Positions 1 to 39,642 of a stretch of DNA of 39,642 bases are shown piece by piece. Below the pieces are notes generated by a model. That model saw only the letters and a list, made by a program, of their open reading frames with translations, ran no database searches and was not told where the DNA came from. Position numbers and translations under genes: made by a program. This stretch comes from Bacteroidetes bacterium 4572_128 (GTDB lineage: Bacteria > Bacteroidota > Bacteroidia > Bacteroidales > 4572-128): positions 1-39,642 of the forward strand of contig NBLL01000058.1 in NCBI GenBank assembly GCA_002084355.1, given 5' to 3'. The number at the start of each line of letters is the position of its first letter. Position 1 is the first letter of the stretch.

Positions 1-7
1 AAAAAAA

Positions 8-34
8 AAATCACAAAAATAATTTTTGTGATTT
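8..34 (-). terminator. Rho-independent terminator of the tRNA-Arg gene
   Basis: An inverted repeat (ATCACAAAAA against TTTTTGTGAT) lies just after the tRNA 3' end in its direction of transcription and is followed on the minus strand by a T run (the A tract at the start of the window). Confidence 0.75.
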
Positions 35-40
35 AAAAAG

Positions 41-114
41 CGAACTTGAAGGGAGTCGAACCCCTAACCTCCTGATCCGTAGTCAGGTGCACTATCCAAT
101 TATGCTACAAGTCC
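41..114 (-). tRNA. tRNA-Arg (anticodon ACG)
   Basis: Read on the minus strand the segment folds as a cloverleaf. The 7-bp acceptor is GGACTTG/CAAGTTC with discriminator G; the anticodon stem is CCTGA/TCAGG around loop CTACGGA, giving anticodon ACG (plus-strand 78-80). The T arm contains GGTTCGACTCC. ACG normally has its first base edited to inosine and reads CGU/CGC/CGA codons. No CCA is encoded. A TAnnTTTG-type promoter lies 14 nt upstream and a hairpin terminator follows, so it looks like a single-gene transcript. Confidence 0.95.
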
Positions 115-127
115 ATAATAATTTTTG

Positions 128-135
128 CAAAGATA
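128..135 (-). promoter_or_regulatory. -7 promoter element for tRNA-Arg
   Basis: Minus-strand TATCTTTG matches the Bacteroidota primary sigma -7 consensus TAnnTTTG and lies 14 nt from the mature tRNA 5' end. The spacing fits, but no clear -33 box can be picked out of the AT-rich background. Confidence 0.55.
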
Positions 136-203
136 AATAAAAAATTTTAAATAACAAATTTTTTATGTTTTTTTTCAAAAATTTTATTAAAAAAAAAAAT
201 TAT

Positions 204-211
204 TATTTTTG
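204..211 (+). promoter_or_regulatory. -7 promoter element for the leuCD-like gene
   Basis: TATTTTTG, the same form of TAnnTTTG seen before era, gltX, purH and the dehydrogenase gene, lies 25 nt before the ATG at 236. Confidence 0.5.
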
Positions 212-235
212 GAAAAATTTTAAATTTCATAATTT

Positions 236-1917
236 ATGAAAATGACTTTAATAGAGAAAATTTTAGCAAAACACTCAAAATTTCAAAGTGTAAAAGCAAA
301 TGAAATAATTGATATTTCTCTTGATGTTAGAGCAGCAAGAGATTTTGGCGGAGCTAATGTTATCAAACATTTAGAAGAAAATAATAGAAATATGCAGTAA
401 ATCAACAGATTTGTAGGAAGTTTGCAAGAGAAAAAGGTTTTAAAGTTTTTGACATTAATAGAGGTATTGGAACGCATACTTTCATAGAAGAAGGAATTGC
501 ATATCCTTATACAACTTCTGTAACAACTGATTCGCATGCAAATATACTTGGAGCAATAGGTGCTTTCGGACAAGGTATGGGTGATAATTTAAATGGAAAG
601 CGTCCGAAAAATATCACTTCTAAAGATATTATTTTAAATTTATTAAATATTTTTGGGGCAAATGAATTACTTGGATATTCTATAGAAATTCTTGGTGAAG
701 AAGTTGAGAAATTAACTTTAGATGAGAGAATAACTATTTCCTCTATGGCTACAGAAATGGGAGCGATTATTATTTTATTTACTCCAAATCAAGAGGTTAT
801 AGATTTTTGCGAAACAAGAAGCAAAAGAAAAATAGAAATAATAAAAAGTGATGAAAACGCTATTTATAAGAAAATTTATAATATTGATATTTCAAGTTTT
901 GTTCCTATGATTTCGCTTCCGGGTAAACCGCATGATACAATAGATATTTTGAAATTAAAAAAGATTAAAATAGATTCTGCATTTATTGGAAGTTGTACCA
1001 ATGGAAGAATGGAAGATTTGAGAGAAATTTCAAAAGTTCTACAAAATAAAAAAGTTGCTCCAGGTGTTGTTTTAAAAATTGTTCCTGCGACAGATGAAGT
1101 ATGGATAGAAGCATTAGATGAAGGTTTGATAAAAATTTTCAAAGATGCGGGAGCATTAGTTTCTAATGCTGGTTGCGCTGGTTGTGCTGCCGGACAAGTT
1201 GGACAAAATGGAGAAGGCGAAATTACTATCAGTACAGGAAATAGAAATTTTCCAGGAAAACAAGGAAAAGGCGAAGTTTTTCTTGCTTCACCGATAAATG
1301 TTGTTTCTTCTGCTGTTTCTGGATATATTACAAATTTTGAAAATATTCCAGCAAAGCCAAAAGTTTTTATGCCAAAAAATTCATTTGAAAATCTTGAAAA
1401 TTATAAGAAAAAAAATGAAAATTATGAGAAAAAAATTACAAAAATAAAAGGAAGAGTTTGGGTAATTAACGAAGACAATATTGACACAGATATGATTTTT
1501 CATAATCGTTATCTTGCAATTACAAAAATTTCTGAAATGGGACAATACACTTTTGATAATTTGAAAAATTATGAAGATTTTTCTAAGAAAGCAAAAAAAG
1601 GTGATATTATAATTACAAAAAAGAATTTTGGAAGTGGAAGTTCAAGACAGCAAGCAGTAGACTGTTTTAAAGCACTAGGAATTCAAGCTATTTTAGCAGA
1701 ATCTTTCGGAGCAATTTATGAAAGAAATGCTATCAATGCTGCTTTTCCAATTTTGACGTATAAAAATATTAATAAATTATTAATTGAAAATGGAGAAAAA
1801 ATAAGTTTAGATTTTGAAAGTGGTGAGCTAAAAAATTTAAATAAAAATTTAAGTATTTTCATAGGGAAATTCTCAGAAGTTCAATTGGAAATTTATAAAA
1901 ATGGAGGTTTATTTTAA
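236..1917 (+). pseudogene. Fused LeuC/LeuD-type dehydratase (homoaconitase/3-isopropylmalate dehydratase family), disrupted
   Basis: Aconitase-superfamily [4Fe-4S] hydro-lyase in which large and small subunits are fused, a Bacteroidota arrangement. The N-terminus starts at ATG 236 (MKMTLIEKILAKH) and runs to a stop near 393 just after HLEENNR. The protein resumes in another frame at YAVNQQICRKFARE and continues through TDSHANILGAIGAFGQGMGD. The ORF-track start at 577 is an internal Met. Iron-sulfur ligands are visible in GSCTNG and GCAGCAAG; the small-subunit domain begins near GRVWVINEDNIDTDM and has NFGSGSSRQQA. Compared with relatives from memory, about 22 residues around FTFDCNPTGSD are missing with a frameshift, and a second in-frame block of about 22 residues is missing after GMGD. 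Both flanks of each gap remain highly conserved. It may be intact in the organism if the gaps are assembly errors. Exact substrate is uncertain. Confidence 0.85.
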
Positions 1918-1951
1918 AAATTATTTTTATGAATTTTATAATTAAAAAAAA

Positions 1952-2035
1952 TTTTTTCAAAATTCATCCAAAATTTTATGATTTTTTCAAAAAAAAAATT
2001 TTTCAAAATTCATCCAAAATTTTATGATTTTTAAA
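1952..2035. repeat. Two direct copies of an AT-rich intergenic unit with core TCATCC
   Basis: The string CAAAATTCATCCAAAATTTT followed by ATGATTTTT occurs twice, about 47 nt apart. It has the same build as the larger arrays elsewhere: a short GC-containing core between A and T tracts. Confidence 0.7.
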
Positions 2036-2058
2036 ATGTGTTTTTTTTAATAACGACC

Positions 2059-2109
2059 AAAATTTTAATTACAAAAAGGTTCCAAGAACCTTTTTGTAAT
2101 TAAAATTTT
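2059..2109. terminator. Bidirectional terminator, 24-bp perfect hairpin
   Basis: A perfect 24-bp inverted repeat with a 3-nt loop (CAA); the inner stem is AAAAAGGTTC/GAACCTTTTT. It lies between the convergent leuCD-like gene and divIC, and can serve both strands because T tracts form on each side. The rest of 1918-2317 shows no convincing gene. Confidence 0.8.
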
Positions 2110-2317
2110 TTTATTAAAAATAAAATTATTATAATTCATTGTTCACGATGATTTCGTTACATATCCTATATAATTGAATTTAATGTTTTAATGACGATTT
2201 GGAATAAAAATTTTTAAAAAATATTTTGAAAAAAACAACAATTTCCCACAATTTTATTGTGAAAAAATTCATACCACAAAAAGGTTTATATCCAAAAAAA
2301 TTTAAATATGTAAAATT

Positions 2318-2647
2318 TCAATTTTTTTCAACAATTATAAAAATATCTTCGTTCTTTTTTTTCATAAAATATTGCTCTCTGGCAAATTTTTCTAAATTTT
2401 CTTTGCTTGTTTTTAATTCTTCTAATTTTTTTTTATCTTTTTTAATTCGTTCATTATAAAATTTTTCTTGTTTTTTTAAAATACTTATTTCTTCTAAACT
2501 ATTTATCCTTTCTAATAAGTTGTTTTGGTCGAAAAATAATATCCATATCAAAAAAATAATAAACGTAATAATATATTTATTTTTTAATAAGTAAAGATTT
2601 TTTACAATTTCAAGTGTTTTTTTTATTTTGAAAAAAATATTTTTCAT
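2318..2647 (-). CDS. Septum formation initiator, DivIC/FtsB family
   Basis: Small 109-aa bitopic membrane protein of the divisome. A basic N-terminal segment is followed by a single membrane helix (about residues 26-40, ending IWILFFDQNNLL). A lysine/glutamate-rich coiled coil spans about 45-85, and the family tail is FAREQYFMKKKNEDIFII. The FAREQY..K...ED end is characteristic of Bacteroidota DivIC-like proteins. It should bridge FtsL and FtsQ-type proteins at the septum. It follows pgk on the minus strand with a gap of about 54 nt and probably shares its transcript. Length is normal and no disruption is seen. Confidence 0.85.
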   Translation of the reverse strand: MKNIFFKIKKTLEIVKNLYLLKNKYIITFIIFLIWILFFDQNNLLERINSLEEISILKKQEKFYNERIKKDKKKLEELKTSKENLEKFAREQYFMKKKNEDIFIIVEKN

Positions 2648-2701
2648 ATAAAATATTTTTTGAAATAATTTTCTGTAAAAAATTATTTCAAATAATTAAA
2701 A

Positions 2702-3895
2702 TTATTTTCTAATAGCTTTAATTGTAGCTAATTCATTTCCTTTTACATATTCTAAAAGTGCTCCTCCTCCGGAAGAAATATAACTAATTTTGTTTTGCAA
2801 TTTATATTTATTTATCGCAGCAACAGAATCGCCTCCACCAATTAATGAAAAACCACCTCTTTCTTTAACTTTTGCAACAGATTTAGCAATTTGCAAAGTT
2901 CCATTTTGAAAATTATTCATCTCAAAAACTCCCATAGGTCCGTTCCATAAAACAGTTTTTGATTTTTCTATTATTTTAGAAAACCTATTTATGCTTTTCA
3001 ATCCTATATCAAGACTCATGCAATTATCTTTTATTTTATTTATATCACTATAAGTGATATTTGCTGAATTGCTAAATCTATCAGCATTAACACTATCAAT
3101 TGGAAGATAAAATTTTACTTTTTTTTCTATAGCTTTTTGAAGAATTTCTGAAGCTATTTCTATTTTATCACTTTCAAAAATAGAATTTCCTATGCTTCCG
3201 CCTATTGATTTTATGAAAGTAAAAGCCATACCACCACCAACAATAATATTATCTACTCTTTCTAAAAGAGAACTTATAACTTCTATTTTCGAAGAAATTT
3301 TTGCTCCGCCAATAATTGCTGTAAAAGGTCTTTCACCTTTTTCTAAAAGCATTTCTAAATTTTTCAATTCATTTTCAATAACATAAGCAAACATTTTATC
3401 TTTTGGAAAAAACTCACTCACTATAGATGTAGAACAGTGATTTCTATGTGCTGTACCAAAAGCATCATTTACATAAACCTCAGCAAGTTTTGATAATTTT
3501 TTAGCAAAGTTTTTATCTCCTTCTTTTTCTCCCTTATGAAAACGTACATTTTCTAAGAGAATAACTTCTCCAGCTTTTAAACTTTTTACTTTTACTGATG
3601 TATTTTTGCCAATACAACTATTTGCAAATAAAACTTTAATACCCAAAAGTTTAGATAAATGTTCTAAAATATGTTTATTAGAAAATCTTTCTTCGAAAAT
3701 ATTTCTTTTTGGTCTTCCAAGATGTGATAATAAAATAAGTTTTCCTTTTTCTTTTAGAATTTTTTTTATCGTAGGAATAGCAACTCTCATTCTTGAGTCA
3801 TCTGTTATTTCAAATTTATCATTCAAAGGTAAATTAAAATCAACTCTTAGCAAAACCCTTTTGTTTGCGAAATTGTAATCAGAAAATAATTGCAT
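2702..3895 (-). CDS. pgk: Phosphoglycerate kinase
   Basis: Cytosolic glycolytic enzyme transferring phosphate between 1,3-bisphosphoglycerate and ADP. At 397 aa it has the usual length. The N-terminal substrate domain starts with KRVLLRVDFNLPL and has HLGRP and the LLENVRFHKGEKEGD loop; the hinge region contains AFGTAHRNH. The C-terminal nucleotide domain has VGGGMAFTF, LWNGPMGVFE and the glycine-rich IGGGDSVAA. All key motifs are present, with no internal gap, in contrast to many neighbours. It is divergent from clpP across a 108-nt AT-only spacer and upstream of divIC. Confidence 0.97.
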   Translation of the reverse strand: MQLFSDYNFANKRVLLRVDFNLPLNDKFEITDDSRMRVAIPTIKKILKEKGKLILLSHLGRPKRNIFEERFSNKHILEHLSKLLGIKVLFANSCIGKNTSVKVKSLKAGEVILLENVRFHKGEKEGDKNFAKKLSKLAEVYVNDAFGTAHRNHCSTSIVSEFFPKDKMFAYVIENELKNLEMLLEKGERPFTAIIGGAKISSKIEVISSLLERVDNIIVGGGMAFTFIKSIGGSIGNSIFESDKIEIASEILQKAIEKKVKFYLPIDSVNADRFSNSANITYSDINKIKDNCMSLDIGLKSINRFSKIIEKSKTVLWNGPMGVFEMNNFQNGTLQIAKSVAKVKERGGFSLIGGGDSVAAINKYKLQNKISYISSGGGALLEYVKGNELATIKAIRK

Positions 3896-4003
3896 AGTTT
3901 TATAAAAAAAAATAATTACAAAAAAAATAAATTTTTTTAAAAAAAATGTGTTTTTTTGAAAAAAATTTTTTTTTAATTTATATTAAAATTTTTATTAAAA
4001 ATT

Positions 4004-4690
4004 ATGATTCCAAAAAACGAATTTAATAAATATGCGACTAAGCATCTTGGCATAAGTAGTTTAAATTTAAGTAAATTTAATTCTATTTATAACGATTATA
4101 TTTCTCCAACAATAATAGAAGAACGTCAATTAAATATTGCTTCTATGGATGTTTTTTCTCGTTTGATGATGGACAGAATTATTTTTCTTGGAATGCCGAT
4201 AAATGATTATGTTGCAAATATTGTTCAGGCACAATTATTATTTTTAGAATCCAGCGACCCAAATAAAGATATTCAAATTTATTTGAACACTCCCGGAGGT
4301 TCGGTTTATGCAGGTCTTGGAATTTATGACACTATGCAATATATTAGTTCTGATGTTGCTACCATTTGTACTGGTATGGCTGCTTCTATGGGAGCAATTT
4401 TGTTAGCTGCCGGACAAGAAGGAAAACGTTCTGCTTTGAAGCATTCGAGAGTTATGATACATCAACCTATGGGAGGTGTTCAAGGACAAGCGTCTGATAT
4501 AGAAATCACTGCAAAAGAAATTAAAAAATTAAAAAATGAACTTTATAAAATTATTTCTGTTCATTCTAAGCAAGATATTAAAAAAGTAGAATTAGATTCT
4601 GATAGAGATTTCTGGATGACTTCAGAAGAAGCAAAAAAGTACGGAATGATAGATGAAATTCTTGTAAGAAATAATTTAAAAAATAAATAA
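4004..4690 (+). CDS. clpP: ATP-dependent Clp protease proteolytic subunit
   Basis: Serine peptidase (S14) forming the tetradecameric chamber fed by ClpX. The nucleophile Ser is about residue 128 in GMAASMGA, the general-base His about 153 in HSRVMIHQP, and the acidic residue lies in DSDRDFW near 198-202. LNTPGGSVYAG forms part of the oxyanion and substrate region. At 228 aa it carries the longer N-terminus common in Bacteroidota. The stop is 3 nt before clpX, so the two are clearly co-transcribed and probably translationally coupled. Complete and undisturbed. Confidence 0.97.
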   Translation: MIPKNEFNKYATKHLGISSLNLSKFNSIYNDYISPTIIEERQLNIASMDVFSRLMMDRIIFLGMPINDYVANIVQAQLLFLESSDPNKDIQIYLNTPGGSVYAGLGIYDTMQYISSDVATICTGMAASMGAILLAAGQEGKRSALKHSRVMIHQPMGGVQGQASDIEITAKEIKKLKNELYKIISVHSKQDIKKVELDSDRDFWMTSEEAKKYGMIDEILVRNNLKNK

Positions 4691-4693
4691 AAT

Positions 4694-5938
4694 ATGAAAA
4701 AATGTTCTTTTTGTCATCGTTCTGAGCAGGATGTTGAAATTTTAATAGATGGAATAGACGGTCATATTTGTAATAATTGCGTAGAAATTGCTTATGAAAT
4801 TATTCAAAGAGAAGACGAAGTTAAAAGCAAGAGTAAAACAGATAACAAATCTTTTTTAGATAAAAAACTTTTAAAACCTAAGGAAATAAAAGTTTTCCTT
4901 GATGAATATCTTATCGGACAAGATGATGCAAAAAAGATTTTATCTGTGGCGGTTTATAATCATTATAAACGTTTGTCGCAAGATAAAATTAAAGTTAAAA
5001 AAGATGAAGTTGAGATAGAAAAATCTAACATTATTCTTGTTGGAGAAACTGGTACAGGCAAAACTTTATTTGCTCGTACCATTGCAAAAATGTTGAAAGT
5101 TCCATTTGCAATAGTTGATGCAACAGTTTTAACAGAAGCAGGTTATGTCGGTGAAGACGTTGAAAGTTTACTTGTTCGTTTGTTGCAATCTGCCAATTAT
5201 GATATTGAATTGGCAGAGAAAGGTATAGTTTTTATAGATGAAATAGATAAAATAGCAAGAAAAAGTGATAATCCATCTATCACCAGAGATGTTGCTGGCG
5301 AAGGAGTTCAACAGGGTTTATTAAAATTATTAGAAGGTTCAGTTGTTAATGTTCCGCCACAAGGCGGTAGAAAACATCCAGACCAGAAATATATTTCTAT
5401 AAATACTAAACATATTTTATTTATTTGCGGAGGAGCTTTCGACGGTATAGAAAGGAAAATTGCAAATCGTTTGAATACGAAACTTGTTGGTTATAGTGCG
5501 GTAAAAAATTCTGACCAAATTGACACGAAAAATTTATTGCAATATATTGCTCCTCAGGATTTAAAGTCTTTTGGTTTAATTCCAGAAATTGTTGGTCGTT
5601 TACCAATTTTGGGTTTTTTAAATCCTCTTGATAAAGAAATTTTAAAGAAGATTTTATATGAGCCAAAAAATTCTATTATAAAACAGTATGAATATCTTTT
5701 CAAAATGGACAAAATTAATTTGTCTTTTGATGCAAATGTTTATGATTTTATAGTTAATAAGGCTATGGAATTTAAACTTGGTGCGAGGGGTTTACGTTCT
5801 ATTTGTGAAGCAATTATGCTTGATGCGATGTTTGAATTACCTTCTAAAACAAAAAAAGTTACAGATTTTACCGTAACTTTGGAATATGCAAAAGAAAAAG
5901 TTTTAAAAACAAATAAAAGCAGATTAAAAGCTGTATAA
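4694..5938 (+). CDS. clpX: ATP-dependent Clp protease ATP-binding subunit ClpX
   Basis: AAA+ unfoldase partner of ClpP. The N-terminal zinc-binding domain has cysteines at 4, 7, 26 and 29 (CSFC...CNNC). Walker A is GETGTGKT at about 117-124 and Walker B is FIDEIDKI near 180-187. The pore-loop motif GYVGEDV and the sensor-2 segment GARGLR near the C-terminus are present. At 414 aa it is full length. It follows clpP directly and precedes the nucleotidyltransferase gene by 9 nt, suggesting one operon. Confidence 0.97.
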
Positions 5939-5947
5939 AAAAATTTT

Positions 5948-6880
5948 ATGAAAATAATTATTCCTATGGCAGGAATGGGAAAACGTATGCGTCCACATAC
6001 TTTGACCGTTCCCAAACCATTAATTTCAATAGCAGGAAAAAGTATAGTTGAGCGTTTAGTTACAGAGATTTCAAAAATTGTTAAAGAAGAAATAGAAGAA
6101 ATTGCTTATATTATCAGGGAAGATTTTGGCGAAGAAGTTGAGAAAAATTTAAAAGAAATTTCTAATAAATTATCTGCAAAATCTTCAATTTATTATCAAA
6201 AAGAAGCAAAAGGAACTGCTCACGCTGTTTTTTGTGCTGAGAATTCCTTAGATGGAAATGTAATTATTGCTTTTGCTGACACTTTATTTAAGGCAGATTT
6301 TAATTTGAATAAAGAAAATGATGCTACTATTTTTGTGAAAAAAGTGAAAAATCCTAATGATTTTGGAGTTGTAAAAACTAATAAAGAAAATTTAATTACA
6401 GATTTTATTGAAAAACCTAAGGAATTTATTTCTGACCTTGCAATTATCGGAATTTATTTTTTTAAAGATGGTAAAAATTTAAAAAAAGAAATAAAATATC
6501 TGATAGATAATAAAATAATTGTTAATAATGAATACCAATTAACAGATGTTCTTGAAAATATGAAAGAAAAAAATATTTCTTTTAAAGCTGAAGTTGTTAA
6601 TGAATGGTTGGAAATTTCTAAATCTGCAGAAATTATAAATTCTGTGATTTTAGAACCGTCTTTTATAGATTGTAATGTTAAAATAGAAAATTCTGTAATT
6701 GCAAAACATGTTTCCATTGGAAAGTATACAAAAATAAAAAATTCTATAATTGAAAATTCTATAATTCAAGAAAATTCTATAATTGAAAATGCAAATATTA
6801 CAAACTCAATGATAGGAAATTTTGTAGAAATAAGAAATAAAAAAGTTGAAATGAGTGTAGGAGATTTTAATTCTTTTTAA
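5948..6880 (+). CDS. Sugar nucleotidyltransferase, probably missing an internal block
   Basis: NTP_transferase-family protein. The start MKIIIPMAGMGKRMRPHTLTVPKPL contains the nucleotide-binding signature. AFADTLFKADF carries a metal-binding aspartate and FIEKPKEF is typical. The C-terminal third (IENSVIAKHVSIG and repeats of I.NS.I) is a left-handed beta-helix with hexapeptide repeats. The likely role is making an NDP-sugar for envelope glycans. Relatives recalled from Bacteroidota are about 335 aa; here VNEWLE joins directly to ISKSAEI, so about 24 residues (normally LDCGNK.. and following) appear lost in frame near 6613. Start ATG is 9 nt after clpX. It may retain partial activity or reflect an assembly gap. 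Confidence 0.85.
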   Translation: MKIIIPMAGMGKRMRPHTLTVPKPLISIAGKSIVERLVTEISKIVKEEIEEIAYIIREDFGEEVEKNLKEISNKLSAKSSIYYQKEAKGTAHAVFCAENSLDGNVIIAFADTLFKADFNLNKENDATIFVKKVKNPNDFGVVKTNKENLITDFIEKPKEFISDLAIIGIYFFKDGKNLKKEIKYLIDNKIIVNNEYQLTDVLENMKEKNISFKAEVVNEWLEISKSAEIINSVILEPSFIDCNVKIENSVIAKHVSIGKYTKIKNSIIENSIIQENSIIENANITNSMIGNFVEIRNKKVEMSVGDFNSF

Positions 6881-7535
6881 ATTCATAAAAAATTGGCGAT
6901 TTTTGGAAAAAAAATTTTTTTTTAATATTTAAAATTCATAAAAAATTGGCGATTTTTGGAAAAAAATTTTTTTTTAATATTTAAAGTTCATAAAAAATTG
7001 GCGATTTTTGGAAAAAAATTTTTTTTTAATATTTAAAGTTCATAAAAAATTGGCGATTTTTGAAAAAATTTTTTTTTTTAATATTTAAAATTCATAAAAA
7101 ATTGGCGATTTTTTAAAAAAATTTTTTTTTTTTATATTTAAAATTCATAAAAAATTGGCGATTTTTAAAAAAATTTTTTTTTTTAATATTTAAAGTTCAT
7201 AAAAAATTGGCGATTTTTGGAAAAAATTTTTTTTTTAATATTTAAAGTTCATAAAAAATTGGCGATTTTTGAAAAAATTTTTTTTTTTAATATTTAAAGT
7301 TCATAAAAAATTGGCAATTTTTGAAAAAAAAATTTTTTTTTAATATTTAAAGTTCATAAAAAATTGGCGATTTTTGAAAATTTTTTTTTTTTTAATATTT
7401 AAAGTTCATAAAAAATTGGCGATTTTTGAAAAAAATTTTTTTTTTTTAATATTTAAAGTTCATAAAAAATTGGCGATTTTTGAAAAAATTTTTTTTATTT
7501 TGATATTTAAAATTCATAAAATAATTGGTTTTTTT
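6881..7535. repeat. Tandem array 1: about 13 copies of a ~53-bp AT-rich unit, core TTGGCGA
   Basis: The unit starts TTCATAAAAAATTGGCGA, continues TTTTTGAAAAAAA and ends with a long T run and AATATTTAAA. Copies vary mainly in homopolymer lengths; one has TTGGCAA and the last (about 7512) has lost the core. Each unit contains the small palindrome AAAAAT-TGGCG-ATTTTT and an A-run/T-run palindrome. The array starts one base after the nucleotidyltransferase stop and ends before the anmK terminator, in a convergent gap. No ORF here is credible. Confidence 0.9.
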
Positions 7536-7542
7536 TCAAAAA

Positions 7543-7575
7543 AAAATTTTTATGATTTTAAATCATAAAAATTTT
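7543..7575 (-). terminator. Terminator of anmK
   Basis: A 16-bp perfect inverted repeat (TTTTTATGATTT/AAATCATAAAAA inner arms) with a 1-nt centre, 22 nt beyond the anmK stop. A T run follows on the minus strand. Confidence 0.7.
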
Positions 7576-7596
7576 CCCGTTTTTTTATTGAAAATA

Positions 7597-8655
7597 TTAG
7601 TTAGCAAGAAAAATACTTCCTCCAATATTATTTTTTGTTGCTCCTGTAACCGATGAAAGACAATTATTAGTTTTTTCATATCTTAGCACTCCAAGAAAAG
7701 CAAAAATAATTGCTTCTTTAAAATCCACAATTTGTTTTTTAGGTATAAAAATATTATGATTTGTTTTTTCTTTTAATAATTCAAGAAGAAATTTATTATG
7801 TGCTCCTCCTCCAGTTAAAAGAATTTTTTTACTTTTTTTATCTTTTATAGAATCATTAATTTGAATAACTATATGCTCATAAACAGTTCTTAATGAATCT
7901 TCTATTTTTAAATTTTCTTTTTCTAAAATTGATAAAAATGATTTTTCAAAATATTCTCTGGATAAAGATTTTGGATGCTCTTTTTGATAAAAAGAAACAT
8001 CATTTAATTTTTTTAACATAAAATTATTTATTTTGCCATTTTTTGAAATTAAACCATCTTTATCAAAATCTTTACCGATTTTTTTCGAAAGAAAATTTAT
8101 TGCAATATTTACTGGACAAATGTCAAAAGCTATTCTTTTTTTATTTTTTTCAAAAGATAAATTTGCAAAACCACCGAGATTTATACAAATATCGTAATCA
8201 GAGAATAAATATTTATCTCCAATTGGAACAAGTGGCGCACCTTGTCCGCCAAGAGCAACATCTAAATTTCTAAAATCAGAAATTGTTGTTTTCTTAGTTT
8301 TTGCACAAATATTCGCACCGTCACCCAGCTGAAAAGTAATTTTTTTATCTGTTTGATGAAAAACAGTATGACCATGAGAAGAAATAAAATCTATTTTTTC
8401 TGTAATATCTTTTAAAAAAATATTAACATTTTCACCTATAAAATTCCCATAATCTTTATGTAGTTTTATCAACTCAAAAGCAGATAATCTATGTGAATAG
8501 CTTAATTTATTCTTCCAAATTTTATTATAAACAACAGTATGAGATTTTTTTATCTCAAAATTCCAATTTCCATTATTGTTTTTAAAACTACAAAAAACAA
8601 TATCTAAACCATCAATAGATGTTCCAGACATTAAACCAATAACATTATATCGCAT
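7597..8655 (-). CDS. anmK: Anhydro-N-acetylmuramic acid kinase
   Basis: Peptidoglycan-recycling kinase that cleaves and phosphorylates 1,6-anhydro-MurNAc to MurNAc-6-phosphate. The start MRYNVIGLMSGTSIDGLD is the family signature and ATP-binding segment. SSHGHTVFHQ, GDGANICAK, FRNLDVALGGQGAPLVP and LGGFANLSF follow, and ILLTGGGAHN is the C-terminal phosphate loop. 352 aa is normal length. It is divergent from era (114-nt gap) and its 3' end faces array 1. No damage seen. Confidence 0.95.
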   Translation of the reverse strand: MRYNVIGLMSGTSIDGLDIVFCSFKNNNGNWNFEIKKSHTVVYNKIWKNKLSYSHRLSAFELIKLHKDYGNFIGENVNIFLKDITEKIDFISSHGHTVFHQTDKKITFQLGDGANICAKTKKTTISDFRNLDVALGGQGAPLVPIGDKYLFSDYDICINLGGFANLSFEKNKKRIAFDICPVNIAINFLSKKIGKDFDKDGLISKNGKINNFMLKKLNDVSFYQKEHPKSLSREYFEKSFLSILEKENLKIEDSLRTVYEHIVIQINDSIKDKKSKKILLTGGGAHNKFLLELLKEKTNHNIFIPKKQIVDFKEAIIFAFLGVLRYEKTNNCLSSVTGATKNNIGGSIFLAN

Positions 8656-8734
8656 TATAATTCATATAAATTTATTATGAATAAATATTTATATATTAAA
8701 AAAAACAAAATTAAAATTTTTTTATAAAAAAAAC

Positions 8735-8742
8735 TATTTTTG
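8735..8742 (+). promoter_or_regulatory. -7 promoter element for era
   Basis: TATTTTTG matches TAnnTTTG. It overlaps the TTG that the ORF track used as an upstream start (8740), which makes that start impossible if transcription begins a few bases downstream, and supports ATG 8770 as the real era start. Confidence 0.5.
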
Positions 8743-8769
8743 AAAAATTTTTTTTATAAATTTAAAAAA

Positions 8770-9654
8770 ATGTTACATAAATCAGGTTTTGTAAATATAG
8801 TTGGAAATCCAAATGTTGGAAAATCTACTTTGATGAATATTATGGTAGGAGATAAAATTTCCATAATTACCAATAAATCTCAAACAACACGCCATAGAAT
8901 TATGGGAATTGTAAACGAAGAAAATTATCAAATCGTTTATTCTGATACTCCGGGAGTTATTAAACCAAATTATAAGTTGCAAGAAAATATGTTAAATTTC
9001 TCGCTTTCAGCACTTTCTGATGCTGATATAATTTTGTATGTTACAGATATTTACGAAAAAATTGATAAAAATCAAGATTTTTTACAAAAAATACAAAAAT
9101 TAAAAGTTCCAATTTTAATCTTAATTAATAAAATTGATTTATCTAATCAAGAAAAAATTAACGAACAATTTGAAATTTGGGAAAAAATCCTGCCAAATTC
9201 AGAGATTTTTCCAATTTCTGCATTAGAAAAATTTAATTTAGAAAACCTTTTTAATCGTATTTTGGAACTTTTGCCAGAATCGCCTCCTTATTTTGATAAA
9301 GATGTTTTTACAGATAAATCGGAGCGCTTTTTTGTGTCGGAAATTATCAGAGAAAAAATCTTATTAAATTATAAAAAAGAAATTCCATATTCTGTAGAAA
9401 TTGAAATAGAAGAATTTAAAAGGCAAATTAAACCGAAAAAAATCCTTAAAATTAAGGCAGTCATTCATGTGGAACGAGAAACACAAAAAGGAATAATTAT
9501 TGGGAATAAGGGTAAATCGATAAAAAAATTCGGTACACAAGCAAGAATAGATATAGAAAAATTTTTTGGAGAAAAAGTTTTTCTAGAGTTCTTTGTAAAA
9601 TTAAATAAAAATTGGAAAGATAAAGAATTCCAAATAAAAAATTTTGGTTATTAA
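8770..9654 (+). CDS. era: GTPase Era
   Basis: Ribosome-assembly GTPase acting on 16S rRNA 3' end maturation. G1 is GNPNVGKST (about residues 12-20), the switch region has QTTRHRIMG, G3 is DTPGV, G4 is NKID and G5 is SAL. The C-terminal KH domain has the RNA-binding loop IIGNKGKSIKKFG. From ATG 8770 the protein is 294 aa, the usual length; the 10-residue extension in the ORF track begins inside the promoter. The downstream secreted thioredoxin gene starts 13 nt after the stop. Confidence 0.95.
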   Translation: MLHKSGFVNIVGNPNVGKSTLMNIMVGDKISIITNKSQTTRHRIMGIVNEENYQIVYSDTPGVIKPNYKLQENMLNFSLSALSDADIILYVTDIYEKIDKNQDFLQKIQKLKVPILILINKIDLSNQEKINEQFEIWEKILPNSEIFPISALEKFNLENLFNRILELLPESPPYFDKDVFTDKSERFFVSEIIREKILLNYKKEIPYSVEIEIEEFKRQIKPKKILKIKAVIHVERETQKGIIIGNKGKSIKKFGTQARIDIEKFFGEKVFLEFFVKLNKNWKDKEFQIKNFGY

Positions 9655-9667
9655 AAATCATTTAAAA

Positions 9668-10708
9668 ATGAAAAAAATTTTTATTATTATTTTGACCTTT
9701 TTTTTAATGTTTTTTTCGAAAGAAATCCTTTCGCAAGAGAAAAAAGTTATTATAAAAGGTAAAATTGAAAATTGCGAAGATTATAAAAATATATCTTTAA
9801 AAGAAATTATTACCGGTGATGAAATAATTTCTGCTCCTTTGAATAAAAGAGGAAAATTTAAAATAAAGACAGAAATAGAAAATGGAAACTTTTATAGGCT
9901 TTGTTTAGATGAAGATAATTACATTTTGTTAATTTTGCTTGGCGGAGAAAAAGTGAAAATCAAAGCAGATTTTATGAATTTATTTATTCCAGAAATTTCC
10001 GGTTCTGAACCAACAGAATTAATGTATAAAACTTTTCGTAAGATAGAAAAATTTAATGCTAAATTAGATAGTGTTGCTTATACAATAGAGAATGAAAAAA
10101 AAGAATTTATTAGACAAACAATTTTAAAAAATCCATCTTCTCTTAGCAATTTATTCTTTTTAGATAATTTAGATATAAATTCTAATTTAGAAATTTTCAC
10201 AAAATTAGATAGCTCTTTGTATGAAAAATATCCTCAAAATTTACTCGTACAACGACTTCACGAGGATTTGAAAAATACAGAATCTCTTGCTATTGGAAGT
10301 CAAGCTCCGGAGATAAAACTTCCAAATTTAGAAAATAAAGAAATCGCTTTATCGTCTTTACAAGGAAAATATGTTTTAATTGATTTTTGGGCTGCATGGT
10401 GTGCGCCTTGTAGAAAGAAAAACAAAGATTTAGTTTATATACATAATAAGTTTAAAAATAGTAATTTTCAAATTTATTCTGTTTCCTTAGACCAGAGCAA
10501 AGAAACTTGGGGAAAAGCAATTAAAGATGATAATTTAGAAGATTTTATTCATGTTAGTGATTTAAAATATTGGCAATCTATAGTCACAGAAACTTATAAA
10601 ATAGAAGCAATACCGTTTAATGTTTTTATAGATAAAAATGGGAAAATTTTAGCAAAAAATATAGAGATTGAAGAATTAGAAAAAATGTTAAACGAAATTC
10701 TTGATTAA
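9668..10708 (+). CDS. Secreted/periplasmic DUF4369-thioredoxin (TlpA-like) protein
   Basis: An envelope thiol-disulfide oxidoreductase typical of Bacteroidota. I chose ATG 9668 because MKKIFIIILTFFLMFFSKEILSQ is a clear signal peptide; the ORF-track start at 9644 overlaps era. The N-terminal DUF4369-like beta domain covers about residues 24-115 and a helical linker follows. The C-terminal TlpA-like thioredoxin fold (from about 205) has the active site WCAPC with cysteines near 245 and 248 and the cis-proline segment IEAIPFNVFID. About 346 aa. It probably reduces or resolves disulfides in exported proteins; the substrate is unknown. It shares a transcript with era only by position. Confidence 0.85.
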   Translation: MKKIFIIILTFFLMFFSKEILSQEKKVIIKGKIENCEDYKNISLKEIITGDEIISAPLNKRGKFKIKTEIENGNFYRLCLDEDNYILLILLGGEKVKIKADFMNLFIPEISGSEPTELMYKTFRKIEKFNAKLDSVAYTIENEKKEFIRQTILKNPSSLSNLFFLDNLDINSNLEIFTKLDSSLYEKYPQNLLVQRLHEDLKNTESLAIGSQAPEIKLPNLENKEIALSSLQGKYVLIDFWAAWCAPCRKKNKDLVYIHNKFKNSNFQIYSVSLDQSKETWGKAIKDDNLEDFIHVSDLKYWQSIVTETYKIEAIPFNVFIDKNGKILAKNIEIEELEKMLNEILD

Positions 10709-10777
10709 AATAAAAAAAAAAAAATAGAATATTATTAAAAAAATTTCATTTTTTTTAATTTATCATCTTGTGCTTAA

Positions 10778-10793
10778 GCGGTGTTTTCACCGC
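10778..10793. terminator. GC-rich hairpin GCGGTG-TTTT-CACCGC
   Basis: A 6-bp all-but-one GC stem with a TTTT loop in otherwise almost pure A/T sequence; AAGCGGTG and CACCGCAC could extend it. It lies 70 nt after the thioredoxin gene. The sequence that follows is CAGGCGCAAAATTTT, so a classical T-run terminator is only partial. A terminator or a structured RNA element are both possible. Confidence 0.5.
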
Positions 10794-10809
10794 ACAGGCG
10801 CAAAATTTT

Positions 10810-10839
10810 AATTTTTTTTAATTGCAATTAAAAAAAATT
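10810..10839. terminator. 15-bp-arm palindrome, probable bidirectional terminator
   Basis: A perfect palindrome centred on GC (TTTTTTTTAATT-GC-AATTAAAAAAAA) between the convergent thioredoxin and chaN-like genes. A second 11-bp inverted repeat (GGCAAAATTTT/AAAATTTTGCC) lies at 10855-10865 and 10912-10922, close to the chaN stop. Confidence 0.55.
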
Positions 10840-10937
10840 TTTTTCAAAAAAAACGGCAAAATTTTATGATTTTATTCTAATTTAATTAATTTTTTATAAT
10901 TAAAAAAAATGAAAATTTTGCCAATTTGAAAAAAAAT

Positions 10938-11818
10938 TTAATATGTTGTTGTCATATTATTAGGAACAACAATAATAAAATCTGCCAAATTCTCATTTTC
11001 TTTATTCCATTCATTAATATTTTCTTCCATTACCGTTGCTATGGTAATTATTTTTGATTTTGGTTTTTCTTCTTTTATAAAATAACATTAAAATGAAGAA
11101 AAGTTTTTTTCTTTTTCCAATATTCCAAAATAAAATATGACATAGAAGCATCTTTTGATGCCTGAGCTTCAGCGATGTGTATTTTTTGAGACTTTTTTTT
11201 TATCATCATTTTTTTGGGCATTTTACTTTTTTTCTTCTTCATTCCCATATTCATACTTTCCATTTTTTTGTAGCTTTCTAATTCCATGTTTGCTTTTATT
11301 GGCAAATCAGGTAAAAATTTTTTCGCTTCTTTGCTTAAATTTTTCAAACTTTTTAAGCCATTTTTTGCTACATAAGAAGCATAACGTCTCGGAATATTTG
11401 TCGCAACAAACTTTAATTTTTTTTCTTTTGCAAATTCGAAAAAAGGCTTGTAATCTGTAGAATAGTTTGGCCAAAGTTTTGCTTCGGTTTCAAAACTTCT
11501 TTGCTTTATTAAACCAGCAAAATATTCGTCTATTTTTAATTGGTCGTCTGTTTCAAACATTTCTGCACCAAGAATTAATTTGTCTTTTTTCTTTTCGTAC
11601 AGTTTTTTTGTCAGCTCAAGCTCCAACCAATGACAAATTGGATTATTATGCAATTCTCCAAAAAAAACAAAATCGCTTTCTGCAGACGATTTTATTACAT
11701 CTTCGAAATCAACTTTTTTACCTGTTTTTGTGTAAATTTGATAAGCCTTATAATCGCTTGATGAAAAAATCAAAATTACAAAAAACAATATTGAAATTAT
11801 TTTTAACTTATAAACCAT
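10938..11818 (-). pseudogene. ChaN-like haem-binding/iron-regulated lipoprotein family, frameshifted near the 3' end
   Basis: Exported ChaN/DUF399-type protein. An N-terminal signal segment is followed by conserved FVFFGELHNNPICHWLELEL, LGAEMFETDDQ and NIPRRYAS, where the GELH.N motif supplies presumptive ligand residues. The ORF-track entry ends FLHFNVIL. The true family C-terminus continues in another frame immediately downstream: YFIKEEKPKSKIITIATV then ADFIIVVPNNMTTTY, stop at 10938-10940. Relatives read HFNGSYHSDNYEGIVWY at the join, so about 13 residues plus a frame are missing near 11085. An unusual Met/Lys-rich insert (MNMGMKKKKSKMPKKMMIKKK) lies at about residues 190-210, where relatives have a His/Met/Gly-rich loop; it might bind metal. 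Haem binding is known for Campylobacter ChaN, not shown here. Confidence 0.8.
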
Positions 11819-11857
11819 ATTATCTTTTTAAAAATTTATTAAAAGTAATAATTTTTT

Positions 11858-12985
11858 TTATTTTTTAATTTTAATTTTTTTTATTACCGTAAAAGCAGCT
11901 TGATTATTTTTTCTAAAAAATTCTTTTTCTAAATTTACAGGATTTTTTCTTCCGGTAACTCTATCATCGTCGTGTATGACAAAAATCGTATTTTTGTCAA
12001 TAATTGCAATTCCTTCGCTTTTATGAGCAAAATGTATCGCTTTATTATTTTCATCTTTTACAATTTTAAAATCCTTTTTTTCATTGAAATCAGACATAGA
12101 AATTTCCAATAAATATCCTCCCATAGCAATATCAATTTCTGCTAATTCATAAGAAACAAGCAAATAAATTTTATCATTATATTTATCATATTCTAATGAA
12201 GAAACACCAATTTCTTCATTTATTTCTGGAAAATTATTTTTTGTAAATTTATATAATAATTCAAAATTATTTTTTAATTTAATTGTTTCATTTTCAATAA
12301 AATAATCTACAGCAATTAAAGTTATTGTATATTCAAAATCTGTGTAATTTTTTCCAATTTCTCTTATTCCAAAAAGCAATTTATTTTCCGGCAAAACAGC
12401 TAAACCTTCTATTTTAAAATAATTTATTCCATTTGGAAAATTTTTGCTTTCCAAGAGTTTTAAAAAATGCTCTCTTAAATTCACAGAACTAATAATTTTA
12501 TTATTTTCAATAGGTGAAATAATTTTCACATTATTTTCAAAATTATTTTCCCAATAAATTAAATTATTATAATTATCCCAAGAATTATTTTTTTTTCTTA
12601 CTCTGTCAAATCCAGAAATAGCAATAATAAATTTTTCATCTATTGTGCAGCTTAAATCTTCTATTTTTTTTGTATTTAAAATTGTTTTATTTTCTATAAA
12701 AAAAATACTATCCAATTGAAAATCATTATTATATGGGATTTTGAAAATTGGTGATGCATTTGGAATAGATTTATCATTTCCAATAAATAAATTTCCATTC
12801 ACAAAAGTAACTCCAGAAGCTTCAGCATTGAAAATAATTTCCTTTTTGTTTAAATTCTCCGGAATAACATTAATTACACCTCTTTTTAAAATTTTTGCAA
12901 AATAAATAGTATCTTTTTTTTGAGATTTTGCAAAACAAAAAAATGTAAAAAAAAACGTCAAAATGAGAAAAAAATTTTTTTTCAT
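11858..12985 (-). CDS. Secreted esterase-like/phytase-like beta-propeller family protein
   Basis: 375 aa with a strong N-terminal signal peptide (KKNFFLILTFFFTFFCFAKSQ). The body looks like a beta-propeller: repeated short strands with GVTFVNGNLFIGND, KIEDLSCT, FKIEGLAVLPENKLLFGIR and HKSEGIAIIDKNTIFVIHDDDR. The EGxA and HDDDR elements resemble the 'esterase-like activity of phytase' or SdiA-regulated families, in which acidic residues bind calcium. I cannot assign a substrate. It is upstream of the chaN-like gene on the same strand with a 39-nt gap, so the two may be co-transcribed. No break seen. Confidence 0.6.
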   Translation of the reverse strand: MKKNFFLILTFFFTFFCFAKSQKKDTIYFAKILKRGVINVIPENLNKKEIIFNAEASGVTFVNGNLFIGNDKSIPNASPIFKIPYNNDFQLDSIFFIENKTILNTKKIEDLSCTIDEKFIIAISGFDRVRKKNNSWDNYNNLIYWENNFENNVKIISPIENNKIISSVNLREHFLKLLESKNFPNGINYFKIEGLAVLPENKLLFGIREIGKNYTDFEYTITLIAVDYFIENETIKLKNNFELLYKFTKNNFPEINEEIGVSSLEYDKYNDKIYLLVSYELAEIDIAMGGYLLEISMSDFNEKKDFKIVKDENNKAIHFAHKSEGIAIIDKNTIFVIHDDDRVTGRKNPVNLEKEFFRKNNQAAFTVIKKIKIKK

Positions 12986-13040
12986 AAATATTAAAAATTT
13001 AAAATATTTATAAAAGTAAATTTTTTATTAAAAAAAAATA

Positions 13041-13048
13041 TATTTTTG
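13041..13048 (+). promoter_or_regulatory. -7 promoter element for gltX
   Basis: TATTTTTG 17 nt before the gltX ATG, matching TAnnTTTG. Confidence 0.55.
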
Positions 13049-13064
13049 TAAAAAATTATTTAAA

Positions 13065-14488
13065 ATGGAAAAAAAAGTAAGATTACGTTTTGCTCCAAGT
13101 CCAACTGGAGCTTTACATATTGGTGGTGTACGCACCGCTTTATTTAATTATTTATTTGCAAAAAAACATAATGGAGATTTTATTTTGAGAATAGAAGACA
13201 CTGACCAAAATCGTTATGTTGAAGGAGCGGAAAAATATATTATAGAATCTTTAAAATGGTGTAATATAAATTTCGATGAAGGAGTTGGAATAGGTGGCGA
13301 TTTTGCTCCTTACCGACAGTCAGAACGAAAAAAAAATTATAAAAAATATGCCGATAAATTATTAAAAGAAAATTTTGCTTACTACGCTTTCGACACATCT
13401 GAAGAATTGGAAAAAATGCGTGCGGATTTGAAAAAGGCAAAAGTAAAAACACCACAATATAATGGAATTACTAGAGTAAATATGCGAAATTCTTTGACTT
13501 TGTCTGCGGATGAAGTAAAAAAATTACTTGATAATAATGTTCCTTATGTTATTAGAATAAAAAGACTTATCATCTTGCAAATGTCGTAGATGATCATTTA
13601 ATGAAAATTTCGCACGTTATTAGAGGCGAGGAATGGTTACCTTCTTTGCCAACGCATAAACTTTTATATCAATATCTTGGATGGGAAAAAGATATGCCAG
13701 AATTTGCTCATCTTCCTCTTCTTTTAAAACCAAATGGAAAGGGAAAATTAAGTAAAAGAGATGGAGATAAAATGGGTTTTCCAGTTTTTCCTTTGCGCTG
13801 GGAAGATCCAAAAACAAAAGAAATTTCATCGGGTTACAGAGAAGATGGTTATTTTTCTGATGCTTTTGTAAATATGCTTGCTTTTCTTGGTTGGAATCCT
13901 GGAACGACAAAAGAACTTTTTTCTATGGAAGAGCTAATTAAAGAATTTTCTCTTGAGAGAGTTGGAAAATCTGGTTCTAAATTTGACCATAAAAAAGCTG
14001 AGTGGTTCAATCAAAATTATTTAAAAAGAAAGTCTAATGAAGAATTAACAAATTTATTTCAAGTTATTTTGAAAGAAAAAAATCATAATTTTTCTGATGA
14101 ATATGTTTCTAAGGTTTGTAATTCTATGAAAGATAGAGCAGTTTTCATAAAAGATTTCTGGGAACAAGCAAGCTACTTTTTTAAGTCTCCAACAGAATAT
14201 GATAAAAAAGTTATAAAAAAGAAATGGAAAAAAGAAACTCCGGAAATTTTAAATGAATTGAAAATTAAAATTCAGAAAATAGAAAATTTCAATAAAAATG
14301 AAATAGAAAAAGTTTTTAAAATTTATTTAGAAGAAAAAAGTTTAAAAATGGGACAAGTTTTAAATGTTTTTCGTTTAGCTTTAACTGGACTTTCTTTTGG
14401 ACCTTCTATTTTTGAAATTTGCGAGTTAATTAAAAAAGAAGAAGTTATCAATCGTATTGAAAAAAGTATAGAAATTATAGAAAAATAA
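13065..14488 (+). pseudogene. gltX: Glutamyl-tRNA synthetase, split by an internal deletion and frameshift
   Basis: Class I synthetase charging tRNA-Glu, normally indispensable. The first ORF (174 aa) has the HIGH-type motif [21 protein letters not shown] and IEDTDQNRY, and ends PYVIRIK followed by out-of-frame residues. The second frame resumes at [27 protein letters not shown] and includes the KMSKS-type KLSKRDGD, then the helical anticodon-binding domain. Relatives have about 35 residues between RIK and TYH (a segment with DLIRG and the strand before LFKSDG). The nucleotide join is near 13563. The two pieces add to about 469 aa plus the gap, matching the usual length of about 505. No other damage is seen, which is strange for a true pseudogene; an assembly gap is likely. 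Confidence 0.9.
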
Positions 14489-14509
14489 TTATTAAAAAAA
14501 ATTTTTTTA

Positions 14510-15450
14510 AAAAACGTCATTTTTTTTTAATAATTTAAAAATTAAAATTTTGACGTTTTTTGAAAAAAAATTTTTTTTTAATTATAAAATTCATTAAAAA
14601 ATTGACGTTTTTTTGAAAAAAATTTTTTTTTTTTTAATTATAAAATTCATTAAAAAATTGACGTTTTTTTGAAAAAAAATTTTTTTTTAATTATAAAAAA
14701 ACATTAAAAAATTGACGTTTTTTTGAAAAAAAAAATTTTTTTTAATTATAAAATTCATTAAAAAATTGACGTTTTTTTGAAAAAAAAAAAATTTTTTAAT
14801 TATAAAAAACATTAAAAAATTGACGTTTTTTTGAAAAAAAAAATTTTTTTTTAATTATAAAAAACATTAAAAAATTAACGTTTTTTTGAAAAAAAATTTT
14901 TTTTTTAATTATAAAATTCATTAAAAAATTGACGTTTTTTAATTATAAAATTCATTAAAAAATTAACGTTTTTTTGAAAAAAAAAAATTTTTTTTTAATT
15001 ATAAAATTCATTAAAAAATTGACGTTTTTTTGAAAAAAAATTTTTTTTTAATTATAAAATTCATTAAAAAATTGACGTTTTTTTGAAAAAAAATTTTTTT
15101 TTAATTATAAAAAACATTAAAAAATTAACGTTTTTTTGAAAAAAAATTTTTTTTTTAATTATAAAATTCATTAAAAAATTAAAAAATTTTTTTTTTAATT
15201 ATAAAAAACATTAAAAAATTACGTTTTTTTGAAAAAAAAATTTTTTTTTAATTATAAAATTCATTAAAAAATTAACGTTTTTTTGAAAAAAATTTTTTTT
15301 TTAATTATAAAATTCATTAAAAAATTAACGTTTTTTTGAAAAAAAAATTTTTTTTTAAATTATAAAATCATTAAAAAATTGACGTTTTTTTGAAAAAAAT
15401 TTTTTTTTTAAATTATAAAATCATTAAAAAATTGACGTTTTTTTGAAAAA
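14510..15450. repeat. Tandem array 2: about 18 copies of a ~53-bp AT-rich unit, core TTGACG/TTAACG
   Basis: The unit is TTCATTAAAAAATTGACG, then TTTTTTTGAAAAAAAA and a T run ending AATTATAAAA. Variants include ACATT instead of TTCATT and TTAACG instead of TTGACG; one unit lost the core (about 15175) and one is cut short at 14940. Same architecture and orientation as array 1 but a different core. It fills the whole convergent gap between gltX and the glycosyltransferase stop. Confidence 0.9.
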
Positions 15451-15454
15451 TTTT

Positions 15455-16438
15455 TTATATTATTTTTTTTGCAAAATTTGCTATTTGATTTTCATCAATT
15501 TTTTTTATACAAAAAAAGTGTTTTTTAGGACATTCTTTAAAACCAATTTTTGAACAAGGACGACATTTTAAATTTTTCACTTCTATAATTTTAGAATTTT
15601 TATCAGGTAAATATGGATACATTCCAAAATCGATGACAGTATTCCCCCAAATAGAAATAATTTTTTTATGAAAAGCTGCCGCTATGTGCATTAAACCAGT
15701 GTCGTGTGTAATTACCAAAGCAGATTTTTCTATAATTGAAGCCGATTGATTTATATTAAAATCTCCGCAAGTATTAAAAATTTCATTATTCCTTATAGAG
15801 GAAATTATTTTTTTTGATTTTTCTTTTTCTTCTTTTCCTCCAATTAAAACTATAGGGAAATCTATTTTTTCACAAATTGAAATAATTTTTTCTGTTGTTA
15901 ATTGTTTAGTTTTATGTTTTGCTCCAATTACAAAAGCGATATATTTTTTTGGAAAATTATCAAAATAATCAGATAAATTAACTTCATTCTTTTTACCAAT
16001 AAAATAATCTAAGCCTTTTTTATCTATTTGAATATCAAACTTTTGTAAAGTTTTTACATATCTATCAACTATATGTAAATTTGGCATTTTATTTATTTTG
16101 AAATTCACAAGCAAATATTTTTTTAAATTTAATTTTTCAAAAGAAAAAGACTTTTTTTTCAAAAATTTTTTTAAAATTGTACTTCTTAAATTATTGTGTA
16201 AATCTATAATATAATCAAAATTTTCTTTTTTTAAAATCTTAATAATTTCAAAAAGATTTTTATCAAAAAGATGAAATTTATCTACATAAATATTATTTTC
16301 CAAAACAGGAAAAAATGATTTTTTCGTCAAAAAATGAACTTCTGAATTTGAAATTTGTGTTTTCAAATAGCGAATTACCGGAGTTGTTAAAACAATATCT
16401 CCTATAGAACTAAAACGAATAATTAAAAATTTTTTCAT
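15455..16438 (-). CDS. Glycosyltransferase family 9 (heptosyltransferase-like)
   Basis: ADP-heptose:LPS heptosyltransferase-like protein of the cytoplasmic face of the inner membrane. The start MKKFLIIRFSSIGDIVLTTPVIRYLK is the GT9 signature. The C-terminal donor-binding half has FVIGAKHKTKQ, IVLIGGKEE and VITHDTGLMHIAAAF. A cysteine-rich segment (CRPC...ECPKKHFFC) near the C-terminus is common in this subgroup. 327 aa, normal, complete. The likely role is in lipopolysaccharide core or another surface glycan. Its stop abuts array 2. Confidence 0.88.
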   Translation of the reverse strand: MKKFLIIRFSSIGDIVLTTPVIRYLKTQISNSEVHFLTKKSFFPVLENNIYVDKFHLFDKNLFEIIKILKKENFDYIIDLHNNLRSTILKKFLKKKSFSFEKLNLKKYLLVNFKINKMPNLHIVDRYVKTLQKFDIQIDKKGLDYFIGKKNEVNLSDYFDNFPKKYIAFVIGAKHKTKQLTTEKIISICEKIDFPIVLIGGKEEKEKSKKIISSIRNNEIFNTCGDFNINQSASIIEKSALVITHDTGLMHIAAAFHKKIISIWGNTVIDFGMYPYLPDKNSKIIEVKNLKCRPCSKIGFKECPKKHFFCIKKIDENQIANFAKKII

Positions 16439-16540
16439 AATTTAAAATTATAATAAAAAATTAAAAAATTCATTAAAAAAAAAATTAAATAAATTATAAA
16501 AATTTATATATTGCGGTAATTTCTTTAATTTAATTTTTTT

Positions 16541-16776
16541 ATGCCTATAATATCATTTTTTAATGGAATAAAAATAAATATATATACGAATGATCATCCT
16601 CCACCTCATTTTCATGCTATTTATGGTAAAGATGAGGCAATGATAGCTATTTCCAATTTAGAATTTATTAAAGGAAATTTAAAAAATTACAATATAAAAA
16701 AATTAGAAATTGGGCAATTAATTATCAAAATGCTTTATTAAAAATTTTTATAGAATTAAATCCAAATTTAAAATGA
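16541..16776 (+). pseudogene. DUF4160 protein with a one-base frameshift
   Basis: The start MPIISFFNGIKINIYTNDHPPPHFHAIYG is a clear DUF4160 signature (NDH.PPHFHA.YG). The ORF then slips: KLEI is followed out of frame by WAINYQNALLKIFIELNPNLK, the family's C-terminal helix. Adding one T near 16710 (AAATTGGG to AAATTTGGG) restores a 78-codon gene ending in the overlap ATGA with the next gene. DUF4160 is usually paired with DUF2442 in small, possibly toxin-antitoxin-like, modules. Function unproven. Confidence 0.8.
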
Positions 16777-17095
16777 AAAATTCTTTTAAAATTACATGTA
16801 GGTGGACAACAGGAGAAATCAAAGTGATAGATTTTGAAACAGAATTTCCAAAATGGAAAACTGATAATCAAAAATTTTTTTATTAAAATTAAAAGATTTT
16901 AATAAATTTAAAAATGTTGGTATTAAAGATGGTACTTTGCAATGGTATTCTATCAAAGTATGTTTTACCTCTTTGGGAGGTAAAAAAATCAATAATTTTT
17001 TAGATTTAGAGCCTGATATGCTTTATAAAAAAAGCAACTCTCTTGATAAATATCAATTAATTTTTCAAAAAAAATATAATAAAGTTTTGTATTAA
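16773..17095 (+). pseudogene. DUF2442 protein with a one-base frameshift
   Basis: Starts at the ATGA overlap with the DUF4160 gene (translational coupling). Reads MKNSFKITCRWTTGEIKVIDFETEFPKW and then hits a stop after a run of seven T at about 16875. One more T lets it continue LLKLKDFNKFKNVGIKDGTLQWYSI and FLDLEPDMLYKKS, which has the DUF2442 pattern (F..V.I..GTL.W...DL.PD.LY). Too short in each frame for the ORF track. The partner arrangement DUF4160-DUF2442 is well known; the role is not established. Confidence 0.75.
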
Positions 17096-17170
17096 AAATT
17101 ACAAATTTTTGAGTTATTACTAATAATTTAAAATTCATAAAAAATTATATTTATTATAAATAAAGCATTT

Positions 17171-18154
17171 CTAATTCTTCATTTTAAAAATATGCTCTGC
17201 AATTTGAACAGCATTTGTTGCTGCGCCTTTTCTTAAATTATCTGAAACTATCCATAAATTCAAAGTGTTTTTTTGAGAAAAATCTCTTCTAATTCTACCG
17301 ACAAAAACATCATCTTTATTTTTTGATAAAATTGGCATAGGATAAATATTTTTAGAAATATCATCTAAAACAGTAACTCCTTTTGTATCTTTTAAAATTT
17401 CAAATATCTTTTTTAAATCAAAATTTTTATGAAATTCTATGTTTACACTTTCTGAATGACCTCCTTCTACCGGAACTCTAACAGCAGTTGCTGTAATTTT
17501 AATTTCTTTATCATCTAAAATTTTTTGTGTTTCTCTAATAAGTTTTATTTCTTCTGTAGTATAATTATCTTCTTGAAAATCACCGCAATGTGGAATACAA
17601 TTTTTATCTATAAAATATGGGTAAACTTTTTTTGAAAAAATATTTTCTCTTTCATATTTTAACTGTTCTACAGCTTTTTGACCTGTTCCGGTTACAGATT
17701 GATAAGTAGAAATAACTAACCTTTTTATTTTAAAATGTTTGTGTAAATCTGAAATCGCAATTAACATTTGTATAGTAGAACAATTTGGATTAGAAATAAT
17801 TTTATCTTTTTTTGATAAAATATTTGCATTAATTTCTGGAATAATTAATTTAATGTCTTTATCCATACGCCAAGCATTCGAATTATCTATAACAAAAATA
17901 TTCTTTTTTGCAAACTTCTTAGCAAATTTTTTAGAAACTGTACTTCCAGCAGAAAATAAAATTATATCTAATTTTTTATTTAAAGCTTCTTCAATAGGTA
18001 TTAAAAAATATTCCTTTTTTTTAAAGAAAAATTTTTTTCCAACAGATCTCTCTGATGCCACTAAATAAAGTTTTTCAATTGAAATTTTTCTTTCTTCTAA
18101 AATTTCTAAAATTTTCTTACCAACTAAACCAATACCAACAATAGCAATTTTCAT
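17171..18154 (-). CDS. asd: Aspartate-semialdehyde dehydrogenase
   Basis: Reduces aspartyl phosphate to aspartate semialdehyde for lysine/diaminopimelate, threonine and methionine synthesis. N-terminal NADP Rossmann motif MKIAIVGIGLVGKKILEIL. The catalytic cysteine is C125 in SNPNCSTIQM. The phosphate/substrate region has STYQSVTGTGQKAVEQL, and the active-site His is in RVPVEGGHSESV. The C-terminal end DNLRKGAATNAVQIAE is typical. 327 aa, complete. It lies 46 nt downstream of the Hpt gene on the same strand. Confidence 0.95.
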   Translation of the reverse strand: MKIAIVGIGLVGKKILEILEERKISIEKLYLVASERSVGKKFFFKKKEYFLIPIEEALNKKLDIILFSAGSTVSKKFAKKFAKKNIFVIDNSNAWRMDKDIKLIIPEINANILSKKDKIISNPNCSTIQMLIAISDLHKHFKIKRLVISTYQSVTGTGQKAVEQLKYERENIFSKKVYPYFIDKNCIPHCGDFQEDNYTTEEIKLIRETQKILDDKEIKITATAVRVPVEGGHSESVNIEFHKNFDLKKIFEILKDTKGVTVLDDISKNIYPMPILSKNKDDVFVGRIRRDFSQKNTLNLWIVSDNLRKGAATNAVQIAEHIFKMKN

Positions 18155-18200
18155 TTTTTATAATTTTTTCAAAAATTTTTAATTTTTAATTTATCAAAAT

Positions 18201-18554
18201 TTAAAATACTTTATTTTCTTCGAAAGTTTTTTTTGCTATTTTTAGTTTTAATTCTAAATCTTTTGATAATTTTTTCGCAATATCAATTTTTTTATTCTCT
18301 AAACTTTTACCTAAATTTAAAGATATAAAAAAAGCATTTTTAATTGCTAAATTCCCTAAAACCCCTAATAATTTATGATTTATCTTTTTTGCTAAAACAA
18401 AATTATCTTTTTCTAAAAAATCATTTAATAATTTTATGTTTTCTTTGTAGGAAGAAAAAAAACTAAATAACATACGTTTTGCAAGATCTTTGTTTCCAGA
18501 AATCCTAATAAATAATTCTTGAAAATCAATATCTTTAGACTTTAAATTATTCAT
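18201..18554 (-). CDS. Histidine phosphotransfer (Hpt) domain protein
   Basis: 117-aa, all-helical stand-alone Hpt protein. The phospho-acceptor is predicted as His60 in AKKINHKLLGVLGNLAIKNAF, which fits the Hpt pattern H.L.G...N.G. Such proteins relay phosphate between hybrid histidine kinases and response regulators. No kinase or regulator gene is nearby; instead it sits 19 nt after a large ABC transporter gene and before asd, so partners must lie elsewhere. Complete. Confidence 0.75.
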   Translation of the reverse strand: MNNLKSKDIDFQELFIRISGNKDLAKRMLFSFFSSYKENIKLLNDFLEKDNFVLAKKINHKLLGVLGNLAIKNAFFISLNLGKSLENKKIDIAKKLSKDLELKLKIAKKTFEENKVF

Positions 18555-18573
18555 TTTTTTTTATTTTTTAATT

Positions 18574-21537
18574 TTATAAATTTCCAATAATTTTTAAGAA
18601 CTTTGTAAGAAGTTTAAAATAAAGTGTAATATATAAGATTATTGCCATTAGCCATAAAACTAATAAATTAACCCAAAAAGTATCTAAAAAAACACCAAAT
18701 AATTTTTTTCTCGGAGCATAAAAATGAGATTTTAAAAAATTAGATTCTGGGTCATAAAAAATAGGTTCACTTTTCCTATGCAAATGTCCATCATATTCAA
18801 AAATCTTATTAGATTCATTTTTATTTTTTAATAAATCAGATAAACTTTCATTATAGTAATTTTTCTTCTTTTTTATAAATGCATCAATTTCTGTAGTATT
18901 TTTTTGCAAATTTCTAATTAATTTATCTTTTTTTTCATTTGCCCTATTATAACGTTTCATATAATAATTTTTTAAAATATTAAAAAAATTATTAACTTGT
19001 CTAAAAATATTCTTATTAATAGATTCTATCTCTAAATTATCTAAATCATCAAATTTTAATTTTTTATGATAAGATAATTCCTTAGAAATTTCATTTCTTA
19101 AAAGATTTAAATTAGAAATAACTTCTTCTTTTTTTTCTTTTATTTTTAAATTTCTTTCGCAAAAGCTTAATTTATTTTCTAATTTTTTTATCCAGTAATT
19201 TTTTTTAAATTCTGCATTACTCATTACTTTATCATAAAAAAAGAAATTTTTTTCATATTCATTATCTTTAAATTGTAAAACAGCAAGCGCCTCATAAGCC
19301 CAACGAGAAACCATCATTTCACCATAAAAAGGAATACTATTCGGCGAAGAAATTGTCGGATTAAGTTTATCGAATTTCACTATAATACCACTTAAAATAA
19401 TTTGTGGAATAATTAAAAATGGTATTAAAATATAAACAGTTACAGGTTTTTCAAAAGAATCTGAAATATTTAAACCGAGCATATTTGCAACAGAAAACGT
19501 AGAAAAAACAATTAAAAAATATTCTAAAAAAAGACCTCTTATTTCCATAATAAGATTTCCAACAATTACAAAACTCAAAGCTTGAAAAGCAGAAAGAGCA
19601 AATAAAATAGCAACCTTAGAAAACAAATAACTTGTTCTGCTGAGATTTAAGAATGCTTCTCTTTTTATATTTTCGCTGAAAACATAATCAGAAACATTTT
19701 TATCTATATCGAAATATCTTATTATAAAAGAAAGTAAAAAAGCTAAAAAAGCCGATTGCAAAAAATTAATAAACATATATTGTTTATTGGATAATTTTGA
19801 CAACACATCTCGTTTCAAAAAAACGAGAAATTGATTAAATTTATTTGGAATTTTAAAAGATATTTCTGGAAGTTCTAAAGTATTTGTCTCTTTTTTTTCT
19901 TTTAATGTTTCGGAAAATTCTTCAAAATGCTCAAACCATTCTATCGGAGTAGTTTTTCTTGTTTTTGTAAGATTTCCATATTCATCTAAAACTTGTGATT
20001 CAACAATATTAAAAATTTGCTCAGAATTTACATTCCCACAAACATGACAAACGCTTTCGTTCCAATCTGCTTGTAATATCCTTGATTTAAAATACATAAT
20101 TGAATCTATAGGATCACCCTTAAAAATCAAATAACCTCCAGTATCTAATATCATTAACTTATCAAACATTTTAAAAATGTCGGATGAAGGCTGATGAATT
20201 ACTATAAAAACTAATTTTCCTTTCAAAGATAATTCTTTTAAAAGGTCTAATATATTTTCAGAATCTCTTGACGAAAGTCCAGAAGTAGGTTCATCAAGAA
20301 ATAATACTGATGGTTCTCTTAATAATTCTAATGAAATATTCAAACGTTTTCTTTGTCCACCGCTAATTTTTTTATTCAGTGGATTTCCAACTTTCATATT
20401 TCTAATGTCATAAAGTCCAAGATTTAAAAGTAATTTTAAAACTATTCTTATGATTTTATATTGATTATAATCCTCGAAGCATAATTTTGCATTAAAAAAT
20501 AAATTTTGAAAAACTGTCAAGTCTTCCATCAATAAATCATCTTGCGAAACATAACCAATTACACCTTCTATTTTTTCTTTTTCTTTATGGATATCTACTC
20601 CATTAATTAAAACTGCTCCTTCAGTTGGTGGAAAAGTTCCATTTAAAACATTTAATAATGTGGATTTTCCCGCTCCACTTGCTCCCATTATTCCTACCAT
20701 TTTTCCAGACTCGCCAGAAAAACTTAAATTATGAAGTCCCTTAAAACCGTTTTTAAATTTATATTCTATATTATTTATATCAAAATTAATTTTAACTTTA
20801 GAATCATCTATTATAAACGCTCCAACAATATCACTAAAATAAATAGGTTTGATTTTAGGTGTTCTTATTGATGCACCAAAAGTTAAAACATAAATTTTAT
20901 TTTGTCTAACTAATTGACTACTAATTGATAATTCACTTTCTCCAGAATATTGCATTATATGAAGATCTGAAGGTTGAATATGAAGTATTTTTATTTCACC
21001 GAATAAATTTTCAGAAAAAATATGTTTTACTTCTTTATACTTATGTTTTTCAACATTATTTATTAATAAAACTTCTGGAATATCAGATACTTCTAAAGTA
21101 TTTATAATAAAATCGCTAATTTTTTTAAATTCATCTAATGGGATTAAAAAAGTATCCGCAACAGTACTAACAAATTCCATTTCTTGTTCGGAGATTTCTT
21201 CCTCTTTATCTGATTTTATAAATTCTAATAAAAGAATTACTAGTATATATTTTTGTCTTTGTGCTAATTCTTGGTTAATTTCTGTACAAATTTTTAAAAC
21301 TCTAACAGAGCTAAAAGCAAGTTGTTTTCTTACTTTACTAGTTTTTTTATTTCTTCTTCTTTTCTGGAACTTGTCTAAATATTCTCTAAAAACTTGGAGG
21401 TATTCTTTTACAAGTTCTTTATTTAATTGTTGTTCTAAAAAAGATTTAACAACAGAAATACGTTCTAAAATATCACTCTCTGGGCGAGCTATAATTGCAA
21501 ATAATTGCATTAATGCTCTTAAAATCTTCTGACTCAT
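18574..21537 (-). CDS. Large ABC transporter (ATPase + ABC-2 permease, ABCG-like), in-frame gap in permease
   Basis: 987 aa. The N-terminal region of about 150 residues is helical, TerB-like (tentative). The nucleotide-binding domain has Walker A GIMGASGAGKST (about 282-293), Q-loop YVSQDD, signature ISGGQRKRL (about 391-399), Walker B VLFLDEPTSGLS and H-loop VIHQPSS, an order and wording typical of White/ABCG transporters. A CHVCGN pair occurs near 497-502. The C-terminal permease has at least six hydrophobic segments, with a large coiled charged loop before the last. At about residue 623, FSEN joins IKREAFLNLS directly; relatives have about 33 residues there, including a membrane helix and the SAEEI.RD motif, so a block seems lost in frame near 19669. 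Substrate unknown. Confidence 0.85.
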   Translation of the reverse strand: MSQKILRALMQLFAIIARPESDILERISVVKSFLEQQLNKELVKEYLQVFREYLDKFQKRRRNKKTSKVRKQLAFSSVRVLKICTEINQELAQRQKYILVILLLEFIKSDKEEEISEQEMEFVSTVADTFLIPLDEFKKISDFIINTLEVSDIPEVLLINNVEKHKYKEVKHIFSENLFGEIKILHIQPSDLHIMQYSGESELSISSQLVRQNKIYVLTFGASIRTPKIKPIYFSDIVGAFIIDDSKVKINFDINNIEYKFKNGFKGLHNLSFSGESGKMVGIMGASGAGKSTLLNVLNGTFPPTEGAVLINGVDIHKEKEKIEGVIGYVSQDDLLMEDLTVFQNLFFNAKLCFEDYNQYKIIRIVLKLLLNLGLYDIRNMKVGNPLNKKISGGQRKRLNISLELLREPSVLFLDEPTSGLSSRDSENILDLLKELSLKGKLVFIVIHQPSSDIFKMFDKLMILDTGGYLIFKGDPIDSIMYFKSRILQADWNESVCHVCGNVNSEQIFNIVESQVLDEYGNLTKTRKTTPIEWFEHFEEFSETLKEKKETNTLELPEISFKIPNKFNQFLVFLKRDVLSKLSNKQYMFINFLQSAFLAFLLSFIIRYFDIDKNVSDYVFSENIKREAFLNLSRTSYLFSKVAILFALSAFQALSFVIVGNLIMEIRGLFLEYFLIVFSTFSVANMLGLNISDSFEKPVTVYILIPFLIIPQIILSGIIVKFDKLNPTISSPNSIPFYGEMMVSRWAYEALAVLQFKDNEYEKNFFFYDKVMSNAEFKKNYWIKKLENKLSFCERNLKIKEKKEEVISNLNLLRNEISKELSYHKKLKFDDLDNLEIESINKNIFRQVNNFFNILKNYYMKRYNRANEKKDKLIRNLQKNTTEIDAFIKKKKNYYNESLSDLLKNKNESNKIFEYDGHLHRKSEPIFYDPESNFLKSHFYAPRKKLFGVFLDTFWVNLLVLWLMAIILYITLYFKLLTKFLKIIGNL

Positions 21538-21640
21538 TTTTCAAAAATTTTTACAAATTAAAAAAAAAAATTTTTTTTTTTTAATTTTTTTTTAGAAATT
21601 TAAAATTGTTCTTTTATCATTCACAAAATTTTAATATTAA

Positions 21641-21673
21641 AAAAAATTCCAATTATGATAATTGGAATTTTTT
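21641..21673 (-). terminator. Terminator of the C69 peptidase gene
   Basis: A perfect 16-bp inverted repeat (ATTCCAATTAT-G-ATAATTGGAAT core) just beyond the C69 gene 3' end, flanked by A and T tracts, before the ABC transporter start. Confidence 0.75.
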
Positions 21674-21689
21674 ATATTTTTTATATTTT

Positions 21690-23412
21690 TCATTTTTTAA
21701 AAAATAAAAATATCAAATATCCAATGGAAATTCCAACAATTAAAGTAATTAAATATGTTGCTATTGCTTTTTTATCATGTGAACAAGTATCTTCTTTTTT
21801 TGAAATAATAATTTTTTTATCAATACTTTTTTTATTCTCTAAAACAATATGTTTTTTATTATCTTTTGCTTTTTGTTTTATTCTTGATATAATAGTTTCT
21901 TTTCCATAATCTTTCATTCTTAATTCTTCACCTCTTTTTGCTACTACATCACGATAAAAATCTTCGCTATATCCACAATATTGTGGCACACCTTTTTCAT
22001 CTTTTTTATAACCGTCAAGATATTTAGTAAATAATTCCTGTCCAAATTTTATCCATCTTTGATGAGTTTCTATAGATTGTTTTTTAGAAAAAGAAGTAAT
22101 ATATCCAAGAGCAGCATTTTTATCTTTTTCAAATAATTTAGTAGCTTCTTCATCTACTTTTATAATTTCTTTTAAAAAAGAAAATTCTAATTCTCTTTGC
22201 ACTTTTTTTAAATCTATAATCATTTCATTATAACGAGTATAAACGTAATTAGAAACAAAATTAAATGCCCAAAATGATGCGTCCCAGGTAAAATTTTTTA
22301 AACTTCCATTGCCTTTTCTTAAATTATCTGGTACACTTTTTATACCGCAATACATAGGTACATAAACTGTCATATCAGTATCATCAACACCAAACACTTA
22401 CACTATCAACTTTCCAAACTAAAGGTCGCCATCTATAAGGTAGTCCAAAAGGTCCAGCATCTTTTCCCTTAGTCATATCCATTGGTGTTCCTTCAAAATG
22501 ATCTCTCATTAGTTCCATTAAATCGTGAGTACTAATTTTTTTATCTGGTTTTATCCAAAGTGGCATTCTTTCTGCACCGGTTACTCCATCTACATAATCA
22601 AAATATTTTTTGCAATTCTTATTTACTCTATTAAACATTGCCCAAACTCTCGCTTCGCAAAAACGTAAAGCACCATAATCTAAGGGAGCATAAGCATCAG
22701 CAAAACTAAAATCTTTATCTTTTCCATTAAAATATCCTTTTTTTCTTGCGAAAGAAATAACATCTTTTGCATATAAACAGTTTTCTTTGTCATTTAGAGG
22801 AAAAGTTGTTATTCTTGCTTGATTTGCGTGTCCAGAAATATAACCGTCAGGAATTCTACGTGCAACCCAAACTGCACCTTTATTTCCAACACCTTTGCCA
22901 ATAAAATCCATTATCCATGCTTCGTTTTTATCAATTATAGAAAATGATTCTCCAGTGCTGTAATAACCATATTCATTAACTAATTCGTTCATTACTTTTA
23001 TTGCTTCTCGTGCTGTTTTTGCACGTTGTAAAGTAATGTAAATCAAACTACCATAATCAATTAAACCTGTTGTGTCTTGCAGTTCTTTTCGTCCTGTGTA
23101 AGTCGTTTCGCCTATTGCAAGTTGGTACTCGTTCATATTTCCAACCACAGAATAAGTGTGCAAAACTTGTTTTATTGCACCTAAGTATTTTCCTGTGTCC
23201 CACTCAAAAACTTTAAGCAAAGCTCCTTCGGGAAAATCTCTCGATGGAAAATAATATAATTCTCCATACATATGCTGAGAATCTGCGGCATAAGTTATCA
23301 TATTAGAACCGTCAGCAGAAGCACCACTTGTAATAATGAAATTAGTACAAGCAAAATTATTTCCTATAAGTAATAGGAAAAAAATAAATAAACTAAAATT
23401 TTTTTTTTTCAT
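21690..23412 (-). pseudogene. C69-family dipeptidase, exported, split by an internal deletion
   Basis: Ntn-hydrolase peptidase (PepD/U34-like). A signal peptide (KKKNFSLFIFFLLLIGNNFA) is followed directly by the nucleophile cysteine of CTNFIITSGASADGS, about residue 22. YAADSQHMYGEL, the SFSIIDKNEAWIMDF strand and GYISGHANQARITTF are family features. The first ORF ends WRPLVWKVDSVSVWC. The second frame resumes at FGVDDTDMTVYVPMYCGI and runs through SLKNFTWDASFWAFNFVSNYVYTRYN to a C-terminal membrane helix (ATYLITLIVGISIGYLIFLFF). Relatives carry about 33 residues at the join (around TQQTGFSFVAQ.RSWLPD), so roughly 100 nt and a frame are missing near 22395. Otherwise well preserved. Confidence 0.88.
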
Positions 23413-23471
23413 TTTTCAAATAATTTTTTTACAAAACTAAAAAAAAAATAATATTTTTCATAAAAAAAAAA

Positions 23472-23479
23472 TAATTTTG
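23472..23479 (+). promoter_or_regulatory. -7 promoter element for ruvX-def
   Basis: TAATTTTG matches TAnnTTTG and lies 13 nt before the ruvX ATG in the divergent gap with the C69 gene. Confidence 0.5.
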
Positions 23480-23492
23480 CAAAAAGAATAAA

Positions 23493-23921
23493 ATGAGTAG
23501 AATTATTGCATTTGATGTTGGTAAAAAAAGAATTGGAATTGCGGTTACTGATCCATTAAAAATAATTGCAAATAGATTGACAACTGTTCAAAATAGAGAT
23601 ATTTTTGAATTTTTAAAAGATTATTTAAAAAAAGAAAATGTTTGTTGTTTTGTTGTTGGTTTAGCAAAACAGATGAATAATAAAGCATCAGAATCTACTA
23701 TTTATATTAATCTTTTTGTGAAAAAGTTAAAAAAGATTTTCCCAAATATTCCTATAGAATGGGAAGACGAAAGATTTACATCTAAGATTGCTTTTCAAAC
23801 AATGATAGATGGAGGTTTGAAAAGAAAAAGAAGACAAGATAAGAAATTAATTGACGGTATTAGTGCAACAATTATTTTGCAATCTTATCTAGAAAGAAAA
23901 AGTTTTAAATTAAAAAATTAA
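23493..23921 (+). CDS. ruvX: Putative pre-16S rRNA nuclease / Holliday junction resolvase-like YqgF
   Basis: RNase H-fold nuclease of the YqgF/RuvX family, implicated in 16S rRNA 5' maturation. Acidic metal ligand in IIAFDVGKKRIGIAVTDP (Asp8); FVVGLAKQMN, WEDERFTS and DGISATIILQSYL complete the family pattern. 142 aa is typical. Eleven nt separate it from def, with which it forms an operon. Confidence 0.93.
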   Translation: MSRIIAFDVGKKRIGIAVTDPLKIIANRLTTVQNRDIFEFLKDYLKKENVCCFVVGLAKQMNNKASESTIYINLFVKKLKKIFPNIPIEWEDERFTSKIAFQTMIDGGLKRKRRQDKKLIDGISATIILQSYLERKSFKLKN

Positions 23922-23932
23922 AAATAATAAAA

Positions 23933-24484
23933 ATGAAATTATCTGTTATTCCTTATGGCTCATTTATTTTGAGAAAAAACAATTCAGAAATTAATGAAAA
24001 TTATAAAGATCTTGATAAACTTATAAAAGATATGTTTGAAACTATGTATTTTGCAAATGGAGTTGGTCTTGCTGGTCCCCAAGTTAATAAAAATATTCGT
24101 TTATTTGTTATAGATGCTTCGGTTATGGAGGAAGATGACCCAAAAGCAAAAGATTTTAAACAAGTTTTCATAAATCCAAAAATTATTAAAGAAGAAGGAA
24201 AATTATGGAAATATAAAGAAGGATGTCTGAGTGTTCCAGAGATAAGAGAACACGTTAAGAGAAAATCCATTATTCATATAGAATATTTTGATGAAAATTT
24301 TTATTTTCACAAAAAAACTTATGACGGAGTAATTGCAAGAATTATTCAACATGAATGTGATCATTTAGATGGTATTGTTTTTGTAGACAAAATTTCACCT
24401 ATAAAAAAGCGATTATTAAAAAGTAAATTAAAAGCCATTTCAAAAGGTAAAATTTCAACAGATTATAAAATGAAATATAATTAA
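23933..24484 (+). CDS. def: Peptide deformylase
   Basis: Removes the formyl group from nascent N-terminal fMet. Three motifs are complete: GVGLAGPQV (43-51), EGCLSVP (96-102, metal-ligand Cys98) and QHECDHLDG (139-147, two His ligands and the catalytic Glu). 183 aa, complete. The second member of the ruvX-def operon, followed immediately by repeat array 3. Confidence 0.97.
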   Translation: MKLSVIPYGSFILRKNNSEINENYKDLDKLIKDMFETMYFANGVGLAGPQVNKNIRLFVIDASVMEEDDPKAKDFKQVFINPKIIKEEGKLWKYKEGCLSVPEIREHVKRKSIIHIEYFDENFYFHKKTYDGVIARIIQHECDHLDGIVFVDKISPIKKRLLKSKLKAISKGKISTDYKMKYN

Positions 24485-24690
24485 AAAAAATTTTTTCAAA
24501 AATCGTCCAAAATTTTAATGTTTTTTATTTTGAAAAATAAAAAAAATTTTTCAAAAATCGTCCAAAATTTTAATGTTTTTTATTTTGAAAATAAAAAAAT
24601 TTTTTCAAAAAATGTCCAAAATTTTAATGTTTTTTATTTTGAAAATAAAAAAAAATTTTTTCAAAAATCGTCCAAAATTTTAACCTTTTT
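24485..24690. repeat. Tandem array 3: four ~55-bp units with core TCGTCC
   Basis: Units read TTTTTTCAAAAATCGTCC, AAAATTTTAATG, TTTTTTATTTTGAAAATAAA; the third has ATGTCC. In reverse complement the core is GGACGATTTTTGAAAAAA, i.e. the same build as arrays 1 and 2 in the opposite orientation. Degenerate relatives with cores TTGTCC, ACGACG, TCACC and TTCGGC continue to about 24990. The 24518 ORF-track entry is a translation of the repeat. Confidence 0.85.
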
Positions 24691-24699
24691 ATTGAAAAC

Positions 24700-24731
24700 A
24701 ACATTGGAGTTTTTTTTTAAACTCCAATGTT
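24700..24731. terminator. Hairpin AACATTGGAGTTT / AAACTCCAATGTT
   Basis: A perfect 13-bp stem with a T6 loop. The same ACATTGGAG stem recurs at 39350-39383, so this is a repeated hairpin type in this genome. It could end the ruvX-def transcript. Confidence 0.65.
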
Positions 24732-25094
24732 TGATGTAATGTTATGTTAAATTTTTTTCGAAAATTGTCCAAAATTTTAATAATTTTTAATAATTTTTAA
24801 TTTCAAAATAAATTTTTTTTCAAAAAACGACGAAATTTTAATGATTTTAAATATTAAAAAAAAATTTTTTCCAAAATCACCAATTTTTTTATAATTATTA
24901 TTAAAAAAAATTTTTCTTCAAAATCACCAATTTTTTTATGAATTTAAATATTTAAAAAAAAATTTCCAAAATTCGGCAAAATTTTTATATTTTTTAAATT
25001 TCAAAAAATTGTATAAAAAAATAATAATAAAAAGCAACTTTTTTTTAATTTTTACGTCATTAAATTATAAAACAAATTTTAATTTAAAAAAATT

Positions 25095-25916
25095 ATGAAA
25101 TTTAATTTATTAAGAATATTCTTAGTTTCCATTTTTGCAATTCCTTTCTTTATTATTTCTTAAAATTTAGCTTCAGGAGAAAATGACATTTTCTTTTTAG
25201 TCTCTTCGAGGGGAATAACAGAAGATTTAGAAGGCGATAAAAAAGATGGAGAATGTCCAAATGTAACATTTCAAGGAAATGCTTATCCAGCGGAAATGAT
25301 AATTGATTTTGGTGATGGATGTCAATTCAGAGAAAAAGAAAGAAAAGGAATTGTTAGAGCTAATTTTTCTCAAACTTGGGATGGAACTGTAGGAATGAGT
25401 GTAGTAATTACAATGGAAAATTATTTTGTTGATAATGTTAAGCATCAAGGAACTATGACTCTTACTTACAATGGAGATGAAGGAAATCCTTCTTTTACTA
25501 TGGTTGCCACAGATAATAAGTTGATATATCCTGCTGACACTTCTGGAAATAATCCTGAAGTATCTTGGTCGTCTGCAAAAACATTTACTTGGTTAAATGG
25601 TTTTGACGGTTTTACGGGAATAGAAAGTGATAATGTTTTTAATGACGATATTTTTACTATCAGTGGAACAACTAACGGAGTAAACAGAAATTCTAATGAT
25701 TTTTCTGTAATAATTGCAGATGATAATCCTTTATATTATGATATTAGTTGTGAATACATAAAATCTGGAATAATAACAATTACTGAAACTAGTGATACAG
25801 TGAGTGTTACGACTATAGATTTTTCGCCAAGCGAAGGTGAAACAACTGGAGATTGTGATAATCTTGTTACTATCACAACAGATAATCTTCCAAGCATAAC
25901 TACTAATTTAGAGTAA
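25095..25916 (+). pseudogene. Secreted protein gene with an in-frame stop in the signal-peptide region
   Basis: From ATG 25095 the frame reads MKFNLLRIFLVSIFAIPFFIIS, a good signal peptide, then TAA at 25161, then in the same frame NLASGENDIFFLV. The frame continues through the long ORF of the track (which starts at an internal Met, 25296) to 25916. The mature part has DGECPNVTF, MIIDFGDGCQF, ERKGIV and YFVDNVKHQGTMTL, resembling a family of Bacteroidota secreted or lipoprotein beta-strand proteins with IDFG.GC..RKG motifs. I know no function for it. The stop is either a nonsense mutation, a sequence error, or evidence that translation starts downstream without export. Confidence 0.65.
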
Positions 25917-25922
25917 TATTAA

Positions 25923-25988
25923 AAATCATAAAAAAAATTGATTTTCATAAAAAAATTTTTTTATGAAAATCAATTTTTTTTATGATTT
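25923..25988. terminator. 33-bp perfect palindrome, bidirectional terminator
   Basis: The two 33-nt arms are exact reverse complements with no loop (inner arms ATTTTCATAAAAAAA / TTTTTTTATGAAAAT). It lies between the convergent secreted-protein gene and purH; purH stops 7 nt beyond it. Confidence 0.8.
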
Positions 25989-25994
25989 ATTTTT

Positions 25995-27416
25995 TTAGTG
26001 TTTAAAATGTCTTGTTCCTGTGAAAACCATAGACATTTTTTTTTCGTCGCAAAATTTTATAACAGACTTATCTCTTATAGAACCACCCGGCTGAATTACA
26101 AAACGAATACCAGAATTATAAGCAATTTCTACAGAATCAGAAAATGGAAAAAAAGCGTCAGATGCCATTACAGAATTTTCTAAATCAAAATTAAAATGTT
26201 TTGCTTTTGCTATCGCTTGTTTCAATGCATCTACACGAGAAGTTTGCCCTACTCCACTACTTAAAAGTTGCTTATTTTTTGCAAGAACTATAGCATTAGA
26301 TTTTGTATGTTTTACAATTTTATTAGCAAAAAGTAAATCAGAAACTTCTTTAGATTCTGGAAAAATTTTTGTTACCGTTTTTAAATCTATTTTTTCTTCT
26401 GTTTTTAAATCTTTTTCTTGATAAAGAAAACCATTAAGAATAGTCCTAAATTGTTCTTTTTTGAAATTTTTATTCCCTTTTAAAACAAGAATAATTCTAT
26501 TCTTTTTTTGTTTTAAAATTTCTAAAGCATCTTCTTCGTAAGACGGTGCAATAATTACTTCAAAAAATATTTTATTAATTTCTTCAGCGGTTTTTTTATC
26601 TAAATTTTTATTACAAACCAAAACTCCACCAAAAGCAGAAATATTGTGTTTCAAAATTGCAAAAGTTGTTTCTTCAAATTCGGAAATTAAATTTAATGCA
26701 GCATCGATATCCAATAAATTATTGTAAGAAATTTTCTTTCCATTTAATTTATTAAAAATTTTTTCTAAATTTCCAGAAAAATAAGCCTCTTGATGAGGAT
26801 TTTCACCATATCTTAAAATGTTTTTTTTAGAAAAATAATTTAAAATATTTCTATCATAATCAGATGAGATAGAAAAAGATTTTCTTGCAAACTCTTTTCT
26901 CTCTTCTATACTTGTAATTCCATTATTTTTATCAAGAATTTTTATAAATTCTAAATATTGATTTTGAGAGGAAACAACAAAAACATCTTTATAATTTTTT
27001 GCAGAAGCACGTATCAAAGAAATTCCTCCGATATCAATTTTTTCTATAATTTCATCTTCACTTTTAGAATTTCTTACAGTTTCCTCGAAAGGATATAAAT
27101 CAACAATAACAAGATCTATATTTGGAATATTAAATTTTTCCAATTGTTTTTTGTCATTTTTATTTTCATTTCTTGCAAGTATTCCTCCGAAAATTTTCGG
27201 GTGTAAAGTTTTTACTCTACCATCCATTATCTCTGGAAAAGAAGTAATATTTTCAACAGAAGTAACTTTTACTCCTAAATTTTTTATAAATTTCTCAGTT
27301 CCACCTGTAGAAATAATTTGAACGTTTAAGTCATTTAATTTTCTAACTATTTTTTCCAAATTTTTCTTATAAAAAACAGAAATTAAAGCACTCTTAATTT
27401 TTTTTAAATTTTTCAT
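25995..27416 (-). CDS. purH: Bifunctional AICAR formyltransferase/IMP cyclohydrolase, missing the formyltransferase KHNNPCG block
   Basis: Last two steps of purine synthesis. The N-terminal IMP cyclohydrolase has SVFYKKNLEKIVRKL, STGGTEKFI, EIMDGRVKTLHPKIFGGIL and KNYKDVFVV. The C-terminal transformylase starts LRYGENPHQEAYF and ends with VGQTSRVDALKQAI, DAFFPFSDSVEIA and GTRHFKH. Here FAILKHN joins ISAFGGVL at about residue 258 (near 26642). Relatives read KHNN(A/P)CG followed by about 20 residues to DP(V/I)SAFGG, so about 24 residues directly after the catalytic Lys-His pair are gone in frame. A second gap of about 13 residues before LRYGENPHQ is possible. Total 473 aa against about 507 expected. 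As written, the transformylase half would not be expected to work. Confidence 0.9.
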   Translation of the reverse strand: MKNLKKIKSALISVFYKKNLEKIVRKLNDLNVQIISTGGTEKFIKNLGVKVTSVENITSFPEIMDGRVKTLHPKIFGGILARNENKNDKKQLEKFNIPNIDLVIVDLYPFEETVRNSKSEDEIIEKIDIGGISLIRASAKNYKDVFVVSSQNQYLEFIKILDKNNGITSIEERKEFARKSFSISSDYDRNILNYFSKKNILRYGENPHQEAYFSGNLEKIFNKLNGKKISYNNLLDIDAALNLISEFEETTFAILKHNISAFGGVLVCNKNLDKKTAEEINKIFFEVIIAPSYEEDALEILKQKKNRIILVLKGNKNFKKEQFRTILNGFLYQEKDLKTEEKIDLKTVTKIFPESKEVSDLLFANKIVKHTKSNAIVLAKNKQLLSSGVGQTSRVDALKQAIAKAKHFNFDLENSVMASDAFFPFSDSVEIAYNSGIRFVIQPGGSIRDKSVIKFCDEKKMSMVFTGTRHFKH

Positions 27417-27429
27417 TAAATTTTTTTAA

Positions 27430-27437
27430 CAAAAATA
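27430..27437 (-). promoter_or_regulatory. -7 promoter element for purH
   Basis: Minus-strand TATTTTTG 13 nt before the purH start, in a short divergent promoter region shared with the dehydrogenase gene. Confidence 0.5.
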
Positions 27438-27467
27438 ATATTTTTATTATTTTTAAAAAAAAATTAT

Positions 27468-27475
27468 TATTTTTG
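27468..27475 (+). promoter_or_regulatory. -7 promoter element for the dehydrogenase gene
   Basis: TATTTTTG 19 nt before ATG 27495. Confidence 0.5.
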
Positions 27476-27494
27476 TAAAAAAATTATAAAAATA

Positions 27495-28430
27495 ATGGAA
27501 AATATAGAAAAATATGCTCTAAGTAAATCGTCTAAGCCAAAAACACTTTTTGGAAAAGTTGGTTTAATTGGTTGTGGAGAAGTTGGAAGAAGTATTGCAA
27601 GAATGGTCAGTGCTCGTGGTATGGATGTTGTTTTTGTAGAAGTTTCTGAAGAACAAATAGAAAAATCTTTAAATAGTTTATCTCTCGATATAGATGCAAT
27701 TATAGAAAGATGGGGAATGGTAAAAAGTGAAAAGCGTGCAATTTTATCACGAATAAAAGGTTCTACAAATTATGAAATTTTAAAAGAATGTGATATTGTT
27801 ATAGAAGCAATTATTTCTAAAAATAGGGAAAAATTAATCAATGAAAGGAAAGAAATATTCGAAAAATTAGAAAAATATGTTCCTAAAGATACTGTAATTG
27901 CAACAAATTCTACAACAGTTGTAATTACAGAGTTGTCTTCAGGTTTAAAATATCCTGAAAGATGTGTTAGTTTTCATTTTATTTCTCCCGCTCCGGATGC
28001 ACGTATAGTTGAAGTTGTTAGAGGAATTTATACTTCTGATGCAACTTATGAAAAAGTTAAAAATTTTTCTAAACTTTTAGGAAAAAAATTTATTGGTGCG
28101 ACAGAATCTCCGGGAATAATAAGTACAAGATTGGTCGTTCCTCTTATTAATGAGGCTTGTGAAATTCTTATGGAAGGCGTAGGAAGTATGGAAGATATAG
28201 ATTGTACTATGAGTGCAGGTTTTGGAATTCCATTTGGACCATTTGCAATGGCAGATAAAATTGGTTTAGATAAATTATTAAAATGGTGTGAAAATTTATA
28301 TCAAGAATTCGGAGATTTAAAATATAAAGCTTCGCCAGTAATAAAAAAATATGTCAGAGCAAATTTGCTTGGTAGAAAAACTGGAAAAGGTTTTTACGAA
28401 TATGATAAATATGGAAATAGAGTAAAATAA
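27495..28430 (+). CDS. 3-hydroxyacyl-CoA (3-hydroxybutyryl-CoA) dehydrogenase
   Basis: NAD-dependent enzyme of acyl-CoA metabolism. Rossmann motif VGLIGCGEVGRSIARM (about residues 22-37). VIEAIISKNREKL and ATNSTTVVITEL are 3HCDH_N features. The catalytic His is in VSFHFISPAPDARIVEV and the glutamate partner is in that segment or downstream. The C-terminal dimerisation domain has SPGIISTRLVVPLINEACEILMEGVGSMEDID and GRKTGKGFYEYD. 311 aa, complete. It stands alone, so beta-oxidation versus butyrate/acetoacetyl-CoA metabolism cannot be decided from context. Confidence 0.9.
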   Translation: MENIEKYALSKSSKPKTLFGKVGLIGCGEVGRSIARMVSARGMDVVFVEVSEEQIEKSLNSLSLDIDAIIERWGMVKSEKRAILSRIKGSTNYEILKECDIVIEAIISKNREKLINERKEIFEKLEKYVPKDTVIATNSTTVVITELSSGLKYPERCVSFHFISPAPDARIVEVVRGIYTSDATYEKVKNFSKLLGKKFIGATESPGIISTRLVVPLINEACEILMEGVGSMEDIDCTMSAGFGIPFGPFAMADKIGLDKLLKWCENLYQEFGDLKYKASPVIKKYVRANLLGRKTGKGFYEYDKYGNRVK

Positions 28431-28571
28431 TTTTTTTATTATCATGGTACTTTTTTAAAATTCTTTTCGTTTTAAAAAAATATTATTTATATAAATAATA
28501 AAAATATTATGATATTTTCTCTTAAAAAAAGAAAAATAGAAAAATTTGTAATAAAATTGCATTTTTATTGA

Positions 28572-28579
28572 TATATTTG
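28572..28579 (+). promoter_or_regulatory. -7 promoter element of a small transcription unit
   Basis: TATATTTG is an exact TAnnTTTG match in the 28.4-29.0 kb gap. The ATG at 28581 begins only 2 nt later and so is unlikely to be used; the next ORF (28683) would have a leader of roughly 95 nt. Confidence 0.45.
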
Positions 28580-28682
28580 AATGACGATTTTAGGGATTTT
28601 GGCAATAGTATTAAATTTGATAATTAATTTTTTTAATTTTTATTTTTTAGAATCTATTACAAAATTTTCAAAAATAAAATAA

Positions 28683-28811
28683 ATGAAAAATGATAAAGAA
28701 AGTTACTGTTCTAAAATAGGAGTTTGTAAACTTTTTATAATTGGTATTTTAATAAAAAATAAGAACTCTAAAAGAGTTTATAAAAATTTGTATTGTAAGA
28801 CAAAAAGATAA
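28683..28811 (+). CDS. Small 42-aa cysteine-containing protein candidate
   Basis: ATG AAA AAT ... TAA encodes 42 residues, beginning MKNDKESYCSKIGVCKLF with a short hydrophobic stretch (KLFIIGILI) and a basic tail ending YKNLYCKTKR. Three cysteines. Too short for the ORF track. Support comes from context: a TAnnTTTG element 104 nt upstream and a strong terminator whose stem overlaps the stop codon. I do not recognise the family. Alternatively the transcript (about 28586-28838) is a small RNA. Confidence 0.4.
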   Translation: MKNDKESYCSKIGVCKLFIIGILIKNKNSKRVYKNLYCKTKR

Positions 28812-28838
28812 CATTCTTGCAAAAGAATGTTATCTTTT
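28803..28838 (+). terminator. Terminator of the small transcription unit
   Basis: A perfect 16-bp stem (AAGATAACATTCTT / AAGAATGTTATCTT core) with GCAA loop and a short T run inside the 3' arm. It overlaps the 42-aa ORF stop. Confidence 0.7.
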
Positions 28839-29031
28839 AACAAAATTAGTAAATGTGCCAATTTTGTTATCCAAATTCTTATATAAATTAGGAGAAATTA
28901 AAGAAAAAATTGATTTTATAGAAAATATAAATTTAAAAATATAAAACTTTTGTTTTTCATTTTTTATGGAATTATTTTTGATTGAATAAATAGAAATATA
29001 ATTTATAATTAAACTTGACCTTTGATTTAAA

Positions 29032-29954
29032 ATGAAAAACATTATTCTTATTATTTTTATCTTCTTATTTACTTTAGGTGTTAAAGGTCAAAGCATTCGT
29101 TTTTCACAATTTTATTCTTCTCCTTTATTACTTAATCCTGCCCTTACAGGCAGTAGTAGTTGTTTATTTAGAGGAGGTTTGAATTACAGAAATCAATGGG
29201 CAGATATTTCTCCTTATGTAACAACTTCAATATTTGCTGACGGAAAAATTCCTTCGAGACATCCAAAACGTCAATGGATGGGAGCTGGAATTATGGTTTT
29301 AAACGATGAAGTTGGAGACGGAAGTTTAACAACAACTCGCGGTTCTTTACTTTTTTCATATACTAAAGGTTTAAGCAGAAATAATTCTTTATATTTTAGT
29401 CTGGGAACAGGAATTACTGTTGTAAATAAAAGCGTAAATTATTCTCTACTCTTATTTGATGAGCAACTTATTATTACGGTAAATTTAAATATACTCTTGG
29501 TATTAGTATGGACCATTTAAATATTCCTCAGGCTTCTTTTTATTTTGAAGGAGGAGAAAGAATAGGAATTGCAACTGTTGTTCACGGTGGAGCTTCTGGA
29601 ACTATAACTCGTTATTTTGGAATACGTCCAGAATTTATGATTTTATCTAGAAATGGAGCAATAGAAATTGATTATGGTGCAAATGCTTTTTTTAAAATGA
29701 ATAGAGATCTTCGTTTATATTTTGGTCTGTGGAATAGATGGAATAGAGATTTAATAGAAGTAATAGGTTTTGATTATGAAGGAGTTACATTTCTTTTAAG
29801 TTATGATGTTAATTTTGTAAAAGGTTTGAGGAGTGCAAATAATTTCAAAGGAGGAGCAGAAATTTACATTACTCGTAAATTTGGTTGTAATTTAAGAAAA
29901 TGGGCTAAATCAGTCCAATGTCCAAAATTTGGTGATGATTTTTATCTATATTAA
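29032..29954 (+). pseudogene. PorP/SprF-family type IX secretion-associated outer-membrane protein, split
   Basis: The signal peptide (KNIILIIFIFLFTLGVKGQ) is followed by the family start IRFSQFYSSPLLLNPALTGS and FRGGLNYRNQWADI, which identify PorP/SprF proteins linked to type IX secretion and gliding. The first ORF loses frame after NYSLLLFDEQ. The other frame resumes YYGKFKYTLGISMDHLNIPQASFYFEGG and runs to the beta-barrel end at 29954. Relatives have about 30-40 more residues at the join (after FD.Q, the stretch leading to a 'D...G' strand), so roughly 100 nt and a frame are missing near 29466. No partner T9SS genes are in the window. Confidence 0.82.
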
Positions 29955-29984
29955 TTTAAAAAATTCAAAATAAAATTATAATTT

Positions 29985-30180
29985 TATTTCAAAAAAAGCA
30001 ATTATTTTAATGTTTTTAAAAAAAAATTTTTTTGAAAAAATCCAATTTTTTTAATGTTTTTTAAAATTTAAAAAAAAATTTTTTTGAAAAAATCCAATTT
30101 TTTTAATGTTTTTTAAAATTTAAAAAAAAAATTTTCAAAAAAATCCAATTTTTTTAATGTTTTTTAAAATTTAAAAAAAT
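29985..30180. repeat. Array 4: three to four ~56-bp units with core ATCCAATTTT
   Basis: Units read TTTTTTTGAAAAAATCCAAT, TTTTTTAATGTTTTTTAAAA, TTTAAAAAAAA. In reverse complement the core is TTGGATTTTTTC. The rest of the gap to 30522 is AT-rich with a scatter of half-units (for example near 30465); I see no gene in it. Confidence 0.8.
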
Positions 30181-30522
30181 ATTGGATATTGAAAAAAAAC
30201 GAAAAAAATATTACGTTTATACTACTACCTTTTGTTTACACAATTACATAAATATATTTATTAAAAATAATTTTTTTTTCACAAATTAAAAAAATTTAAA
30301 TACAAAAAATATTTTTATTTAATTTTGAAATATTTTTTTATTTCATTTCGAAAGCATCATTATTATTGCTTTATATTTATTTTTTATTTTTATTCATTTT
30401 TAAAAAAATGATATGGAATTTGTTAAAAAACATTAAAAAAAATCTGCATTTTATTGAAAAATTTTTTTTTTGAAAAAATCAATTATTTTAATAGTTTTGT
30501 ATAATACAAATATTTTATTTTT

Positions 30523-32919
30523 CTATTTATCAAAACCATTTAAAAAGAAATTACCTTTTTGTTTTTTCTTTTTTTGTTCTTTTTTATTTATATTATAAAT
30601 AAAACTAAATATGAAATAACGAGATTCGTTTTTTCTTCTATTTTTTTGAAAATACCTGTAATTATTATTATCAATGGCATCAAGATCCAGTCCAAAAAGA
30701 TAAGTATTAAAAACGTCAGAAATTTTGAAAATTAATTGTCCATTTTTATTCATTATTTTTTTACTTATAGCAATATCCATATAATATCTTTCTAAATAAG
30801 TTCCCATTACAGATGGCAATTTAGACCTGTAATAATATGACAAATGTAATCCAAAATCTTTCGAAAACTTAAACTTATTTAAAACATTTGCATTCCAAGC
30901 AATTTTACTATTATTGATATTATTATTTTCATATTCTCCATTTAAATTACTATAAAATATATTAGAACTAATATTAATGCTCCACCAATTATAAGGTTTA
31001 TAAGATATTGCAAGTTCTCCTCCGAGTAATTTTGCTTTATCCAAATTAATAAAAGACACAAAAAGCGCACTATCATTTGAAGCCGATTTTATCCTTGAAA
31101 TGGCTTTTTTAATATCTCGAAAATAAACAGAATAAAAACCCGAAAATTTATTGAAAATAAAACGATTTCCTATTTCATAAGAGTTTACATATTCAGAATT
31201 TAAATCAGGGTTTCCTTTATGCATATTTAAAATATCAGCATATTCGTCAGTAAATGGATTTAGCATTTTTATTGTAGGACGATTTATTCTACGGTTATAA
31301 GATGAAAAAATAGTAAAATTGTTATTTAGTTTACGAGACAAATTTACTGATGGAAAAAAATCTATATATTCTTTATTATTCTTGTTGTTTTGTGAATTAT
31401 TAGTGTGTTCTGTTCTAATTCCAGCTTGAATTTCAAAAAATTTTAATTTAGAATTCATATTTAAATAGATAGAATTTATTTGTTGAATGTAATTAAATTT
31501 ATTTGCTAAATCTTTATCATCTGTCCAATTTATTGAATTGTAATTATAACTTTTTGAATAAAAATCATTTAATAAATCTTTTATATTAAAATTATACCCT
31601 GTTTCAAATAAAATAGAATCATTTATTGGATACGAATAATTTAGTGAAAAATTTGTTTTATTATTTAATTGCTCAGAAAAAGTGTTTTGTAATTCAGGTT
31701 TATTATTTTCATAAAAAAATTCATTTTCCATTTTATTTAATTGGTCTAATAATGAATAATTAAAATTTATTTTCAAAAATTGCCCCTTATTTTTAAAATT
31801 GTAACGATAATTTACATTTCCGTCAATTATGAAATTATCTAAAAAAATATCAATTTCTTTTAATGAAAATGTTTCTGTATTTCCAATTTCATTTTGGGTC
31901 TTATAATTTATTTTTCTATATGCAGAATTAAATTTTTTCGAAGATATAAGAGAAAAACCGAAATTATGTTTTTTATTAATTGCATATTTGAAACTTGTAT
32001 TTACAAATATGTTATTAAGATTTTTATCTTGCCTATCGAATTGGTAATAATTAAAAGCATTTGGATTTTCATAATTTTTTCTTAAATGCTCTTTTGTTTG
32101 ATATTTAGTTTTATGATTAAAACCTGCATTAACAAAAATTGTTGTTTTTTTTGAAATTTTTGAATAACCAACACTAAATCCTAATGTTTTGGGATAAGCA
32201 ATATTTAATACTAAACTTGTTCTATTTTTTTTTGTATTTCCTGATTTTAATACAATATTTATAATACCTGACATTCCTTCGGCTTCATATTTAGAGGACG
32301 GATTATTAATCAATTCTATTTTTTCAATCATATCTGCAGGAATTTGGTCAAGAGATTTTATTAATTCTGACTTTTCGCCGTTTAATAAAATTATTACTTT
32401 ATCACTGCCTCTATAATTAATATTTCCTTCAATATCTACATCTACTGAAGGTAATGTTTGCATAAGATCAATAGCAGTTCCTCCTGTAAGTGTTGTATTT
32501 TTGGAAACATTTACGGTTGTTTTTTCAATATTTTTTTCAATAAAATTTCTTTCTGAAATAACCTCTATTCCTGATAAAGAAAAATTTTTTTGAGTAAGAA
32601 GAAAGTCATACTTATTTTTTTTTGTCTGAATATCTATTGTTATCACATTTTTATTGTAGCCCATATATGAAGCTATTAATTTATATTTCCCATATTTAAC
32701 ATTATTAATTCTATAATTTCCATTTACATCCGCAAGAATTCCATGCAAAATATTTGAATCTTTTTGAGAAAATAATTGAACAGTAGCAAAAGGTAAATTT
32801 TCTCCTGTGATACTATCTTTTACTGTTCCGTTTATTATACAATTATTAATAACTGGAATAGAAAATAATTCTCCAATTAACAAAATTGTAATATTTATTA
32901 CAATAAATATTCTCTTCAT
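30523..32919 (-). CDS. TonB-receptor-like outer-membrane beta-barrel protein (OMP_b-brl family)
   Basis: Start chosen at the Met giving MKRIFIVINITILLIGELFSIP, a signal peptide, eight codons inside the ORF-track entry. About residues 25-110 form a carboxypeptidase-like regulatory domain (GTVKDSITGENLPFATVQLF, GNYRINNVKYGKYKLIASYMGY). A plug-like domain follows (TGGTAIDLMQTLPSVDVDIEGNINYRGS; EKIELINNPSSKYEAEGMSGIINIVLK). The remaining 550 residues are barrel strands rich in alternating aromatic/polar residues, ending KNESRYFIFSFIYNI and a short basic tail. Typical length about 800 aa. It probably transports or binds a ligand in the outer membrane; no SusD-like partner is present, so substrate is unknown. 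Confidence 0.85.
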   Translation of the reverse strand: MKRIFIVINITILLIGELFSIPVINNCIINGTVKDSITGENLPFATVQLFSQKDSNILHGILADVNGNYRINNVKYGKYKLIASYMGYNKNVITIDIQTKKNKYDFLLTQKNFSLSGIEVISERNFIEKNIEKTTVNVSKNTTLTGGTAIDLMQTLPSVDVDIEGNINYRGSDKVIILLNGEKSELIKSLDQIPADMIEKIELINNPSSKYEAEGMSGIINIVLKSGNTKKNRTSLVLNIAYPKTLGFSVGYSKISKKTTIFVNAGFNHKTKYQTKEHLRKNYENPNAFNYYQFDRQDKNLNNIFVNTSFKYAINKKHNFGFSLISSKKFNSAYRKINYKTQNEIGNTETFSLKEIDIFLDNFIIDGNVNYRYNFKNKGQFLKINFNYSLLDQLNKMENEFFYENNKPELQNTFSEQLNNKTNFSLNYSYPINDSILFETGYNFNIKDLLNDFYSKSYNYNSINWTDDKDLANKFNYIQQINSIYLNMNSKLKFFEIQAGIRTEHTNNSQNNKNNKEYIDFFPSVNLSRKLNNNFTIFSSYNRRINRPTIKMLNPFTDEYADILNMHKGNPDLNSEYVNSYEIGNRFIFNKFSGFYSVYFRDIKKAISRIKSASNDSALFVSFINLDKAKLLGGELAISYKPYNWWSINISSNIFYSNLNGEYENNNINNSKIAWNANVLNKFKFSKDFGLHLSYYYRSKLPSVMGTYLERYYMDIAISKKIMNKNGQLIFKISDVFNTYLFGLDLDAIDNNNYRYFQKNRRKNESRYFIFSFIYNINKKEQKKKKQKGNFFLNGFDK

Positions 32920-33104
32920 ATAAAAACTTTGAATTAACATTTTTTATATTATTTTAATTTAAAATTTTACAAAAATATTTAAATTTTAAAATTTTGACGT
33001 TTTTTTGAAAAAATTTTTTTTAACATTAGAGATTTTGTTTTTAACAAATGTTTGTTTTATAATTTTTGAAAAACATTAAAATTTTGGACGAATTTTGAAA
33101 AAAA

Positions 33105-33324
33105 TTTCAACAGATACAAACCTAAATTTTTTCAAAAAAATGAATTCTTTGAGTTTGTATATTGGAAAAAATTTATTAAAAATAAATTTTTTCCAAAAAA
33201 CGCTAAAATTTTACGAATTTATAAAAAAAAAAAATTCAAAAACGTCAATTTTTTACGAATTTTATAATTTATAAAAAAAATTTTCAAAAAAACAGGTAAT
33301 TTTTTGGGTTTGTATCTGTTGAAA
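33105..33324. repeat. Pair of 18-bp perfect inverted repeats bounding a ~184-bp AT-rich segment
   Basis: TTTCAACAGATACAAACC at 33105-33122 is the exact reverse complement of GGTTTGTATCTGTTGAAA at 33307-33324. A related GAGTTTGTATATTGG lies between them (about 33151). No ORF inside. Could be a MITE-like remnant or a long-range stem; A-runs on both sides prevent target-site-duplication calling. Confidence 0.6.
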
Positions 33325-33334
33325 AAATTTTTCA

Positions 33335-33560
33335 AAAAAACCAATGATTTTATTTGAAATTAAAAAAAAAATTTTTTTCAAAAATCGTCTAAATATTTTA
33401 ATATTTTTATTTTGAAATTAAAAAAAAATTTTTTCAAAAATCACTCAAAATTTTAATGTTTTTTATTTTGAAATTAAAAAAAAATTTTTTCAAAAATCAC
33501 TCAAAATAAATTAAAAAAAAATTTTTTCAAAAATCACTCAAAATTTTAATATTTTTTATT
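33335..33560. repeat. Array 5: ~55-bp units with core TCACTC
   Basis: Units of TTTTTTCAAAAATCACTC, AAAATTTTAATG and TTTTTTATTTTGAAATTAAA, about three copies plus a first unit with core TCGTCT. One unit lacks the AAAATTTT half. Same family as array 3, at the 3' end of the downstream nuclease-like gene. Confidence 0.8.
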
Positions 33561-33593
33561 TTGAAAAAATTTTTTAATAATTCGTTCAAAATT

Positions 33594-34347
33594 TTAATAT
33601 TTGCAATATAAATGTTTTACAGCTTGCAAATAAATATAAATTTTTTTCAAGTTAATAAAATTCAAAGCATCAAGTCCGTCCTAACTTTTCAAGAATCATA
33701 AATTTCCAGTAAGCCCCAATTATGTATCCTCCTTTTATTGTATTTGTGTTGTTTTTTTCAATTGCCGCAAGCATAGCCGCCAGAACTTGATATTCTGGAT
33801 TACCAGTTGGATTTACAGATTTTTTATATTCCTGTAGGAAAAAATAAGGTTTTTTAGGTTCATTTATGCCAGTTGCAACAAAAAAGTCTGGATATCCTTT
33901 CAGTGTCCAATTATTTAATTTACAGCTTATAGAATATTCATACCAATCTTTTATTTTTTTATTCCTAAACTTCACTTTATTTAAAATAAAACCTATAAAT
34001 TTTACCGTTAAAGTTTGTTCATTATAACTGTTCAAATAAAATTTATTTTCTTTTATTAATTCTTTTAAAAAACTTTTTTCTTCCTCATAGAGTTCATATT
34101 TATACGAAAACCATTCTTCGAATTTAGTTTCATTATCTACCTGTTGAATATTTACAATCTCCATTAATTTCTCTAAAGTTGCCTCTCTAAAATTTAAACT
34201 TTTTTCAAGTTTTTCATATAAATTATATTCTTCTTCAAATAATTCATAAATTTCGGATTTACTTATTAAGTTATTATCTGTTTTATTAATTAATTTTTCT
34301 AATAGATTTCTCAGTAAATTTGTTACTTTTTTAGACTCTTTTTCCAT
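33594..34347 (-). pseudogene. PD-(D/E)XK nuclease-like protein, paralogue 2, frameshifted by a 29-nt deletion
   Basis: Paralogue of the next gene, with the same KYELYEEEKSFL..LIKEN helices and the candidate nuclease core GYPDFFVATG...YFFLQEYKKSVNP (Asp, then Glu-x-Lys), followed by GNPEYQVLAAMLAAIEKN and GGYIIGAYWKFMILEKL. The ORF-track entry ends EKLGRT. In the next frame the paralogue's C-terminus continues (DGLDALNFINLKKIYIYLQAVKHLYCKY, stop at 33594-33596). Aligning with paralogue 1 shows exactly 29 nt missing at 33680/33681, coding ENGNYEYFVS-like residues, with a possible 2-nt TC microhomology. Role unknown; possibly defence or DNA maintenance. Confidence 0.7.
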
Positions 34348-34389
34348 GAAAAAATTTTTTTTTCAAAAATATAAATAAAATTTTAAATT

Positions 34390-35181
34390 TTAATATTTGC
34401 AATATAAATATTTTACAGCCTGCAAATAAATATAAATTTTTTTCAAATGTTCAAAATTCAAAGCTTCAAATCCATCGGAAACAAAATATTCATAATTCCC
34501 ATTTTCTAATTTTTCCAGTATCATAAACTTCCAGTAAGCACCAATTATATATCCTCCTTTTATTGTATTTGTTTTGTTTTTTTCAATTGCTGCAAGCATA
34601 GCCGCCAGAACTTGATATTCTGGATTACCACTTGGATTTACAGATTTTTTGTATTCTTGAAGAAAAAAATAAGGTGTTTCGGGAACTTCTATTCCTGTTG
34701 CGACAGCAAAATCAGGTTCACCATTAAAAGTGTAACCGTTTAATTTACAAGTCATTTTATGTCCATACCAATCTGTAAAATATTCAGTATCAAAATCAAT
34801 TTTATTTAAAATCTGTCCTATAAATTTTACCACCAATTTTGTTTCGTTGTAATTTACAATAGATAAACGATGTTTTTTTATTAGAGATAAAAGGAAATTA
34901 TTTTCATCGTCAGAAAGTTTATATTTGTAGGAAAACCATTCTTTAAATTTTTCATTATTATCTATTTGTTTAATATTTACAACTTTTTTCAAATCTGATA
35001 AATTTGCATATCTAAAAGTTATTGTTTTTTTCTTATCTATGAATTCTAACAATTTATATTCATTTGCCAACCACGTTTCAAATTTCACTTTATCGCTTTC
35101 CTTATCTAAATTAACAATTTTTATTAATCTTTCTAAGGTCTCAATACTAAATTCTAATTTTGTTTTTAAGTATTTTTTCAT
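34390..35181 (-). CDS. PD-(D/E)XK nuclease-like protein, paralogue 1
   Basis: 263 aa, intact. The helical N-terminal half has two similar segments (LERLIKIVNLDKESDKVKFETWLANEYKL and LSDLKKVVNIKQIDNNEKFKEWFSYKYKL), so it carries an internal duplication. The C-terminal half has the putative catalytic core GEPDFAVATG then YFFLQEYKKS; a separated PDF and QEYK fit the D...ExK signature. It ends with a QVLAAMLAAIEKN helix and YIYLQAVKYLYCKY. The assignment rests on motif spacing, not on a database match. It lies in tandem with paralogue 2 (42-nt gap) and diverges from topA. Confidence 0.6.
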   Translation of the reverse strand: MKKYLKTKLEFSIETLERLIKIVNLDKESDKVKFETWLANEYKLLEFIDKKKTITFRYANLSDLKKVVNIKQIDNNEKFKEWFSYKYKLSDDENNFLLSLIKKHRLSIVNYNETKLVVKFIGQILNKIDFDTEYFTDWYGHKMTCKLNGYTFNGEPDFAVATGIEVPETPYFFLQEYKKSVNPSGNPEYQVLAAMLAAIEKNKTNTIKGGYIIGAYWKFMILEKLENGNYEYFVSDGFEALNFEHLKKIYIYLQAVKYLYCKY

Positions 35182-35285
35182 AATTTAAAAAATTATTTAT
35201 TTATATAAAAAAAATTTTTTCAAAAAAAGCATTTTTTTTTAATTTTTTTAAAAAATGTTTTTTTTATTTGCAAAAAAAATTTTAT

Positions 35286-37738
35286 ATGCAAAAAAATTTA
35301 GTAATTGTTGAATCTCCTGCGAAAGCAAAAACTATAGAAAAATTTTTAGGAAAAGATTTTATTGTAAAGTCTAGTTTTGGACATATTAGAGATTTGTCGA
35401 AAAAGAATTTTGGAATAGATATAAAAAATAATTTTAAACCAAATTATGAAATTTCTCCTGATAAGAAAAATGTTGTTTCTGATTTAAGAAAAATATCAAA
35501 AAAGACAGAAATTGTTTGGCTTGCTTCTGATGAGGATAGAGAGGGAGAAGCAATTGCTTGGCATTTATCGGAAGTTTTAAAATTAAAAAAAGAAAAAACC
35601 AGACGAATTGTTTTTAATGAAATTACAAAAAATGCCATTTTAAAAGCAATTAAAAATCCTCGTTCTATAAATCAAGACCTTGTTGATGCTCAGCAGGCAA
35701 GACGAGTTCTTGACAGATTAGTTGGTTTTGAAATTTCGCCAATTCTTTGGAAAAAAGTTAAACCTTCGCTTTCTGCTGGACGAGTTCAATCTGTTGCGGT
35801 TCGTATTATAGTTGAAAGAGAAAGGGAAATAATAAATTTTAAATCTGTTTCTTCTTATAAAATCATTGGATTTTTTAAAATTTTCAATAAAAATGAGAAA
35901 AAAAATTTTTCTTTCAAAGCAGAAATTTTAAAAAATATAGATACAAAAAAAGCATCTTTTGAATTTTTGCAAATTTGTAAAAATTCAACTTTTAAAGTTG
36001 GTGATATTGAAAAAAAACCATCAAAAAAATCTCCATCTCCTCCTTTTACCACTTCTACTTTACAACAGGAAGCAAGTAAAAAATTAAATTTTTCCGTAAA
36101 ACAAACTATGGTTGTTGCTCAGAAACTTTATGAAAAAGGGAAAATTACTTACATGAGAACTGATTCTGTAAATCTTTCTGAACAAGCAATTCAAAATGCA
36201 AGTGATGAAATTATAAAGAAATTTGGGGAAAATTATTCACAAATTAGAAATTATAAATCTAAAATAAAGGGCGCACAAGAAGCTCACGAAGCAATACGTC
36301 CAACGTATTTTGAAAATATAAATGTTTCGGCAAATTATCAAGAACAATCTTTGTATAATTTAATTTGGAAGCGAACAATTGCATCTCAGATGTCTGATGC
36401 GAAATTGGAAAAAACAAAAATAATTATAGAGATTTCCAAATCTGATAAAAATTTCGTCGCAAAAGGAGAAGTAATTTTATTCGATGGATTTTTGAAAATT
36501 TATAGTGATTCTATAAATAATGATAAAAAAGAGGAAAAAAATATCCTTCCAATTATGAATTTGAATGACAATTTAATTATGGAAGAAATTAATGCTACAC
36601 AAAAATTTTCTAATCATCTGCCTCGTTTTACTGAAGCACGTCTTGTGAAATGGATGGCAAAAAACGAGATATTTTTCAATTGGTTTTAAAAAATAATGAA
36701 ATTAATGAAATAAAAAAAGAAGAAAATTTTGGAAAGGAAAAATCAAAATTATTTCCTACAGATATTGGAATGCTTGTAAATGATTTTCTCATAGAAAATT
36801 TCACTGATATTATGAACTATAATTTTACAGCAAGTGTTGAAAAAAACTTTGATAAAATAGCAAAGGGGAAAATTTTATGGAGTAAAATGTTAAAAGAATT
36901 TTATGAGCCATTTCATACGAAAGTTGAAGAAATTGATAATATTTCCGAAAGAAAAATCTCTGAAAGATTCTTAGGTATAGATGAAAAAACGAATAGAAAA
37001 ATTTTTGTACGAATTGGTCGCTATGGAACAATAGTGCAGCTTGGCGAAAAAAGTGATGAAGAAAAGCCTGTTTTTGCAAATTTAAAAATGGACCAACATT
37101 TAGAAACTATAACTTTTGAAGAAGCAAAAAAGTTATTAAAAGATGGAAATGAAGGTAGAAAACTTGGTATAGACCCAAAAACGAAAAAAAATATTTCTGT
37201 TCGTATGGGACCTTATGGAGCAATGGTTCAAATGGGTGAAAAGATAAAAGATGAAAAACCGCAATATGCGAGTTTGAAAAAAGGACAAAATATAAATACA
37301 ATAAGTTTAGAAGAAGCGCTGGATCTATTGAAATTGCCAAGAACATTGGGAGATTTTGAAGATGAAAAAGTTGTAATTGGAATTGGTCGTTTTGGTGCTT
37401 ATGTTAAACATAATAATCAGTTTGTTTCTTTGAAAAAAACCGATGATCCTCTTAAAATTAATTTAGTTCATGCAATTGAATTGATTAAAGAAAAAAGAGA
37501 AAAAGAGAAAAAGAAAATTATAAAAACTTTTGAAAACGAGGATTTAAAAATAATTTATGACAGATGGAAAAACCCTTGTATTTTGTATAAAAAGAAATAT
37601 TTTCGTTTGCAAAAAGATTCTGATTTTAAAAATTTAAGTTTAGACGAATGTTTAAAAATTGTTGGTGCTGATAAAAAACTTGCAAAAAATAATAAAAAGA
37701 AAGTTGTTAAAAAAAGAAAAACAAGGAAAAAATCGTAA
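35286..37738 (+). pseudogene. topA: DNA topoisomerase I, split by an internal deletion and frameshift
   Basis: Type IA topoisomerase relaxing negative supercoils. ATG 35286 gives MQKNLVIVESPAKAKTIEKFLG, the Toprim start; the ORF-track TTG start is upstream. Toprim acidic triad in WLASDEDREGEAIAWHLSE; LSAGRVQSVAVRIIVERE; the catalytic Tyr is in KGKITYMRTDSVNLS; GAQEAHEAIRPT follows. The first frame ends after HLPRFTEARLVK. The second starts DGKKRDIFQLVLKN and runs through KLFPTDIGMLVNDFLIENF, C-terminal Topo_C repeats (FVRIGRYGTIVQLGEK, SVRMGPYGAMVQMGEK, IGIGRFGAYVKHNNQF) and a lysine-rich tail. About 36 residues containing the invariant LEELGIGRPSTYAPTI stretch are missing near 36650 (about 110 nt, frame lost). 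Sole topA seen here; truly losing it would be surprising. Confidence 0.92.
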
Positions 37739-37768
37739 TTTTTTTTTTATAATTTAAATTATAAATTT

Positions 37769-38742
37769 ATGTTGCAAAGAGAGTTATATTCTGAAAACAT
37801 TGCTATGGAAGATAAAGATTTTAATTTTCATAAATTATATTTTTTGAAATCTTTGCGTACTTCCCCAAAAAGCAAAAATAAATATAAAAGGTCTTTATTA
37901 TCTCCTTTGCGTTATGCCGGAGGTAAAAGTCTTGCTGTAGGAATAATTTTAGAATTAATTCCAAATGATGTAAAAAAATTATTTCACCTTTTTTTGGCGG
38001 TGGTTCTTTGGAAATTGCTTGCTCCAGTGGAGCAAAAATTAAAGTTATTGGTTTTGATATTTTTGATATTCTTGTAAATTATTGGAAGATTCAAATTTCA
38101 AAACCAGAAGAATTAGCAAAAATTTTATCAAATTTTACAGCAACAAAAGAAAGTTTTAAAGAGATAAAAGAAGTTTTAAAGAACCACTGGAAAAAAATTA
38201 AAATGATTGAAAATAAAATAGAATTAGCTGCTCATTATTATTTCAATCATAATACGTCTTACGGTCCTGGTTTTTTAAGTTGGCCATCATCTGTTTATGT
38301 ACAAGAAAAAAGATATAAATCTATGGTTGAAAAAGTTAGGAAAACTAAATTAGAAAATTTAGAAGTTAATTGTGATTCTTTTGAAAATGTATTTCCAAAA
38401 TATGAAAACGATTTTTTTTATTGCGACCCACCGTATTTTTTAGAAGGAGACAGCAAAATGTTCAAAGGAATTTATCCACAAAGAAATTTTCCAATTCATC
38501 ATAACAATTTCAATCATAAAAAACTAAGAAATTTACTTTTAAATCATAAAGGAAAATTTATATTATCTTATAATGATTGCTCGACAATTAGAGAATGGTA
38601 CAAAGATTTTAATTTTATAGATGTTTCTTGGCAATATACTATGGGACAAGGAGAAACACGAATTGGAAAAAATAGGATAAATAATAATGTTAATCATGTT
38701 AAAAAATCTCACGAAATTTTAATTTTAAATTATAAATTATGA
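37769..38742 (+). pseudogene. DNA adenine methyltransferase (D12 class), one-base frameshift
   Basis: N6-adenine methylase of the Dam/MethyltransfD12 family. LLSPLRYAGGKSLAVGIILELIPNDVKK is the SAM-binding start. One A missing from the run of seven at about 37971 throws the frame; restoring it gives KKIISPFFGGGSLEIACSSG (motif I, FFGGGS). The downstream ORF then has the catalytic NDFFYCDPPYFLEGD (motif IV, DPPY) and ILSYNDCSTIREWY. It is not the house-keeping GATC methylase by any evidence I have; pairing with the next gene suggests a restriction-modification module. Stop and possible downstream starts nearly overlap. Confidence 0.85.
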
Positions 38743-38755
38743 GAAAAAAAAATCG

Positions 38756-39177
38756 ATGTCCAGTGAAAAAGCAAAAAATGTAAGAGCAAAAGGACATCTT
38801 AGAACATTTCTAAACAAAGCTATGTTTAACGGTGGAGAAGTTGATTATTTAACAGTAAAACATAATAATTTATTTCATATTTTTTATTGTAAAGATGTGA
38901 TAAATGTATTTGGAGATAATCTTGAAATTTGTAATTCGAAAGCAAGAAAGGGACGAACAAATGAAACTTCAGAACAAAAAGTTTTGTTCAAATATAATGG
39001 AAAAATTTAGGAGAGCTTGAAATAAGAAATAGCAATTATAATCATTTCAGAGAGGTTTTATTTGTTATGAATAAAATTAAGGTTTTGGAATTGTTATTTG
39101 AAAAAATTAAAATTGTGGAAAATTTTAATGATAAAGTTTTACTTTATGGAGCAAGCAATAAAAGATTTAAAAAATAA
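38756..39177 (+). pseudogene. Candidate restriction endonuclease partner, one-base frameshift
   Basis: 13 nt after the methylase. Reads MSSEKAKNVRAKGHLRTFLNKAMFNGGEVDYLTVKHNN and stops after FKYNGKI. One more A in the five-A run at about 39005 gives GKNLGELEIRNSNYNHFREVLFVMNKIKVLELLF and an end at 39177. The corrected length is about 140 aa, short for a type II enzyme, so it may be an N-terminally reduced remnant. NLGELEIR resembles a nuclease core strand (ExExR). The RM assignment is by context only; I do not recognise the family. Confidence 0.5.
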
Positions 39178-39192
39178 AAATTATATATTTTT

Positions 39193-39429
39193 TGACATCA
39201 AATATTGGTGTTGAAAAAAAAACCTCCAATGTTAAAATATTAAAAAAATTTTTTTTCAAAAAAACGCCGAAACTTTAATATTTTTTAATTTCAATTAAAA
39301 AAAATTTTTTTCAAAAATCGTCCAAAATTTTAATATTTTTCGACAAAACAACATTGGAGGTTTTTTTTTTAACCTCCAATGTTTCGACATCAAACATTGG
39401 TGTTCAAAAAAAAACCTCCAATGTTAAAA
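39193..39429. repeat. Direct ~45-bp repeats carrying ACATTGG/CCAATGT hairpins
   Basis: GACATCAAATATTGGTGTTG followed by A-run and CCTCCAATGTTAAAA occurs at about 39194-39237, and again, nearly identical (GACATCAAACATTGGTGTTC), at about 39386-39429. Each can fold as AACATTGG/CCAATGTT. The perfect hairpin at 39350-39383 between them uses the same stem. Confidence 0.7.
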
Positions 39430-39530
39430 AAATTTTTTTTTTCAAAAATCGTCCAAAATTTTAACATTTTATAATTTCAAAATAAAAAAAATTTTTTCAA
39501 AAAATGACCAAAATTTTAATATTTCTTATA
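39238..39530. repeat. Array 6: scattered ~55-bp family units, mixed cores
   Basis: Units with cores ACGCCG, TCGTCC (twice) and ATGACC between TTTTTTCAAAAA and AAAATTTTAA. Less uniform than the arrays upstream and interrupted by the ACATTGG hairpins. Confidence 0.7.
39350..39383. terminator. Hairpin AACATTGGAGGTT / AACCTCCAATGTT
   Basis: A perfect 13-bp stem with T8 loop, same sequence type as the hairpin at 24700-24731. It may terminate the methylase/endonuclease transcript. Confidence 0.65.
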
Positions 39531-39542
39531 ATTAAAAACCAT

Positions 39543-39580
39543 ATGCGTCAAGCGTCCACGCCATAGCCGTCAGTCTAAGG
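39543..39580. other. GC-rich islet of unknown nature at the window edge
   Basis: GCGTCAAGCGTCCACGCC, then ATAGCCGTCAGTCTAAGG: over half G+C in a region that is otherwise about 15-20%. No tRNA fold. The short open frames on either strand (for example LRLTAMAWTLDAYG on the minus strand) are too short to call. It might be the edge of a foreign or structural RNA element lying beyond the window. Confidence 0.4.
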
Positions 39581-39642
39581 AATAAATTATTGATTTTAAG
39601 GCAATTATAATTCTTTTTTTTGATATAAAAAATAATATTTTA

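Follow-up and report, generated by a model that had tools for sequence, protein, structure and literature searches.

What keeps a short core nearly identical through a long AT-rich tandem array placed exactly at the end of a gene is the question raised by positions 6876-7551 of the window, by which we mean the whole stretch of 39,642 nucleotides of Bacteroidetes bacterium 4572_128 analysed here. The initial annotation had offered two answers, selection of the core TTGGCGA as a protein or RNA site and maintenance of uniformity by recombination. The array (array 1, + strand, consensus TTTAAAGTTCATAAAAAATTGGCGATTTTTGAAAAAAATTTTTTTTTTAATA) is a non-chance repeat, for which TRF reported a period of 52, 12.9 copies, 91% matches and a score of 1070, in agreement with our hand-cut list and with the approximately 13 units first counted; cutting at TTTAAA[AG]TTCAT delimits units of 52-54 bp, and a separate repeat search gave a spacing of 52-53. 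Unit 1 begins at 6876, within the last codons and the stop of a nucleotidyltransferase/hexapeptide protein gene (5948-6880, + strand, ORF with Pfam PF00483), and the array ends about 45 bp from the 3' end of the opposing gene for anhydro-N-acetylmuramic acid kinase (AnmK; 7597-8655, - strand, ORF with Pfam PF03702), confirming its location at a gene 3' end in a convergent gap. The core, described as invariant, is nearly so: among the 12 units that have it, TTGGCGA is exact in 11 and reads TTGGCAA in the one starting at 7293, while the degenerate last unit (7506-7557, + strand) carries TAATTGG, a typical array-edge decay also seen in the outer units of other arrays. The claim that the core is kept while its flanks drift holds for the lengths of the A7 and T9 tracts, but not for the left flank TTTAAARTTCATAAAAAA, which is as constant as the core. 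The nested palindromes ascribed to each unit proved to be A/T tracts, since the RNA folds of the units tested did not surpass those of dinucleotide shuffles (z +0.3 to +1.5). The sole terminator-like hairpin seen in this gap is an A/T-rich dyad at the AnmK-side edge (7543-7575), which forms on both strands (fold z -3.5 and -4.1), is followed by T-runs and lies about 660 nt from the end of the nucleotidyltransferase gene, at the opposite edge of the array. An Rfam scan of the window returned a tRNA alone above the gathering score and no match for the array units.

Array 1 has many relatives in its own genome. A unit profile built from units of that genome (G000) found, at E<=0.01, 1,108 units in 681 kb vs a single one in dinucleotide-shuffled sequence. 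In 306.6 kb sampled regardless of arrays there were 503 units, making up 7.3% of the bases; by extrapolation, the 2.6 Mb assembly would hold about 4,300 units, or roughly 7% of its bases. The sister species (G001), sampled to about 1.07 Mb, is also unit-rich, with some 3,100 units by extrapolation. These are the only two unit-rich genomes, 11 of 245 others of the order having one or two marginal matches each; as sampled, the family is essentially confined to one little-known AT-rich genus of the Bacteroidales. Its members form 233 clusters, of which 78 are single units, 49 are pairs and the largest has 32 units. G000 and G001 are both draft MAGs, whose assembly may have collapsed long arrays. 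Of 20 sampled G000 contigs, 14 begin inside a unit or no more than 300 bp from one, which explains the fragmentation of these MAGs and makes array lengths and copy numbers lower bounds. Within arrays the units run head-to-tail on the same strand, gaps holding both orientations being few, and every array of at least three units has its own consensus. Unit spacings cluster in a single broad peak at 52-54, spread over 44-60, and we discarded helical phasing because there is no second peak one turn away. A strong polarity of orientation along contigs was likewise dropped (86 same vs 58 different, a weak bias), as was loss of mismatch repair, MutS being present in both genomes; a search for phage carriage with one exact pattern in viral contigs gave no match.

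The window itself illustrates this diversity. Besides array 1, TRF, core lists, alignment and profile or synteny comparison located on the - strand an array of about 2.4 units of 46 bp with core GGATG in a convergent gap (1925-2036), two adjoining arrays with cores GGACGA and GGTGA in a codirectional gap (24482-25010), an array of about four units with core TTGGA in a convergent gap (29980-30183) and arrays with core AGTGA and its neighbours in a codirectional gap (33207-33544). Array 2 (14502-15450, + strand) comprises about 17 units of 53-54 bp with core TTGACG/TTAACG in convergent position after the gltX frame, and the convergent gap at 10709-11074 has one unit with core GCCG. The latter gap also holds a strong G/C-containing hairpin, GCGGTGTTTTCACCGC (-20.9 kcal/mol), which is probably either a conventional terminator or a small RNA.

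Comparison among arrays inverts the expectation that the core is the conserved element. The search for A5TTGGCGAT5 that had been proposed found the motif 11 times in array 1, nowhere in the other 642 kb sampled from the genome and once in G001. The core differs from array to array, reading GGCG, GACG, GGACG, GGACGA(A), GCCG, GGCA, ATCG, CACG and more, and is mostly uniform within each. Over the 80 arrays of at least five units, the columns of the core rank with the most variable ones, inside arrays as well as between them (between-array mismatch of 0.21-0.64 in columns 25-29), whereas there is next to no variation at the centres of the A4, T5, A6 and T8 tracts (mismatch about 0), a constancy for which profile ascertainment accounts in part. 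Since within-array spacings rarely exceed 80 bp, few degenerate units can have been missed inside arrays. The core lists further revealed homogeneous blocks, decayed edges and half-and-half hybrids such as L023, where six TTTTGGACGA(A) cores are followed mostly by TTTTGCCG. Covariation of the left and right arms around the core was absent (Fisher p=0.36).

The same turnover is visible between species. G001 orthologues have a median amino-acid identity of 95.8%, and at 27 orthologous gene ends, i.e. orthologous genes with units where the G001 contig ends inside units, array orientation is conserved in 24 and the dominant core in only 5. Persistence of position and chassis while the core is replaced is a sign of local homogenisation. 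At the 3' end of the nucleotidyltransferase gene there are 14 profile matches vs one in G001, a contrast blurred by the changed gene order and by contig breaks at arrays. A few arrays show an identical succession of core types in the two species; in one slow-turnover example, L017:6142-6706 and its G001 counterpart L136 share the alternation TGCCG, TTGGCG, TGCCG, TTGGCG, TGCCG. The initial annotation had named two observations that would speak against it, a core evolving as fast as its flanks in relatives and a lack of association with gene ends; the first is what we observe, and the second is not.

The association of units with gene 3' ends is in fact genuine genome-wide. In both genomes together, units occur in 103 of 168 convergent, 186 of 584 codirectional and 56 of 193 divergent gaps (convergent vs divergent, p=1e-9), and in the 306 kb sample they account for 48% of the convergent-gap sequence. 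In codirectional gaps they sit closer to the preceding stop codon (median 45 nt) than to the following start codon (median 95 nt; p=1e-12), their orientation relative to the upstream gene being random (20 arrays same, 17 opposite).

We therefore consider it probable that array 1 belongs to an intergenic satellite family specific to this genus, homogenised array by array and located at transcription-unit ends, and we favour this as the main claim over a terminator function. The units are indeed head-to-tail copies with array-specific variants, as satellites are, and the arrays, homogeneous inside and mutually different, fit the second of the two original options, uniformity through recombination. 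The ancestral unit would have been about 52 bp long, with an A/T-tract chassis, approximately CATTAAAA..TT-core-T6-G-A7-T8, enclosing a short core that contains G/C; it is found today as isolated copies or as arrays reaching about 30 units, chiefly behind gene 3' ends. Each array would expand and stay uniform locally by replication slippage or unequal recombination among its own units, so that the core of the founder unit, TTGGCGA for array 1, would spread across its array; slippage or unequal exchange is the putative motor, and the location would reflect what transcription-unit ends tolerate, perhaps alongside a weak action of the tracts as stop signals. Family-wide occurrence, private cores varying between constant tracts, position and orientation kept between species under core turnover, the 3'-end bias and a partial mutual exclusion with hairpin terminators are all direct observations. 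Neutral turnover alone sits less easily with the tract constancy over 80 arrays, which suggests some constraint, and the orientation kept at orthologous ends is also compatible with a selected role; the A/T tracts, constant around a drifting core, may be the working part. The arrangement recalls eukaryotic satellite DNA such as alpha-satellite in its local homogenisation, array-private variants, decayed edges and higher-order alternation, but here it is bacterial and dispersed in hundreds of short intergenic arrays.

Among the other explanations, the one to which we give most weight is that arrays are hot spots of recombination, reshuffling the genome and breaking gene order where they lie, which we entertain as a tentative possibility. 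The window genes at 2318-6880, 7597-10708 and 11075-14488 form three blocks found on three different G001 contigs, and all four unit-bearing convergent gaps that border them (1918-2317, 6881-7596, 10709-11074 and 14489-15454) are broken relative to G001, while the unit-free gaps scored within the blocks are kept. The break at array 1 is not an effect of G001 contig ends, because both G001 neighbours read through gaps of 136 and 176 bp, and a misjoin in G000 is unlikely since the units of array 1 are homogeneous for a core unique within the sample. Among gaps of at least 100 bp, gene order is kept in 5 of 42 with units vs 19 of 34 without (p=5e-5), a difference that stands at p=0.014 once adjusted for gap length and type. 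However, a further 17 unit gaps end at G001 contig ends, and scoring them as kept brings the test to p=0.06-0.2; breaks are in any case tolerated at transcription-unit ends, and unit orientation across broken gaps is not conserved. Indeed, conserved orientation across broken gene order, considered as a result in its own right, was abandoned at 15 of 25 once contig-end cases and false ORFs inside arrays had been taken out. The coincidence of units and gene-order breaks is thus suggestive, with a count biased by contig breaks. In the last of these blocks, the glutamyl-tRNA synthetase gene (13065-14488) is split in two frames; near 13563 it lacks about 36 codons of the intact G001 gene and shifts frame, owing either to misassembly or to a recent lesion.

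A somewhat less probable alternative, plausible though on balance unlikely, is that the units serve as a hairpin-free bidirectional transcription-end signal in which repeated U-tracts would replace the hairpin and the core would be filler. Polymerase arriving from either convergent gene would meet a U-tract of 5-10 nt per strand every 52 bp or so. With a hairpin defined as a fold of -11 kcal/mol or lower within 150 nt of the stop, convergent 3' ends have one in 64 of 204 cases (31%) with units vs 50 of 78 (64%) without (p=8e-7), and the share is 18% at ends with at least four units vs 44% with one to three. Tract conservation around the variable core and the proximity of units to the upstream stop in codirectional gaps point in the same direction, as does the G001 orthologue of the nucleotidyltransferase gene, which ends in an ordinary hairpin terminator and a single unit. 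Nevertheless, arrays may just displace hairpins beyond 150 nt, as the dyad at 7543-7575 exemplifies, and the difference, though it persists, shrinks when whole gaps are considered; units are also present in 29% of divergent gaps, and unit RNA folds are weaker than or equal to those of shuffles. Folding of the units found no intrinsic terminator, i.e. no stable hairpin plus U-tract per unit. In model bacteria, U-tracts that lack a hairpin terminate transcription only weakly. The units recall archaeal-type oligo-U terminators, which likewise place repeated U-tracts at gene ends with no hairpin, although here the polymerase is bacterial and termination is hypothetical. The hairpin deficit fits either displacement by growing arrays or substitution by repeated U-tracts. 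It is tempting to go further and speculate that a self-amplifying satellite has replaced many hairpin terminators, its tracts stopping transcription both ways and its core drifting as an array-private barcode, a combination that we regard as distinctly improbable. If the tracts do stop transcription, Bacteroidota would have a way of ending transcripts that dispenses with hairpins.

The first of the original options, TTGGCGA as a selected protein- or RNA-binding site on a multi-site platform, is highly implausible, for its near-exact repetition in a regular 52-54 bp phase is confined to array 1, where the left flank is just as constant, while cores elsewhere differ, rank among the most variable columns and are replaced between species. 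Equally remote is the mobilisation of the units by a RAYT (Y1) transposase as REP/BIME-like elements: REPs do occur in high copy as singles, pairs and arrays with a preference for convergent gaps (PMC1525189, PMC2817692), traits that the extragenic units share, but the latter form no stable hairpin as RNA, run head-to-tail rather than in alternating orientation, and the Y1_Tnp profile had no match in G000 (73% complete) and in G001 hit one frame with five stops. This Y1 transposase-like frame with its five stop codons (L088, G001:C203:4437-4802) is the only such match of the genus.

The satellite family that we favour can also be set against other bacterial repeats. With the REP/BIME elements of Enterobacteria and Pseudomonas it has in common hundreds of short intergenic repeats at transcription-unit ends and a link to recombination, yet its units are not GC-rich palindromes, are arranged head-to-tail, have no conserved core and are accompanied by no intact RAYT. 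The closest bacterial precedents located, TAACTGA heptamers and Portiera repeats, both differ in unit and setting. The TAACTGA heptamers of Beggiatoaceae, Cyanobacteria and some Bacteroidetes are likewise abundant intergenic sets of direct repeats, with long arrays in some Bacteroidetes, but they are a fixed 7-mer mostly just upstream of starts (PMC4679880), whereas the present units measure about 52 bp, lie at 3' ends and vary in their core. The unstable Portiera genomes are AT-rich too, with repeats in enlarged intergenic regions and rearranged gene order, features tied there to dnaQ loss and genome reduction (PMC7821994); the genomes studied here are free-standing, of 2.6-3.4 Mb, with MutS and one dominant family. 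Our literature search, of partial coverage, found no paper on intergenic tandem arrays in Bacteroidales/Bacteroidetes. For a bacterium, a dispersed array-forming satellite that takes up about 7% of the genome and nearly half of the convergent-gap sequence is unusual, and its hundreds of replicate arrays offer a natural system to measure slippage, homogenisation and gene-order change in bacteria.

Another Bacteroidales family (G011) has tandem arrays of its own, with a similar A/T-tract layout and a different unit; a parallel origin at gene ends is possible, and we do not claim homology. Their periods are about 31 (A7-TC-T7-G-A7-CTTCTT) and 17 (CTTCTTTTTGAAAAAAA), and the arrays lie at L003 (G011:C14), 1460-1800, and L228 (G011:C171), 1199-1755.
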